Shown here: positions 1 to 56,700 of the stretch, in pieces
How positions within the stretch are numbered: position 1 is the stretch's first letter
How the letters are laid out: each line of letters opens with the position of its first letter
Assembly (NCBI GenBank): GCA_025924315.1
Contig: JAICIO010000033.1
Coordinates: 1-56,700, forward strand
DNA length: 56,700 nt
Reading direction: 5' to 3'
Source of the DNA: Phycisphaerae bacterium
GTDB lineage: Bacteria > Planctomycetota > Phycisphaerae > Tepidisphaerales > Tepidisphaeraceae
The notes under the pieces: generated by a model
What the model was told of the DNA's origin: nothing
Database searches by the model: none
Seen by the model: only the letters and a program-made list of their open reading frames with translations
Position numbers and translations under genes: made by a program

Positions 1-1
1 A

Positions 2-145
2 CTCACGAGCGCCCTTCGCAAGCATGGCGGCGTTCCGAACCTGGTTTTGCTCGAATGGCTGCGTTCGCCGGAATACCGCGCGTTCCAGCTGGAAGCGAAT
101 TTGCTTTTCGACGAAAAGAAAACGGCGAGCAAGCTCGCCGGCTAA
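2..145 (+). CDS. C-terminal end of a partial gene, function unknown
   Basis: An open frame enters from the left edge and reads 47 codons to TAA at 143-145. The visible tail has normal protein character (for example VLLEWLRSPEYRAFQLEANL), with alternating hydrophobic and charged residues that suggest helices. The longer overlapping frame starting at base 24 is rich in Arg and Ser and looks like a shadow. I do not recognise the family from this short tail. The last codons, including the end KLAG, lie inside a palindrome at 123-140, so the natural C-terminus may have been altered by a repeat insertion. It converges on the next gene, which is on the minus strand. Confidence 0.55.
   Translation, partial: LTSALRKHGGVPNLVLLEWLRSPEYRAFQLEANLLFDEKKTASKLAG
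123..140. repeat. short palindrome cggcgagc-aa-gctcgccg
   Basis: Perfect 8-bp inverted repeat with a 2-base loop, overlapping the last codons of the partial gene at the left edge. It could act as a transcription-end hairpin between two convergent genes. The same GGCGAGC/GCTCGCC core recurs as a longer palindrome at 44837-44860, which points to a dispersed repeat. Confidence 0.6.
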
Positions 146-157
146 ACGAGGAAACTC

Positions 158-1210
158 TCATCCCTTCGCGCTCACCTTCAACTTAAACCTTCCGATTCCA
201 CCCGCGAAGTGCGTCGTCTTTGGCGTATTCTCGTCGTGCTTCACGTCGCTTCCGACGTAGTAAAACCAATACTCGTCTGCCGCGTCGCTTGCTACGCCGG
301 GCGCGACGTACATCGACACGCTATCCCACTTCGTTCCCAATCCCACGACCGGCCCAGCACTCACGCGGAAAAAGTTCACGCCGTTATTGCTGAGGAACAG
401 CGACGGCCGCACGTGGCCGTCCGAAGAGGTGAAAATCGACGGCACCATTACAAACAATCCCTCGCGCAGCTTCGTCGCCGCGGAGTTGTAGTAGTGCGCA
501 TCCGGTGGATCGCCCTGGTTCGGCTGCAGCACAATCTGCGGATCGGGAAACCCGCCGAACTTGTTCGATTGCGTATATCCCACGGCCCGCTTTCCCTTAT
601 ACAAACCCTCCGTCCACATCCGCACATACAGCCGGTACACGCCGTTGTCCGCGATGCATACGTTGTCCGTGTCCGAATTCTTCTTCAGCAGCGGCTCGTC
701 GATCTTCTTCCAGTGGATCCCATCCGCCGACACGCCACCATAAATCCACCACTCGTCGCCATGCGGCTTGATGTACACCACTTTGTACCGCTCGCTCGCC
801 GGCGATTGCGCGTCGACAAAGACCGCGTTGCCAAATTCCCCCCGCGCGATGATGTTGTTGTCTTTGCTACCCTTGTATTCGACGATGCCCAACTTCGGCC
901 GGTCCCACACGACGCCGTCTTTCGATGTCGCATAGCACACGAAGTAATCATCATCCGACTTGTAGCCGTGATCGTAAGCGATGTACCACATCCGCCACGA
1001 CTTCCCCTCGCGCAGCACCCGGCAATAAGAAATGCAAAAATCCTCCCAGGGCGCGGATGCTTGGAAGAGCGGTTTCTCGGTCCGATCCGAGACGGCAATC
1101 GTCGGAAAGAGCGGCATGTGAAAAACGGGCCGAGTGACGGCAGAAGTCTGCCCGCGCACGACCGACGCGCACGCCAACATCACCACGCCCACAATCACGA
1201 GATCACGCAT
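158..1210 (-). CDS. secreted glycosidase-like beta-propeller protein
   Basis: 350 residues with an N-terminal signal peptide of about 20 residues (hydrophobic stretch, cleavage near VRG-QT), so probably exported to the periplasm. The body carries repeated propeller-like blades: WRMWYIAYD, YFVCYATSKDGVVWDRP, YKVVYIKP, WWIYGGVSADGIHWKK and YRLYVRMW. The Asp-Gly-xx-Trp turns (DGVVW, DGIHW) resemble those of GH43/GH32-type five-bladed propellers, and many planctomycetes carry secreted proteins of this kind. The catalytic acids cannot be assigned by eye, so substrate and activity are unknown. ATG at 1208-1210 is followed at once by the signal peptide, which supports the start. Confidence 0.7.
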   Translation of the reverse strand: MRDLVIVGVVMLACASVVRGQTSAVTRPVFHMPLFPTIAVSDRTEKPLFQASAPWEDFCISYCRVLREGKSWRMWYIAYDHGYKSDDDYFVCYATSKDGVVWDRPKLGIVEYKGSKDNNIIARGEFGNAVFVDAQSPASERYKVVYIKPHGDEWWIYGGVSADGIHWKKIDEPLLKKNSDTDNVCIADNGVYRLYVRMWTEGLYKGKRAVGYTQSNKFGGFPDPQIVLQPNQGDPPDAHYYNSAATKLREGLFVMVPSIFTSSDGHVRPSLFLSNNGVNFFRVSAGPVVGLGTKWDSVSMYVAPGVASDAADEYWFYYVGSDVKHDENTPKTTHFAGGIGRFKLKVSAKG

Positions 1211-1242
1211 GCCGGGAGTATAACGACGGTGCTCTGAATCCC

Positions 1243-1336
1243 AGAGACCGCGAAGGTGCGAAGGTTTCGCGAAGAAATGATGGAATGGCGGTCTTGCGTC
1301 GCGCGTACTTCACGACTTGGCGCGTTCGCGGTCTCT
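1243..1336. repeat. inverted repeat in the gap before the DUF1844 gene
   Basis: The 12-base arm agagaccgcgaa (1243-1254) is repeated in inverse as ttcgcggtctct (1325-1336). The left arm runs on into the related words gcgaaggtgcgaagg and tttcgcgaag, so it looks like an imperfect short-period array folded back on itself. It occupies most of the 197-base gap between divergent genes. No protein is supported here. Confidence 0.6.
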
Positions 1337-1407
1337 ACCTATCCCAACCGGAAATCACCCATTGCGATTCAAGCACTTCCGTCTAAGCTAAAGCTGGAGC
1401 AACACAA

Positions 1408-1866
1408 ATGGCCGAAGAACAACCGTCGCTGCACATTGATACGGACTGGAAGAAGCAAGCCCAGGAAGAGAAGCGCAAGCTCGCGGAGCAGGAAAAGCAG
1501 CGCAAAGACGCGGCTGCCGCGCCCGCGCCCTCAACACCGCCTCCGGGCGCAGCCGCTGCCGCTCCCACATCGGCGCGGGCCGCTTCAGCGGCTCGCGGCG
1601 GCGCGCGCGAACTCCCGCCCCCGAGCTTCGCCACGCTCGTTCAATCGATCGTGACGCAGATCCTCTTTTACCTCGGTGACCTCGCCGCGCGCGGCGGAGA
1701 GCCCGCTCTCAACCTCGACATGGCCAAACACCAGATCGATACCCTCACCATCCTCGAAGAAAAAACCAAAGGCAACCTCAGCGAAGAAGAACAACATCTC
1801 CTCGACGCCGCTCTCTACGAAACGAGAATGCGCTACGTCGCGGTTGCCTCTCAAATGGTGAGCTGA
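1408..1866 (+). CDS. DUF1844 domain protein
   Basis: 152 residues. The N-terminal 75 residues are a charged coiled-coil-like stretch (KKQAQEEKRKLAEQEKQRK) followed by an Ala/Pro-rich linker. The C-terminal 70 residues match the DUF1844 pattern: SFATLVQSIVTQILFYLGD, then LNLDMAKHQIDTLTILEEKT and GNLSEEEQHLLDAALYETRM. DUF1844 proteins are small cytosolic proteins of unknown role, found in planctomycetes, acidobacteria and deltaproteobacteria. ATG 1408 has GGAG about 12 bases upstream. The next gene starts 19 bases after its stop and is probably co-transcribed. Confidence 0.85.
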   Translation: MAEEQPSLHIDTDWKKQAQEEKRKLAEQEKQRKDAAAAPAPSTPPPGAAAAAPTSARAASAARGGARELPPPSFATLVQSIVTQILFYLGDLAARGGEPALNLDMAKHQIDTLTILEEKTKGNLSEEEQHLLDAALYETRMRYVAVASQMVS

Positions 1867-1885
1867 GAGCGGGGAGGGGCATCGA

Positions 1886-2203
1886 ATGGAACACGAGCTC
1901 GCCAATTCCGAACCGCAAGCCCTCACGAGGAAAGGCGACTTCATCGGGCTCCTCGCTATCGCCTTCGCCGCAACCGACGTCGTGACCGAACTACTCGCCA
2001 CGCTGTTGCCCAGGCTGGGCAGGCGCTGGCAGGACCTGGCGACATCGTTCAGCTGGCTCGTGTTCGACTTCGGCGCTTTACTCACGCTGCTCGCGATACT
2101 CCTTGCCGTCATCGCCATCGCGCGCGGCGGACACGACCGCCGACTCGGCCTTGTCGCTCTGCTGTTCACGGCAATCGGTATCATCATTATGTTCATCCTC
2201 TGA
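1886..2203 (+). CDS. small integral membrane protein
   Basis: 105 residues with a strong GGGGAGGGG ribosome-binding site at 1871-1879. After a polar N-terminus it has about three hydrophobic segments: LLAIAFAATDVVTELLATLL, then FSWLVFDFGALLTLLAILLAVIAIA, and LGLVALLFTAIGIIIMFIL at the very end. A basic loop (ARGGHDRR) lies between the last two. No family is recognised. It sits in a two-gene unit behind the DUF1844 gene, which is the only hint to its role. Confidence 0.7.
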   Translation: MEHELANSEPQALTRKGDFIGLLAIAFAATDVVTELLATLLPRLGRRWQDLATSFSWLVFDFGALLTLLAILLAVIAIARGGHDRRLGLVALLFTAIGIIIMFIL

Positions 2204-2596
2204 TGGCTGTTCTTACGAAGAGGGGGACGCGAACAAAGTGAGCGATCAACCCGATCAAGCAGGGTAGGGGGCAGTGATCTGGTCATTCGAACCTTGACCC
2301 GCACGTTCTTTGTGACTTCGGGCGTTCCCTCGAGGTTTAATCGGCTTTGAGTCAGCGGTGACGGGTTTCGCCTTTTCCGTGCCGCCGCTGTCCCCAGCTC
2401 AATTCCCCAACTCATCTAAACCTCCTGCATACAATTACGGCAATGCACACCGCTTGCTTATTTGCACAAATCTGTTGACAGCCTGCGGTTTGAAGCAGTC
2501 TAATCGCCATTCCTGCGTCGATCTTCGATGCAGCGAGCTTGGGTGTGCCTCTGCGGGCAGGCCAACACGTCTATTCGCAGTCTGGGAGGAGGGCCA
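2204..2596. other. 393-base gap with one promoter and no gene
   Basis: The gap lies between the small membrane protein and the PEP-CTERM gene. I see no credible open frame with coding character and no tRNA-like fold. The only clear signals are the promoter at 2475-2504 and a GGGAGGAGGG ribosome-binding site at 2584-2593 serving the next gene. Confidence 0.6.
2475..2504 (+). promoter_or_regulatory. sigma70-type promoter for the PEP-CTERM gene
   Basis: A consensus -35 TTGACA (2475-2480) is separated by 18 bases from TCTAAT (2499-2504), which has four of six matches to TATAAT. Transcription from here would give a leader of about 85 bases before the ATG at 2597. Confidence 0.6.
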
Positions 2597-3451
2597 ATGA
2601 AAGCCGTTCTGAAGGCGCGTTCTTTCGCTGTCTTTGCGCTCGCGATCTTCGCATTCACCGCGAACGCCGACTCGTTCGCTTTGTACGGCGCGACGTCAAG
2701 TGGTGCGGGCGAATTGTACGTTCTTGACCCCGCCACAGGCGCTGCTTCGAAGGACGTCGGTCCGATCAACGCGGGTGCCACAAACTATGCCGTGACCGGT
2801 CTGGCGTTTGATCCGACCACCAATACCCTTTACGGATCAACCGGCGGTGTCAGCGGCACCAGTTTGCTCACCATCGATCCGAACACTGCAGCCACCACTG
2901 TTGTCGGCAACTTTAATATTGGCGCCGGCAACACGATGACCGACCTCGCGTTCGACCACTCCGGCAATCTCTATGGCATCAGCTCAAGCGGCGGTGCGAA
3001 TCTCTACACCATCGACAAAACCACCGGGGCCGCCACGATCGTGGGCGCCAGCGGCCTCTCATTCACGGAAGGCGGCGGACTGGCCATCAGCAGCGGAGGA
3101 GTGTTCTATGCGACGCCGGTGCCGGCAGACTACGGGACCTACGATCCGAACACCGGCGCGTACGTGAATATCACAAACCCGTCGAAGCCCGCCGGCGGCG
3201 GCTCGTACGCCGCGCTCACGTTCGCTGGCAGCATACTCTTCGGCGACAATCTCCTCCCCGGCTCCGGCGGGCGAACGACTCATCTCGTCACGATCGATCC
3301 GACCACCGGCACGGTCACAGACATCGGGTCCTCGATCACAAAAATGGACGCCATCGCCGCCATCGTCCCCGAGCCGAGCACCCTGACGCTGTTCGCGGCC
3401 GCGGGCCTGATTTGTCTGTCCAGGAAAAGGAACAGGCGGATTCAGAATTAG
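2597..3451 (+). CDS. PEP-CTERM sorted exported protein
   Basis: 284 residues from ATG 2597, chosen because GGGAGGAGGG lies just upstream and a typical signal peptide follows (MKAVLKARSFAVFALAIFAFTANA). The mature part contains repeated blade-like units with the words YVLDPATGA, LLTIDPNTAATTVVG, LYTIDKTTGAATIVG and LVTIDPTTGTVTDIG, suggesting a small beta-propeller. The C-terminus has the PEP-CTERM signal: PEPS, a hydrophobic helix (TLTLFAAAGLICL) and the basic tail SRKRNRR. Such proteins are recognised by an exosortase and are typically surface- or EPS-associated. No exosortase gene lies in this window. Confidence 0.85.
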   Translation: MKAVLKARSFAVFALAIFAFTANADSFALYGATSSGAGELYVLDPATGAASKDVGPINAGATNYAVTGLAFDPTTNTLYGSTGGVSGTSLLTIDPNTAATTVVGNFNIGAGNTMTDLAFDHSGNLYGISSSGGANLYTIDKTTGAATIVGASGLSFTEGGGLAISSGGVFYATPVPADYGTYDPNTGAYVNITNPSKPAGGGSYAALTFAGSILFGDNLLPGSGGRTTHLVTIDPTTGTVTDIGSSITKMDAIAAIVPEPSTLTLFAAAGLICLSRKRNRRIQN

Positions 3452-3547
3452 ATCGCACTCGCCGCAAAGATTCGCGTCATCACCAATCGCCTTCGGCATC
3501 CGCTTGGCGGTTTCGCAGATCAAAACGTCTTCATCCGCGGAACCACC

Positions 3548-3575
3548 GCTCGACTGAGTTCGTCGAAGTCAAACG
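3548..3575. repeat. dispersed repeat, copy 1
   Basis: A stretch of about 27 bases built on CTCGACTGAGTTCGTCGAAG followed by TCAAACG recurs almost exactly at 46674-46700 (two mismatches) in another gap. Here it lies in the 135-base gap between the convergent PEP-CTERM and zinc-ribbon genes. It contains the complementary words CGAC and GTCG and may form a small hairpin. Confidence 0.6.
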
Positions 3576-3586
3576 ACCTTTCCCCG

Positions 3587-4108
3587 CTACTCCACTCCGG
3601 TCGCCGTTCCGCATTCTGGGCAGCGATCGGGCGTGGCGCGAAGGTCGTACCCGCACTTCAAGCAGCGGTGGGTGCGCGTCCGCCGACGAATGCGAACGAG
3701 CGACACCATCCTCCAAACCGGCAGGACAAGAAACATCGCAGCCAGGAACCAGAACGGAACGAACAGGTCGACCGCGTCGCGTGCCGGCTTATCCTGGTTG
3801 CTGAATTGAAGCGGGCGCACGTCGAAGCCCAGTTTGCTCCACGACACCGCCGGCGGGTCGACCCAGCCTCCGTACGCGTTGCGCACCCCGTACTCGTAGC
3901 TGGCGAACTGCACTCCGTCCGGCTGAACTGGATCCGGCCACGTCGAGATTTTCAATCCACCCGGAAAGGTCATGCACACGAACTGCCGCCACGCCGGCGC
4001 GACCGACACATAGTCCAAGCAACGTCTGCTCCGCACCCAAAGTCCGCCGATCGAAACGCAAAGCAGCAGCGACAGCACCGCCATTATGTTGATCCATCGC
4101 CGCAGCAC
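3587..4108 (-). CDS. two-helix membrane protein with C-terminal zinc ribbon
   Basis: 173 residues from a GTG start. There is an N-terminal transmembrane helix (INIMAVLSLLLCVSIGGLWV), an extracytoplasmic middle of about 90 residues, a second helix (FVPFWFLAAMFLVLPVWRM), a basic stretch, and a zinc ribbon CLKCGYDLR...RCPECG. The four Cys fit a rubredoxin-like knuckle pair. The 186-residue protein at 28580-29140 has the same layout and ribbon. This architecture is common in Phycisphaerae-type genomes, but I know of no function. An ATG nine codons downstream is an alternative start. Confidence 0.75.
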   Translation of the reverse strand: MLRRWINIMAVLSLLLCVSIGGLWVRSRRCLDYVSVAPAWRQFVCMTFPGGLKISTWPDPVQPDGVQFASYEYGVRNAYGGWVDPPAVSWSKLGFDVRPLQFSNQDKPARDAVDLFVPFWFLAAMFLVLPVWRMVSLVRIRRRTRTHRCLKCGYDLRATPDRCPECGTATGVE

Positions 4109-4567
4109 GCTCGCGATTGTAACCGCGATGCCCGTCCCCGCGCGTCATCCCGATCGCGGCGGCATTCGGTTCATGAGCAAACCAATGGACGCAGCGTCTC
4201 TTACCCGTGACGTCATGTCGACGTCGGGGAACACGCGCGCGCAGCTCGCGCTAAGAAAGAATTATTCGTGCCCATTCGTGTCCATTCTAGCCAAAGGCAT
4301 CCGCGTATATCTGCGTGCATCTGGCTTCGACCACCTCAGTCGAGTCGCGGTTCCAAGTCTTTCTCGCGAAAGAGTTTTTCGTTTTCGTCTTGCGTTTCGT
4401 AAACCACCAATTACTATTTTCGGCGATCCGGGCGTTTGGGACTGACGTACGGATTCTGATCTCTCGCCAATTGTGTGAAAACCGAAGCCGGTGATGGAGT
4501 ACTGGCGTGGCGGGTGTCGCGGAAACCAACTGGGCTAAGTTGGGGCCGCGATTGATCGGGGAAAGGC
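4109..4567. other. 459-base gap between divergent genes
   Basis: No open frame here has convincing coding character. The gap carries a short array of 10-base words (listed separately) and should hold the promoters for both the zinc-ribbon gene and the flagellar locus. I could not pick a clear promoter by eye. Confidence 0.5.
4264..4325. repeat. two short arrays of 10-base words
   Basis: ATTCGTGCCC and ATTCGTGTCC (4264-4283) are followed by ATTC. Sixteen bases further on come ATCCGCGTAT, ATCTGCGTGC and ATCTGGC (4299-4325). Both are imperfect tandem repeats of period 10. They lie in the gap upstream of the flagellar locus and resemble the period-7 arrays elsewhere in the window in being short, degenerate and intergenic. 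Confidence 0.55.
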
Positions 4568-6964
4568 ATGGAGGCCATGGCGTCTGGGCGCGCCAATTCT
4601 TCTCGCGGGGGGGCACCGCATCACTCATCGCGCGGGCGGCTTGCGCAGCTTTGGCAGCTGCCGCTATTGCTGCTATCGCTCGGGCTGTTCGGTTACGCAG
4701 CTTACCTCTTCATTGATCCCAAGCCGGGTCCGACCATCGATCAGAAGATCGGGATTGCGCGCACCTATCTCGATCAGGAGCGGCCTGAGGCGGCGATCGA
4801 GCAGCTCAATAAGATTCTCAACAACGAAAAACTAGCGCCGGAGAAGGAAGGCGAAGTTCACCTGATGCTGGCCGAGTCGTTTGAAGACTGGCAGAAGCAA
4901 AAGAAGGTGAGCATCCCGGCGAACCATCTGCGGATTATCGAGCAGACGCGTCTTGCATTGGGCCAAGGCGTGAAGGCAGACGCGAACGTGCATCGTCGGC
5001 TCGCGGAGAGTTATGAGGCGCTCGGTCGGACGACCGATGCGCTGGCGGACTATCGCAAGGCAATGGTGCTGGATGTGAATCACGCTCTGCATCTGACCAA
5101 GAAGGTCATCGAGATGCAGCTGGCAGAGGACGATCCCGCGCCAGCGGAGTTGACGCTCGAGGAGTATCTCAAGAACGAGAAGCTGTCGAACAGCGAAAAA
5201 GCATGGGCGATGGGCGAGCGGGCGCAGCTGCTAATCGATGCGAAGAAGTACGTGGACGCGAAGATCCTGCTTGATGAGGCGCTGAAGCTGGAGATCGATC
5301 CGATCTCGCAGGGGCAGATCAACTATCGGCTGGGCTATTGCGCGTGGAAGCTGGGTTCGCCGGACGAAGCCGAGCGATATTTACGCGTCGCGCGCGATCA
5401 GCTGCAGGTGAAGCATCCGCTCGACGCCGACGCGTGCTACGCGCTGGGGAAGATTCTCCAGGATAAAAACAAGCCGGACGAGGCGAACTCGTTTTACCAG
5501 GAAGTGCTGATGAGCCATCCCGATTCGCCGGTGGAACCGCTGGCGCATCTGGGGCGAGGCGTGTGTCGCATCATGAAAGGCGACGACGAAGCGGGCTTGA
5601 GCGATCTGCACGATCTGGTGGATGAGATCGCGAAGAAGTCTTCGCGGCAGAAGTACAAAGAGCAGGCCGTTGCGGGGCTGAAGGATGCTTCGGATCTGCT
5701 GACGGCGCGGGGGGATTACGCGGGGGCGCTCGAAGTGCTGGCGGAGGAGCAGTCGCTGCAGGAGCAACCGCCGGCGGCGTTCTTTGCGCGCTTGGCGAAT
5801 GTGTATGAGAAGCGCGGGGATCAACTCGACAAGTCGATGGCGGATGCGTCGCATGCGGACAAGGTGAAGCGATTGGCGCAGGTGCGCGAGATTCGCACGC
5901 ATGCGGGCGATGCGTACATCGCGTATTCGCGAGCGCTCACGCTGACGGATGACAAAGGCTACGGCGACGCGATGTGGAAGGGCGTGGGGCTGTATGAACT
6001 GGCGGGGAATACGCAGTCGGTGATTTCGTCGCTGGAGTTGTTCGTTGCGGAACGGCCGGACGATTCGCTGGCGCCCGATGCGCTGTTGCGGCTCGGTCGC
6101 GCGTATCAGGCGGCGGGATTGTTCGATAAGGCGATCAGCGCGTATCAACGAAATCAGTTCCGGTATCCGAACAGTCTGGCGGCGTCGAAGTCGGCGGTGC
6201 CGTTGGCGCAGGCGTACATCGCGCAGGGGCCGGATTCGTACGGGAAAGCAGAGAAGGTTCTGCACAGCGTGATCGACAACAATCCGCTGCTCACGCCGGA
6301 ATCGGAAGAATTTCGCCAGGCGCTGTTCGAGCTGGGGCAATTGTTCTATCGCACGAATCGCTTTGAAGAGGCCGTTGCGAAGCTGGAAGAGTTCGTGCAG
6401 CGGTATCCGAATGATGAGCACCTCGGCGAGCTGCTGTTCCTCATGGGCGACAGCTATCGCAAAAGTGCGAATGCGTTAGATGCGAAGCTCGCGAGTGCGA
6501 CGGCGTCGGCGGCGGATGTGAAGCAGGTGGCGGTCGATCCGCAGGAAGCGAACAACGCGCGGCGCGAACGACTGACGAAGGCTAAGGCCCTCTACGATCG
6601 CGTGGTGGATCTCTACAAGAACAAGCAGCCGACGCGCGAAGTCGATCAGCTGTATCTCAAGCTCGCGCACTTCTATCGCGCGGATTGCCTGTATGACCTC
6701 GGTCAATACGCGGACGCGATTCAGCTCTACGACGCGGCGGCGTTTCGGTATCAGGAAGATCCGTCGGCGCTGGCGGCGTATGTGCAGATTGTGAATGCAT
6801 ACTGCGCGCTCGGCAAAATCGACGAAGCGAAGACCGCGAACGAACGAGCGAAATGGCTGCTGCGGCGCATTCCGCCGGAGTCGTTCACCAACGGCACGTT
6901 CTCCATGCCCAAAGCGTATTGGGAACAATGGCTCAAGTGGACCAGCGAATCAGGAATGTGGTGA
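4568..6964 (+). CDS. membrane-anchored TPR-repeat protein heading the flagellar locus
   Basis: 798 residues. A polar N-terminus of about 28 residues precedes one transmembrane helix (LWQLPLLLLSLGLFGYAAYLF). The remaining 750 residues are almost entirely helical repeats of TPR type, for example RTYLDQERPEAAIEQLNKIL, LAESYEALGRTTDALADYRK, LLRLGRAYQAAGLFDKAISA and LGQLFYRTNRFEEAVAKLEE. This predicts a large periplasmic or cell-surface scaffold for protein-protein contact. It lies 20 bases before the FlgN-like gene on the same strand, which suggests a link with flagellar or envelope assembly, but no known flagellar protein has this layout. ATG 4568 has GGGGAAAGG just upstream. Confidence 0.75.
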   Translation: MEAMASGRANSSRGGAPHHSSRGRLAQLWQLPLLLLSLGLFGYAAYLFIDPKPGPTIDQKIGIARTYLDQERPEAAIEQLNKILNNEKLAPEKEGEVHLMLAESFEDWQKQKKVSIPANHLRIIEQTRLALGQGVKADANVHRRLAESYEALGRTTDALADYRKAMVLDVNHALHLTKKVIEMQLAEDDPAPAELTLEEYLKNEKLSNSEKAWAMGERAQLLIDAKKYVDAKILLDEALKLEIDPISQGQINYRLGYCAWKLGSPDEAERYLRVARDQLQVKHPLDADACYALGKILQDKNKPDEANSFYQEVLMSHPDSPVEPLAHLGRGVCRIMKGDDEAGLSDLHDLVDEIAKKSSRQKYKEQAVAGLKDASDLLTARGDYAGALEVLAEEQSLQEQPPAAFFARLANVYEKRGDQLDKSMADASHADKVKRLAQVREIRTHAGDAYIAYSRALTLTDDKGYGDAMWKGVGLYELAGNTQSVISSLELFVAERPDDSLAPDALLRLGRAYQAAGLFDKAISAYQRNQFRYPNSLAASKSAVPLAQAYIAQGPDSYGKAEKVLHSVIDNNPLLTPESEEFRQALFELGQLFYRTNRFEEAVAKLEEFVQRYPNDEHLGELLFLMGDSYRKSANALDAKLASATASAADVKQVAVDPQEANNARRERLTKAKALYDRVVDLYKNKQPTREVDQLYLKLAHFYRADCLYDLGQYADAIQLYDAAAFRYQEDPSALAAYVQIVNAYCALGKIDEAKTANERAKWLLRRIPPESFTNGTFSMPKAYWEQWLKWTSESGMW

Positions 6965-6984
6965 TCGATCTGGAAGAGGACATC

Positions 6985-7422
6985 ATGAATCAGAATGTCA
7001 TCACCGCTCTGGAGGAGCAGGTCGGTTGCTATCGTCGGCTGGCGCGGCTGGCGCAGGTGCAGCACGAGCATGTGCGGCAATCGCAGATCGAGCAGTTGCT
7101 CGTGGTGTTGCAAAGCCGCCAGCAGGTGCTGGATCAATTGAAGGAACTGGAGACGGTGATCGCGCCGGCGAAGAGGCGGTGGAACGAGTTCGTCGATGAG
7201 ATCGGCGATCAGCGGAATCATGCGGAGGATCTGCTCGCGGAGACGCGGCGATTGCTTGAGGAGATCACGACGTCCGATCGCGATGACGCGATGGTGCTCC
7301 AGCAGCGGAAGTTGAACCTCGGGAAACAGATCAACCAGGCGACGACGGCGAAGCGGATCAACCGGAATTATGCGGCGGCGGCGTATGGGAAGCGCGCCTC
7401 GACGATGGATATTTCGCGATGA
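6985..7422 (+). CDS. flgN: FlgN-like flagellar export chaperone
   Basis: 145 residues from ATG 6985, preceded by GGAAGAGGA (6972-6980) at good spacing; the open frame extends further upstream but overlaps the TPR gene. The protein is an all-helical coiled coil (LEEQVGCYRRLARLAQVQHE, QSRQQVLDQLKELETVIAPA) of the length and heptad character of FlgN chaperones, and it ends with a basic, Tyr-containing tail. FlgN proteins guard hook-associated proteins FlgK and FlgL before export. The assignment rests on length, helical character and position before flagellar genes, since FlgN is poorly conserved. Its stop overlaps the next ATG (ATGA). Confidence 0.6.
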   Translation: MNQNVITALEEQVGCYRRLARLAQVQHEHVRQSQIEQLLVVLQSRQQVLDQLKELETVIAPAKRRWNEFVDEIGDQRNHAEDLLAETRRLLEEITTSDRDDAMVLQQRKLNLGKQINQATTAKRINRNYAAAAYGKRASTMDISR

Positions 7423-8264
7423 ACGAAATGCTCGTCAAAGAATCGCCGGTGAGTCACGCCCAGCGCATCGAAGAGCTGGGGCGCGTGATCATGGCGTACA
7501 GCGAGGTGACGGAAAAGCTGCAGCAGTCGCACGACCAGCTCAAGAGCACCGTGGACATGCTGCGGAAGGAATTGAGCGACAAGAATCGCCAGCTCGAGCG
7601 ACGCAAGCGCTTAGCGGCGCTGGGCGAGATGGCGGCCGGGCTGGCGCACGAGATCCGCAATCCGCTCGGCGGGATTCAGCTGTATGCGTCGATGCTCTCG
7701 AAGGACGTAGCGGATCGACCCGACTCCCAGCAGATCGTCGGAAAAATCTCCGCGGGCGTGAAGCGGCTTGAGGCGCTCGTTGGCCAGGTGCTGCAGTTCT
7801 CGCGCGAGATCAAGATCAACGTCAGCACGATGGACCTGGCCGGCGTTGTGCAGCAGGCGGTCGAACTGACGAGCCAGCAGGCGACGGATGCAAACGTGAC
7901 CGTCGAGGTGAATGGGCCGGAGTCGCTCGTGATTGAAGCCGATCCGCTGCTCCTGGGCCAGACGCTGATCAATCTCGTGCTGAACGCGATCGAAGCGATC
8001 GAAGGGCCGGGCAAGGTGTTGATCACGTACGTGCCGGCCAAGAGCAACGCAGACGCGCGGCAATGTCATTTGACGATCGTCGACAGTGGCCCGGGTATTC
8101 CCGCCAATGTTCTCGATCGCATTTTCAACCCGTTCTTTACGACGAAAGATTCGGGAACGGGCTTGGGATTGTCGATCGTGCATCGCGTGATCGAAGCGCA
8201 CGATGGCACGATCACCGCGAGCAATGTTGACGGCGGCGGAGCGCGTTTCGAGATCCGCATCTAG
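7419..8264 (+). CDS. sensor histidine kinase, flagellar (FleS/FlrB-like)
   Basis: 281 residues without transmembrane segments, so a soluble kinase. The N-terminal 60 residues form a coiled coil. The dimerisation domain carries the phospho-acceptor H77 in GLAHEIRNPL. The ATPase domain shows the N box (LINLVLNAIEAIEG), G1 box (VDSGPGIP), F box (FNPFFTTK) and G2 box (GTGLGLSIVHRVIEAH). This is the NtrB/FlrB class, which phosphorylates sigma54 activators. It overlaps the FlgN-like gene by 4 bases, and the partner response regulator starts 31 bases after its stop. Confidence 0.85.
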   Translation: MNEMLVKESPVSHAQRIEELGRVIMAYSEVTEKLQQSHDQLKSTVDMLRKELSDKNRQLERRKRLAALGEMAAGLAHEIRNPLGGIQLYASMLSKDVADRPDSQQIVGKISAGVKRLEALVGQVLQFSREIKINVSTMDLAGVVQQAVELTSQQATDANVTVEVNGPESLVIEADPLLLGQTLINLVLNAIEAIEGPGKVLITYVPAKSNADARQCHLTIVDSGPGIPANVLDRIFNPFFTTKDSGTGLGLSIVHRVIEAHDGTITASNVDGGGARFEIRI

Positions 8265-8295
8265 GTGCATCGTTGTGGGCAAAGGAGTGCCGACT

Positions 8296-9678
8296 ATGGC
8301 AAGGATTCTGGTAGTTGACGATCAGGAGATGATGCGGGATTCGCTCGCGACGACGCTGGTGCGCGAAGGCCATGAAGTCGTCGCTGCCGGTGACGGCGCC
8401 GCGGCGCTCACGCGCGTGTCCAGCGGCACGCGCTTCGATCTGCTCATCACCGATCTCAAGATGCCGAAGATGACGGGTATCGAATTGCTCGCCGAAGCGA
8501 AGAAGCTTCGCCCGGAATTGCCGGTCGTGCTGATGACCGCGTTCGCGACCGTGACGACCGCCGTCGAAGCGATGAAGCTCGGCGCGTACGACTACATTCA
8601 AAAGCCGTTCGACGGCGACGAGATCAAGCTGCTCGTCGATCGCACACTCGAACACAATCGCCTCATTCGCGAAAACCTCGCGCTGCGCAGCATGACTGAG
8701 ATCAGCTCGCCGCGACCTCTCGTCGGCAACGGCGAGGCGATGACCGATGTGAAGCAGAAGATCGACCTCGTCGCCAAGAGCGCCGCCACGGTGCTCATTC
8801 GTGGCGAGAGCGGCACGGGCAAGGAAGTTGTCGCCCGTGCGATTCACCTCGCAAGCGATCGCCGCGAGCGTCCGATGCTCGCGGTGAACTGTGCGGCGCT
8901 TTCGGAGAACCTGCTCGAATCGGAACTTTTCGGCCACGAAAAGGGCGCGTTCACGGGCGCCGACCGGATGCGTCGCGGGCGATTTGAATTGGCGGACGGT
9001 GGTACGTTGCTGCTCGACGAGATCAGCGAGATCGCGGCGGGCCTGCAGGCGAAGTTGCTTCGCGTGCTCCAGGAAAACCAGTTTGAGCGCGTCGGCAGCT
9101 CACTCACACAGCAGGTCGATGTGCGGGTGGTCGCCACGAGTAATCGCGATCTGGAAAGTGCGGTGGCGGAAGGCAAGTTCCGGCGCGATTTGTTTTATCG
9201 GCTGAACGTGGTCCCGATCGAGCTTCCGCCGCTTCGGGCGCGGTCGGAAGATATTCCGGAACTCGCACGTCATTTCCTCCACCAAATCGCCAAGCGCGAG
9301 AATTCCGCGTTCCGGCACATCGAGTCGGAGGCGGTGCGTTTATTGCAACGATACAACTGGCCGGGAAATGTGCGTGAGCTACAGAACATTATTGAAAGGG
9401 CCAGCGTACTTGAGACGCAGCCGGGCATGATTCGCGCCGCCACGATCGAGCCGTGGCTGAAACAGTCGAATGTTTCGGCCGGCGCCGGCGCAGAAAGCCT
9501 GGCCGGAAAACCGCTGGCGGATATCGAGAAACAGGTGATTTTGAGCACGCTGCAACAGTTCCGCGGGCATCGCATTAAAACAGCGACGGCACTGGGCATC
9601 GGCGTGCGAACGCTGGGGATGAAGCTCAAGAAGTGGCGCGAGGAAGGCGAACTCGCGGAAGTCGAAGCGAGCGCATGA
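8296..9678 (+). CDS. sigma54-dependent response regulator, flagellar (FleR/FlrC-like)
   Basis: 460 residues from ATG 8296, supported by AAAGGAG at 8281-8287 and by the receiver domain beginning at once (ARILVVDDQE). The receiver has the acceptor D53 (LLITDLKMP). The AAA+ domain follows, with Walker A GESGTGKE near residue 168 and the sigma54-contact loop GAFTGA near 216, then the sensor region and a Fis-type helix-turn-helix at the C-terminus (HRIKTATALGIGVRTLGMKL). It would open sigma54 promoters when phosphorylated by the preceding kinase. The nearest candidate target is the promoter-like site at 9779-9795 before flgB. Confidence 0.9.
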   Translation: MARILVVDDQEMMRDSLATTLVREGHEVVAAGDGAAALTRVSSGTRFDLLITDLKMPKMTGIELLAEAKKLRPELPVVLMTAFATVTTAVEAMKLGAYDYIQKPFDGDEIKLLVDRTLEHNRLIRENLALRSMTEISSPRPLVGNGEAMTDVKQKIDLVAKSAATVLIRGESGTGKEVVARAIHLASDRRERPMLAVNCAALSENLLESELFGHEKGAFTGADRMRRGRFELADGGTLLLDEISEIAAGLQAKLLRVLQENQFERVGSSLTQQVDVRVVATSNRDLESAVAEGKFRRDLFYRLNVVPIELPPLRARSEDIPELARHFLHQIAKRENSAFRHIESEAVRLLQRYNWPGNVRELQNIIERASVLETQPGMIRAATIEPWLKQSNVSAGAGAESLAGKPLADIEKQVILSTLQQFRGHRIKTATALGIGVRTLGMKLKKWREEGELAEVEASA

Positions 9679-9704
9679 ACTGCGCGGCAGCGCAGGAAAT
9701 GCTC

Positions 9705-9777
9705 GTTGCTCATTGCATGTTGCAAGTTGGCATGAGCGTATTCCAACGGGCAACTTGCAACACGCAACATGCGATGC
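9705..9777. repeat. inverted pair of GTTGCNN heptamer arrays (before flgB)
   Basis: Left arm: GTTGCTC, ATTGCAT, GTTGCAA, GTTGGCA in exact 7-base steps from 9705. Right arm: CCAACGG, GCAACTT, GCAACAC, GCAACAT, GCGATGC from 9743. The arms are largely complementary and can form an imperfect hairpin with an 11-base loop. It lies between the response regulator and flgB. Confidence 0.8.
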
Positions 9778-9778
9778 G

Positions 9779-9795
9779 TTGGCACGCGATTTGAT
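9779..9795 (+). promoter_or_regulatory. near-consensus sigma54 promoter before flgB
   Basis: TTGGCACG-CGAT-TTGAT fits the sigma54 pattern YTGGCACG-N4-TTGCW with correct GG-to-GC spacing (GG 9781-9782, then ten bases). The -12 element reads GA (9793-9794) instead of GC, which would weaken it. The flgB ATG lies 27 bases downstream. The gene just upstream encodes a sigma54 activator, which supports the reading. Confidence 0.5.
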
Positions 9796-9821
9796 ATGGG
9801 GCACGGGAAGGGCTCGGGCAA

Positions 9822-10223
9822 ATGTTCATCGAGCGAATGCTGAACGATGGAAACGCGCCGCTGCTGGAGCAGATGCTGCGTTTCACGACCGAACGGCACA
9901 AACTCCTCGCGGAGGATGTCGTCAACGTCAGCACGCCCGGTTTCCGGCAGAAGGATCTGTCGGTCGAAAAATTTCAGCGGTTGTTGTCTGAGCGTCTGGA
10001 GACGCGCGACCGCTCGCCCCGGGGCACCGTGGGTTTTGAAGACATCGGAGCGGATGTCGAAAACCCGACGCGGAACATCCTGTTTCACGACGGCAACAAC
10101 CGGTCGATGGAACAGCTGATGAGCGACGAAGCGAAGAACGCGATGATGCACAATATGGTCATCGAGCTGCTTCGCAAACAGTTCAGCGAGCTGGAGAGCG
10201 CGCTGCGGGAACGGGTCACGTAA
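9822..10223 (+). CDS. flgB: flagellar basal-body rod protein FlgB
   Basis: 133 residues, the usual length. The N-terminus shows the rod-protein signature RFTTERHKLLAEDVVNVSTPGF (export-related N-V-S-T-P-G-F motif), and the C-terminus has the conserved helix (ELLRKQFSELESALRERV). The middle phrase LFHDGNNRSMEQLMSDEAKN also fits FlgB. FlgB forms the proximal rod in the periplasm with FlgC, FlgF, FlgG and FliE. First gene of the basal-body run, with the sigma54-like site and a heptamer hairpin upstream. Ribosome-binding site is weak (GAAGGG about 12 bases away). Confidence 0.93.
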   Translation: MFIERMLNDGNAPLLEQMLRFTTERHKLLAEDVVNVSTPGFRQKDLSVEKFQRLLSERLETRDRSPRGTVGFEDIGADVENPTRNILFHDGNNRSMEQLMSDEAKNAMMHNMVIELLRKQFSELESALRERVT

Positions 10224-10234
10224 CGAGGAGGTTT

Positions 10235-10301
10235 GTTGCGTGTTGCGTGTTGCATGTTGGATGGAGCCGACAAGCAGCGGGCAACGGGCGACGAGCGAAT
10301 T
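10235..10301. repeat. inverted pair of GTTGCNN heptamer arrays (flgB-flgC gap)
   Basis: Left arm GTTGCGT, GTTGCGT, GTTGCAT, GTTGGAT (10235-10262). Right arm GCAGCGG, GCAACGG, GCGACGA, GCGAATT (10274-10301). It fills almost the whole 80-base gap and ends 2 bases before the flgC ATG, so no normal ribosome-binding site precedes flgC. Confidence 0.8.
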
Positions 10302-10303
10302 AA

Positions 10304-10708
10304 ATGTTCGACGCACTCGATATCGGCGCAAGCGGATTGGCGGCTCAGCGTGCCCGGATGGATACCATCGCGGGCAACACGGCCAACATCAACTCGACCA
10401 AGAACGAGAAGGGCGAAAACGTTCCGTATCGCCGGCGGATTGCGATGTTCGCGCCCGGGCAAGCGGGCGATCCATCGAAGCCCGGCGTGCACCTGGCGAA
10501 GATCATCCAGGACGCCTCGCCGTTTCAGAAGCGCTACGAGCCCGGCCATCCGCAGGCGGACAAGGACGGCTACGTGCTCTATCCGAACATCGATATGGCG
10601 GTCGAATACGTGAACATGCTCGAAGCCAGCCGAGCGTACGAAGCGAACGTGACAATGATGGAAACGACGAAGTCGATGATCAACTCGACCCTGAGGTTGA
10701 TCGCATAA
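10304..10708 (+). CDS. flgC: flagellar basal-body rod protein FlgC
   Basis: 134 residues. The N-terminus has the rod signature (DIGASGLAAQRARMDTIAGNTANINST). The C-terminus has the classic FlgC ending, with PNIDMAVEYVNMLEASRAYE followed by NVTMMETTKSMINSTLRL. The phrase VPYRRR is also typical. Part of the proximal rod with FlgB. The ATG follows directly on a heptamer repeat arm. Confidence 0.95.
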   Translation: MFDALDIGASGLAAQRARMDTIAGNTANINSTKNEKGENVPYRRRIAMFAPGQAGDPSKPGVHLAKIIQDASPFQKRYEPGHPQADKDGYVLYPNIDMAVEYVNMLEASRAYEANVTMMETTKSMINSTLRLIA

Positions 10709-10715
10709 GCTGCTG

Positions 10716-10781
10716 GTTGCGTGTTGCGCGTTGCTGGTTGAGCGCCACAACAGACAACAAGCAACTTGCAACGCGCAAACG
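10716..10781. repeat. inverted pair of GTTGCNN heptamer arrays (flgC-fliE gap)
   Basis: Left arm GTTGCGT, GTTGCGC, GTTGCTG, GTTGAGC (10716-10743). Right arm ACAACAG, ACAACAA, GCAACTT, GCAACGC, GCAAACG (10747-10781). The loop is only 3 bases. The right arm ends 2 bases before the fliE ATG, and an upstream in-frame TTG at 10766 lies inside this arm. Confidence 0.8.
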
Positions 10782-10783
10782 AA

Positions 10784-11095
10784 ATGATCAACGGAGTCAA
10801 CAACAATTTGAGCTTGGGCAAGATTGCGGGCGGCGGAGTGACGCCCGGATCGAGCGGCGCTGGAAGCGCCGGCGGGTCGAGCTTTGCCGACACGCTGAAG
10901 AACAGCATCAACGAGGTCTCGAAGCTGCAGCAGGATGCATCGCAGGCCGTGCAGGACCTCGCCACCGGCAAGACCGAAGACGTCACAGGCGTGATGACCG
11001 CGATGGAAAAGAGCGACATGGCGTTTAAGACGCTTCTCTCGATTCGCGCGAAGCTCATGGATGCGTACGAAGAGATCAAGAATATGCCGATTTGA
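10784..11095 (+). CDS. fliE: flagellar hook-basal body protein FliE
   Basis: 103 residues from ATG 10784; an in-frame TTG at 10766 lies inside a repeat arm and is less likely. It has the FliE pattern: a flexible Gly/Ser-rich N-terminus, then SFADTLKNSINEVSKLQQDA, VQDLATGKTEDVTGVMTAME and the C-terminal AFKTLLSIRAKLMDAYEEI. FliE links the MS ring (FliF) to the proximal rod. The order flgB-flgC-fliE-fliF is the common one. Confidence 0.93.
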   Translation: MINGVNNNLSLGKIAGGGVTPGSSGAGSAGGSSFADTLKNSINEVSKLQQDASQAVQDLATGKTEDVTGVMTAMEKSDMAFKTLLSIRAKLMDAYEEIKNMPI

Positions 11096-11105
11096 TTGGG
11101 TGTCT

Positions 11106-11170
11106 GTTGCGTGTTGCTTGTTGCGCGTTGTCTGTACAACATGCAACTAACAACCTGCCACAAGCACACA
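11106..11170. repeat. inverted pair of GTTGCNN heptamer arrays (fliE-fliF gap)
   Basis: Left arm GTTGCGT, GTTGCTT, GTTGCGC, GTTGTCT (11106-11133). Right arm ACAACAT, GCAACTA, ACAACCT, GCCACAA, GCACACA (11136-11170). Same architecture as the three preceding gaps. Confidence 0.8.
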
Positions 11171-11195
11171 AGCCATGGCCATGGAGGGCCGGGCG

Positions 11196-12839
11196 ATGGA
11201 TGCACTGAAAGCACAACTTACGAAGATTCAGCAGCAGCTGAGCGGGCTTACGGCCAGCCAGAAGATGCTGACGGCGGCGCTGGCGGCAATCATGGTCATG
11301 ACGCTGCTGTGGTGGGGGCGTTACGCATCGACCGCGGACATGGTCGCGGTGCTCGACCAGCCGATGCGCGCCGAAGACATCGGCCGAATCAAAACAACTC
11401 TCACCTCGGTCGGCATCGACGCGCGCGTGGATGGCGATCGCGTGATGGTTCCCGCCGACAAAAAGGAAGAAGCCGTCGCGACGCTCGCGATGGACCAGAT
11501 GCTTCCCGATGACTTCTCCAGCGCGATGACGGAGACGCTCAAGGACCTCAACCCGTTCACGCCCTCGGAAATCGCGGACAAAACGATCAACGACGCGATG
11601 CAGCGAGAGCTCGCTTCGTACATTCGTCATATGCCGGGCGTGAGCAACGCCGCTGTATTCCTGCCGACCGTCGCGACGAATCCGTACGACGTGCAAACGC
11701 AACCGACGGCGAGCATCAACGTGATGATGCGCAGTGGCGGTAAGGCGGATTCGAAACTTGCGTACGGCATCGCGTCTCTCGTTCGCGGGGCGAAACCCGG
11801 TTTGGAATACTCGAAGATCAACTTGATCTTCGACGGGCACAACTTTCCACTCGAAGATCATCAGGGCATAGCCGGCGGCGGCGGAGGCGAACTGCTCGAG
11901 CGCGAGCAGGAAGCCGAGCACACCTATCAGCAGAAGCTGAAAGATCAGCTCGCGTATTTTGGTCCGGGCGTTTTCGCGTCGGTTAAGGTGAAGATCAACA
12001 ACAGCATCACCACCAGCGAAGAAAACAAGGTGACCGATATCAAAACGAAGGAGAGCCAGACCGAACATACCGAAGAACGGACAAATGCCCCGCAGGCGAC
12101 GTCGGGCGAGCCCGGTGTGGTGCCGAACGCCGGCATGTCCGCGCAGGCGCCAGCGACCGATCAATCCTCCGAACCCGCGAGTGAAACGATCAAGGACAAC
12201 AACAAGTTTGAGGTCCTTCCGTCGCGCCTCCACGCCACCAGCCAGAACTACGGCGGCGATGCGACGATCCTCTCTGCCGACGTGCGTCTCCCGCGCAGCT
12301 ATTTCGTTCGTTATGCGAAACGTCTCAGCAGCAACAACAGCACCGATGATAAGGCGGTTGAAGCGGTGATTGCTGATCAGCTTCCGAAGATCATCGCGGG
12401 GGTGAAGAACGTGCTGAGCCTCCGCGAAGAGGGGGCGATCACGGTCGACACGTACATGGACGATCTCCCCGAACTCGCGGCCGCGACGACCGTCGAACCG
12501 GCCTCGTCGGCGATGACGCTGTCCCTGGGCGATCACGCAAAGGAAGTCGCCGTCGGCGCGCTCGCCATCATCAGCCTCTTCATGGTCGCGATGATGGTTC
12601 GCAAGAGCACGCCCGCGCCAATCATCGCCGCCCCGGTTGAATTGAAGGAAGCGCCGGCGCTCGTCGGCGGAGAGGACATCGCGGGGGAAGCCGTCGAAGG
12701 CAACCCGATGCTCGACGGCATGGAACTCGATGAAGATGCGATCAAAGCCCAGCAGATGGTCGAGCAGGTTTCCACGATGGTGAAAGAAAATCCCGACGCC
12801 GCCGCGAACCTCGTCAAGCGCTGGCTGAATCGCACGTGA
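11196..12839 (+). CDS. fliF: flagellar MS-ring protein FliF
   Basis: 547 residues from ATG 11196, chosen because GGAGGG (11183-11188) lies 7 bases upstream; in-frame ATGs at 11175 and 11181 are alternatives. N-terminal membrane helix (MLTAALAAIMVMTLLWWG), ring-building periplasmic domains of YscJ/FliF type (PMRAEDIGRIKTTLTSVGID, RELASYIRHMPGVSNAAVFL), a charged, disordered middle, and a C-terminal helix (VGALAIISLFMVAMMVR) followed by a cytoplasmic acidic tail of about 80 residues that should bind FliG. Length fits the family. Confidence 0.95.
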   Translation: MDALKAQLTKIQQQLSGLTASQKMLTAALAAIMVMTLLWWGRYASTADMVAVLDQPMRAEDIGRIKTTLTSVGIDARVDGDRVMVPADKKEEAVATLAMDQMLPDDFSSAMTETLKDLNPFTPSEIADKTINDAMQRELASYIRHMPGVSNAAVFLPTVATNPYDVQTQPTASINVMMRSGGKADSKLAYGIASLVRGAKPGLEYSKINLIFDGHNFPLEDHQGIAGGGGGELLEREQEAEHTYQQKLKDQLAYFGPGVFASVKVKINNSITTSEENKVTDIKTKESQTEHTEERTNAPQATSGEPGVVPNAGMSAQAPATDQSSEPASETIKDNNKFEVLPSRLHATSQNYGGDATILSADVRLPRSYFVRYAKRLSSNNSTDDKAVEAVIADQLPKIIAGVKNVLSLREEGAITVDTYMDDLPELAAATTVEPASSAMTLSLGDHAKEVAVGALAIISLFMVAMMVRKSTPAPIIAAPVELKEAPALVGGEDIAGEAVEGNPMLDGMELDEDAIKAQQMVEQVSTMVKENPDAAANLVKRWLNRT

Positions 12840-12855
12840 GTTTGAGTAAGCGAAA

Positions 12856-13860
12856 ATGGCCGATCTGAATGGAGTGAAAAAATCCGCGATTCTGCTGCTC
12901 ACCCTAAGCCAGGATGAGGCCGCGGAGATTCTTAAGCGACTTCCGCCCGAGGCGGTTGAGGAAGTCAGCCGCGAAATCGCATCGCTCGGCGAGATCTCCC
13001 TCACCACGCGCAAGGACGTTTTCAGCGAATACTACAACCTCGCACTCGCCAACTCATATCTCAGCGAAGGCGGGCTGGAATACGCCAAGACGCTGCTTAC
13101 CAAATCGCTGAACGAAGCCGATGCGGCGCGCGTGATCAAGCAGGTCACGCAGCAGGTGCAGACTACGCCGTTTTCGTTCCTGCAAAAGGCGGAATCGGAA
13201 AACCTTCTCACGTTTATTCAGGACGAGCATCCGCAGACGATCGCGCTGATCCTCGCGCACCTGCCGGCTCAGAAGGCGAGCGAAATTCTCGTCGGCCTGC
13301 CGAGCCAGAAGCAGATCGAAGTCGTGAAGCGCGTCGCCAACATGGAGCAGACGAACCCGGAAGTGATCAAGGAAGTCGAGCGAGGCCTCGAGCATCGACT
13401 CTCGGACATCGTCAGCCAGACATTCGAAAAAGCCGGCGGCGTCGAGAACGTCGCGGAGATGCTCAACCTCGCGGATCGTTCGACGGAAAAAGGAATCATG
13501 GAAGGGCTCGAAGCGGAAGACCCGGATCTCGTCGAACAGATCCGCCGGCTCATGTTCGTCTTCGAAGACATTCTGCTCGTCAACGACAAAGGTATTCAGT
13601 CGGTCCTCAAGGAAGTCGACAACGAAGAGCTGTCGCTCGCCCTCAAGACCGCGAGCCAGGAGCTGCGCGACAAGATCTTCAAGAACATGTCCGAGCGCGC
13701 CGCCCAGCTCATCCAGGAAGACATGCAGTACATGGGCCCGGTGCGCGTGACCGACGTCGAAGCCGCTCAGCAGAAGATCGTCGACATCGTGCGCCGCCTC
13801 GAAGACGCCGGCGAAATCATCATCGCGGGTCGAGGTGGCGAGAAGGAAATGGTTGTCTAA
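12856..13860 (+). CDS. fliG: flagellar motor switch protein FliG
   Basis: 334 residues, the normal length. The N-terminal part (KSAILLLTLSQDEAAEILKR) binds FliF. The middle domain contains the signature EHPQ in DEHPQTIALILAHLPAQKAS. The C-terminal domain holds charged torque helices (LVEQIRRLMFVFEDILLV, LKTASQELRDKIFKNMSERA). FliG sits on the cytoplasmic face of the MS ring and couples rotation to the stator. It starts 16 bases after fliF. Confidence 0.96.
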   Translation: MADLNGVKKSAILLLTLSQDEAAEILKRLPPEAVEEVSREIASLGEISLTTRKDVFSEYYNLALANSYLSEGGLEYAKTLLTKSLNEADAARVIKQVTQQVQTTPFSFLQKAESENLLTFIQDEHPQTIALILAHLPAQKASEILVGLPSQKQIEVVKRVANMEQTNPEVIKEVERGLEHRLSDIVSQTFEKAGGVENVAEMLNLADRSTEKGIMEGLEAEDPDLVEQIRRLMFVFEDILLVNDKGIQSVLKEVDNEELSLALKTASQELRDKIFKNMSERAAQLIQEDMQYMGPVRVTDVEAAQQKIVDIVRRLEDAGEIIIAGRGGEKEMVV

Positions 13861-13866
13861 GGAAGG

Positions 13867-13935
13867 GTTCAGCGTTCGGGGTTCAGGGTTCAGTGTGCTA
13901 CTGAACTGACCCCTGAACCCTGACCCCTGACCCCT
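13867..13935. repeat. inverted pair of GTTCAGG heptamer arrays (fliG-fliH gap)
   Basis: Left arm GTTCAGC, GTTCGGG, GTTCAGG, GTTCAGT (13867-13894). Right arm CTGAACT, GACCCCT, GAACCCT, GACCCCT, GACCCCT (13901-13935). Same geometry as the GTTGCNN arrays but a different word. The right arm ends at the base before the fliH ATG. Confidence 0.8.
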
Positions 13936-14649
13936 ATGGGCCTGATTAAAGCCACCAACGCACCCACCACCCTCCAGGCCTTCTCGATGAAAGATATCGA
14001 GACGCAGGCGCGGGGGCTGATTTTGCGCGCGCAGCAGCAGGCGGAGCAGTTGCTCGCGGCGGCGCAGTCGGAGGCGGAGTCGCTTAAGGCGAAGGCGATG
14101 GCCGAGGGCTTCGCCGAAGGTCGGCAGAATGGCATCACCAAGGGGACTGAGGAAGGGAAGAAACTCGCGCTTCAGCAGGGCTTGAGCGAGCATCGCACCC
14201 AATTCGCGAACGTTTTGAAGGCTCTGAACGCCGCGATGCAGGAGCTGAATAAATCGCGGCAGGAGCTCGACGCCGCCGCGAAGACTGAGGTGATTCACCT
14301 GGCCGTGTCGATCGCGCGGCGCGCGACGAAGCGCCAAGGCGCTTTCGATCCGACCATGCTCACCGACAACGTGCACGAGGCGATGAAAATGGTCACGCAA
14401 TCGACCGACGTGCGCATCGCCATTCATCCGCAGCAGAAGCAGGTGCTGCTCGATGCCCTGCCGAAGCTGTCGCTCGCGTGGCCCAAGCTTCAGCATGTTC
14501 AGTTGATCGAGGATGCGAAGCTCTCGCCCGGCGGATGCCGCCTCCTGACCGCCGGCGGAGAAGTCGATGGCGACCTCGATCGCCAGATCGACCGCATCGC
14601 GGCGGATCTCGTTCCCAACAAGGACGAAAACAATGGGGCACAGGCATGA
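13936..14649 (+). CDS. fliH: flagellar assembly protein FliH
   Basis: 237 residues. After a short N-terminus comes a long Ala/Gln/Glu coiled coil (ILRAQQQAEQLLAAAQSEAE) with the small-residue pattern AEGFAEGRQNGITKGTEEGK, typical of FliH/YscL. The C-terminal third (EVIHLAVSIARRATKRQG onward) is the globular domain that binds the ATPase FliI. FliH regulates FliI and docks it on the export gate. The ATG directly follows a repeat arm without a ribosome-binding site; ATG 13987 (MKDIETQ) is an alternative start. The stop overlaps the fliI ATG. Confidence 0.88.
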   Translation: MGLIKATNAPTTLQAFSMKDIETQARGLILRAQQQAEQLLAAAQSEAESLKAKAMAEGFAEGRQNGITKGTEEGKKLALQQGLSEHRTQFANVLKALNAAMQELNKSRQELDAAAKTEVIHLAVSIARRATKRQGAFDPTMLTDNVHEAMKMVTQSTDVRIAIHPQQKQVLLDALPKLSLAWPKLQHVQLIEDAKLSPGGCRLLTAGGEVDGDLDRQIDRIAADLVPNKDENNGAQA

Positions 14650-16034
14650 CAATGTTCGCGGCACAACTCGACGCCATCGAATCGGTCATGCCGTATGGCG
14701 TGATTGGTTCGGTTCAATCGATCAGCGGGCTGACCATCGAAGCGACGGACCTTGCGCTGCCGCTCGGATCGATGTGCCGCATCACCAGCTTCGGTGACAA
14801 GCAATCGATGGCGGAGGTCATCGGATTTCAAAACGATCGCACGCTGCTGATGCCGCTGTCGAGCATTTCAGGCGTCGCGCGCGGCGATCGGATCGAGAAC
14901 GTTGCGAGCGCTCCGCGCATATGGTGTTCGGAACAACTCCTCGGCCGCGTGATCAACGGCCTCGGCGAGCCAATGGACCACAAAGGCCCGCTCCGCCTGA
15001 GCCACTCGCGGCGCATCGACGGAAAAGGCGTGCTGCCGATGGCGCGCGAGAATATTCGCCAGGCTATCTCCACGAGCATCCGCTGCATCGATGGCCTGCA
15101 CACCTGCGGGCTTGGCCAGCGCATGGGTATTTTCTCCGGGCCCGGCGTCGGCAAGTCGACGCTGATGTCGCAAATCGCCAAGTACACAAGCGCGGATATC
15201 TCCGTCGTCGCGCTAATCGGCGAGCGCGGCCGTGAGGTGCTCGAGTTTATCGAGAACAGCCTGGGTGAAGAGGGCCTGAAGCGCTGCGTCGTCATCTACA
15301 GCACGAGCGACGACGCGCCGCTGCTGCGCATACGCGCCGCTAAGGTCGCGTGCACCGTCGCGGAGTATTTCCGCGATCTTGGGAAGAATGTGCTCTTGAT
15401 GATGGACTCGCTCACGCGCCTGGCGCAGGCGCAGCGGCAGATCGGTTTGGCGGCGAAAGAGCCACCCGTCACCAAAGGTCTGCCGCCGAGCGTGTTTTCG
15501 CTCATCCCGGAAATTCTGGAGCGTGCCGGCAAGACGCCGAACGGTTCGATCACCGGTTTTTACACCGTGCTCGTCGAAGGCGACGATTTCAACGAGCCGA
15601 TTCCGGACTGCGTCAAAGGCATCACGGACGGCCACATCTGGCTGAACCGTTCGCTCGCGAACCGTGGGCACTTTCCCGCGATCGATCCGATCCAGAGCAT
15701 CAGCCGCGTGCGCGGAGACGTCGCGGAGAAGACGCATCAGAACGCGGCTCGCCGCGTGCTCGCGCTCTATGCGATTTACCTGGACATTGAAGATCTGGTG
15801 AATATCGGCGCCTATGTGCCCGGCGCGAATCTCGAGTTCGATCTCGCGGTTCAGGCGCGACCGAAGATTGTGCAGTACCTGCAACAGGAATCGAAAACGC
15901 CATCGAATCTGGAGCAATCGAAGAAAGAGCTGATGGAGCTGGTGGCGTGGATCGATCTGACGGAAAAGAACATCAAAGCCCAGGCCGCCGCGAAAGGCCA
16001 ACCGCGGCCGCCAGGCGGTGGGGCCGTGCGGTAA
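14646..16034 (+). CDS. fliI: flagellum-specific ATPase FliI
   Basis: 462 residues from ATG 14646, which overlaps the fliH stop (ATGA); the open frame upstream is antisense-like noise. Walker A GPGVGKST is near residue 165, Walker B is VLLMMDSLTRLAQA, and the export-ATPase phrases GERGREVLEFIE, FSLIPEILERAG and SISRVRGDV are present. FliI powers or primes unfolding of export substrates at the flagellar type III gate, with FliH and FliJ. The C-terminus is extended by an Ala/Gly/Pro-rich tail. Confidence 0.95.
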   Translation: MTMFAAQLDAIESVMPYGVIGSVQSISGLTIEATDLALPLGSMCRITSFGDKQSMAEVIGFQNDRTLLMPLSSISGVARGDRIENVASAPRIWCSEQLLGRVINGLGEPMDHKGPLRLSHSRRIDGKGVLPMARENIRQAISTSIRCIDGLHTCGLGQRMGIFSGPGVGKSTLMSQIAKYTSADISVVALIGERGREVLEFIENSLGEEGLKRCVVIYSTSDDAPLLRIRAAKVACTVAEYFRDLGKNVLLMMDSLTRLAQAQRQIGLAAKEPPVTKGLPPSVFSLIPEILERAGKTPNGSITGFYTVLVEGDDFNEPIPDCVKGITDGHIWLNRSLANRGHFPAIDPIQSISRVRGDVAEKTHQNAARRVLALYAIYLDIEDLVNIGAYVPGANLEFDLAVQARPKIVQYLQQESKTPSNLEQSKKELMELVAWIDLTEKNIKAQAAAKGQPRPPGGGAVR

Positions 16035-16040
16035 TAGCGT

Positions 16041-16517
16041 ATGCCGAAGTTTGTGTTTCAACTCGATGGCGTTCTGCGTCAACGAAAGTTCGTTGAGCAG
16101 CAGAAGCAGCGCGAGCATGCCGAGCGTCAAGCTGTGCTCGTGAATATGGAGGGTGAGCTTCGCGGACTCAACGAGCAGGTGCAACTGACCAACGATCAGG
16201 TTCGGCAAAACCATCTGACCGGCACGCTCGACATGAATTTCCTGGCGGCGCATCGCCGGTTTCTCATCGCGATGCAGCGTCAGGCGCTCGCGCTCGTGCA
16301 GAAGATGGCGCAGCAGAAGCAGAAGGTCGAAGAAGCGCGGATCGAATTGGCCGAAGCTGCCAAGCAGCGCAAGGTCATCGAGAAACTGCGCGAGAAACAT
16401 TTCGAGCGCTGGCGGGCGGCGCTGAAGCATCGCGAGCTCACCGAGCAGGATGAGATCGGCATGCAGCTCAGCTATTGGAACATGACCGAAGTCGAGGACG
16501 CGGAGGCCGCCACGTGA
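16041..16517 (+). CDS. fliJ: FliJ-like export chaperone
   Basis: 158 residues, nearly all helical coiled coil. It opens with FVFQLDGVLRQRKFVEQQKQ, which fits the FliJ N-terminal pattern F-x-L-x-x-x-L-x-x-R. FliJ binds the FliI hexamer like a central stalk. The slot directly after fliI (6-base gap) supports the call. Its last codon overlaps the next start (GTGA). Confidence 0.82.
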   Translation: MPKFVFQLDGVLRQRKFVEQQKQREHAERQAVLVNMEGELRGLNEQVQLTNDQVRQNHLTGTLDMNFLAAHRRFLIAMQRQALALVQKMAQQKQKVEEARIELAEAAKQRKVIEKLREKHFERWRAALKHRELTEQDEIGMQLSYWNMTEVEDAEAAT

Positions 16518-17188
16518 AGAAGATGCTTCATGTGATCATGGCGCTGCTCGCGATCAACTTTCTCGCCATTGGTGGGGCGGTCGGGTGGCTCGTGCAGACC
16601 AAGCATCTCGACAAGGACAAGATTCACGCGATCAAGGAGATCGTTTTCCCCGCGACGACGCAGGCGTCGACCACGCAATCGACTGAGGAAGCTTCGGCGG
16701 CGACGAAACCGACCGATTCTCTCGAAGCGCTGCTTGCAAGATCTTCCGGCCGGACGCCGACCGAGCAGATCGAAACGATCCAGCGGAATTTCGACACGCA
16801 GATGGCCCAGCTCGATCGCCGGGAGCGGGAATTGAACGATTTGCAGCGGCAAGTGGAGCTGTCGAAGCAGCAGATGGCGCGCGATCGGGCGGTGCTCGAT
16901 AGCGAGCGCAAGGCGCTCGAAGCGCAGAAAGCCGAGGCCGCAAAGCTCGCGAGCGACAAAGGGTTTCAGGACAGCCTTGCGCTCTACAACACGATGGACG
17001 CGAAGCAGGTCAAGCAGATCTTCCTCGCGATGGATGACAACACGATTTTGCAGTATCTCGAAGCGATGGAGCCGCGTTCAGCGGCGCGCATCGTAAAAGA
17101 ATTCAAATCGCCGGTGGAGATTACCCGAATACAGAAGGTGATGGAGAAGATGCGTCAAGCGCAAGCCTCCACATCGACGAAAGAATGA
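16514..17188 (+). CDS. MotE-like membrane protein (MgtE N-domain chaperone)
   Basis: 224 residues from GTG 16514, which overlaps the fliJ stop; ATG 16523 is an alternative. One N-terminal helix (MALLAINFLAIGGAVGWLV), a Thr/Ser-rich linker, a coiled coil (FDTQMAQLDRRERELNDLQR), and a C-terminal domain of MgtE-intracellular-N type (LYNTMDAKQVKQIFLAMDDN, ILQYLEAMEPRSAARIVKEF). This layout matches MotE, a periplasmic chaperone for the stator protein MotC in alphaproteobacteria; proteins of this kind often follow fliJ in other phyla. MotA and MotB genes are not in this window. Confidence 0.75.
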   Translation: MKKMLHVIMALLAINFLAIGGAVGWLVQTKHLDKDKIHAIKEIVFPATTQASTTQSTEEASAATKPTDSLEALLARSSGRTPTEQIETIQRNFDTQMAQLDRRERELNDLQRQVELSKQQMARDRAVLDSERKALEAQKAEAAKLASDKGFQDSLALYNTMDAKQVKQIFLAMDDNTILQYLEAMEPRSAARIVKEFKSPVEITRIQKVMEKMRQAQASTSTKE

Positions 17189-18726
17189 ATATGGCTACAC
17201 GAGTTGATTCCAGTCGCGTCAGCGCCGGCCCGGCGAACGATTTGCTGAAAGTGCTTCCGGCGAAGGTGAGCGATGCGTCGTCGTCGGCGCAGCCGTTCAA
17301 GAAAGAACTCGATAAGGCGCAGCGGGCGAGCGAAAAGCCGAAGCCCGAGGCGAAGGCGGAAGAGACGGAGAAAAAGAAGCCATCGCGCGCGGAGAAGAAG
17401 AGCGATGTGAAGGCGAAGAAGCCGGCGAAGGATCAGCAGGCGGACGCCGACGATCAACCAGTGGATGAGGTCGACCAGGAGACGCAGGCGCAAAAGCCAC
17501 AGGATGCGGATCACACGGATGAAACCGCGGATGACGCGGATGATGTCGGGGCGAAGAAGCCCGTCGATCCCGCCAAGGTGAAGGCTGAACCGAAGACAAC
17601 GGACAAGCTCACCGATACGAACGCGGTCGTGCTGGCGGCGGCTCACCAGCAGGTCAAAGTTAAGGACGACGCGACGGAACAAGCTGGCGCAGAGACGGCC
17701 GCGAAGGATTCGCAAGCGAAGGTGGTGCGCGCGGTGCAGCCTGCCAGCGCGGAGAAGCCCCAAGCTGCCGATGCAAAAGCAGATCCGAATGCAGTGAAAA
17801 AATCGACGGATGACGTCGCGAATGGGAAGATCGATCTCTCGCAGATTGATGATTCGCAGTCTGACGATGACGATGATGCCGACGTAACCGATGTCATTGC
17901 GAAGACCGCCGCAAAGACGCGAGCGACTTCGGACGCGGATGACGCGAAAAACGTGCAACAAACGACGACAAAGCCGGAGCCGAAGGTCGCGTCGCTGGAT
18001 TCGCAGCAGCCGGTGATTCAGCCCGTGCAGCAACAAAGCCAGAAGGCTTCGAATTCGAATGCGCAGTCGAGTGACCAGGACGATGCTTCACAAGCTTCAG
18101 CCGCGATCCAGGTCATGTCCGTGGATGCAGACGAGTCTGCCAAGGCGAGCGGCGATTCGGCTTCGAAGACGAAAGTTTCGACGCCAACGAGCGATGGCGC
18201 CCAGTTCGCATCGCTCATGCCCAAAACGCCCGATGCAACCGCCGTGGCCAAGCCCGCAGCGCCAGCGCCTCAACCCCCGGTTCCCCCGGAAGTTCAATTC
18301 GCCACCGCGAATCATGACAAGATCATCACGGGCCTGAAAACCGAGCTGCTCCCCAATGGCGGAACGATGCACATTCGGCTCGATCCGCCGGAGCTTGGTG
18401 CGCTGCAGGTGAAGGTGTCAATGCAGGACGGCGTGATGACCGCGTCGTTCGAAACGTCGAACGACGATGCGACGAAGCTTCTGAGCCACAGCCTTACGCA
18501 GCTCAAGCACGCGCTGGAATCGCAGGGCGTGAGCGTCGATAAGTTGCATGTTCAACAATCGCCGCGCAACGAATCGTCTTCGAATCAGAAAGACGAGAAC
18601 GGCCAATCGAAAGGCCAAGCGGACAATCAGCGCTCCGCCCAGCAGGAACAGCAGCGGAAAGAAATGATTCGCCGAATGTGGGCGAAGCTCGGTGTGATTC
18701 AGGACCCGCTCGATATGGTCGCGTGA
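17185..18726 (+). CDS. fliK: flagellar hook-length control protein FliK
   Basis: 513 residues. The first 370 residues are low-complexity, rich in Lys, Ala, Asp and Gln, as expected for the disordered ruler part. The C-terminal domain has the conserved Flg_hook pattern GTMHIRLDPPELGALQVKVS followed by VMTASFETSNDDATKLLSHS and LTQLKHALESQGVSVDKLHV. FliK is exported and switches substrate specificity when the hook reaches full length. Starts inside the previous gene's stop (ATGA) and is the last flagellar gene of the run; fliM, fliN, fliP, fliQ, fliR, flhA, flhB, flgD and flgE are absent from this window. Confidence 0.92.
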   Translation: MNMATRVDSSRVSAGPANDLLKVLPAKVSDASSSAQPFKKELDKAQRASEKPKPEAKAEETEKKKPSRAEKKSDVKAKKPAKDQQADADDQPVDEVDQETQAQKPQDADHTDETADDADDVGAKKPVDPAKVKAEPKTTDKLTDTNAVVLAAAHQQVKVKDDATEQAGAETAAKDSQAKVVRAVQPASAEKPQAADAKADPNAVKKSTDDVANGKIDLSQIDDSQSDDDDDADVTDVIAKTAAKTRATSDADDAKNVQQTTTKPEPKVASLDSQQPVIQPVQQQSQKASNSNAQSSDQDDASQASAAIQVMSVDADESAKASGDSASKTKVSTPTSDGAQFASLMPKTPDATAVAKPAAPAPQPPVPPEVQFATANHDKIITGLKTELLPNGGTMHIRLDPPELGALQVKVSMQDGVMTASFETSNDDATKLLSHSLTQLKHALESQGVSVDKLHVQQSPRNESSSNQKDENGQSKGQADNQRSAQQEQQRKEMIRRMWAKLGVIQDPLDMVA

Positions 18727-18749
18727 TCGAGATCCGGTAAGATCGAGCG

Positions 18750-20726
18750 ATGGTCAGACGCCGCATTCGCCAGATCTGCGTGTTGTTGCTCGTCGGTCTC
18801 GCGTCGTCGGTCATCGCACAAACAAGGCCGACGACGGACTTGGCTCAACGATTGTTCCCGACGCCGCATGTCGTCAAGATCACCGGCGAGCCGATAAGGC
18901 GTCCAGCAAAGGAATCGATCACCGCACTCTGCTCTTTCGCGGAGAAAAGCAGCCCATTCGACCCTGTCGCGCCCGCAGAATCGTTCGCCGCGCAGGTCGA
19001 GCACCTGCCGTCAGGTGATCGATGGATCGTCATCTTTTCAGGTTCTCCGACCGCGCACGCCTCGCTGGAATTGTTCAAACCGTTCGTAAAGGCCGCAGAG
19101 CCGCTCGGTCCGGAGCAGTTCGTTCTCACGACCGGCGGCGATAACACTGCCGTGCTCATTGCGGGGGGACCGCGCGGATTGCTTTATGCTTCTCAAACAC
19201 TGGCGCAGTTGCTCGGCATCGATTCAAATACGATTCCGTCGGTTCGAATCGAGGATCAGCCCGATGTGACGCGCCGCGAGGTGCACATTCACGGCTTCGA
19301 TCGCGGCTACGGCGCCGGTGATTTGAAGAGCATCGAGAACTTCAAAACGCTGCTTCCGTCGATGATGCCGAGCGTATCGACGGCGCGGTTTAATTTGTTT
19401 CGGTTGAGCCTCGACGCGGGGTGGATTACGGATGCGGATCGATGGGTGAGCGGCGATATCGACGCGACGATGCGAAACGCGATCGAGGTGGCTCATCGAT
19501 TCGGTGTGGAGATGGTCATCGAGATTCGGCTGCAGGGTCAGGATCCGGATAGCGTCGAGCCGAAGCTTCGGCCGCTGAATCCAATCGCGGAGTGGAATCG
19601 GTATGAGAAGGCGATAAGACGGGCACTGAGCTGGGGGCCGGACGTGATCGACTTTTCCTGCAACGATCTCGGCGCGTTGAACTTTCCGGAGATCCAGGAG
19701 CGCTATGGCAAGAAGGACGGACGATACTCCGGCGTGTTGATGGCGGATCTGCTCAAGAAGGTGCAGGCGATCATCGCCGAGGTGCGCCCAGCGACCCGCT
19801 TGCGTATTCTTCCGCGGTTTTATGGGGATATTCACTGGCAGCACAATCCGACAGTGCTCGAGGATTTCTGGTCGCATGCGCCCGCCAACGTGACGATGGA
19901 GACGACGGCGGGGCTGCTTCATCCCGCGGAGATTCAGATGCGCCAGAAATACGGGGCGTCGTTCGCGTGGTGGGTGAACTATACATCGAACCACGTCAAG
20001 GAACTGCGCGTGATGCTCGATGCAAACCCGACCGCGGATCTCAGGGCGGCAGTCGCGCAGCTGCCGCCGACGGAACGAAACGTGATCCTGAATCTGGGTT
20101 ACCCGATCGAGCCGCAGCGCACGGTGGTCCTCGCAACGGGCGAGTGGCTTTGGAACGTGAGGGCGTACGACCGTCGCGAGATGCTGGCGCGAGCGGCGCG
20201 AATCGTGTGGGGCAAGGGTCCGGACGCGCTGTTCATGCGGTATGCGGACTATTTGAACGCGGAGACGATTCTGGCGAGCCTCGGGATGCGCGCCGCGGCG
20301 CTCATTGCGCCCGTGAAGAAGGCGGCCGATGAAGAGGGCGCCGCGACGACGCAGCCTAAGCTCGATCGGGCCGAACAGTTGTCGCAATGGCAGCAATACG
20401 CGGCGCGTGCGGACGCCGCCGCGGACGTTGCGATTAAGCTACGGGAGAGCGTGACAGACGATGAATTGAAAAAAGTCGCCGACATTCTGTATTGGAATGC
20501 GCAGCGCGTCCGACTCGACTCTGCGATCGGCGTGATGTTCTGCTCGGCCAAGGATCCGAAGGACATCGATGCCACGGCGGTCGAAACGATCCTTCACAAG
20601 CACGAGCAAATCCTTCGCGATCATTTTCCGGTGGAGAAGAACGATCCGAAAAGCGCCGAAGTCGTGACCCGCGGCATCCGCCGAATTCGTGAAGCGCTCG
20701 CCGCGCGTGCTGCGCAGGGCAAATAA
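18750..20726 (+). CDS. secreted hexosaminidase-like glycosidase (GH20/GH84 fold)
   Basis: 658 residues with a signal peptide (CVLLLVGLASSVIAQ). Residues about 60-150 look like the GH20/GH84 accessory domain, ending VLIAGGPRGLLYASQTLAQL. Next comes the start of a TIM barrel (RREVHIHGFDRGYG), with the strand phrases STARFNLFRLSLDAGW and VEMVIEIRLQGQDPD, and DVIDFSCNDLG where the catalytic acids would be expected. The C-terminal 200 residues are helical. The pair at the presumed catalytic position reads Asn-Asp rather than Asp-Asp, so activity is uncertain. It follows fliK by 23 bases but has no obvious functional link. Confidence 0.65.
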   Translation: MVRRRIRQICVLLLVGLASSVIAQTRPTTDLAQRLFPTPHVVKITGEPIRRPAKESITALCSFAEKSSPFDPVAPAESFAAQVEHLPSGDRWIVIFSGSPTAHASLELFKPFVKAAEPLGPEQFVLTTGGDNTAVLIAGGPRGLLYASQTLAQLLGIDSNTIPSVRIEDQPDVTRREVHIHGFDRGYGAGDLKSIENFKTLLPSMMPSVSTARFNLFRLSLDAGWITDADRWVSGDIDATMRNAIEVAHRFGVEMVIEIRLQGQDPDSVEPKLRPLNPIAEWNRYEKAIRRALSWGPDVIDFSCNDLGALNFPEIQERYGKKDGRYSGVLMADLLKKVQAIIAEVRPATRLRILPRFYGDIHWQHNPTVLEDFWSHAPANVTMETTAGLLHPAEIQMRQKYGASFAWWVNYTSNHVKELRVMLDANPTADLRAAVAQLPPTERNVILNLGYPIEPQRTVVLATGEWLWNVRAYDRREMLARAARIVWGKGPDALFMRYADYLNAETILASLGMRAAALIAPVKKAADEEGAATTQPKLDRAEQLSQWQQYAARADAAADVAIKLRESVTDDELKKVADILYWNAQRVRLDSAIGVMFCSAKDPKDIDATAVETILHKHEQILRDHFPVEKNDPKSAEVVTRGIRRIREALAARAAQGK

Positions 20727-20756
20727 ATCGGTCCGCGTAAGCTACCGACGACGTTG

Positions 20757-21440
20757 CTACATCCCCATGCTTCGCGGATTAAGGAAGATGTTGTCGTGCC
20801 CCGGCACGATAAGGTCGGCGATCTCGTACACTTCGCTCATCGCTTCATGCGCTGCTTTGATATCCCACGCGTCCGGCAGCGTCTGGCCAGCTAAGAAATG
20901 ATCCTGACTCGGCACGGCATCGCCGGCGATAACGATCGTGTTCGTCGGGCCGGCGACGATTAATCCGCATTGGCCGGGGGTGTAGCCGAACAGCGGAAAC
21001 AGATCGAGTTGCTCGGCGAGTTGATCGGGCGCGGATTTCATCGAATTGAGCAGCTTCAGATCGTTTTGCATTACCTGCCGATCGATATCTTCACTTGGCG
21101 CTTCTTCGATTAACCGCTCGAGTTGTTGTTGCGCCGCCTGTTGCTCGTTCTCGTGAATGAACAGCTTTGCTTTGGTGAAGAGCGAAATGCCACCACGATG
21201 CGCGGGACGAAAGTTCGTCAGGAAAACGGTGTCAATCTGCTCGGGCGACAGTCCGCTGCGCTCGTTGAGGCGCGCCGCCAGCGCCTGCGAAGGCAGGCCG
21301 GGATCGACGAGAATGTTGCGTTTGCCGATGCGAATGAGCGATGTCGTCGCGTGCGGTGTGCGGAGGGCGGCCTGCTCGTTCCAAAGCCTGTTGCGGCTGA
21401 GCGTGCCGATGCTGATGATATCGAGGCGAATCGAGTCCAT
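20757..21440 (-). CDS. metallo-beta-lactamase-fold protein with degenerate metal site
   Basis: 227 residues from ATG 21440 (MDSIRLDIISIGTLSR); an upstream extension would overlap the divergent lipoprotein gene. The fold is recognisable from ILVDPGLPS, then FLTNFRPAHRGGISLF at the place of the usual T-H-x-H-x-D-H-x-G-G motif, then VIAGDAVPS and LIVPGHDNIFL. At the motif the ligands read N76, R78 and A80, and only H81 is kept; the later Asp (AGDAV) and His (PGHD) are kept. Three of the five ligands usual near the N-terminal half are therefore lost, and hydrolase activity is doubtful. Confidence 0.75.
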   Translation of the reverse strand: MDSIRLDIISIGTLSRNRLWNEQAALRTPHATTSLIRIGKRNILVDPGLPSQALAARLNERSGLSPEQIDTVFLTNFRPAHRGGISLFTKAKLFIHENEQQAAQQQLERLIEEAPSEDIDRQVMQNDLKLLNSMKSAPDQLAEQLDLFPLFGYTPGQCGLIVAGPTNTIVIAGDAVPSQDHFLAGQTLPDAWDIKAAHEAMSEVYEIADLIVPGHDNIFLNPRSMGM

Positions 21441-21463
21441 TGATGTGAAGGTATGAACAGCCC

Positions 21464-22459
21464 ATGAAAAGGCAACTGCGGATTTCGTTGGCCAGCATCG
21501 TATGCGGATTGCTCGTTCTGCTCGCGGGATGTCAAAGCAACTCGTCAAAGTGGGAAGGTCCGTCGGCGGAGGCGCAAACGAGCGTGAAGCCTTGGCGCGG
21601 ACCGACCAGCACTGGCCGCACCATTCGCACCGCGCATTATCTCATCCACACAACGGCCACGAACGACGGCTTCAACGAGCGCATCGGCCAGCTCATGGAA
21701 GGCTCGCTCAAGCAATACCAGAAGCTGGTGCCGAACGTGGAGGTGAGCGCGCGGCCGATGGAATGCTACATCTTCGACAAGCGCGACCAGTGGGAAGCGT
21801 TCACGAAGCAGGCGACGGGCGCGGATGCGCCGATTTACCTTCGCGTGAATCGAGGGGGATACACGATCGATGACTGGTTCGCGTGCTATTTCATCGGCGA
21901 TGTCGGGACATACGACGTCGCGGCGCACGAAGGATGGCATCAATTCGTCGGCCGACATTTCCGCGAGCCGATCCCGCCATTTTTGGAAGAGGGCATCGGC
22001 ACGATGTTCCAGAACGTCCATTGGGACAACGATCTTCCGCGTTGGAATTGGAGCGTGCACCCCGCGCGCGTGCATCGACTTCGCACCGTGATCGAACGCA
22101 AGCAGCTCATTCCGCTCGACGTGCTCTGCCGCATGCACGCCGGCGAAGTGGTGAAAACAAATTCGGATCGGATTGAAGCGTTTTACACGCAGACGTGGGC
22201 GTTCGCGCGGTTTCTGTGCGAAGGCGAAAACGGCAAGTACTTCCCCGCATTGCAAAAACTTTTAAGCGACGCGGCCGCGGGTCGCGCCTATCACGCGCCG
22301 GGCACGCGGGCGGACGAATGGAATCCCGCCCTCGTCAAGCCGCTGCTTGAGCATTATCTCGGCACGGATCTCAACACGATCGATCAGCAATTCACCGGGT
22401 ACATGAAAGATCTCGCGTTCAATCATTTCGACGAGCAGTTTGAGCAGGATGCGGATTGA
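21464..22459 (+). CDS. lipoprotein with HExxH-type site (DUF1570-like)
   Basis: 331 residues with a lipoprotein signal (VCGLLVLLAGC, lipid-attached C23). The central part has DVAAHEGWHQFVGRHF, an H-E-x-x-H zinc site near residue 156, followed after about 15 residues by FLEEGIGTMFQ, where the Glu could be the third ligand. This pattern matches the DUF1570 group of gluzincin-like proteins often found in planctomycetes. Predicted location is the periplasm, anchored in a membrane. Substrate unknown. The start lies 23 bases from the divergent metallo-beta-lactamase-fold gene, so each promoter must lie within the other gene. Confidence 0.75.
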   Translation: MKRQLRISLASIVCGLLVLLAGCQSNSSKWEGPSAEAQTSVKPWRGPTSTGRTIRTAHYLIHTTATNDGFNERIGQLMEGSLKQYQKLVPNVEVSARPMECYIFDKRDQWEAFTKQATGADAPIYLRVNRGGYTIDDWFACYFIGDVGTYDVAAHEGWHQFVGRHFREPIPPFLEEGIGTMFQNVHWDNDLPRWNWSVHPARVHRLRTVIERKQLIPLDVLCRMHAGEVVKTNSDRIEAFYTQTWAFARFLCEGENGKYFPALQKLLSDAAAGRAYHAPGTRADEWNPALVKPLLEHYLGTDLNTIDQQFTGYMKDLAFNHFDEQFEQDAD

Positions 22460-22472
22460 GTGCTGACGAGCC

Positions 22473-22545
22473 GTAGGTGCGCTTCAGCGCACCAGTTATT
22501 GCTTTTTGAACGGCGGAATGACTGGTGCGCTGAAGCGCACCCTAC
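22473..22545. repeat. REP-like palindrome, copy A
   Basis: Arms GTAGGTGCGCTTCAGCGCAC (22473-22492) and its near complement ending CCCTAC at 22545, separated by an A/T-rich loop. Lies between the convergent lipoprotein and coaC genes. Same family as the copies at 24219, 26657 and 56610. Confidence 0.8.
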
Positions 22546-22566
22546 AAAGCTCTGAAGCGGCGTCTG

Positions 22567-23196
22567 CTAAACGTTTGGCTTGATTGCGCGTGGTTGGGGT
22601 TGGCCTACCACAGGGGGCAGCGCGTTCGGCGCTGTCAGCATCGTCTTCAGTTCTTCGACGATCGTTTGGGGTTCGCTCAATCTTCCCTGTCCGACGTTTC
22701 GGCAGGCGAGCCAGCCGGGTTCGGGGCCGATGAAGCGGTAACCGATATGATTCAGCTTCGAGACGTTCTCTTTCGCGACGGGGTGGTCCCACATGCGGTT
22801 GTTCATTGCGGGGGCGAAGACAACGGGACAGGCGCTGGCGGCGATCATCAGGCTGACGAGCTCGTCGCAGATGCCGTGAGCGACTTTCGCGATGATGTTG
22901 CTCGTCGCAGGCGCGACGAGCATGAGATCCGCGCGTTCGGTCAGGCCGATATGCTGCGGATCGGAGGTGTCAACGAGGTCGAAGGTGCTGGTGCGCACCT
23001 TGCGACCGCTCAGCGCTTCGAACGTCAGCGGGGTGATGAACTGTATCGCCTCCGCGGTCATGACGACGCTCACGCCGGCGCCCAGTTGAACGAGCTTGCT
23101 GACGACGTCCGCGACTTTGTACGCGGCGATGCCCCCACAGACCGCGACGATGATTTCGCGGGCCTTCAGTGTGGGGGATGAGGTGTTTTCAGACAT
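22567..23196 (-). CDS. coaC: phosphopantothenoylcysteine decarboxylase (CoaC-type flavoprotein)
   Basis: 209 residues. It has the flavoprotein start IIVAVCGGIAAYKVADVVSK, the catalytic-His segment DPQHIGLTERADLMLVAPAT, the FMN-contact motif FAPAMNNRMW, and the Cys-containing loop GWLACRNVGQGRL. This is the CoaC half of the coenzyme A pathway (decarboxylation to 4'-phosphopantetheine). Most bacteria have a fused CoaBC; here the CoaB synthetase domain is missing and must be elsewhere. Gene order gmk-rpoZ-coaC is common. Confidence 0.88.
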   Translation of the reverse strand: MSENTSSPTLKAREIIVAVCGGIAAYKVADVVSKLVQLGAGVSVVMTAEAIQFITPLTFEALSGRKVRTSTFDLVDTSDPQHIGLTERADLMLVAPATSNIIAKVAHGICDELVSLMIAASACPVVFAPAMNNRMWDHPVAKENVSKLNHIGYRFIGPEPGWLACRNVGQGRLSEPQTIVEELKTMLTAPNALPPVVGQPQPRAIKPNV

Positions 23197-23288
23197 TGAG
23201 CTGTCCGAAAAAAATACGTAAATACGTAATTACGTAAGAAGAGCCGCGCGGCCCTTTATGTAATGACGCATTTACATAATTGAGGCCC

Positions 23289-23507
23289 TTACTCCGGCTG
23301 ATTCAGCCCGCTCGCTTCGTAGTCGATCGCGATCTTGTCCTGGAGGATTTCCTGGACGACCACTTCGAGGTCAGTCATGTTGCCGCGCTCGACGAGGGGG
23401 CGGGCACCGTCCATCAGTTCGAGCCAGCGTTTCTGGATCAGGGCGGTCAGCTTAAACCGGCCGCCGACTTTGTTCACGATTTCGTCGCTCTTGAGTGCTT
23501 CGATCAT
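23289..23507 (-). CDS. rpoZ: RNA polymerase omega subunit
   Basis: 72 residues. It shows the omega pattern: an early helix (IVNKVGGRFKLTALIQKRWLEL) followed by DGARPLVERGNMTDLEVVVQEI. The subunit assists assembly of the beta-prime chain. It lies between gmk and coaC, its usual neighbours, which strengthens the call for such a short protein. An 84-base gap to gmk holds a heptamer array. Confidence 0.85.
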   Translation of the reverse strand: MIEALKSDEIVNKVGGRFKLTALIQKRWLELMDGARPLVERGNMTDLEVVVQEILQDKIAIDYEASGLNQPE

Positions 23508-23513
23508 AGTTTT

Positions 23514-23590
23514 GCTTGTCGCTTGTCACGCGCCGCTGGTTGGTCTCAACTTGTGGCAACTCGCAACCAGCAACGAGCAGCCAGCAACAT
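23514..23590. repeat. heptamer arrays, GCTTGTC / GCAACNN (gmk-rpoZ gap)
   Basis: Left arm GCTTGTC, GCTTGTC, ACGCGCC, GCTGGTT (23514-23541). Right arm GCAACTC, GCAACCA, GCAACGA, GCAGCCA, GCAACAT (23556-23590), all in 7-base steps. The right arm belongs to the GTTGCNN family seen in the flagellar gaps. The left arm is more degenerate. Confidence 0.7.
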
Positions 23591-23591
23591 A

Positions 23592-24188
23592 CTATATCCC
23601 GCCAGGGGATTTTTTCTGGCGAATCAGGCGGGAAATCTCTTCGACCGCCCGATTGATGTCGTCATTGAAGATCATGTCGTCAAACGCACGGCTTCCCTTG
23701 GCCATCCAGATTTCCCGTTTTGCCCCGCGAAAACGCTTCTGAATCGACTCCTCGGTGTCGCGTCCGCGCTCGCGGAGGCGCTGCAGCAACGCCTGCTCGT
23801 CCGGCGGCATGACGAAGATCATCAGGGCATCCGGGTATTGGAATCGCACCTGCAGCGCGCCCTGCACGTCGATCTCGAGCAGCACGTCTTCGCCCGCCCG
23901 CAGGTAATCAAGCGTCGGATGCTTGGGCGTGCCGTAATACTCGTCCCAGACGCTGGCGTACTCGAGAAACTCGCCGTTCTCGAGTTTCTTGAAGAATGCT
24001 TCGGGTTCGAGGAATTCGTAGATTTTCCCTTCGGCATCCTTCGGCGTGCGCTTGCGTGTCGTGGCGCTGACGATGTACTTCAGGTGCATCTTCTCGGCCA
24101 GCTTGCGCGAGATCGTGCTCTTGCCGACCCCCGCGGGGCCGACGAGCACGATCAAGTGGCCTGGCGATTTAACGTCGCTTACCATCAT
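23592..24188 (-). CDS. gmk: guanylate kinase
   Basis: 198 residues. P-loop GPAGVGKSTISRKL at the N-terminus, then the GMP-binding region (SATTRKRTPKDAEGKIYEFL) with a Tyr-containing ASVWDEYYGTP, and DVLLEIDVQGALQVR. Converts GMP to GDP with ATP. Two Met codons are adjacent at the start (24186-24188 and the next codon). Upstream lies a REP-like palindrome, then a small membrane gene and yicC. Confidence 0.95.
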   Translation of the reverse strand: MMVSDVKSPGHLIVLVGPAGVGKSTISRKLAEKMHLKYIVSATTRKRTPKDAEGKIYEFLEPEAFFKKLENGEFLEYASVWDEYYGTPKHPTLDYLRAGEDVLLEIDVQGALQVRFQYPDALMIFVMPPDEQALLQRLRERGRDTEESIQKRFRGAKREIWMAKGSRAFDDMIFNDDINRAVEEISRLIRQKKSPGGI

Positions 24189-24218
24189 CGATTCACCGTC
24201 AACAGATCGTTTGATCTT

Positions 24219-24291
24219 GTAGGGTCCGCTTCAGCGGACCGGTTACTTCTTTCAAAAAGGCGAATAACCGGTCCGCTGAAGCGGACCCTAC
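24219..24291. repeat. REP-like palindrome, copy B
   Basis: Arm GTAGGGTCCGCTTCAGCGGA with CCGGTTA (24219-24245), and the inverse TAACCGG...CCCTAC ending at 24291. The two arms match almost perfectly over 27 bases, and each also contains its own small palindrome (TCCGCTTCAGCGGA), so two alternative folds are possible. Confidence 0.85.
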
Positions 24292-24305
24292 TAATACTCC
24301 ACTGG

Positions 24306-24335
24306 TCGGATCCCTCGCTGCGCTCAGGATGACAG
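24306..24335. repeat. CATCCTGAGCGCAGCGAGGGAT-type dispersed word
   Basis: On the minus strand the segment reads CTGTCATCCTGAGCGCAGCG followed by AGGGATCCGA. A very similar word (translated as HPERSEGS) is widespread in intergenic DNA of many environmental bacteria. Only one copy is in this window. Confidence 0.45.
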
Positions 24336-24351
24336 CAAGCAGATCTTCTCT

Positions 24352-24519
24352 TCATTTCTGATTCGGTAACCAGTCCGTGAACAGCACCGAATAAGCGAAC
24401 CAACCGACAAAACTCAGGACCAACAGGCCGACCGTCATTGTCACAATCGCAATCCGTCTCGACCACCACGGACGAACCTTTCGAGTTTGATAATCCACGA
24501 TTTGCGGATCACTCGACAT
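24352..24519 (-). CDS. small single-span membrane protein between yicC and gmk
   Basis: 55 residues, starting MSSDPQIVDYQTRKVRPWWS, followed by a clear transmembrane helix (IAIVTMTVGLLVLSFVGWFA) and a short tail ending LPNQK. The start ATG lies inside the end of yicC: the two reading frames overlap by 11 bases, which suggests translational coupling. The charge pattern (basic before the helix) predicts a cytoplasmic N-terminus. No family is recognised. Its placement in a conserved housekeeping run argues for a real gene. Confidence 0.65.
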   Translation of the reverse strand: MSSDPQIVDYQTRKVRPWWSRRIAIVTMTVGLLVLSFVGWFAYSVLFTDWLPNQK

Positions 24520-25390
24520 TCTGCACTTGTTCCTTCAACCGGTCGATCGCGCCTTTAATCTCGACAATGTGCTTGGCGATCTGGGCGTCGTTGCCTTTGC
24601 TCGCGATTGTGTTGGCTTCTCGCAGCATTTCCTGCGTGATGAAGTCGAGCTTTCGGCCGGCGTGCTCGCCTTCCTGGCAGGCCTGCTCGAACGCGTTCAA
24701 GTGGCTCGTCAGCCGTTGAATTTCTTCGCTGATGTCAGCGCGCTCGGCGAAGACCGCGACCTCCTTGATCAGATCCGCCTCGTTCACGCGAAGCTCGGCC
24801 TTACGCATCAACTCATTCACGCGCTGCGTGAGCCGCTTGTGGTAGTCATCCACGACGGCCGGGGCGCGCGATTGAATCTCCTTCAGGCTCGACGAGATCA
24901 CCTGGCAATGCTTCATGAGATCGGCGAAGAGCGACTGGCCTTCACGCTCGCGCATGGCCATCAGCTTGTCGATCGCCTTGTCGGTTTGCGCGCGAATCAC
25001 CTCGCCGTGCGTCGCGATTTCATCCGTCTCATCGCGAGGCTCCTGGCAAACCCCGGGGAGCTGCATGAGGCTCGCGAGATCGATGCGTGCAACGCCGTCG
25101 AGCCCTTTCACCTGCCGAAGCTGCGCGAGGTACGACTCGAGCGCGGCGGTGTTCACGTGATAGGCCGCTTCGGCACTGTCGACGCGCATCTTGAGGATGT
25201 ACGTGATCGATCCGCGGCCGAGTTTCTCTCGGAGGCGCGTTTCGATTTCCGGCTCGAGCCCGCTGACGTTTTCCGGCAGCTTGATGACCGGCTTGAAAAA
25301 GCGGTTGTTGAGCGAGCGGATTTCGACCGCGTAGTGCGTGCCGCTTTGTTCGGCTGTCGCGTCGCCAAAGCCCGTCATGCTGATGATCAT
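24509..25390 (-). CDS. YicC family protein (YicC/YloC endoribonuclease family)
   Basis: 293 residues from ATG 25390 (MIISMTGFGDA), the usual YicC start; the longer frame would overlap secG. N-terminal domain with VEIRSLNNRFFKPVIKLPEN and RLREKLGRGSITYILKM, and the C-terminal DUF1730-type part with ADLIKEVAVFAERADISEEI, RLTSHLNAFEQACQ and the ending phrase GRKLDFITQEMLREANTIAS. Members have been reported to be endoribonucleases. It starts 23 bases after the secG stop. Confidence 0.9.
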   Translation of the reverse strand: MIISMTGFGDATAEQSGTHYAVEIRSLNNRFFKPVIKLPENVSGLEPEIETRLREKLGRGSITYILKMRVDSAEAAYHVNTAALESYLAQLRQVKGLDGVARIDLASLMQLPGVCQEPRDETDEIATHGEVIRAQTDKAIDKLMAMREREGQSLFADLMKHCQVISSSLKEIQSRAPAVVDDYHKRLTQRVNELMRKAELRVNEADLIKEVAVFAERADISEEIQRLTSHLNAFEQACQEGEHAGRKLDFITQEMLREANTIASKGNDAQIAKHIVEIKGAIDRLKEQVQNVE

Positions 25391-25413
25391 GCGTGTGGTT
25401 CTCGCAAAGGGGC

Positions 25414-25803
25414 TTAGGGGTTCTTCGCCGGCGGAGGCGGAGTTGGAATATTCGGCAGCGAATCGCCGACGCCGTTGGGTGTTTGCTGCATTGGGTTCTG
25501 CTGCTGCGCTGGAACGGGAACGCTCACCGGCGCGGCCGGCGTCGCCGCCGCCGGTCGTTTTGCGTTCACGCTGTTGGCGACGAGATTCAGGATGATCGCG
25601 AGCACGATAAAGACGCCGAAGACGACGCTCGTCGCCCACGTGAGGACGTCGCCGGTTTTGGAGCCGAACGCGGTGTTGCCACCCATTCCGCCGAAGGCGC
25701 TGGCGAGCCCGCCGCCGCGACCTTTCTGGATCAGCACCAGCAGGATCAGAAAGATGCAGACCAGGATGAAGAGCACGAGCGTGATGTAGAGTAACGCAGC
25801 CAT
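25414..25803 (-). CDS. secG: preprotein translocase subunit SecG
   Basis: 129 residues. Two transmembrane helices: ALLYITLVLFILVCIFLILL and LTWATSVVFGVFIVLAIILN. Between them lies the family signature LIQKGRGGGLASAFGGMGGN with FGSKTGD. The C-terminal 50 residues form an unusual Ala/Pro/Gln-rich tail not needed by most SecG proteins. SecG joins SecYE to aid translocation. It lies between tpiA and yicC. Confidence 0.93.
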   Translation of the reverse strand: MAALLYITLVLFILVCIFLILLVLIQKGRGGGLASAFGGMGGNTAFGSKTGDVLTWATSVVFGVFIVLAIILNLVANSVNAKRPAAATPAAPVSVPVPAQQQNPMQQTPNGVGDSLPNIPTPPPPAKNP

Positions 25804-25821
25804 TGTTTCTCACTCAATCGA

Positions 25822-25867
25822 GTAGGTCCGGCTTTGCCGGACGATTGTCCGGCGGAGCCGGACCTAC
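25822..25867. repeat. REP-like palindrome, copy C (short variant)
   Basis: GTAGGTCCGGCTTTGCCGGA (25822-25841) followed by a compact inverse ending CCGGACCTAC at 25867. Related to copies A, B, D and E in the flanking GTAGG/CCTAC, but with a different core. Lies between tpiA and secG. Confidence 0.75.
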
Positions 25868-25884
25868 GAGCATCGATCAATTCG

Positions 25885-26631
25885 TTATATCGCGGCTTTG
25901 CAAATCGCCAGAAAGCTGTCGGATTTCAGCGACGCGCCGCCGATCAGACCGCCATCGACATCCGTCTGCGACATCAATCCCTTCGCGTTTTCCGGCTTCA
26001 TGCTGCCGCCGTACTGAATCCGTACGCGGTCGGCAAAGTCTTTGTTCCATCGCTTGGCCATGGCCCCGCGGATGTACGCGTGGGCTTCCTGGGCCTGTTG
26101 ATCCGTTGCATTGCGGCCGGTGCCGATCGCCCAGACCGGCTCGTATGCGATGACGATCCGATTCGCGTCGTTCATATCCGGCGTCAGCTCTTCGAGTTGC
26201 TTCTGCACGACTTCGAACGTCTTGCCCGCGTCGCGTTCCGCGAGTTTTTCGCCGACGCAGTGGATGACGATCAGTCCGCCGTTGTAAATCGCTTTCGCCT
26301 TCTTCGCGACGAGCTCGCCTGGTTCCTTGATCACGTGACGGCGTTCGCTGTGACCCGTGAGGCAGAACTTCACGCCGAGGTCTTTGAGCATCTCGACGGA
26401 AATCTCGCCGGTGAACGCGCCGTTCTTTTCGAAGTAGCAGTCCTGCGCGCCGAGAAGCACGCGCGATGAGCCAAGCGCCTCACGAACTGCATCGAGATAA
26501 ACGAACGGCGGAGCGACACCGACGTCCATGCCGTCCGGCGCACCCGCGGCGACGCCCCTGGCAAGCTCGCTCGCGCTCGCCTTCGTCGTGTTCATCTTCC
26601 AGTTGCCGGCAACAAACGGTTTCCGTGCCAT
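25885..26631 (-). CDS. tpiA: triosephosphate isomerase
   Basis: 248 residues from ATG 26631, preceded by GGAAAGAAGA; the TTG four codons earlier is less likely. Signature residues are visible: N-W-K-M-N with Lys12, the electrophile H94 in LTGHSERR, and the catalytic Glu in AYEPVWAIGTG, plus the phosphate-binding YGGSMKPENA and GGLIGGASL. Interconverts dihydroxyacetone phosphate and glyceraldehyde 3-phosphate. Transcribed with secG, yicC and gmk. Confidence 0.97.
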   Translation of the reverse strand: MARKPFVAGNWKMNTTKASASELARGVAAGAPDGMDVGVAPPFVYLDAVREALGSSRVLLGAQDCYFEKNGAFTGEISVEMLKDLGVKFCLTGHSERRHVIKEPGELVAKKAKAIYNGGLIVIHCVGEKLAERDAGKTFEVVQKQLEELTPDMNDANRIVIAYEPVWAIGTGRNATDQQAQEAHAYIRGAMAKRWNKDFADRVRIQYGGSMKPENAKGLMSQTDVDGGLIGGASLKSDSFLAICKAAI

Positions 26632-26656
26632 TCTTCTTTCCAAACTCTTTGCTTGT

Positions 26657-26730
26657 GTAGGGTCCGCTTCAGCGGACCGGTTATTCGTCGTTTCGAACAG
26701 AAATAACCGGTTCGCTGAAGCGGACCCTAC
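26657..26730. repeat. REP-like palindrome, copy D
   Basis: Arm GTAGGGTCCGCTTCAGCGGA plus CCGGTTATT (26657-26685), and inverse AATAACCGG...CCCTAC ending 26730, with one mismatch in the second arm. Nearly identical to copy B. Lies between aroF and tpiA. Confidence 0.85.
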
Positions 26731-26736
26731 AAGAAT

Positions 26737-27792
26737 TCATGCACTCGTCAGTTCAGCCGCGTCGGCGAATTCTTTGCCGAGGATGGCGGCGACCTGGCGC
26801 AGCTGGCCCATCAATTCCTTGAACGTTTCCGGCAGCAGTGCCTGCGGGCCGTCGCACTGCGCTTCGCTTGGGCAATAGTGCACTTCGATGATCGTACCGT
26901 GCGCGCCCGCTGCAAGCCCGGCCATGGCTATGGCCGGGACAAGATCTCGCTTCCCCGCCGCGTGGCTCGGGTCAATGATGATCGGCAGGTGCGTCCACTG
27001 CTTCGCGACCGGAATACTCGTGATGTCCAGCGTGTAGCGAACGCTGTCTTCAAATGTTTTGATCCCGCGCTCGCAAAGAATTACGCCGCGATTGCCCTGG
27101 CTCAGGATGTATTCGGCGCTGAGCAACCAGTCTTTTACGGTCGCCGCCAAGCCGCGCTTCAGGAGCACAGGCTTGCGCGTCTTGCCGACTTCGCGGAGCA
27201 GATCGAAGTTCTGCATGTTGCGCGCGCCGATCTGAAACGAATCGGTGTAGCGCTCGATCAGCTCGACCTGCCGCGTGTCCATCACCTCAGTGCAGATCGG
27301 CATGCCCAGTTCGTCGCCGCACGCACGCATCCACTTCAGCGCCGTTTCGCCATGGCCCTGGAACGAGTAGGGGGAGGTTCGCGGCTTGAATGCTCCGCCG
27401 CGAAGGACTGTCGCGCCGCCATCGCGAACGTGACGCGCGATCTTGTTGAGCATTTCCTCATTTTCGACCGCACACGGACCTGCGATCGAAACCGCGTGCT
27501 TTCCGCCGACCTTCACCTTCGGCACGCTTGGGCCGCCGATCTCGACGACGCTGTCGTCCTCATGAAACTCGCGCGAAGCGAGCTTGTACGGCTTCATGAT
27601 CGGGACGACTTTTTCCACGCCATCGAGGCTCGCGAGATGGCTTCCATCGATGTTGCCCTCCTCACCAACCGCGCCGATCACCGTGCGAAATTTCCCCTGC
27701 GACAGGTGCGCCTGAGCGCCCATCCGCTCGATTTCTTTGACAACCCGATCGACCGCCGCCTGTTCGGCATGCGGATTCATCACGATGATCAC
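26737..27792 (-). CDS. aroF: 3-deoxy-7-phosphoheptulonate synthase (DAHP synthase)
   Basis: 351 residues from GTG 27792, with AAGGAG about 8 bases upstream. An N-terminal ferredoxin-like domain of about 70 residues (MIIVMNPHAEQAAVDRVVKE) precedes the catalytic barrel, as in type I-beta enzymes. Catalytic phrases: VSIAGPCAVENEEML, LRGGAFKPRTSPYSFQG, VLLKRGLAATVKDWL, IIDPSHAAGKRDLV and IIEVHYCPSEAQCDG. First step of the shikimate pathway (PEP plus erythrose 4-phosphate). The ferredoxin-like domain may give feedback control. Confidence 0.95.
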   Translation of the reverse strand: MIIVMNPHAEQAAVDRVVKEIERMGAQAHLSQGKFRTVIGAVGEEGNIDGSHLASLDGVEKVVPIMKPYKLASREFHEDDSVVEIGGPSVPKVKVGGKHAVSIAGPCAVENEEMLNKIARHVRDGGATVLRGGAFKPRTSPYSFQGHGETALKWMRACGDELGMPICTEVMDTRQVELIERYTDSFQIGARNMQNFDLLREVGKTRKPVLLKRGLAATVKDWLLSAEYILSQGNRGVILCERGIKTFEDSVRYTLDITSIPVAKQWTHLPIIIDPSHAAGKRDLVPAIAMAGLAAGAHGTIIEVHYCPSEAQCDGPQALLPETFKELMGQLRQVAAILGKEFADAAELTSA

Positions 27793-27929
27793 GATGCAAC
27801 TCCTTTGGCGGACTGAAGTAAGGCCAAAACCGCGCCGGCCCGTGCGCGCAACAGTCCAAAGGGCGAAAGTCCCGCAGTTTACGTTAAACTACTGCCGTAG
27901 ACAAGCAGGCAGGACAGGGGTCGGGCTCG

Positions 27930-28580
27930 GTGAAAAAAGCGCTCGTTGTCGTTCTGATTTTCGTCGCTGGCGCCATCGGTGTGGTGGTGGGCCGCAGTAT
28001 GCGTCCGTCGCGTGCGATCGAGGCCGCGCAATGGTCGGCCGATCACCATCCGGATCTCGATCGGATCGTTTCGCGCTTCGATATGGACGACTACGAACGC
28101 GGCTACGTGGTCGATCAACTGGATGAGTACGTCCACGAGCCGATCATCGTCAACTGGAGCGCCCTCCCTGAGTATCCGTGGAACGAGCATCTTACGCTGC
28201 ATTTGAAGAATGTCCCCGTGAGCGTAGTGCTGCACGAGATCTTTTGGACGCGGGACCCGAGAGATCGGCCTTTCGTTTATTTTCGCGATGATGGTTCGAT
28301 TTTTCTCACCGCAAACGGCGACGTGCAGGAGGTCGTGCGCATTTATGACGTCGGCGACCTCATCAATCGCGTCCGCGGCAAGACATCGCTTGCGCGTCCT
28401 GAGGACGCGTTGATCGAGGCCCTCGACCGCAGTGCTCAAGGGCTCGAAACGTTGCCGGACTACATGCGGGGGCCACAGTTTTCGGTCCTGGGGTCTGAGC
28501 TCATCGTGACGGCGTCGCCGAGCAGTCAGAAGAAGGTCTTCGAGGTACTCGAAGCGTTGCGAAAGGCGCCGGCGAAGTGA
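27930..28580 (+). CDS. exported STN-like (secretin N-domain) protein
   Basis: 216 residues from GTG 27930 (GGGG upstream). An N-terminal hydrophobic helix (ALVVVLIFVAGAIGVVV) anchors or exports it. Residues about 60-130 read IIVNWSALPEYPWNEHLTLH then LKNVPVSVVLHEIFW and FVYFRDDGSIFLTANGD. This is the pattern of the short secretin/TonB N-domain (STN) repeats seen in many planctomycete exported proteins. The C-terminal part (LIVTASPSSQKKVFEVLEAL) looks like a second secretin-type N subdomain. No secretin barrel is present. It overlaps the next gene, so the two are likely made together. Confidence 0.6.
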   Translation: MKKALVVVLIFVAGAIGVVVGRSMRPSRAIEAAQWSADHHPDLDRIVSRFDMDDYERGYVVDQLDEYVHEPIIVNWSALPEYPWNEHLTLHLKNVPVSVVLHEIFWTRDPRDRPFVYFRDDGSIFLTANGDVQEVVRIYDVGDLINRVRGKTSLARPEDALIEALDRSAQGLETLPDYMRGPQFSVLGSELIVTASPSSQKKVFEVLEALRKAPAK

Positions 28581-29140
28581 TGCGACGTCTCGCACGACTT
28601 GCACGAGAGCCTTTCATCGCGACCGCGATCATCGCGCTTTGCGCGATCGGCGCACTCCGCGCCCGCAGTGCAAAGATCGAAGACGACCTGCTCTTGTTCG
28701 GTCACAACGGTCACATCAACGGCGCATCCAGTTCCGATGGAAGCGTGACGCTCGCGTTCACGACCCTCTCTGTGGGCGCCGCTCGATCGTGGTCGGCGAT
28801 GCATGTGTCGCAATCTTCGGTTCAGGAAGGAGACGAGCACGGCGACCTTGCCCCCGCGCCGGATGGACTTCTCGCCTTTGCCGATCTTTACCCCAACTCG
28901 GAAGGCGCATTCAGTTTCGCTCGGGAAGACGACGTCACGCTCAACGCGCACGTAACGTGGATCGTTTTTCCAATGTGGGCCCTCGCGCTTCCCCCGGGCG
29001 GAATACTGGTACGTCGCGGCATCAAGGTCTGGCACGCTGGGCGCCGCAAGAAGCGCCGGTTGTGCATCGCGTGCGGATATGACTTGCGCGGCGGCGGACA
29101 CGAACGGTGCCCGGAGTGCGGATTGGAACTCGCACATTGA
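28580..29140 (+). CDS. two-helix membrane protein with C-terminal zinc ribbon (paralogue)
   Basis: 186 residues from ATG 28580, overlapping the upstream stop by one base. Hydrophobic helix near the N-terminus (FIATAIIALCAIGALRA), an extracytoplasmic middle of about 90 residues, a second helix (WIVFPMWALALPPGGILV), a basic stretch and the ribbon CIACGYDLRGGG...RCPECG. It has the same architecture and ribbon as the 173-residue protein at 3587-4108, but the middle parts differ. Function unknown. Coupling to the STN-like gene suggests a two-protein unit. Confidence 0.75.
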   Translation: MRRLARLAREPFIATAIIALCAIGALRARSAKIEDDLLLFGHNGHINGASSSDGSVTLAFTTLSVGAARSWSAMHVSQSSVQEGDEHGDLAPAPDGLLAFADLYPNSEGAFSFAREDDVTLNAHVTWIVFPMWALALPPGGILVRRGIKVWHAGRRKKRRLCIACGYDLRGGGHERCPECGLELAH

Positions 29141-29148
29141 AGATGGAT

Positions 29149-30432
29149 TCAGGTTGTTGGAGCGGGCTGCGGAAGGAGTTCGATCTTGACGCGATTTACC
29201 TTGTTCGGTTCGGCTTCGAGGACGGTGTAGCGTGCGCCGTTGTGTTCGAAGACTTGGCCGACCTGGGGGATGCGGCCCATGGTTGTCGAAATGAAGCCAC
29301 CGAGCGTTTCGTACCCTTCGTCTTCGGGAAGATTCAGCGCCAGGTGACGATTGAGATCCGCGATGTAGATTCTCGCGTCGACCTCGGCGGCGTTCTCACC
29401 CAATCGCTTGAACATCGCGGGTTCGGAGGGTTCGTGTTCGTCGCTAATCTCGCCGACGAGTTCTTCGAGCACGTCTTCGATTGTCACGAGGCCGGCCGTT
29501 CCACCGTATTCGTCGATCACGATCGCGATGTGGACCTTTTGCAGGCGGAAGTCCAGAAGCAGATCCTTCAGCGGTTTGGTTTCAGGGACGTAATAGGCCG
29601 GGCGGATCGCGCTGCGGATGTTAAAGACTTCGGGTGGCGCTCCTAAATGTTTCAGCAGATCGCGCGCGTAGAGGATGCCGACAATCTTGTCGAGCGTGCC
29701 CTCGTACACCGGCAGACGAGAATGTCCGCTCTCTTCGAGCGTGTGCTTGACCTGATCGAGACTGGCGTTGAGGTCGATGCCGATGATTTCCGGCCGCGCG
29801 CTCATGATCTGGCCGACTTGGGTCGCACGAAACTCAATCACCGACTCGATCATCTGTCGTTCAGTCGGATCGACAACGCCTTCTTTGGCGCCTTCTTCAA
29901 TCACATCGAGGATTTCCTGCTCGAGCTGCTGCTCTTTTTGTTCGGGCGCTTCAGCGTCGCCATTGCTGAAGGCGTGCTCAACCAATGCATCGACCGCCTG
30001 CATCAGTTTCGTGAGCGGCAGCAGCGCCCAGCGGATGCCATGCGCGACCGGCGCAAACACACCGATCACGTTCTCCGCTCCGTGCCGCGCCAGTGCATGC
30101 GGAATCGCGACGGAAGAGAACAGGCAAACGATCATCGAAGCGATGATCGCGAGCGTGTATTGCAGGCTGATGGCGGCGCCTTCGAAGCGGAATGCGAGCA
30201 GCAACGCAATCAGAACGAACGTGTTGGCGACGAGTCGGCACAGGGCCGTCACGTAGATAAGCTCGTTGACGTGTTCAACGGTCGGCTCGAGCCATTTTTT
30301 CTGCCCGCGTCTTTCGAGGAATTCTTCCAGCCGCACGCGCGAGAAATCGCGCAGCGAATAAGTCAGCGTCGAGAAAAAGAGGGAGAGCAACGCCGCGATG
30401 ACGACTCCCCCAAGCGTGAGGTAAAGCGCCAT
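29149..30432 (-). CDS. CNNM/CorC-family membrane protein (DUF21, CBS pair, CorC_HlyC)
   Basis: 427 residues. Four hydrophobic segments in the first 180 residues form the DUF21 domain ([39 protein letters not shown]). A CBS pair follows ([40 protein letters not shown]), then a CorC_HlyC domain ([36 protein letters not shown]). Members export or sense magnesium and other divalent cations; substrate is not clear here. It lies 3 bases after ybeY, a common neighbour. Confidence 0.9.
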
Positions 30433-30435
30433 CGA

Positions 30436-30996
30436 TCAGTTCCCCATTTGGAAGACCGCGCCTACGCCCAGACGCGTCAGAATCTTGTCTTCAGTGCGAT
30501 GCATTCGGCGAAAATCAGATTCGGTTCTATCGTCGAAACCACACAGATGCAACATGCCGTGAAGGCTGTATAGCAAGACTTCGGCGGCAAGCGGCGTACC
30601 CCGTTCTTTTGCTTGTCGTTTCGCTTCGGGAACGCACACAAACACTTCGCCGGAAATAGTTTGCCCGCGAGCGTTTTCGTCGATCGGAAACGTCAGCACA
30701 TCCGTCGGCCCATCGATATCCATGTACTCTTTGTGTAACCGCCTCATGACTGCATCGCCAACGAGCACGAGGGACATTTCGCGAAGAGGCGGATTCAGGA
30801 TCGCGTGCGCCTTGAGCAGATGCCTGCGAAGGAAGGGCGCGAATGTGCGAGATGTTTGCACATCGATGTTGAGCCGGAACTTCTTATTTAGCCGCGGGGC
30901 TTGCCCCGCGCGAAACGTGGCTCGGCCCACTGGCGTCCGGCGCGGTGCGGGTCCCGCGGCGAAATCAGGTAAACGCAATCGTGCGCGGCGCTTCAC
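30436..30996 (-). CDS. ybeY: endoribonuclease YbeY (third metal ligand is Asp)
   Basis: 186 residues from GTG 30996, which overlaps the upstream stop (GTGA). The body matches YbeY: MSLVLVGDAVMRRLHKEYMD, TDVLTFPIDEN, GEVFVCVPEAKRQA and the metal motif HGMLHLCGFDD. The family motif is H-x3-H-x5-H; here it is H146, H150 and D156. YbeY acts in 16S rRNA 3'-end maturation and ribosome quality control. The first 40 residues are extra and partly encoded by a palindrome at 30893-30910; the conserved part starts near NIDVQTS, where an internal GTG is an alternative start. Confidence 0.88.
   Translation of the reverse strand: MKRRARLRLPDFAAGPAPRRTPVGRATFRAGQAPRLNKKFRLNIDVQTSRTFAPFLRRHLLKAHAILNPPLREMSLVLVGDAVMRRLHKEYMDIDGPTDVLTFPIDENARGQTISGEVFVCVPEAKRQAKERGTPLAAEVLLYSLHGMLHLCGFDDRTESDFRRMHRTEDKILTRLGVGAVFQMGN
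30893..30910. repeat. palindrome cgcggggc-tt-gccccgcg inside the 5' end of ybeY
   Basis: Perfect 8-bp inverted repeat with a 2-base loop, the same geometry as the palindromes at 123-140 and 44837-44860. It lies within the N-terminal extension of the ybeY reading frame, near the conserved start of the protein. Confidence 0.6.
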
Positions 30997-32030
30997 TTAA
31001 TCTCCACGCTCTTACCTGTATCGGAGCTTTTATAGATCGCGTCAAGCATCTGCATCAGCTGCACGCCTTCTTGGGCGCCGATGATCGGCGTCGCTTTGCC
31101 CTGGATGCATTCCTTGAAATGCCGCATCAGCGCCGCGTGGCCGATCAGCTTCGGCTGCTTAAGCGGCGTCGCTTTCGGTTGTTCGCCTTGCTTGAAGTTT
31201 CGATAGAGAACAGCGCCTTGCGAGGTGTAGACATCGACCGCGCCTTCGCTGCCGTACATGCGACAGACCGTGCCTTCCTGGTGCGGCGGTTGGTTGATCG
31301 CCCAACTCGTCGCCAGCTCGATGGATTTTCCGCCTTCGAAGCGGATCAGCGCGAAGGCGGCGTCGTCGCAGTTGCAGATGTGATCCTTCGGGACGAGGTT
31401 GCCGAAGCGCTGATACGCCATTCCGTAGAGCCCGATCGGGCGCGGTTGGCCCATGAGAAACCACGCGAGATCGAGCATGTGGACGCCGATGTCGATGAGC
31501 GCTCCGCCGCCGCTCTTGGATTTATCCGTGAACCATCCGGTGCCGAGCGGGATTCCACGCGTGCGCGTGTACGAGGCTCGAGCGTGATAGACCTCGCCCG
31601 CGTAGCCTTTCGCGATCGCCTGCTTCGCCGCCTGCTCGGCGGGGCCGAAGCGACGCTGCACGCTGTACATCACGATCTTCTTTTTCTTCTCCGCCGCCGC
31701 TTGGATTTTTTTTGCCTCGTTCGCGTTCATCGCGGGCGGCTTTTCGATCATCACGTGCTTGCCGCTTTTGAGCGCCTCCAGCGCGATGGGGGCGTGCAGA
31801 TAATTTGGCAGGCAGATGCTGACCGCGTCGATGTCCTTGTCCGCGAGCAGATCTTTCGCGTCCGCGAATTCTTTCGTGATGCCATGCTCTCGCATCATCG
31901 CCTGGCGCCGCGATGGAATGAGATCCGCGACCGCGACGAGCTTGAACCCGCTCGCCTCGGCGTATCCCTTCGCATGCGCCGTTCCCGGCCAACCCGCCCC
32001 GATGATTCCAACCCGAATTGCCTCTGCCAT
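30993..32030 (-). CDS. Gfo/Idh/MocA-family oxidoreductase
   Basis: 345 residues. N-terminal Rossmann fold with RVGIIGAGWPGTAHAKGY, AVSICLPNYLHAPIALEALK and the catalytic Lys in HVMIEKPPAMNANEA. The C-terminal alpha/beta domain contains GGGALIDIGVHMLDLAWFLM with the conserved D-x-x-x-H. NAD(P)-dependent sugar or inositol dehydrogenases of this family are very numerous in planctomycetes, and the substrate cannot be read from sequence. Its stop overlaps the ybeY start. Confidence 0.92.
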   Translation of the reverse strand: MAEAIRVGIIGAGWPGTAHAKGYAEASGFKLVAVADLIPSRRQAMMREHGITKEFADAKDLLADKDIDAVSICLPNYLHAPIALEALKSGKHVMIEKPPAMNANEAKKIQAAAEKKKKIVMYSVQRRFGPAEQAAKQAIAKGYAGEVYHARASYTRTRGIPLGTGWFTDKSKSGGGALIDIGVHMLDLAWFLMGQPRPIGLYGMAYQRFGNLVPKDHICNCDDAAFALIRFEGGKSIELATSWAINQPPHQEGTVCRMYGSEGAVDVYTSQGAVLYRNFKQGEQPKATPLKQPKLIGHAALMRHFKECIQGKATPIIGAQEGVQLMQMLDAIYKSSDTGKSVEIK

Positions 32031-32162
32031 CAGATTCCTTTCAACGCGGCGGAGTTATAAGGCATTCCGCCCCTTCCATGAAGTGAAGTTCACTCACCAA
32101 ATGCCGCGCTGACTGTCGATAACCAATAGATGCGGGCATATGATTTGCCTGCTAGAGGGCAC

Positions 32163-32936
32163 ATGACGCGCGAGAAGTTCATCGACCAGGTCATCGACGT
32201 CGTGAAGCAGCGGTTCCCGCTGGTGAAGATCGCGCGCGCGGAAGAAAACTTCTCCCTCAAAATCAACGGCCACGTCGCGCCGATGGAAAACCTCTATCGC
32301 ATCTGCGAACTGCAACCCGACGGCTTTCAACATCACGTTGAGCGCTGGACGGTCGAGCTGATTCGCGCCGGCGAAGGCACGCCGGATCAGGACGCGAAAT
32401 TCGACGAGATCAAAGAGCGCATTCTGCCGATCGTCGTCGCGGAGGAAGGTTCCGAGGCCAGCGTGAAGAAGATGGTCACCCAGCCGCTCGTCCCGGGGCT
32501 GCAGGTCGCTTACGCCGTCGACAATGATCGCACTGTTACCTACATCCCGCCGCCGTACCTCAAGCGGTGGAAGGTGAACGTCGACACGCTGCACGAAACC
32601 GCCATCCACAACCTCGTCGCCAAAAGCGAAAGCATCAACGCGCACGCCGCCACCGACGAAGGCGGAAAGATCAACCTGATCCTCTTTCAGACCATGGACG
32701 GCTTCGACGCCAGCCGCATCTTGTTACCTACACTTCACGATCGCCTCCGCGAGCACTTAGGCAACAGCTTCGCCGCCGCCATCCCCAACCGCGATATCCT
32801 CCTCTGCTTCCGCGACGACTCGGAAACGGTCGATCGCCTGCGCGATCAAATCGCCACCGATTACCGCCAGATGCCGCACCAGATCACGGATAAGATCCTG
32901 CTGATCACGCCAGATGGCATCGCGCCGCACGATTAA
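32163..32936 (+). CDS. DUF1444 (YtpQ-like) protein
   Basis: 257 residues from ATG 32163, with AGAGGG 6 bases upstream; an ATG 11 codons earlier is less well placed. No signal peptide or membrane segment. The visible pattern (FSLKINGHVAPMENLYRICE, VERWTVELIRAGEGTP, ILPIVVAEEGSEASVKKMVT, then DNDRTVTYIPPPYLKRW and DILLCFRDDSETVDRLR) fits the DUF1444 family of cytosolic proteins known from Firmicutes as YtpQ. Molecular function is not known. Confidence 0.7.
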   Translation: MTREKFIDQVIDVVKQRFPLVKIARAEENFSLKINGHVAPMENLYRICELQPDGFQHHVERWTVELIRAGEGTPDQDAKFDEIKERILPIVVAEEGSEASVKKMVTQPLVPGLQVAYAVDNDRTVTYIPPPYLKRWKVNVDTLHETAIHNLVAKSESINAHAATDEGGKINLILFQTMDGFDASRILLPTLHDRLREHLGNSFAAAIPNRDILLCFRDDSETVDRLRDQIATDYRQMPHQITDKILLITPDGIAPHD

Positions 32937-32938
32937 CA

Positions 32939-33003
32939 GACGCGAAATCGCAAGCAACGCCCGCACCGCGACTTCCGCTGACAGTCGCTTGCGATTTCGC
33001 GTC
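32939..33003. repeat. inverted repeat gacgcgaaatcgcaagc
   Basis: 17-base perfect arms at 32939-32955 and 32987-33003. The right arm runs on as a second TTTCGCGTCC word 10 bases later. The words GACGCGAAATCGC and GCTTGCGATTTCGCGTC recur in the gap at 46658-46731, so this is a dispersed family. It lies just downstream of the DUF1444 stop and could end transcription. Confidence 0.75.
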
Positions 33004-33055
33004 CTTTCGCGTCCCTGTGGCATGACCCTCGCCGATCCTCTATGATTCCTCCCCC

Positions 33056-33835
33056 ATGAAATTCGGCATCTGCACAACCGTCGAACGTTCCGCGGCCGTG
33101 AAGGCGGCGGGGTGGGATTTCGTCGAGGAATGCGTGCAGACCTTCCTTCAGGGCGAAACGCCGGATAACGAGTGGAAGGGGATGGAGCGGCTCGCCAAGT
33201 CCGCTCTTCCTGTGCCGGCGGCGAACATGCTCGTGCCGGGGTCGATCAGGATCACCGGTCCCCAGGCGGATCTCGAGAAACTGCGGGCGTACATGACGTG
33301 CGTGATTTCCCGCGCCGCCAAGACTGGCACGACGATGCTCGTCTTCGGCAGCGCCGGAGCGCGTAACATTCCCGATGGTTTCGACCGCAACAAAGCGCGC
33401 GAGCAGATCCTGGCGTTCGATCGAATGAGCGCCGAGATTGCATCGAAACATGGCGTGACGATGGTCGCGGAGCATCTCAACAAGGGCGAGTCGAACATCG
33501 TCAACACCGTCGCCGAGGCGATGGAGTACGTGCGGGCGGTGAATCATCCGAACTTCCAATGCCTCGTGGACAGCTATCATTTCTGGCTGGAGAACGAGCC
33601 ACTGGAAAACCTCCGCGCCGCCATGCCTTGGATCCGTCACGTGCACCTCGCGGACAAAGACGGTCGCGTCGCGCCGGGCGAAAGTAAGAAGTCGGACTAT
33701 CGGCCGGTCTTCAAAGTGCTCAAGGATGCAAAGTACAACGGCCTGATCAGCGTCGAAGCGCCGCCGTTCACCAATTTCGAAGCCGACGGCGCTCGTGTCC
33801 TCGAATTCATCAAAAAGCAGTGGCAGGAAGCGTAA
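33056..33835 (+). CDS. sugar phosphate isomerase/epimerase-like TIM-barrel protein
   Basis: 259 residues. Starts KFGICTTVERSAAVKAAGWD, typical of the xylose-isomerase-like barrel (AP endonuclease family 2). Metal-ligand candidates are E in MVAEHLNKGESN, D in CLVDSYHFW, H in IRHVHLADKDGR and E near the end in LISVEAPPF. Likely isomerises or epimerises a sugar or hydroxypyruvate-type compound; the family is broad and no substrate can be given. It precedes serC on the same strand. Confidence 0.85.
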   Translation: MKFGICTTVERSAAVKAAGWDFVEECVQTFLQGETPDNEWKGMERLAKSALPVPAANMLVPGSIRITGPQADLEKLRAYMTCVISRAAKTGTTMLVFGSAGARNIPDGFDRNKAREQILAFDRMSAEIASKHGVTMVAEHLNKGESNIVNTVAEAMEYVRAVNHPNFQCLVDSYHFWLENEPLENLRAAMPWIRHVHLADKDGRVAPGESKKSDYRPVFKVLKDAKYNGLISVEAPPFTNFEADGARVLEFIKKQWQEA

Positions 33836-33846
33836 CTGGATCCGTT

Positions 33847-33867
33847 AATCACTAATCAACAATCAAT
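33847..33867. repeat. single AATCANN heptamer array before serC
   Basis: AATCACT, AATCAAC, AATCAAT in exact 7-base steps, followed by AAATCC and the serC ATG at 33874. Only one arm is present. No ribosome-binding site is visible between the array and the ATG. Confidence 0.6.
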
Positions 33868-33873
33868 AAATCC

Positions 33874-34953
33874 ATGTCAAAACGCATTTACAATTTCAGT
33901 GCCGGACCCGCGATGCTTCCGACCGAGGTTCTTGAGAAGTCGGCGGCGACGCTGCTCGACTATGAAGGCAAAGGCTTCGGCATTGCCGAATGCAGCCACC
34001 GCGGAAAAGAGTTCGACTGCGTCATCGACGAAGCGATCAAGCGATGCAAATCGCTGCTCGGCATCGGCGATTCGCATGACGTGTTATTTCTGCAAGGTGG
34101 AGCGACGCAGCTATTCACGTTGATCCCGATGAACTTCCTGAATAACTCCGCGGACTACCTCGTCAGCGGCGAGTGGAGCAAGAAGGCTGCCGCCAACGGC
34201 AAGGCGATGGGCAACGTGAACATCGTCGCTTCAAGCGAGTCGACGAACTTCGATCACGCGCCACAGCCCAGCGAGTGGAAGCTGAACCCCGAAGCGGATT
34301 ATTTCCACGTCTGCTCCAACGAAACGGTGCACGGCCATCGCTTGCCGACGCTGCCGAAGCATCCAAACCTGGTCGTCGACGCGAGCAGCGAGTTCATGGC
34401 CCGCCCGCATCCGGTGCAGGACATCGCGCTCCTCTACGGCGGCGCGCAGAAAAACCTCGGGCCCGCCGGTGTCGTGCTCACGATCGTGCGCAAGGATCTC
34501 TACGCGAAGCAGAAGAAGGTGCCGACCAAACTGTGGAGCTTCAAGGACCAGGCAGACGCGAAAAGCATGGTGAACACTCCGCCGACGTTCGGAATCTACA
34601 TCCTGCTCGAAGTCTTCCGCTGGCTCGACGCGAAGGGCGGACTCGCGGCGATGGAGAAGATCAACGAGCAGAAGGCGAAGCTCATCTACGAGGCGATCGA
34701 CAACAGCAACGGCTTCTACAAAGGCACGGTGTCGATCAAGGAACAGCGCTCACGGATGAACATCACCTATCGTTTGCCGAGCGATGAGCTCACGGACGAG
34801 TTCGTAAAGACCGCAGCGAAAAATGAAATGGTCGGCCTCAAAGGCTACCGCACCGTCGGCGGAATCCGCGCCAGCACCTACAACGCGATGCCCGTCGAAG
34901 GCTGCCAGGCCCTCGCGTCGTTCATGAAAGACTTCGCCTCGAAGAAATCATGA
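33874..34953 (+). CDS. serC: phosphoserine aminotransferase
   Basis: 359 residues, normal for SerC. Opens with RIYNFSAGPAMLPTEVLEKS. The PLP-binding Lys is in YGGAQKNLGPAGV (near residue 193). Other family phrases: VLFLQGGATQLFTLIPMNFL, HVCSNETVHGHRLP, RSRMNITYRLPSDELTDEF and GLKGYRTVGGIRASTYNAMP. It makes phosphoserine (serine pathway) and also acts in PLP synthesis. The ATG follows a heptamer array closely. Confidence 0.96.
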   Translation: MSKRIYNFSAGPAMLPTEVLEKSAATLLDYEGKGFGIAECSHRGKEFDCVIDEAIKRCKSLLGIGDSHDVLFLQGGATQLFTLIPMNFLNNSADYLVSGEWSKKAAANGKAMGNVNIVASSESTNFDHAPQPSEWKLNPEADYFHVCSNETVHGHRLPTLPKHPNLVVDASSEFMARPHPVQDIALLYGGAQKNLGPAGVVLTIVRKDLYAKQKKVPTKLWSFKDQADAKSMVNTPPTFGIYILLEVFRWLDAKGGLAAMEKINEQKAKLIYEAIDNSNGFYKGTVSIKEQRSRMNITYRLPSDELTDEFVKTAAKNEMVGLKGYRTVGGIRASTYNAMPVEGCQALASFMKDFASKKS

Positions 34954-34958
34954 GGATT

Positions 34959-35030
34959 TGCCACCAATAGGGCACCGATGAACAACGATTCTGATTTTTA
35001 TCGGTGTGAATCGGTGCCCCATCGGTGGCA
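34959..35030. terminator. long inverted repeat between convergent serC and isomerase genes
   Basis: Arm tgccaccaatagggcaccga (34959-34978) and inverse tcggtgccccatcggtggca (35011-35030), with two mismatches and a 32-base A/T-richer loop that contains a further ATCGGTG word. It starts 6 bases after the serC stop and ends 4 bases before the stop of the opposite gene. It may end transcription from both sides, though it lacks clear T-runs. Confidence 0.5.
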
Positions 35031-35033
35031 CAA

Positions 35034-36665
35034 TTAATCCCATCCCTTGCCGTTTTTCTTTGTTCCACAAATATGAACGGATAGCCCGAGCGCATCGGCC
35101 ATCGCGGCTTTGGTGAGCATGGCTCGGTCGGCTTCTTCGGGGCTGTTGGCGTAGGCGACTTGGATGTGGTTCGCTTTGTGGCGGGCCATCATTTGGTCGC
35201 GGGTGATGCCGTAGGTGACCGCGTGCATGATCGGCCACTGCGGCGTGGTCGCGTCCCAGCGGCGCTGGGTTTCTTCCTGCGGGAGCGCGACGACGCCGGC
35301 TCTGCCGAGGTCCATTTTCAATTTGCCGTTCTCAATGAAGACGCGGCTCCAGACGATCTCGCCGGGCTTGCTGATGCCTTTGAGCGTTCCGCCGCCGAGA
35401 CGGAAATACATCGGCGGTTGGCGCTCGCTGCTTGCGCCGGCCCACCCATCGATGAAATGCGCCGGCGGAGCGGAGCCGGAGATGAGGAACACCCACACGT
35501 AGTCTTCCACGGTGCCTGAGCGATCGATGTCACCCCAGCGCAGATCGTGCAGCGTATTCTCGGCCGGCTGGCCAAGCGCCTTGTGCACGCGATACGTCAG
35601 CAAACCATCCAGACCCGCGCATTCATCCACTTCGTTGAAGTGCGGCAGCGGCTCGCCGTCGTAGAGCACGCGCGAACCGTCGCGTGATTTCACCGGCGGA
35701 CGCTCGGCGTTGTTCAGCGTGCCTTCGACCAGATCCGACGCGGGCAACAGGTCCTTCAATCCTTGTTGATACTGAATCCCAATTGTCGCGCAACCGAAAT
35801 CATCCGCGATGCGAAGGGCGGCGATGTACATTTTGCATTGCTGTAGGATCTGCGCATCGGTGAGATCGGTTTCGCCGTTTCTGCCCGTGACGAACTTCAT
35901 TCCGCGGTCGTCCATCCATCTTCGGACGGCCTGCGCTTCGTCGTCCTTCACCTGTGTCGTTTCGTAATACAGCGCGGACTGGCTGAGGCGCTCTTTGAAG
36001 ACGCCAGTGGGATTGAGGAGATGATCGGGGATGATCGCGTTGAACATGCCCATGCAGCCTTCGTCGAAGACGCCCATGATGGCTTTGTCTTTTTGCAGCT
36101 CGGCGGCCAGCGCAACCGCGAGCTTCCGCTCGCGACTCGGAATCTTGATGTTCTTTAGCTTCTCGACATGCGTCGTCTTGTGCTTCGCGCTGCCGGATTT
36201 GAGCCAGTCTCGCAAATACGTCTTGAAGTAATCGTCGGTGAAGTCTTCGCTCCAGATCGTCGAGTACTTCACGCCGGCCTTCGTGAGCGAGCCGTTAAGA
36301 TTCAGCATCCCGACCAATCCCGGCCAGGTGCCGGACCAGTTCGCGGCTGTAAGGATCGGCCCCTGGTGCGTCATCAGCCCGTGCAGCACGTGATGCGAAT
36401 ATTGCCACACCGCCTCGGCCACGATGAGCGGCGCCTTCGGATCGATCGTGCGGAAGACTTCCATCCCTTCTTTCTGAGATTGGATGAATCCATGCTGCTG
36501 ATCCGGCTTGTACGGGTGCGCGCGGACGACCTCATATCCCTCCTGCGCAACCGCGTGCGCGAGCGCCTGCTCCATTTTCTCCTGCTCGGGCCAGCACTTT
36601 TGATTAGCGCTCAGACGCAGGTCGCCGTTGGCGATCAGAATCACTTGTTTCTTTTTCACTTTCAT
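35034..36665 (-). CDS. L-fucose/L-arabinose isomerase-family protein
   Basis: 543 residues from ATG 36665, preceded by GAGGAT at proper spacing; ATG 36677, overlapping the stop of the upstream ClC gene (ATGA), is an alternative. Visible pattern: [78 protein letters not shown] and a C-terminal domain with [20 protein letters not shown]. The E/D residues at [11 protein letters not shown] and the His near the C-terminus fit the metal site of fucose isomerase-like enzymes. Substrate unknown. Probably co-transcribed with the ClC gene. Confidence 0.8.
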
Positions 36666-36673
36666 AGAGATCC

Positions 36674-38551
36674 TCATCCTGCGAGTCGGGTCTGATAGTA
36701 CCGCATCAGTCCGCCGCGACCGATCAGGCCGATCACTTTTCCGGGGGATTGCGTAAGACAGACGGGCAAATAATCGACATCGAATCGCGAAAAGACATTG
36801 AGCACCTGCACGAGATCGTCTGTGTTTCGCACGAGCGGAACATCCGTGCGCATGAGCTCGTTCACCAGCAAGAGCGGCACTGCTTCCCGCTGCATCAGCG
36901 CCAAGTTGACGTCGTCTTCGATAAGCATCCCGAGGTAATAACCCTGCTTGTCCACGACGACGAAATTGTGCGTGCCCGTCTGCATCCTCAGATCGATGAC
37001 GCGCTGAAGTGGATCTTCGGGATGAAGCGTCGTTGCAGGCTCGAGCGTCATCTGCTCGACGTGCATTCGACGAAGGAGCATGTGATCCGCTCCGCCGCCG
37101 CGAATGCCGCGCTCGCGCAGGCCGAGAGTGTAAATCGATTCCGGCAAGATCCGTCGCGCGGTGCCGGTTGCCACGACGGCGCTGAGCATCGCGGGGAGGG
37201 CGAGACGCGAATCCATCGACAGCTCCAGCAGAATCAGCACGGAAGCGAGCGGCGCGTGAACGACCGCAGCGAGAACCGTCGCCATGCCGACCAGCGCATA
37301 GATCGGCGGTTGAACGTCCGGTGAGACGTGCTTATTCAGCAATATTCCGAGCAAACCGCCGACCACCGCTCCTACGAATAGGCACGGCGCGATGATGCCA
37401 CCGCTTCCGCCGCTGCCGATCGTGAGGCAGGTCCCGAGAATTTTCACTGCCGCGAGGAAAAGCAGCAGCGAGAGGACGTATTTCGCACTGACGCGCGGGT
37501 CGGTGTAAAAATCGTTCGAAAAGAGGAGTTGAATAAATCCGTAGCCATCGCCGAAAAATGCCGGCATGGGGTAGTGGGAAAAGTCGATCGGCTTGGACAT
37601 TTTAAGCGCCACCCAGCCGAAAAGGATGACATAGATCACGCCGAGCACACCGAGCGCCGCGCCGCCCAGTGCCGGGCGAAGTGCCGGGTTTAGACGCATC
37701 TCCGCGAAGCGCGACTCCATGAAGTGAAGCACCTTCGTAAAGATCACGGCGAAGATGCCGCACACCACACCGAGCAACACGAAGTTGCCCAGCTGCGGCC
37801 AGGTGAGCGTCAACTCCGGCAGCGACGGCAGCGTGAAGATCGCGAGCTTGGTCTCGTGATGCAGATGCAGCGTGCGGAAGATTGCCTGCGTCGTCACGTT
37901 GCTGATGACGCTCGCGACGACAACCGGCGTGACCGTGCGAATCGAAAAATCCTGCAGAATCACTTCGAGCGTGAAGAGCAGCCCGCCCATCGGCGCGTTA
38001 AAGATCGCACTGATCCCCGCGGCGGTGCCGCATCCGACGATCAGCGGCATCTGCGCGCGGGCGAGGCGAAAGACTTGCCCGATCCACGACGCGATCGCGG
38101 CGCCGATTTGCAAAATCGGTCCTTCGGCCCCGCCCGAGCCGCCGCTGCCGATCGTGATGGCGCTGGTAAAAATCTTTTCGATCGCGGCGCCGGGCGCGAT
38201 GAATCCGCTCGAGCGAATGACCGATTCAAGAACGTCAACGACGCCTCGGCCGGAGCGATCGCGCACGAGGTAGTTGCTGATGATGCCCACGAGCAATCCG
38301 CCCAGCGCCGGCCAAACGATCAGCATGAATACGCCCGGGCCATAGAGAAACGCGGGATCCAGCTGCGTGTAAAGCAAATCACGGATCGCGACGATGAGCT
38401 CGTGGAATCCGACGGCAGCGGCGGCGGTGAGCACACCGACCACGCCCGCGACGAGAAGAAGAAACGAATCTTCGCGAAAACCGACGCGCTGCAAGGCGCG
38501 AGAGATCAAAACCCGGAAGCGCGACGCCGCCAGGCTCACAGAGCGGACCAT
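36674..38551 (-). CDS. ClC-type chloride channel/transporter with CBS pair
   Basis: 625 residues. About ten hydrophobic segments form the ClC core. The gating-Glu motif is [20 protein letters not shown], and the second filter motif is [20 protein letters not shown]. The region corresponding to the first filter motif reads [12 protein letters not shown], so the common Ser-Gly-Ile-Pro is changed. The C-terminal 130 residues hold two CBS domains ([40 protein letters not shown]), which usually bind nucleotides. Whether it is a channel or an exchanger cannot be told by eye. Confidence 0.9.
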
Positions 38552-38608
38552 AGGGCGGAAAGAATAACCGGCGCGCGGAAAGAAACCAGAAGGCCGCGTG
38601 CCTCGGTT

Positions 38609-40948
38609 TTAGCTGGCTTCGCGCGCGGGCGGAACAATGTCCTGGAGCAACTGCGTGCGGAGATCGTGATACTGGCTGTTCTCGATTTCGTTGGTCAGAT
38701 ATGGCACCGGCCGTTGGAACTGATTGGTTGCGCAGCGTTCGGTCATCTGAAGGAGCGGAAGCACCAGAATCGCGAGGATGAGGACGGTCAACAGTTCGAG
38801 CGGCACGATCGCCAGTCGCCACGAGATTTCGGGCAGATTCTCGCGTTTCGCGCGCAACCAGCGCGATATTGCGATGACTACAATCGCTATCATCACAGCG
38901 ACGACGCCGACCGCCGCGAACGCTTCCAGTCCTTTGAAGAAAAGCCCGATGCCGATCGCAGCGACGATCAGCAACAGCGCGCAGAGCTCGATCAGATTCC
39001 TCGAATCGGCGCGTGTTGTATGCGTTCCCACGAGCAGCGTGACGAGGTCGAACATCCAGATGCAGATGCTGATGGCGAAACCGATGCCCATCGAAGCGGA
39101 GAACTTTCCGCCGACGTTATGCGTCGCGATGTACCAGCGCTCGATCGCGATGTAAGCAAAGGCGATTACGCCGAGCATGAGTTCGGCGTAACGCCATGTC
39201 GCGGACGGAGCGGCGGGGGTATTCGCGGTATCGAGTCCGAGTTCCGCAGACCGCTCGCGCAGGGCCGTGTCGAAGAGCACGCGGAGAATCGAGAACATGA
39301 TCAGGCCGACGAGCGAGTACTCGACCACCAGCACGCCTGCGAGGGCGGGTGCGCCATAGATCCGGCCACTAATGGGTGACCACGCGTAAGCGAGATACGC
39401 ACCGGCGGGGAGGATGATCGCGACAGCGACGATCTTAATCACGCGTCGCCAACCGATGAAGTACAGGGTCGGTCGTTCCGATCGCCGAATCGATGTGCCG
39501 ATTGCGATAAGCAGTTGAAGCCCGATCACGATCAGCAACGCGAGGAGTCCGATCGTCAGCGAGACCTGGTCGAACAGAGCATATTCCGCATCTCGATGGG
39601 CGGATAGATTGATCTTCGCGACGTCGGTCGATGCCGCCAGGAAGTAGCGATCGGAGAGGCTGAGGAACTTTTCGGGCAATTCTGCGGCGGAGGTGGGGGC
39701 GAAGATCCTCGGTTGCACGCCGGCTTCCATTGCGATCATGCGATCGCGTTCGCGGTCGAAGCCGGTGTGATCGCCGAGTTTTTCGAGGACGAGCGCCGTT
39801 TGTCCCACCGTCGCTTCTTTGAGCCGCGCCGCTGAAATGAGCTCGACCAGGACGTCGCTCCGCTCGATCGCCATGTCCGCGACGCGACGTTCGGCGTCGA
39901 TCCAATCCATCGCGCTCTTTCGGTCATTCTCCGAAGCAGCGGAGAGCACGACCGCACCGAGGTGATCGTACAGGTCGCGCGTCTTCGGCACATGCGGAAG
40001 AAGGATCTGGCATGCAAGCGAAATGCGCAGGAGCTGGCCGTCGAGAGAATTGGACGGCAGGAGATCGAGTTGCCGCTTCGCCGCGTCCATCGTGTGTGCG
40101 TCAAAGTATTTCTTGTGGCTCGCGGAGCGAAATGCGGCGAGGGCGGCGTCGAATTCCTTCCGGTTCGTAATGGTGTAACGCGGCACGACGAAAACAGGGC
40201 CGCTTCCGTTTGGATCGCGATAGTCGAAGCGATCGTTTGCGGTGCTGTCGGTCTTGGTGGAGTCCTCGAACAGCACCGCCGATTCGAGCGTTGGGTAGAG
40301 TGCGTTCGCTGGCTCGAGTACCTCCCCACGATCAAGAACGGTAAGCAGCCGGCCAAGGTCTGGAGCGGTGCCGGATGGTCCGAGTTTGACCAATTGTGAG
40401 AGCGCATAGTTCGCATATGCCGCCGGGTCGTTGGGCGCGCGCTGAAGGATAGTGTCCGCACGCGCGATGCGCGCGTTGATGTCGCCTTCGTTCTGCGCCA
40501 GATCCCGTTCTTCCTGAGGGATGTTGGCCCTGACGCGATCCGCCGCGTGTCGCGCGGCGAGGCCGATCAGCCCACTGCTCGGTGTCGTGCCGTAGCTGAC
40601 AATCGAAAGCAGCAAGGCGAAGGAGAGGAGCGTCGTCCACGTGACGCTGATCGCAATGACGCTTGCGCCCGGAACGAGCGTTGCGCCGATCGCCCAGCGC
40701 GCGATCTTGCGCGTGCGCATACGACGACGGTTGGCCTGCCAGAGTTGTTCGGAGAGTTCCTCTTCGCTGCCGAGCGCGCGCGATGCTTCGATGATCGCGT
40801 CGTCCTCCGATCGCCCGGCGGCGCGAAATTCTTTCGCGGATTCTTCGAGGTGCGTGCGAAGCTCATGCGCCACTTCCAGCTGCAATTCCGGATCGATCTG
40901 AAGCCGTTGCGTCACTCGATCGAGAAGGGGATCAAAGGGAGAAGCCAT
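38609..40948 (-). CDS. HAAS-domain multi-span membrane protein
   Basis: 779 residues. The N-terminal 70 residues (LLDRVTQRLQIDPELQLEVA, HELRTHLEESAKEF, ASRALGSEEELSEQLW) match the HAAS / permease-prefix type, which is regularly encoded beside PadR regulators. One or two hydrophobic segments follow (GASVIAISVTWTTLLSFALL), then a mostly helical, partly TPR-like extracytoplasmic part of about 330 residues (ERDLAQNEGDINARIARADT), and about seven membrane helices at the C-terminus. This differs from the usual HAAS-permease fusions. It starts 3 bases after the padR stop, so the two form one unit. Function unknown. Confidence 0.75.
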   Translation of the reverse strand: MASPFDPLLDRVTQRLQIDPELQLEVAHELRTHLEESAKEFRAAGRSEDDAIIEASRALGSEEELSEQLWQANRRRMRTRKIARWAIGATLVPGASVIAISVTWTTLLSFALLLSIVSYGTTPSSGLIGLAARHAADRVRANIPQEERDLAQNEGDINARIARADTILQRAPNDPAAYANYALSQLVKLGPSGTAPDLGRLLTVLDRGEVLEPANALYPTLESAVLFEDSTKTDSTANDRFDYRDPNGSGPVFVVPRYTITNRKEFDAALAAFRSASHKKYFDAHTMDAAKRQLDLLPSNSLDGQLLRISLACQILLPHVPKTRDLYDHLGAVVLSAASENDRKSAMDWIDAERRVADMAIERSDVLVELISAARLKEATVGQTALVLEKLGDHTGFDRERDRMIAMEAGVQPRIFAPTSAAELPEKFLSLSDRYFLAASTDVAKINLSAHRDAEYALFDQVSLTIGLLALLIVIGLQLLIAIGTSIRRSERPTLYFIGWRRVIKIVAVAIILPAGAYLAYAWSPISGRIYGAPALAGVLVVEYSLVGLIMFSILRVLFDTALRERSAELGLDTANTPAAPSATWRYAELMLGVIAFAYIAIERWYIATHNVGGKFSASMGIGFAISICIWMFDLVTLLVGTHTTRADSRNLIELCALLLIVAAIGIGLFFKGLEAFAAVGVVAVMIAIVVIAISRWLRAKRENLPEISWRLAIVPLELLTVLILAILVLPLLQMTERCATNQFQRPVPYLTNEIENSQYHDLRTQLLQDIVPPAREAS

Positions 40949-40951
40949 GGC

Positions 40952-41290
40952 TCACGCTCCGCGGAGGACTTTTTGGACGGCCGACGTGAAGTTCGACCAC
41001 TCATCCACCTTCTGACCGAGATCAGCGAGACCGGACGGGGTGATGGTGTAATACTTTCGCTTGCGTCCCCCTTCGGCGTCGGGAGCATCGCGCCATTGTG
41101 ACTTAATCTTGCCCGCGGCCTGCAGGCGATGCAGGGCGGGATAGAGCGTTCCTTCTTTCCATTCGAGCGCTCCATTTGAGCGGGCGTTGACGAGTTTGAC
41201 GATTTCGTAGCCGTACATCGGCCGCTCCCGGAGAAGCGATAGGACGATCGGCACGATGCTTCCGCGAACGAGTTCTTCAGGGAATTCCAT
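40952..41290 (-). CDS. PadR-family transcriptional regulator
   Basis: 112 residues from ATG 41290, preceded by GGAGG; the longer frame upstream lacks a ribosome-binding site. The winged helix-turn-helix of PadR is clear: LRERPMYGYEIVKLVNARSN, GTLYPALHRLQAAGKIKSQW and RKRKYYTITPSGLADL. PadR-s1 type, which represses its own promoter until a ligand or a membrane partner releases it. The gene after it encodes a HAAS membrane protein, its usual partner. A promoter with an overlapping operator-like repeat lies at 41320-41355. Confidence 0.92.
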   Translation of the reverse strand: MEFPEELVRGSIVPIVLSLLRERPMYGYEIVKLVNARSNGALEWKEGTLYPALHRLQAAGKIKSQWRDAPDAEGGRKRKYYTITPSGLADLGQKVDEWSNFTSAVQKVLRGA

Positions 41291-41319
41291 TGAAAACCTC
41301 CGCCGCGATGCTTTGCGAC

Positions 41320-41355
41320 ACAAGGTATTATGCCTCGCTATACAAGGTATCGCAA
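41320..41355 (-). promoter_or_regulatory. padR promoter with embedded operator-like repeats
   Basis: On the minus strand -35 TTGCGA (41355-41350), a 17-base spacer and -10 CATAAT (41332-41327) form a good sigma70-type promoter. The spacer and -10 contain the imperfect palindrome TACCTTGTATAGCGAGGCA (41349-41331). The word ATACCTTGT occurs twice, at 41350-41342 and 41328-41320, 22 bases apart, i.e. about two helical turns. This is the expected placement for PadR autorepression. Confidence 0.65.
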
Positions 41356-41420
41356 GCGAAAAATTGTGAAATTGACGATAGAGACTCCAATCGGCGGCAA
41401 CTTTTGCTTCTGACGCGGGT

Positions 41421-41435
41421 CTAACTTTCTGTTAG
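41421..41435. promoter_or_regulatory. perfect small palindrome ctaac-tttct-gttag before the TPR gene
   Basis: A 5-base perfect inverted repeat with a 5-base centre, overlapping a TAGAAT (41433-41438) that could be a -10 element for the gene starting at 41490. No clear -35 was found at proper spacing. It could be an operator half-site pair. Confidence 0.35.
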
Positions 41436-41489
41436 AATGTGCGCAACTCTCAGTCCGGTGAAAAGTTGTCCTTACGCGGGGAGTTCGAA

Positions 41490-43355
41490 ATGACACAACG
41501 AAAATTGAATTGGCTCGTCAGCGCCGTGGCCGCGGTATCGGTGGCGGGGATCGCTACCTCAAGCTTTGCTCAGGTTCGAATCGATACCGGCAATGCGCGC
41601 GATGCGAACAACCGTATCGGCAGCGGTGGAAGCAACGGTCCGGCGGCCAGCCGCTATCAGCCCATCAACCAAAACGACATCGTTTACAACAACGTGACCG
41701 CCGGTCGCGGGTTTCACGGTCAGCTTCAAACGACCGACGGAATCAGTTTCCACGGCACCACGGGCGCGGAACTTTCGGGCAACTTTATCCAGCAGAGCAG
41801 CGGCGCCCCGACGGGCATTCTCGCGGCCAACAACGCACAGGTGGTTCGCCCGATCTACGATTCCGCCGCGAGGGGCGTCAACGCGCCGCCGGGGTACATT
41901 CAGCAGGGCTTCAGCAATAGCGCATATGTTCCCGCGCCCCCGCAAACGCGCAGCGCGGGCGACCTGCGCATCGGCGTCGTCAACTTCAGTGACACGGACA
42001 CGGTCACCCCGATGTCGGCTCCCCGTCCCGGTGAAACCGTACTGCCAGGCCCGGTCAGCACTTCCAATACGAATTCGCTGATCACAGCATCGCCTTTGTA
42101 CGGCATTCGGCAGTGGACGCGCGACGACGATCAGTCGCTGCTAAATGACACCGCCTTCCGCGGGATAAACGATCAGGCGCTGGACGATCAGACGGTTCAA
42201 CAATTCCGCAACGAGCTGATGGTTCCATCCAATCCGATGACGAGCAATATCGGACAGAGCGCGAAAATCGACAACACGGCTCTCGGCGCGGGCACGCTGC
42301 AGAACACCGGCCAGGGCACGCCGAACCTCGCACAGCCGCTCAACACGCCGCTTGGCCAGCAGGCAGATAAGCCGCTGCCCAATGGCCAATTGCCCGGCGA
42401 GAATCTCGCGAACACAAACGTTGGCGGCGGAACGCTGCAGACCAATCAATCGACGCAGCAGAAACTGCTGAGCACGCCGGCGCAGCAGAGCACGCAATAC
42501 CAATCCATGGAAGACGAGCTCAAGTCATACCTCGGGCCGCAAGGATACGCTGCGCTTCAGGCGAACAAGCAGTACAACGCATCGGTCGCGCTGGCGAAGC
42601 AGCAAGACGAGGCGAAGCGCGCGGCCCCGGCACCCGGTTCAGCCGGTCCGGCCGCGCCGGGCGGGAATGCGCCGGGCGTAGGGGTGAGTGCTCCGGGTCA
42701 GAACCCCGGCGGCGTTGCCCCGGCGCCTCACGGCGCAAACGCGGCGCCCGATCAGAACGCGGCGCCGATCCAGATTCCAGGTCCGACGTTCCAGAAGCCC
42801 ACGGAAAAGCCCAAGCCGGTGCAGGTGCATTCGCTGGCCGACGGCATCAAGGCGGAAGGCCTCAAGAAGTTGATGGCGCAGGCTGAAGATCAGATGCACC
42901 AGGGCAAGTGGTTCTCGGCGATCGAGACCTATCAAAACGCTGTTCGCGTTGCGCCCAACCAGCCGCTGGTGATCATCGGCCGAGCCAATGCCGAACTCGG
43001 CGCGACTTACTACGTTCGCGCTGAAGAGGACCTGAAGCAGGCATTCACGAGCGATAAGAAACTGCTGATGGGCCAGTACGATCTCCGCAAAATGATCGGC
43101 GACGATCGCCTCGCGTATCTTCTGACCGACCTGAAGGAAGCGAACGCCAAGGATCCGAAGAAGTCGATGCCGATCTTCCTGCTCGCGTACATCGCGTACA
43201 ACACAGGCAATGAACAGCAGGCAGCGGGATATCTCGACTTGCTCGAGCAGCGCGATCCGGATAGCGCGACGCTGGTGAAAACGCTGCGGCAGTTCTGGAC
43301 GTTGCCGGGCCAGGATAAACCCGGTGCGAGCGCGACGCCGGACATGAACAAGTAG
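41490..43355 (+). CDS. exported protein with C-terminal TPR-like region
   Basis: 621 residues from ATG 41490 (GGGGAG upstream); the track-like upstream extension has no signal peptide at its start. The signal peptide is WLVSAVAAVSVAGIATSSFA. Residues 20-420 are Gln/Asn/Pro/Gly-rich and probably disordered or surface-exposed (QNAAPIQIPGPTFQKPTEKP). The C-terminal 170 residues form helical repeats of TPR type (HQGKWFSAIETYQNAVRVAP, ADGIKAEGLKKLMAQAEDQM). Predicted periplasmic or outer-membrane-associated scaffold. No family name can be given. The next gene, a parvulin-type foldase, follows on the same strand. Confidence 0.7.
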   Translation: MTQRKLNWLVSAVAAVSVAGIATSSFAQVRIDTGNARDANNRIGSGGSNGPAASRYQPINQNDIVYNNVTAGRGFHGQLQTTDGISFHGTTGAELSGNFIQQSSGAPTGILAANNAQVVRPIYDSAARGVNAPPGYIQQGFSNSAYVPAPPQTRSAGDLRIGVVNFSDTDTVTPMSAPRPGETVLPGPVSTSNTNSLITASPLYGIRQWTRDDDQSLLNDTAFRGINDQALDDQTVQQFRNELMVPSNPMTSNIGQSAKIDNTALGAGTLQNTGQGTPNLAQPLNTPLGQQADKPLPNGQLPGENLANTNVGGGTLQTNQSTQQKLLSTPAQQSTQYQSMEDELKSYLGPQGYAALQANKQYNASVALAKQQDEAKRAAPAPGSAGPAAPGGNAPGVGVSAPGQNPGGVAPAPHGANAAPDQNAAPIQIPGPTFQKPTEKPKPVQVHSLADGIKAEGLKKLMAQAEDQMHQGKWFSAIETYQNAVRVAPNQPLVIIGRANAELGATYYVRAEEDLKQAFTSDKKLLMGQYDLRKMIGDDRLAYLLTDLKEANAKDPKKSMPIFLLAYIAYNTGNEQQAAGYLDLLEQRDPDSATLVKTLRQFWTLPGQDKPGASATPDMNK

Positions 43356-43473
43356 AGCAACTACGCTTGACGAAACTGCGGCACAGTTCCGGCCCTCCGG
43401 GACTGTGCCGCTTCGTTTTGGTCTTCACATCGATCTCGCGTTACACTTGTCGGCGAAACGGATTGGAGGCTCG

Positions 43474-44808
43474 ATGGATCGTGTGCTGCGATGGGCGGCG
43501 GGTTCGGTGACGTTGGCGCTGATGATGATGTCGCAGGGATGCGCAAGCGGTAATCCGGGAGCGCGCGACGGGACGATTGCGACCCCCGATTCTCGCCCGC
43601 TGTTGCCGCGACAGCCGGGACCGGTCGAAGAATCCGGCGCGATCTATCGCCGGAACCAACTTCCCGATCGCGGGGCGACGATGACGCCGGTGGCGAATTC
43701 AGCGCCGCGCAACACCCCCATGATTCCGCCGCCGGTGCCCGCGACGGTGCCGATGCCGCCGGTGAATCCCGCGACGACGCGCCCGCAGGCGACCTCGATT
43801 CCCACTGGTCAGTACATGAGCCTCGGCTCAGTGCTCGTGCAGGTGAACGGCAAGCCGATCTACGCCGATAAGGTCCTGCAGGCGCTCGATGCAGATCTCG
43901 GCGCCAAAGCACGCGAGATGAACGAGAACGAATTTCGCCGCGTCGCTGCTTCCGAAATCGAAACGGAGATCGTTTCGCAAATCCGCAGCGAGTTGCAGTA
44001 CGCCGCCGCGATGGAAGCGCTTTCGCCCGATGAAAAAAAGATGGCCGACACCATCACCACGCAGTGGCAGCAGAAGCAGATTGCCTACGCCGGCGGATCG
44101 ATCGAAGAAGCCAAGCGCCGCGCCGCCGCGGAGGGATATCCGTTCGATCAGCAGGTCGCGGATCAGAACCGCACGATCGTGAACATGATGTATTTTGAGA
44201 AGAAGATCCGCCCGCGCGTGCAGGTCTCGCCGGCCGAGATGCGCAAGTACTACGACGATCACATCAACAACTTCAGCGAGCGCGCCCAAGCGCAATTCCG
44301 AGTGATCAAATTCGATTTCAAGAAAGTCGGCAGCAAAGAAGAAGCCCGCAAGCTCGCGGAGCAGACATTGAAGAGCGCCCGCGCGGGGGAAGATTTTGCG
44401 TCGCTTGCCGCGAAGTACAACTCGGATGACTATCTCGCGCGTCAGAAGGGCGACGTCGGCTGGGTTGAACGCGGCGCGTATGCGAACGAGAAGCTCGAAC
44501 AGGCGGTGTGGAAAATCAAGCCCGGGCAGATCACCGACATCGTCGAAACGCCGGACGCGTTTTATATCGCCAAGCTCGAGAATCTGAAGACCGGCAACAC
44601 CAAATCGTTCGACGATCCGGATGTGCAGGAAGCGATTCACAAGACGCTGTTCGAAGCCCAGGCCCGCGAAATGCGCGAGCGGGATTATCAGCGTCTCAAA
44701 GCCGAGGCGATGATCGTCCCCGACGTCGATCCACGCCGACTCGTTCAGCCGGTGCTGGAGATGGCGATGCAGAAGTATTCGACCTGGCGGGCAACGGCGT
44801 CGAAATGA
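43474..44808 (+). CDS. exported parvulin-type peptidyl-prolyl isomerase (SurA/PpiC-like)
   Basis: 444 residues from ATG 43474, with GGAGG 5 bases upstream. The N-terminus (VTLALMMMSQGCASG) looks like a lipoprotein signal with an atypical lipobox before the Cys. A Pro/Thr-rich linker follows, then a helical N-domain (LVQVNGKPIYADKVLQALDA) similar to SurA. The parvulin domain has FRVIKFDFKKVGSKEEARKL, ARAGEDFASLAAKYNSDD, QKGDVGWVERGAY and IVETPDAFYIAKLEN. It should assist folding of exported or outer-membrane proteins. Confidence 0.85.
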   Translation: MDRVLRWAAGSVTLALMMMSQGCASGNPGARDGTIATPDSRPLLPRQPGPVEESGAIYRRNQLPDRGATMTPVANSAPRNTPMIPPPVPATVPMPPVNPATTRPQATSIPTGQYMSLGSVLVQVNGKPIYADKVLQALDADLGAKAREMNENEFRRVAASEIETEIVSQIRSELQYAAAMEALSPDEKKMADTITTQWQQKQIAYAGGSIEEAKRRAAAEGYPFDQQVADQNRTIVNMMYFEKKIRPRVQVSPAEMRKYYDDHINNFSERAQAQFRVIKFDFKKVGSKEEARKLAEQTLKSARAGEDFASLAAKYNSDDYLARQKGDVGWVERGAYANEKLEQAVWKIKPGQITDIVETPDAFYIAKLENLKTGNTKSFDDPDVQEAIHKTLFEAQAREMRERDYQRLKAEAMIVPDVDPRRLVQPVLEMAMQKYSTWRATASK

Positions 44809-44813
44809 ACGCT

Positions 44814-44900
44814 GTTGATTATTGATTAACTCGTGTAACCGGCGAGCTTGCTCGCCGGTTCCTTCGCACCCCGATGTTCATCAATAATCAATAATCACTA
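44814..44900. repeat. nested element: heptamer arms around a strong hairpin
   Basis: Outer left arm GTTGATT, ATTGATT (44814-44827). Outer right arm ATCAATA, ATCAATA, ATCACTA (44880-44900). Inside lies a perfect 11-bp palindrome aaccggcgagc-tt-gctcgccggtt (44837-44860) followed by a short T-poor tail. It lies between the convergent foldase and alpha-toroid genes and may act as a terminator for both. Confidence 0.7.
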
Positions 44901-44902
44901 CC

Positions 44903-46204
44903 TCACATCTGCTCGATCTTCGCGCGAATCAGCAGGAGCCATAGTCGATGCACGCGGGCAGGAAGCTCGGCGGGCGCCGGCTCTTCCAACGTTTTCCAAT
45001 CCGCTTGATGTCGGCGGATGTAATCGAGCGTCTCGTCCGTCGTGACCGGCAGGTCGACCAGCAGCCGCGAATCATCGAACCCGCAGATCGCCAGCGCCAG
45101 CTGCTGGTTGAGCGTAAAGTGCCGCTCGGCCATGCGCAAATACTTTTCGCGGCCCAGCACCTTCAACTGGCGGACCGTGTCGATTAAATCAGCCACGTGC
45201 AGCGGCTCGGCCGCGAGAGAATCATTTCGAGCGCGCGTGGTTGCCGCCGTTTCGTTCTGCGGAAAGCGATCCCATCGATTGTCCGAACGCTTCATCTGCG
45301 TCGAAGCGCGCACCGCATCATCGAGCGCGAGCCCGATTCGCCGCTCGCCGGTGAACAGGTAATCGCCCAGCAGCGTCTGCATCGCATATTGCGATGCGAG
45401 GAGATCGACCGTGTCCGGAAACTGCGTTTTGCCCGCGACGGGCGAGAGTTTCTCGTCGTACGCGATTCGCCAGAGGTTGTGCTGATCGGCCTGGCGCATT
45501 TGCAGAAGCGCGTTGATCGCGCGGTTGGCGGAGAGCGTGAATGCCTTGTCGTGAAGGATCTCGCCGGCGAGGAGGATTGTGAGCGTGCAGTCGCGCGCGT
45601 CGGTATTGTCTATTCGTGCGACGCGGGCGGGATTCTGCGCATCCGCAGCGACGGTCGGCCAGGCGCCGCTCGCGGACTGCTGTCGCGCCAGCCATTTCGC
45701 GGCCGCAGCTGCGGCGGTCGTCAATTCATCTTTCGCGTTTGCATTGGGAATGACGGTGAGCGCCAGCGCCAGCGCGGCGCGCGTGGCAGCGCGATCGGGC
45801 AGGGGAGACGGATCGGGATTGACGGCGACGGAATCGCCGAAAATCGGAACAGGCGCGATTCGTCCGCCGTCATCGTGGGAGGCGAGCGCTCCGCGGGCGG
45901 ATTGCTCGGCGGCATCGAGATACGTCGGCTTCTTCAGCAACTCGCCGGCGAGTTGCAAAATCAAACCAACCGACGGCGAGCCCTGTGGCTCCATGGACAC
46001 CGCGCGCGGCTTGGACGGATCGGCATTGCTCATCAGGGGATCCCAGGCCCACCCGTATGGGCGCTGCACCGCCGATTGAAGCATCGCATTGCATTCTGCT
46101 TCGAGCTGCGCCGTATACTTTCCCGCATCCGCGAAAACTTTTTCCGCGGGCGTTTGGGCGAACGCCACTATCGCCACTACAATCATCAATCGACGGATGA
46201 GCAT
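44903..46204 (-). CDS. secreted alpha/alpha-toroid protein (polysaccharide lyase-like)
   Basis: 433 residues with a signal peptide (RLMIVVAIVAFAQTPAEKVF). The body is an all-helical array with repeated pairs (LILQLAGELLKKPTYLDAAE, TRAALALALTVIPNANAKDE, KWLARQQSASGAWPTVAAD, LTILLAGEILHDKAFTLSAN) and Gly/Trp-Pro turns like those in alpha/alpha barrels of polysaccharide lyases (family 10 type) and terpene-cyclase-like folds. No catalytic residue can be assigned. Probably acts in the periplasm on a glycan, but this is a fold-level inference. Confidence 0.6.
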   Translation of the reverse strand: MLIRRLMIVVAIVAFAQTPAEKVFADAGKYTAQLEAECNAMLQSAVQRPYGWAWDPLMSNADPSKPRAVSMEPQGSPSVGLILQLAGELLKKPTYLDAAEQSARGALASHDDGGRIAPVPIFGDSVAVNPDPSPLPDRAATRAALALALTVIPNANAKDELTTAAAAAAKWLARQQSASGAWPTVAADAQNPARVARIDNTDARDCTLTILLAGEILHDKAFTLSANRAINALLQMRQADQHNLWRIAYDEKLSPVAGKTQFPDTVDLLASQYAMQTLLGDYLFTGERRIGLALDDAVRASTQMKRSDNRWDRFPQNETAATTRARNDSLAAEPLHVADLIDTVRQLKVLGREKYLRMAERHFTLNQQLALAICGFDDSRLLVDLPVTTDETLDYIRRHQADWKTLEEPAPAELPARVHRLWLLLIRAKIEQM

Positions 46205-46230
46205 GGCGGCATCATATTCGCCGCGGTCGC

Positions 46231-46653
46231 ATGGACGAACTCATGAAACGATTCATCATTGAAGTCTCGACGGACGGCAACACCGACATCGTCAACCTCA
46301 GCCCCGAACTCTCTGAGAAGATGCGCGGCACGGAAGGCGACGGCGTGTTGCACTGTTTCGTCGTCGGAAGCACCGCTGCCATTACCACGCTTGAATATGA
46401 GCCGGGCCTGGTGAAGCACGACGTGCAGAACACCCTGCAGCGGCTGATCCCGGACAACGTCCCCTACGAGCACGAAGCGACGTGGAACGACGACAACGGC
46501 CACAGCCACATCCGCCACGCTTTGGTCGGTCCGAGCGTGTCGATTCCGTTTTCAAATGGAAAACTACTGACCGGTGAATATCAGCAGGTGATCCTGATTG
46601 ATTTCGATACGCGACCAAGAAGGCGCAAAATTATCTGCACGGTTCTGGTCTAA
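46231..46653 (+). CDS. YjbQ/UPF0047 family protein
   Basis: 140 residues; ATG 46243 is an alternative start. Family pattern: IVNLSPELSEKMRGTEGDGV, FVVGSTAAITTLEYEPGL, NGHSHIRHALVGPSVSIPF and GEYQQVILIDFDTRPRRRKI. The conserved His and Glu cluster (H-S-H in NGHSHIRH) is present. Members of this family have been linked to a weak thiamine-phosphate synthase activity; true role is unclear. Small cytosolic beta-sandwich protein. Confidence 0.9.
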   Translation: MDELMKRFIIEVSTDGNTDIVNLSPELSEKMRGTEGDGVLHCFVVGSTAAITTLEYEPGLVKHDVQNTLQRLIPDNVPYEHEATWNDDNGHSHIRHALVGPSVSIPFSNGKLLTGEYQQVILIDFDTRPRRRKIICTVLV

Positions 46654-46657
46654 CAAA

Positions 46658-46731
46658 AGACGCGAAATCGCGACTCGACTGAGCTCGTCGAAGTCAAGCG
46701 GTATTCGAGCATCGCTTGCGATTTCGCGTCT
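46658..46731. repeat. inverted repeat plus dispersed repeat, copy 2
   Basis: Arms agacgcgaaatcgc (46658-46671) and gcgatttcgcgtct (46718-46731). Between them lies CTCGACTGAGCTCGTCGAAG plus TCAAGCG (46674-46700), matching the unit at 3548-3575 with two changes. The right arm is preceded by GCTT, so GCTTGCGATTTCGCGTC is identical to the arm at 32987-33003. Two repeat families are thus nested here. Confidence 0.75.
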
Positions 46732-46749
46732 GTTTTCAGAGTCGATCTT

Positions 46750-48270
46750 CTACCCGCTTACGCCACCCGATGCCGTCCTATACGCGAAGGCCATCCCGAG
46801 GATGACGAACAGAATCGTTCGCCATCCGAAGATCAGCAGCAGGATAATCAGGAACACGCCCGTCCGGGCGGCGGCGCCTTTGGCGTCGTCATCCAGGCCC
46901 TTGTCCTTCATGTCCTTCTCAAAGTTCTCCATCTGCTGCTTCGCCTCGGCCTTGGCCTTTTCCTGTCGTGGCCCCAGGGCCGCCTTCACCTGGTCGCGCG
47001 TCATGCCATCGACCTGCTTCTGCGCGATGTCGTGCGAGGCCTTCAAATGGTCTTCGTAACTCGATTGGTATCTCGAAACACCTCGCTTGGCGATTTCTTC
47101 CTGCGTGAGATGCTCGATCAGCTCCTCGCGTTCGTCCTTCTCGTCGAGCTTGGCGATCAGCGCATCGTAATCCGCCTTGGGCATCGCCTTGACCTTGTCA
47201 ACCGCGGCTTGGCGCTCGTTTATCTCATCGCGCATCAGTCGGTTGAAGGATCTGCCGCCTTCATCGCCGCTGTCGTCTCCGTCGGCGGAGTCTGACGTAT
47301 CAGCGCTGGTGTCGGCTTTGCCGGCGACGGCTGGATGAGCCTTGCGATATTCCTCGCGAAATTGTTCGAGCACGCGCTCGTCGTATTTCGATTCGTCGGC
47401 GGAGAGTTTCTTCTCCTGGTCCTCGAGTTTTGCGGTTTGCTTGGTTTGTCCGGGGATCTTGATGTGCGTGACTTCCCACGCGCCGATGGCCACGTTGGCG
47501 ATGATGATCGAGACGAACGTGGCCGCAACTGCGACCCAACCGCCGAGCTTGCTGTAACCCTTCTGGCCGATCTGCATGCCCACGCCCGCGAGTGCACCGA
47601 CGCCCATCGCGCAGTACGCCGTCCAGATGCCTGTGCTGATCTCGAGCAGGAACCAGAGCAGCGCGCCGCCCAAGGCGAAGCCGAGGCAGCACGCGATGCC
47701 GACAAGGAACGACCCCTGCGGGGCCATCTTGTCTTTCTTGCCGGCTTTTCCTCCGCCGTAGCTGAGAACGCCGCCTCCTTTCGCGGGTTGCGGTTTCGGA
47801 TCGCCTTTTTGAGTGGTGATCTGCTTCCGCGCGCGAAGATCGAATCCGCAGCTGGTGCAGAGGACTGCGCCGCTGGGAAGTTCAGTGAAGCATTTCGGGC
47901 AGCGCGGGCTGTCGTCGACGGCACCGGCGGAGCGGGCTTGTTTTTCAACCGCGGCGAGCTCGTAAAGTCCACCGAGATCGTCGCCGCCGTCGTGATGGTC
48001 ATCCGCGGGGATGGGGGGCGGGGGAGGCGCCGCAGCTTTCTTCGCGGTCACAGCTCCCGCCGTCTTTCCAGCCTTCGCGGCTTCCAAGGCTGCGGATGAG
48101 ACGGGCGGAACGACCGGTGCTGCGCCCGTACTCGCCGCCGGCGCTTCGATCTTCATCACGTTTCCGCACGCGGGGCATTTCGCCTTCTTTCCCGCGGCAG
48201 AAGCAGGGGCCTTGAGCTTCTTTCCGCACGAACAGAGGACGGTGATGGTGTCGGTCGAGACCGGAGGCAT
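46750..48270 (-). CDS. zinc-ribbon membrane protein with long charged tail
   Basis: 506 residues. Starts with a zinc ribbon CSCGKKLKAPASAAGKKAKC-PACG, then a Pro/Ala linker, a second ribbon (RCPKCFTELPSGAVLCTSCG followed by FDLRARKQ), and a hydrophobic region of about four helices (FLVGIACCLGFALGGALLWF, AYCAMGVGALAGVGMQIG, WVAVAATFVSIIIANVAIGA). A charged cytoplasmic or periplasmic part of about 170 residues follows, with coiled-coil character, and a last helix (VFLIILLLIFGWRTILFVIL). This two-ribbon N-terminus is typical of many planctomycete membrane proteins. Function unknown. Confidence 0.75.
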   Translation of the reverse strand: MPPVSTDTITVLCSCGKKLKAPASAAGKKAKCPACGNVMKIEAPAASTGAAPVVPPVSSAALEAAKAGKTAGAVTAKKAAAPPPPPIPADDHHDGGDDLGGLYELAAVEKQARSAGAVDDSPRCPKCFTELPSGAVLCTSCGFDLRARKQITTQKGDPKPQPAKGGGVLSYGGGKAGKKDKMAPQGSFLVGIACCLGFALGGALLWFLLEISTGIWTAYCAMGVGALAGVGMQIGQKGYSKLGGWVAVAATFVSIIIANVAIGAWEVTHIKIPGQTKQTAKLEDQEKKLSADESKYDERVLEQFREEYRKAHPAVAGKADTSADTSDSADGDDSGDEGGRSFNRLMRDEINERQAAVDKVKAMPKADYDALIAKLDEKDEREELIEHLTQEEIAKRGVSRYQSSYEDHLKASHDIAQKQVDGMTRDQVKAALGPRQEKAKAEAKQQMENFEKDMKDKGLDDDAKGAAARTGVFLIILLLIFGWRTILFVILGMAFAYRTASGGVSG

Positions 48271-48455
48271 GCGAAAAACTCCGTGTTGTTGAATCTTCGG
48301 CGCTGCGCGCGTTCGGTTGAAAGGAAACCCCGTCCGGAACCCTCAGCCTACGTCGGGGAGGTTACAGAATAATGATCCGACTGCGTGCATTCAAGGTGCA
48401 AAGGACCGAAATTGATACGCGGGGCCCTCGGCGCCGTTGTTCGGTGACGGCGCAC

Positions 48456-48484
48456 GAAAAAACCGCGGGGGTATCCCGCGGTTC
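48456..48484 (-). terminator. intrinsic terminator of dnaA
   Basis: On the minus strand AACCGCGGGATACCCCCGCG then GTTTTTT: a 9-10 bp GC-rich stem followed by six T. It lies about 28 bases after the dnaA stop. On the plus strand the stem is preceded, not followed, by the A-run, so it works for the minus strand. Confidence 0.75.
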
Positions 48485-48511
48485 TTTCTGCTCAAGTCGA
48501 GTAGGTCGCAC

Positions 48512-50092
48512 TTAATTCATTGCTCGGCTGTGCTCTTCGAGGCGCTGGATCAATTCCGACGCCTCTTCCGTACGCTCGCCGACCGCGCTCGTCCATGCAA
48601 GCGGCTCGTTGCGAGTCACCGCCCGCTCGATGCGCCGGCACGCGCTGATCACCGTGCTGTGATTGCGCTTGCCCATCCGCATGCCGATTTCCGGGAAGCT
48701 GAGCTTGGCCGTCTTTCGAACCAGGAACATCGCCACGCTGCGCGCGAGGCTGATCGTGCGCTGGCGGCGGCCGGACATGAGGTCCTTGTGCTCGAGTCCA
48801 AAGTAATCGCAGACGCTCTGGAGGATGTTCTCGGGTTTGACGGGTGCGATGAGCTGGCGATCGAGATCGCCAAGCGCTTCCTGTGCCATCGCCACATCCG
48901 CGAAGCGGCCGGTGAGTTTCACGTGCGCGTTGATGCGGGTGATCGCGCCTTCGAGCTCGCGAACATTTTGCGTCACGCGACGTGCGACCCAAGCGACCAC
49001 TTCTTCGGGCAGGTTAATGCCGTTGCGTTGGCTCATCGCGCGGAGGATCTCGCAGCGTGTCGCATAATTCGGTGGATCGATGCGAACGACCATTCCGCTG
49101 ACGAAACGGTTGATCAATGATTCGCCGAATTCTTCGATCATCTTCGGGTGGTTGTCGCTGGCCATCACGATCTGGCGGCCCATCGCTTCGATGGCGTTGA
49201 ACGTGTGCAGGAACTCTTCCTGCGTGGCCTTCTTTCCACCCATGAAATGCACGTCGTCGATCACGAGCAGATCGAGATCGCGCATCTTTCGGCGGAAGCT
49301 GTCGAGCTTGTTCGTCCGAAGCGCCGCGAGGAATTCGTTCGTGAACTCTTCGCCGGTGAGATACATCCAGCGCTTGGTGGGGTGGTGCTCGATGAAGCGC
49401 TTGCACAGCCCTTGGAGCAGGTGCGTCTTGCCGAGTCCGCAATTGCCGTGGATGAACAGCGGGTTGTACTGCGCGCCGGGAAATTCGGCGACGTAGAGGG
49501 CGGCGTTGTACGCGAGCTGGTTGCTCGCGCCGACGACGTACGATTCGATGTCGTGACGAAGCCGCGGACGCAAAAGGCCACTGCCAAGCGGTTGCGAATC
49601 CATTTCGCGGTGAATCGGCGTCACGTTCCGGAACGGCTTGACCGCCGGTTGCATGATCGCGACCGCTTTGCTGATGGCATCGACTTCAACGTCCGATACC
49701 GCGGCGCCGGTGAGCACCGGTGTCGGACGAACGCCGGGCATCACGGCAACGCGCGCCGGCTTGGCAGGCCGCACCATCGCCGCGGGCTTGGCCGCGGATG
49801 TTTCGCCCGCCGTTGCGCTTTCGACTTCGAACAGCTGCGGCACGACGTTGAATCGCACCGGCAACGAACAGCCAAGCACTTCGTGGGCCGCTTCCTGAAT
49901 GGGGCGGGTGAAGTGTTTGCCAATCCAGTCACTGATGAAATCATTCGGAACGGCGATCTCGAGACCATCCTGTTTGAGATCGAGTCGAGTTGAGTTGTTG
50001 AACCAAACGTGAAAGCGTTGCTGTCCCACTCGCTGTGCGATGGCATCGGCCAGGCGCGCAAGCTGGGGATCGTGTGCGCTGATACAGCTCAC
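48512..50092 (-). CDS. dnaA: chromosomal replication initiator DnaA
   Basis: 526 residues from GTG 50092, with AAGGAG 6 bases upstream. Domain I is at the N-terminus (RVGQQRFHVWFNNSTRLDLK). Domain II is a linker of about 70 residues. The AAA+ domain III has Walker A GNCGLGKT (216-223) and Walker B LLVIDDVHFMGGK. The DNA-binding domain IV has SLARSVAMFLVRKTAKLSFP and the box-recognition part GKRNHSTVISACRRIE, where the usual D-H-T-T-V reads N-H-S-T-V. Initiates replication at oriC. A terminator follows the gene. Confidence 0.97.
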   Translation of the reverse strand: MSCISAHDPQLARLADAIAQRVGQQRFHVWFNNSTRLDLKQDGLEIAVPNDFISDWIGKHFTRPIQEAAHEVLGCSLPVRFNVVPQLFEVESATAGETSAAKPAAMVRPAKPARVAVMPGVRPTPVLTGAAVSDVEVDAISKAVAIMQPAVKPFRNVTPIHREMDSQPLGSGLLRPRLRHDIESYVVGASNQLAYNAALYVAEFPGAQYNPLFIHGNCGLGKTHLLQGLCKRFIEHHPTKRWMYLTGEEFTNEFLAALRTNKLDSFRRKMRDLDLLVIDDVHFMGGKKATQEEFLHTFNAIEAMGRQIVMASDNHPKMIEEFGESLINRFVSGMVVRIDPPNYATRCEILRAMSQRNGINLPEEVVAWVARRVTQNVRELEGAITRINAHVKLTGRFADVAMAQEALGDLDRQLIAPVKPENILQSVCDYFGLEHKDLMSGRRQRTISLARSVAMFLVRKTAKLSFPEIGMRMGKRNHSTVISACRRIERAVTRNEPLAWTSAVGERTEEASELIQRLEEHSRAMN

Positions 50093-50703
50093 GTTGATCT
50101 CCTTCGTACGTTTCCCCTGTCACCCAAACCAATCGCAATGAAGCGACTGGCGCCCACACCGAGCAGGCAGCGGCCCCTCCTCGAGCGCACCACCTCCGCG
50201 GCGATAAAACCCGCCTTGCGTCACAGCCCACACTTAAGGCGTGGAGCTACTCCGCAGCATTCCCCGGGCGGGGGAGGCTTCCTGCCTCACAACAAATTTC
50301 CATCCTTGGGTTTCGCGTCCGTGCGAAGTGAGTCAGAGCAATAAAATCCAATCGGTGGCGAGTTGCCGTCGCAGCCGAGTCCCCAGCTGCTTTGCACGAT
50401 CCGGATGTCGCTCTAACCAATCCTGAATATAACGGGGGCAAGGTTAAACCGCGTTGCCTGTACTGGCAAGCAGTTCTTTATCGGATTTTCCGTTCACACC
50501 GGCAGGATGGGCGGAAGGAACAGTGCAGTTTTAGCGCGAAAATTCTTTTCTCAACAAACCACCCACGAAATTATCAGCCGTGTGGAAAGGATGTGGAGGA
50601 CGAAAAAATTTTCGCTTAGGAGGCCGAGAGATCCCTGCGGCTGAAGCCGCCGGGCCTCGTCAGCATTTGAAGGCCCGGCCGCTTTAGCGGCAGGGAATGG
50701 CGG
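50093..50703. other. 611-base gap upstream of dnaA
   Basis: The gap lies between the upstream GNAT gene and dnaA, both leftward. It holds the dnaA ribosome-binding site, a REP-like palindrome (50632-50696), an A/T-rich stretch near 50520-50620 with the run AAAAAATTTT, and two adjacent TGTGGA words (50581 and 50592) on an 11-base step. No supported gene was seen. The ORF-like stretches at 50009-50619 lack coding character. Whether this is the replication origin is discussed under findings. Confidence 0.5.
50632..50696. repeat. REP-like palindrome, divergent copy F
   Basis: Arms tccctgcggctgaagccgcc plus gggcct (50632-50657) and inverse aggccc plus ggccgctttagcggcaggga (50671-50696), with three mismatches. 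It resembles the GTAGGGT palindromes in size and in carrying a GCTGAAGC-type core, but the flanks differ. Just downstream of the GNAT stop on the minus strand, where it may end transcription. Confidence 0.7.
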
Positions 50704-51696
50704 CTACGGTAACACGGACGTCGTCGCTCGGTCACGAAGATCACGAATCAGCGCCATTCTGCTCCCCACGCGCTGCATCCCATGACGGAAATAGAGCTTC
50801 ATCGCGCGCTCGTTACGCGCATCAACCGCGAGCGAAAGCTGCATGCGTCCGTCGGCCGACACGCTCGCCATTGCCAGATGCATGAGCAGGTCGCTGATCC
50901 CGCGGCCTCGCGCTTGCGGTGCCAACCCGAGATATACCAACTCAACCCCGTCCGCATGCGGTGAACGGCTGAGCAGAAGCACTGCTATCGGATTCGCATG
51001 CTGATAAAGCAGGTACCACCGATTGGGATCAAACTCGCCCGAAGCCTTGTGGCCCGCCATGATGTCATCGATATCACGGAGGCCGTTGAGGCCCGGGCAG
51101 TCGAGGCTGTTTTCGTAGCTCCGGAGAATCGTCTGCCCAAACTCGCGATGATTCTCTTCGGTGTATGTCGCCAGCGAATAACCATCCGGCACGATGGGCG
51201 CATTGATGTTTCGCCCGACCGTTCGCTGCAGGTAAACCAGCTCCGCGAGCTGCTCGAATCCGCACGAGCAATACGCGCGAATCACCGGCTCGTCGTGCGG
51301 ATCGATCAGCAGTTGCGCCAGATCCACCCCGCGATTTTTCCAATGGTTGCCGACTTCATTCGAAAGCTGACGAATCACGCGCAGCGGTGTCTTATTGGTA
51401 AGGCGGGTGGGGGAGAACATCAGCATTGTTCGCCCCGGGCTGACCACGGGCAAGAGCGCCCATAGAATCTGTCCGTTGCGCAGCGCGACCCAGATGGCGT
51501 TGACGTCGATGCCCCGGTGCAGCGCGAAGGCGAGAAAGTCGAGCACCTGTTCGTCGCTCGCCGGGCCGTTGCCGGAGGCGAGGATTAACCGCAGCGCCGG
51601 CTCGATTTCGCTCCGCTGGACGGGCCGATAATCAATGTCGCGGCCGTCGTCGAAACGGGCGTCGCCGGGGCGGAGAAAATTTGACAGGCTCGACAT
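50704..51696 (-). CDS. GNAT-family N-acetyltransferase
   Basis: 330 residues. Two GNAT-like halves: an N-terminal one (LILASGNGPASDEQVLDFLA, MFSPTRLTNKTPLRVIRQLS) and a C-terminal one with the acetyl-CoA loop region ELVYLGLAPQARGRGISDLL, i.e. V-x-L-x-R-G-x-G/A-like Q-x-R-G-R-G, followed by LAVDARNERAMKLYFRHGMQ. Transfers an acetyl group to an unknown amine. The double-half layout resembles mycothiol-synthase-like GNATs, but this is not proof of substrate. Precedes dnaA on the same strand with a 611-base gap. Confidence 0.8.
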   Translation of the reverse strand: MSSLSNFLRPGDARFDDGRDIDYRPVQRSEIEPALRLILASGNGPASDEQVLDFLAFALHRGIDVNAIWVALRNGQILWALLPVVSPGRTMLMFSPTRLTNKTPLRVIRQLSNEVGNHWKNRGVDLAQLLIDPHDEPVIRAYCSCGFEQLAELVYLQRTVGRNINAPIVPDGYSLATYTEENHREFGQTILRSYENSLDCPGLNGLRDIDDIMAGHKASGEFDPNRWYLLYQHANPIAVLLLSRSPHADGVELVYLGLAPQARGRGISDLLMHLAMASVSADGRMQLSLAVDARNERAMKLYFRHGMQRVGSRMALIRDLRDRATTSVLP

Positions 51697-51772
51697 GCAT
51701 CACCAGAATACATCGCTGCTTGGAAACGGCAAACACACTCTTGCCGCCGATGTCTTGCGGAGAATCACCCCC

Positions 51773-52441
51773 ATGAAATCCCAGCCATTTATGCCGCAAT
51801 TGGGCAAGTCGCTTGTTTTCGTAATCTGTGCTGCCTTTGCCGTCTGCGCGGCCGTCTCGACGGCGCGGGCCGAAATCCCCAAGCCCAGCCCCTACCCGAT
51901 CAGCTGGGAGCTCAATTTCGATCACTCCAAGCCGAAGCGCATCGTCGTCGACGTCCCCGGCGAAAGCGCCCCCAAGGCCTATTGGTACATGACCTACACC
52001 GTCACCAACAAGACCGACAAAGAACAAACCTTCCTGCCGATCTTCCAACTGGTGACCAAGGAAGGCAAGGTCATCCGCAGCGACAACAACATTCCCGAGA
52101 AGGTCTTCGACGCCATCAAGGACCGCGAGCACATCAAGTATCTTGAGCCGTACACGAAGGTGGCCGGCGAGCTACGTATCGGCGATGATCAGGCCAAGGA
52201 CAGCGTCGCGATCTGGGAAGAGCCCGAAGCGAAGATGGGCAGCTTCACGATTTACGTCGGCGGACTGAGCGGCGAATCGGTCTTCCTCAAGAATGACAAA
52301 GGCGAGCAGGAAAAGGACGCCGACGGCAAGCCGATCATCCTACGCAAGACGTTGCAGTTGAACTACCAGGTCCCCGGTGACGAAGTCCGACCGGGCGAGG
52401 ATCCGGTCATCGAAAAGGAAACCAACTGGGTCATGCGGTGA
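51773..52441 (+). CDS. exported protein of unknown function
   Basis: 222 residues from ATG 51773, with a GGAGA about 9 bases upstream and a signal peptide at once (SLVFVICAAFAVCAAVSTARA). The mature part looks like a beta-rich domain: YPISWELNFDHSKPKRIVVD, APKAYWYMTYTVTNKTDKEQ, FLPIFQLVTKEGKVIRSDNN and GSFTIYVGGLSGESVFLKND. Proteins with this look are frequent in Phycisphaerae but I do not recognise a named domain. The longer frame back to 51635 overlaps the GNAT gene and is less likely. Confidence 0.75.
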   Translation: MKSQPFMPQLGKSLVFVICAAFAVCAAVSTARAEIPKPSPYPISWELNFDHSKPKRIVVDVPGESAPKAYWYMTYTVTNKTDKEQTFLPIFQLVTKEGKVIRSDNNIPEKVFDAIKDREHIKYLEPYTKVAGELRIGDDQAKDSVAIWEEPEAKMGSFTIYVGGLSGESVFLKNDKGEQEKDADGKPIILRKTLQLNYQVPGDEVRPGEDPVIEKETNWVMR

Positions 52442-52450
52442 CGCCATTTT

Positions 52451-52608
52451 GGATTTCGGATTGCCGATTCTGGATTGAACAGCATCCCAAGCCGATCAGT
52501 TGCATCCCGATCGGATTTCTAGTAACTTTCCCCACCCGTCGATCCGGACGGGCCTAGAATTCGTACAATTGTTGCGGTCCGAATCCGCAATCCAAAATCC
52601 AAAATCGA
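52451..52608. repeat. inverted pair of GGATTNN heptamer arrays (before rpmA)
   Basis: Left arm GGATTTC, GGATTGC, CGATTCT, GGATTGA (52451-52478). Right arm GAATCCG, CAATCCA, AAATCCA, AAATCGA (52581-52608). The two arms are complementary but are about 100 bases apart, so the rpmA promoter region forms a large loop between them. The right arm ends 16 bases before the rpmA ATG. Confidence 0.7.
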
Positions 52609-52624
52609 GAAGGTTCGGTGATTT

Positions 52625-52879
52625 ATGGCACATAAGAAGGGCCAAGGTTCAACCAAGAACGGCCGCGACAGCAATCCGCAGTACCGTGGTGTGAAGATCT
52701 ACGGCGGGCAGGCTGTCCAGGCCGGCTCGATCATCATCCGCCAGCGCGGCACGAAGTACGAGCCCGGCCACAACGTCGGCCTCGGATCTGACTACACGAT
52801 CTTCGCGCTCAAGGACGGCACCGTCGAATTCCAGGGCCGCAAGGTCCACGTCCGCACCGAAGCAACCGCGACGGCTTAA
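52625..52879 (+). CDS. rpmA: 50S ribosomal protein L27
   Basis: 84 residues. Classic L27: [60 protein letters not shown]. It begins directly with AHKKG, so there is no cleavable N-terminal extension. L27 binds near the peptidyl-transferase centre. The usual partner rplU (L21) is not next to it, and the two flanking genes are unrelated. A terminator follows. Confidence 0.98.
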
Positions 52880-52908
52880 GCCGGGAACCGATAGATCGAA
52901 CAATCAAC

Positions 52909-52944
52909 GCGCACCTCGGGCGAAAGTCCGAGGGCGCTTTTTTT
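52909..52944 (+). terminator. intrinsic terminator of rpmA
   Basis: Stem GCGCACCTCGG / CCGAGGGCGC with a short GCGAAAGT-type loop, followed by a run of seven T at 52938-52944. Lies 30 bases after the rpmA stop. Confidence 0.85.
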
Positions 52945-53081
52945 ACAGGTTCGTGACACTGCCTTTCCAGGCCGTGCGCACACCGCACGGGCTCCAAAGC
53001 CGGTGTCACGTTCACATCCTCATTTCACCGTCAGGAAATCGAGCGCTTCGTCCGTCTCGCGCCTCTGCTAAGACTGACCGC

Positions 53082-53690
53082 GTGCCCGAAGCCATCGCCT
53101 GTCCATCCTGCGGACTCGTTCACGAAATGCCGCCACTCCCGCCGCGCGTTGTCGCGGAGTGCTCCCGCTGCGCCACGCGTCTTGAGCGCCGCATCCCGCA
53201 CAGCCTCGCGCGAACGGCGGCGTTCTCGCTCTCGGCGCTTCTCCTCTACGCGCCCGCGAATCTCCTTCCGATCCTGCGCATGGAAATCCACGGCCAAGTC
53301 TCGACCAACACGGTGTGGGAAGGCGTCAAAGCCCTCTACAAAGATCGCGATTACACCATCGCCGCGATCGTCCTTCTCGCGAGCATCGTGATTCCGCTGC
53401 TCAAGCTCCTCGGCTTGTTCTTCCTCGTGATCTCCGTTTGGTTCAAAGCCGAATGGCTCCGCCACCCGCGCACGTACCTCTACAAAACGATCGAAGGCGT
53501 CGGCCGCTGGGCCATGCTCGACGTCTTTGCACTCGCGATTCTTGTCTCGCTTGTGAAATTGCGCGGCATGGCGCGCGTCACGCCGGGAGAAGGCCTCTTC
53601 GCATTCGGTGCGGTGGTCGTCTTCACGCTCCTCGCCAGCGCAAGTTTCGATCCGCGCTTGATCTGGGAACGGGAGGACCGCGGCGTATGA
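53082..53690 (+). CDS. pqiA: half-size PqiA-like membrane protein
   Basis: 202 residues from GTG 53082; the frame is open further back, but the conserved part begins here (IACPSCGLVHEMPPLPPR). An N-terminal zinc ribbon (CPSCGL...CSRC) is followed by four hydrophobic segments: FSLSALLLYAPANLLPILRM, IAAIVLLASIVIPLLKLLGL, MLDVFALAILVSLVKLRGMA and LFAFGAVVVFTLLASASF. The key PqiA phrase YAPANLLPILRMEIHGQ is present. E. coli PqiA has two such halves in about 420 residues; this protein has one. Stop overlaps the next gene (ATGA). Confidence 0.85.
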   Translation: MPEAIACPSCGLVHEMPPLPPRVVAECSRCATRLERRIPHSLARTAAFSLSALLLYAPANLLPILRMEIHGQVSTNTVWEGVKALYKDRDYTIAAIVLLASIVIPLLKLLGLFFLVISVWFKAEWLRHPRTYLYKTIEGVGRWAMLDVFALAILVSLVKLRGMARVTPGEGLFAFGAVVVFTLLASASFDPRLIWEREDRGV

Positions 53691-54676
53691 ATCGCCCGAA
53701 CGAACAACCTCCTGCGGCGCAAGACCATGCGTTTCACGACCGTCCGCACATCGACCTTGCGAAGCCGGTCCTGAAGAAAATGCGCTGGCCGTTCCCGCTC
53801 GTGTGGCTCGTCCCCATCCTCGCCGCGATCGCCGCGGGCTTTTACCTCTATATTCACCTGCGAGATCGCGGGCGCGAGATCGTCATCGACTTCGCTGACG
53901 CCGCCAGCGTACAGGTTGACGAGACCGTGGTGCGCGTGCACGGCGTGGAGGTCGGCCAGGTCGTCTCGACAAAGGTCAGCCCCGATCACACCCGCGGCGA
54001 GATTCACGTGCGCCTTAAGCGCGACGCCGAATTCGTCGCTCGCGAAGGGAGTAAGTTCTGGATCGTTCGCCCCGACTTTTCCGAAGGCGGATTCACAGGC
54101 CTCGGCACGATCGTCAGCGGCGCGTACATCGAAGCGCTTCCCGGCGACGGCAAGGAGCAATCGAACTTCGAAGGACTCAGCGAAGCGCCCGTCATGACCC
54201 GCGAAGGCGTGAAGTGGATCGTTCACGCGCCCCGCATCGAGAAACTCCAGGTCGGCTCGCAGGTGCAGTTTCGTGGCACCCAGGTCGGCGTCGTGCAGGA
54301 CATGCGCCTCAGCTCGGATGCCTCTGAGGTCAACGCAACAATCTTTATCTGGAAGCGATATGTTCCGCTCGTGCGCGTGAACTCGAAGTTCTGGCTCGTC
54401 AGCGGCGCCGATCTGCATGGCGGAATCCTCACCAACCTCAGCTTCAAACTCGGCTCGGTGCAATCGCTTCTAAGCGGCAGCGTTGCCTTCGCGACACCGG
54501 ACGATCTGGGGGACCCGGCACCGCCGAACGGTTTCTTCTACCTCTACTCCGAACCAAAAGACGAATGGCTGAAATGGCAGCCGCACATCGACCTGCCGTC
54601 GGAGCAGGGCGAAGATCAGCCGCAAACCCCGGCGCCTTCGTCACCCATCAAAACCGCCAAGATTGAGAAGAAGTAA
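53687..54676 (+). CDS. pqiB: PqiB-like MCE-domain protein with two MCE domains
   Basis: 329 residues from ATG 53687 overlapping the pqiA stop; the open frame further upstream is a shadow of pqiA. One membrane helix (PLVWLVPILAAIAAGFYLYI), then an MCE domain (VQVDETVVRVHGVEVGQVVS, EGGFTGLGTIVSGAYIEALP), then a second (LQVGSQVQFRGTQVGVVQDM, GGILTNLSFKLGSVQSLLSG), and a Pro-rich tail. E. coli PqiB has three MCE domains and about 550 residues. MCE proteins form tunnels that carry lipids between membranes, which implies an inner and an outer membrane. No PqiC lipoprotein is present. Confidence 0.88.
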   Translation: MNRPNEQPPAAQDHAFHDRPHIDLAKPVLKKMRWPFPLVWLVPILAAIAAGFYLYIHLRDRGREIVIDFADAASVQVDETVVRVHGVEVGQVVSTKVSPDHTRGEIHVRLKRDAEFVAREGSKFWIVRPDFSEGGFTGLGTIVSGAYIEALPGDGKEQSNFEGLSEAPVMTREGVKWIVHAPRIEKLQVGSQVQFRGTQVGVVQDMRLSSDASEVNATIFIWKRYVPLVRVNSKFWLVSGADLHGGILTNLSFKLGSVQSLLSGSVAFATPDDLGDPAPPNGFFYLYSEPKDEWLKWQPHIDLPSEQGEDQPQTPAPSSPIKTAKIEKK

Positions 54677-54875
54677 TCTTTGGACTAGAATGCTCCGTCA
54701 GCCGATAAGGTCATCAGCATGCGATTGAGTCCGATCATCTCCCGCCAGCAACAACCGCAGCAGCGGCGCTAGCCGCACATTCACTCGTTCCGCAATCCAA
54801 TTGTCACTTTGTTCAACCCGATCGATTCGGGTAAACCTTCTGTTTTGCCCGATTCTTTTGCATTTGAGATCGATC

Positions 54876-56600
54876 ATGGAAGCTGAAAAAACCAACGACG
54901 AGCGCGAAGGCCTCGACTTCATCCGCCGCGCGATTGAGGAAGACAACAAGAGCGGCAAGTGGGGCGGTCGCGTTGCGACGCGCTTTCCGCCGGAGCCCAA
55001 CGGCTACCTCCACATCGGCCACGCTAAAAGCATCTGCCTCAACTTCGGCGTCGCCGAGGAATACAATGGCACGTGCAATCTCCGCTACGACGACACCAAC
55101 CCGTCGAAGGAAGAAGAAGAGTACGTTAAGGCGATCGAAGGCGACGTGCGATGGCTCGGCTTCACGCCGGCCAACGTCATCTTCTCCAGCGACTACTTCG
55201 ACACGATGTACGAATACGCGGTCGACCTGATCAAGAAAGGCCTCGCGTACGTCGACGATCAGAGCGCGGAAGATATCCGAAAAAACCGGGGAACGCTCAC
55301 CGCGCCCGGCACCGAAAGCCCATACCGCAATCGATCGGTCGAAGAAAACCTCGAGCTGTTCGACAAGATGCGCAAGGGCGATTTTCCGGATGGCTCAAAG
55401 GTGCTGCGCGCCAAGATCGACATGGCCTCGCCGAACCTCAACCTCCGCGATCCGGTGATGTATCGGATCCTCCACGAATCGCATCACAACACCGGCACGA
55501 AGTGGTGCATTTACCCGATGTACGACTGGGCGCACGGGTTCGAAGATTCGATCGAGAAGGTCACGCACTCGCTCTGCACGCTCGAATTCGAAAATCACCG
55601 CCCGCTCTATCACTGGTTCATCGACGCGGTGAACAAAGGTCGGCCGGAAGATAAAAAAATCTGGCACCCGCAGCAGATCGAGTTCGCGCGGCTGAACCTC
55701 ACCTACACGATGCTCAGCAAGCGCAAGCTACTCACGCTCGTCGAAGAGGGCCGCGTGAAAAGCTGGGACGACCCGCGCATGCCGACGATCAGCGGATTCC
55801 GTCGCAAGGGCTACACGCCCGAAGCGATCCGCGCGTTCTGCAAGCACATCGGCATGAACAAGTTCAACAGCACGGTCGAGATCAGCGTGCTGGAGAACTT
55901 CCTCCGCGAAGACCTCAACAAGCGCGCCCCGCGGCGGCTCGCAGTTCTAAGACCACTCAAGGTCGTGATCACGAATTATCCCGAAGGTCAGACCGAAGAG
56001 CTCGAGGCGATCAACAATCCCGAAGACGAGTCCGCCGGCACGCGCACGCTGCCGTTCTCACGCGTCCTCTACATCGAACGCGAAGACTTCGCCGAGGTCC
56101 CGCCACCCAAATACTTCCGCCTCTTCCCCGGCAACGAAGTGCGCCTGCGTTACGCCTACTTCATCAAGTGCACAAACGTCGTGAAAGACGCTAGCGGCAA
56201 CATCACCGAAGTTCACTGCACCTACGACCCCGCAACGAAGGGCGGCAATGCTCCGGACGGTCGAAAGGTAAAGAGCACGATCCACTGGGTCTCCGCCGCG
56301 GATTCGATCCCCGCCGAAGTGCGGCTCTACGATCACCTCTTCAAAACGCCCGACCCCGAGGATGTGCCCGAAGGCGCCGATTGGCGATCGAACCTGAATC
56401 CGAATTCGCTCGAAGTGGTGACGGCACAGCTCGAACCGAGCTTAAAGAGCGCAAAGCCCGGTGATCGATTCCAATTCGAACGCCACGGATACTTCACGGT
56501 CGACCCCGATTCGACCGAAGGCAAGCTCGTCTTCAACCGTACGGTGTCCCTCAAAGACACGTGGGCAAAAGAATCGCAGAAGGGCGCGAAGAAGAAGTAG
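54876..56600 (+). CDS. glnS: glutaminyl-tRNA synthetase
   Basis: 574 residues from ATG 54876 ([20 protein letters not shown]); the 25 codons in front have no ribosome-binding site. Class I motifs: HIGH at 46-49 in [15 protein letters not shown] and a KMSKS-like MLSKRKL. Family-specific phrases: [37 protein letters not shown] and [20 protein letters not shown], plus a C-terminal anticodon-binding domain ([40 protein letters not shown]). Charges tRNA-Gln directly. Glutaminyl-tRNA synthetase is present in only some bacterial groups, including proteobacteria and planctomycetes. Confidence 0.97.
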
Positions 56601-56609
56601 ACCAGTCTT

Positions 56610-56679
56610 GTAGGGTGCGCTTAAGCGCACCGGTTATTATCTTAGAAAGGCAAAAAAAACGGTGCCCAGAAGCGCACCC
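56610..56679. repeat. REP-like palindrome, copy E
   Basis: Arm GTAGGGTGCGCTTAAGCGCA plus CCGGTTATT (56610-56638) and an imperfect inverse ending AGCGCACCC at 56679. The second arm is decayed (ACGGTGCCCAGAAGCGCACC). It starts 10 bases after the glnS stop. Confidence 0.75.
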
Positions 56680-56700
56680 AAAAAAACAAGATCAAACAAA

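Follow-up and report, generated by a model that had tools for sequence, protein, structure and literature searches.

REP and REPIN elements (BIMEs) are dispersed, intergenic sequences that occur as inverted pairs around short, variable loops; some of them lie near stop codons, and they are tied to RAYT genes. Long SSRs, with units of 5-11 nt, and the cyanobacterial STRRs include heptanucleotide units and are biased toward intergenic DNA. To our knowledge, bacterial heptamer repeats between genes have been ascribed either to polymerase slippage or to G-quadruplexes, and no function has been found for them.

The closest known system to the one described here is that of the GGGANTN heptamer hairpins of Xanthomonas. 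Heptameric repeats of the form (GGGANTN)n in Xanthomonas and GGGGA(T/C)T in Nostoc were reported in 2015 (PMC4692102). The Xanthomonas repeats prefer four units, form 70-75 convergent inverted pairs per genome, and are about 90% intergenic, mostly between co-directional genes, with a bias toward stop codons and with variation between related species (PMC4692102). In both genera a single G-rich word per genome was found, which was read as a quadruplex (PMC4692102). The TAACTGA repeats of the Beggiatoaceae are direct repeats of a single word, with 2-6 units; they are intergenic, patchily spread, and located next to start codons (MacGregor, 2015; PMC4679880). REP units, for their part, are palindromes with GTAG/CGTC-type ends (PMC3733652).

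The window, that is, the whole stretch of 56,700 nt that was analysed, contains flagellar genes separated by gaps in which an earlier note had reported inverted GTTGCNN arrays. This report was confirmed. The window has 11 copies of the pattern GTTGCNNGTTGC, where chance predicts 0.10 and 100 shuffles gave at most 2, and nine of the 11 copies fall within the regulator-flgB, flgB-flgC, flgC-fliE, and fliE-fliF gaps. Similarly, the three-word pattern GTTGCNNGTTGCNNGTTGC was found 34 times in the genome and its reversed control once. GTTGC arms were scanned for with a fixed 30-nt template (TGCNN GTTGCNN GTTGCNN GTTGCNN GTTG, 22 specified bases per arm), and genes were called with a simple codon-usage predictor, the genomes being draft assemblies. 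The operon and its hairpins are arranged as follows, with template scores given for the left and right arms and energies for the predicted RNA folds.

8275-9678, plus strand: gene for a sigma-54-dependent response regulator, upstream of flgB (Pfam Response_reg, Sigma54_activat, HTH_8).
9700-9773: regulator-flgB gap, GTTGC-class hairpin with a 14-nt loop between its arms (9700-9729 and 9744-9773); template 21/22 in both arms; -31.1 kcal/mol, z -3.0.
9822-10223, plus strand: flgB, assigned by gene order and orthologues (tblastn, 17 relatives, 45-65% identity, same order), without a Pfam match.
10230-10297: flgB-flgC gap, GTTGC-class hairpin with an 8-nt loop between its arms (10230-10259 and 10268-10297); template 20/22 and 18/22; -43.5 kcal/mol, z -8.0.
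10304-10708, plus strand: flgC (Pfam Flg_bb_rod, Flg_bbr_C).
10711-10777: flgC-fliE gap, GTTGC-class hairpin with a 7-nt loop between its arms (10711-10740 and 10748-10777); template 22/22 and 21/22; -30.9 kcal/mol, z -1.7.
10784-11095, plus strand: fliE (Pfam FliE).
11101-11166: fliE-fliF gap, GTTGC-class hairpin with a 6-nt loop between its arms (11101-11130 and 11137-11166); template 21/22 and 20/22; -28.1 kcal/mol, z -2.2.
11175-12839, plus strand: fliF (Pfam YscJ_FliF; matched in 45 of 61 relatives).
12856-13860, plus strand: fliG (Pfam FliG_N, FliG_M, FliG_C).
13864-13936: fifth hairpin, with another word (GGTTCNN class), filling the fliG-fliH gap; found as a period-7 array; -44.3 kcal/mol, z -5.3.
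13936-14649, plus strand: fliH (Pfam FliH).

The arms of the four GTTGC hairpins match 18-22 of the 22 template bases, and not every word reads GTTGC: ATTGC stands at 9712, and the right arm at 10268-10297 includes GCGAC and GCAGC. Hairpin formation in the transcript, which had also been proposed, is supported by the predicted folds of all five flagellar-gap hairpins (-28.1 to -44.3 kcal/mol, z -1.7 to -8.0). In the flgC-fliE gap the period-7 array begins immediately behind the flgC stop codon. Two right arms were said to end only 2 bases before an ATG, leaving no room for a ribosome-binding site; the distances to the next annotated ATG are in fact 48, 6, 6, and 8 nt in the four gaps, in order. 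In addition, a missing Shine-Dalgarno sequence in these gaps is unremarkable, because such 4-mers are rare throughout the genome (23% of predicted genes, background 9%). No match to Rfam covariance models was found between 6000 and 16500 at E values up to 1. The window also holds the following arrays of this kind:

23513-23588: GTTGC-class hairpin whose left arm has decayed, adjoining the stop codon of a minus-strand gene at 23592-24185 (template scan and pattern count).
33845-33870: lone AATCA (TGATTNN-class) arm between plus-strand genes (period-7 array scan).
44817-44902: TGATT-class hairpin with short arms.
52445-52613: two inverted GGATTNN-class arms about 110 nt apart (period-7 array scan).

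The flagellar-gap arrays are members of a genome-wide hairpin repeat class that is strongly non-random and not specific to flagella. A sample of 1.16 Mb of contigs of this genome (G000), not picked for arrays, contains 45 period-7 arrays, of which 38 are intergenic even though non-coding DNA makes up 17% of the sample and coding DNA about 83%. Their dictionary includes GTTGCNN, CAGTTNN, AGCCAGN, TGATTNN, GGTTCNN, GGATTNN, ATGAANN, and TTTCGNN, among others, and one plan is common to at least eight word families. Neighbouring arms form 87 inverted pairs of the same word, six direct pairs (mostly nested hairpins), and two unrelated pairs, which share no 5-mer and neither of which is convincing. 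Free mixing of arms from different classes was considered and rejected: it is rare, the only clear case being that of pepA in the relative G001, with locus L200 as a possible second. At two separate places in this genome (C6:5319-5498 and C16:3256-3398), a hairpin of TTGATTA words is nested within the loop of a hairpin of GGTGATT words.

Smaller families, of period 8 and period 10, have the same layout, with 10 inverted pairs each and arms of 26-29 nt, while periods 9, 11, and 12 yield two, zero, and one inverted pairs, respectively. Gap hairpins with the period-8 words CCAAGACG and CACGAAGA and the period-10 words ACACGAATGA, whose arm length matches that of the heptad class, were seen on contigs C1, C2, C3, C5, C7, C12, C13, and C15 of this genome (e.g., C7:50792-50869 and C15:3625-3702); their sites in the window are 4263-4292 and 23208-23241. 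Outside the family, the strict GTTGC hairpin pattern was found in just two others among the 293 planctomycete genomes drawn, and it matched 29 of 2.9 million viral contigs.

The arms follow a rigid architecture. The same template is present in both arms of 27 GTTGC hairpins, whose loops range from 2 to 45 nt and have no common sequence, and 38 of 44 GTTGC arms comprise four or five words, partial ends counted. Across all families the median arm length is 33 nt (IQR 26-34); arm lengths are fixed at about 30 nt and the spread of copy numbers is not geometric, with a few expanded arms such as that of 10 units at C12:45858. In the GTTGC class the word is constrained and the spacer free: the entropy of each position is low at G, T, G, and C (0.10-0.31 bits), amounts to 0.91 bits at the third base, and reaches 1.79 and 1.51 bits in the spacers. 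A single arm folds at a mean of -4.4 kcal/mol, compared with -32.6 kcal/mol for the pair of arms, and array hairpins fold at -23 to -47 kcal/mol.

The two arms of GTTGC-class hairpins are independent of each other. Spacer complementarity between arms is 0.338, compared with 0.384 in shuffled hairpins, and word-position mismatches affect both arms together in three cases, where 4.5 are expected. Spacers of adjacent heptads are identical at a rate of 0.377, exactly that expected by chance, which bears out the view of the earlier note that the arrays are not recent duplications of a block. Templated copying from one arm to the other was rejected on account of this spacer complementarity and the absence of a signal of shared mismatches. 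As spacers are non-complementary and adjacent heptads resemble each other only at chance level, both slippage and arm-to-arm copying fail as explanations.

The arrays have a marked preference for the region just behind stop codons. In co-directional gaps of G000, 29 of 48 arrays start 0-6 nt behind the upstream stop, against 11 expected; in G001 this is true of 22 of 32, against 10 expected, at loci partly picked for carrying arrays. The preference persists in residual gaps of at least 80 nt in G000 (six of 18 stop-adjacent, 0.8 expected), and only six of the 48 arrays lie within 6 nt of a start codon. Some arrays sit in divergent gaps or within genes. Many gaps of the ribosomal-protein operon, whose genes were identified by Pfam or by gene order, also contain them: rpsM-rpsK, rpsK-rpoA, rpoA-rplQ, rpsH-rplF, L14-L24, and others in G000, and rplV-rpsC, rpsC-rplP, rplP-rpmC, and rplN-rplX in G001. 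The arrays therefore are neither specific to flagellar genes nor complete terminators; they lie within ribosomal-protein and flagellar operons, and the T-run of an intrinsic terminator is absent after the right arms in the gaps of the window.

Two cases lie within genes. In pepA (L055:2646-4247 and L249), which encodes leucyl aminopeptidase, a whole 78-nt GGTTCNN hairpin lies in frame in a loop and encodes the peptide GSGFGVQGSGKKKRLGAEPRTLNPEP; most relatives carry a short linker at this position, and in G001 the left arm in this loop is of the GGTTC word and the right arm of AAATCNN. In rimO, a single CAGTT arm replaces linker sequence, with no clear gain in length.

Comparison with relatives reveals turnover. 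The order regulator-flgB-flgC-fliE-fliF-fliG-fliH-fliI is retained in most of about 20 family members. In several of them the flagellar gaps are 0-40 nt long and free of arrays, and no period-7 array was found in 20 kb around fliF in G007, G023, G018, G006, G009, G011, and G017; no clean single-step empty site or target-site duplication emerged, and divergence among the relatives is too high for base-exact junctions. Other relatives have heptad hairpins in the same flagellar gap but with different words: in the fliG-fliH gap, the word is GGTTCNN here, GCAGTAN in G013, GTTGCTR in G014, TGCAGAA in G001, and GGCAGAN in G002. The load of arrays thus varies widely within the family: G001 has 12 period-7 arrays in 114 kb of contigs not picked for arrays, compared with none in the 20 kb around fliF of the seven genomes just listed by handle. 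In many hairpins of relatives (L099-L110, L181-L200), the heptad arms enclose a further stem that resembles a terminator, either GAAGGC..GCCTTC or AAAAGGC..GCCTTTT. Array-free relatives often have a GC-rich hairpin of the CGGCGGAGCCG type before fliF, and hairpins in general may be favoured in the fliE-fliF gap.

Between the congeners G001 and G022 (nucleotide identity 90% in fliG and 78% in fliF), the hairpins persist with a change of word. Most of seven orthologous gaps have a hairpin at the same place in both genomes, but where the arms of G001 use GTTGCTR words those of G022 use GTTGYCA, on the left and on the right; in one of the seven, a hairpin in G001 corresponds to unrelated sequence in G022. 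Over six aligned arms, the core is unchanged at 101 of 108 positions and the spacer at 28 of 78 (p=1.5e-17). Nearly all changes are T>C, G>A, or C>T, a direction that is biased by the choice of G001 loci with the GTTGC pattern, while the contrast between core and spacer is less affected.

Several features of the Xanthomonas repeats recur here: a 7-base word with fixed and degenerate positions in at least two units, a mostly intergenic location, a preference for four units, convergent inverted pairs, and proximity to the upstream stop. Unlike those repeats, the arrays described here use many words per genome, have main words without GGG, and include families of period 8 and 10. They resemble the TAACTGA repeats in being intergenic heptamer arrays with a patchy phylogenetic spread, but differ in that they form inverted pairs, use many words, and lie at stops instead of starts. 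With REP and REPIN elements they share dispersed, intergenic inverted pairs and a variable loop; however, single arms are not self-complementary, unlike REPs, and no paired arrays flank the Y1 transposase loci, unlike the case of REPINs with their RAYT. They are distinguished from long SSRs and STRRs by a fixed number of units, spacers with free bases, pairs that are as a rule inverted, and the lack of a slippage signature.

The explanation that we favour, while putting its probability slightly below even, is that of a REPIN-like, non-autonomous, dispersed and lineage-specific hairpin repeat, spread and rewritten by a factor that recognises a word in fixed steps. The unit consists of two inverted arms of about 30 nt around a short unrelated loop, each arm with about four steps of a word of 4-6 fixed and 1-3 free bases. 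Some cellular factor would recognise the word in 7-nt steps, and through this recognition the repeats would be kept and spread as a population, with drift at the free bases and retention at the fixed ones. Genome-wide rewriting of spacers could follow from a shifted preference of the factor or from copying from new masters. Their accumulation right behind stops may reflect either the least constrained part of a short operon gap or an insertion preference. This explanation draws on the dispersed, intergenic placement of many word families in same-word inverted pairs, the fixed arm length shared by periods 8 and 10, constrained words with free spacers, independent arms, gain and loss among relatives, persistence with rewritten spacers in congeners, nested hairpins, the in-frame hairpin of pepA, and stop adjacency; the rimO arm and the failure to find a clean empty site or a target-site duplication count against it. 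The earlier note had considered selfish elements that tolerate only gene gaps, a proposal close to this explanation, but its "only" does not strictly hold in view of pepA and rimO. RAYT/Y1 transposases were rejected as mobilisers: no paired arrays were found at 30 PF01797 loci (flanks up to 1.5 kb) and one further G000 locus, where three lone, weak period-7 stretches were seen, and array-free genomes carry the Y1 family just as commonly.

A selected function in RNA or DNA would likewise be compatible with the proximity to stops and with the conserved cores. Once transcribed, the arms must pair into stable stem-loops, which may plausibly influence mRNA ends or the release of ribosomes. In the main rival explanation, possible if doubtful, the hairpin is a selected mRNA element: a stem-loop behind the stop would protect the upstream message, take part in its maturation, or slow the ribosome as it terminates. 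There is a precedent in E. coli, where REPs at most 15 nt from a stop codon are reported to act on the upstream message or the terminating ribosome (PMC12306157). Such an element would be in keeping with the stop adjacency of arrays in long gaps, the filling of co-directional gaps in highly expressed operons, the fold energies, and the cores kept by orthologous arrays. However, neither presence nor word is conserved at orthologous gaps, the spacers are non-complementary and stem strength is therefore below its maximum, and arrays also occur in divergent gaps and gene interiors. Control of flagellar translation, for which the earlier note had invoked the rod genes, is not indicated: the same hairpins lie in ribosomal-protein operons of this genome and a relative, the flagellar gaps of many relatives are array-free, and arrays abut the upstream stop and not the downstream start.

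It is unlikely that the arrays are DNA sites for a protein family, with four sites in 7-bp steps, inverted pairs, and a separate protein for each word family. The fixed core with free spacer, the independent four-step arms, the limited dictionary of each genome, and the directional, genome-wide change of spacers between congeners are all consistent with bound DNA. Yet a candidate protein is lacking, loops vary from 2 to 45 nt, and the sites lie behind stops inside operons instead of at promoters; in addition, the period-8 and period-10 families hold the same arm length, which suggests that length, and not the number of steps, is constrained.

Long SSRs produced by polymerase slippage at 7-nt units, with a second arm made by hairpin template switching, are an improbable origin. 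In many bacterial genomes no long SSRs are more common than those with heptanucleotide units (PMC4679880), slippage would account for the few expanded arms, and arrays would be absent from genes since 7 is not divisible by 3. Against this, adjacent spacers are alike only at chance level, arm spacers are not complementary, copy number is fixed near four, and inverted same-word pairs far exceed direct ones. The Xanthomonas repeats, for which a G-quadruplex or i-motif role was proposed, share the four-unit preference and inverted layout (PMC4692102), and the GGTTCNN class has G runs, but such elements are highly improbable here, since GTTGC, CAGTT, AGCCAG, TGATT, and ATGAA lack G-tracts and yet form four-unit arms, so that the four-unit rule cannot generally stem from quadruplex formation.

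Beyond the work on Xanthomonas and Nostoc, the tests of arm independence and of spacer switching are new. Four-step arms, non-complementary free spacers, words without G-tracts, and directional rewriting of spacers speak against both slippage and quadruplexes, and they raise a testable question, namely what recognises or copies the array words. We tentatively entertain a general, previously unrecognised class of word-coded hairpin repeats, with inverted arms of about 30 nt in 7-, 8-, or 10-nt steps behind stops, which would occur in Planctomycetota and Xanthomonas, perhaps also in other phyla, and be propagated and rewritten genome-wide by dedicated copying or recognition machinery. The hairpins also bear on annotation, through the in-frame peptides that conserved proteins such as PepA gain from them and through the large stem-loops that they introduce into the operons of highest expression.
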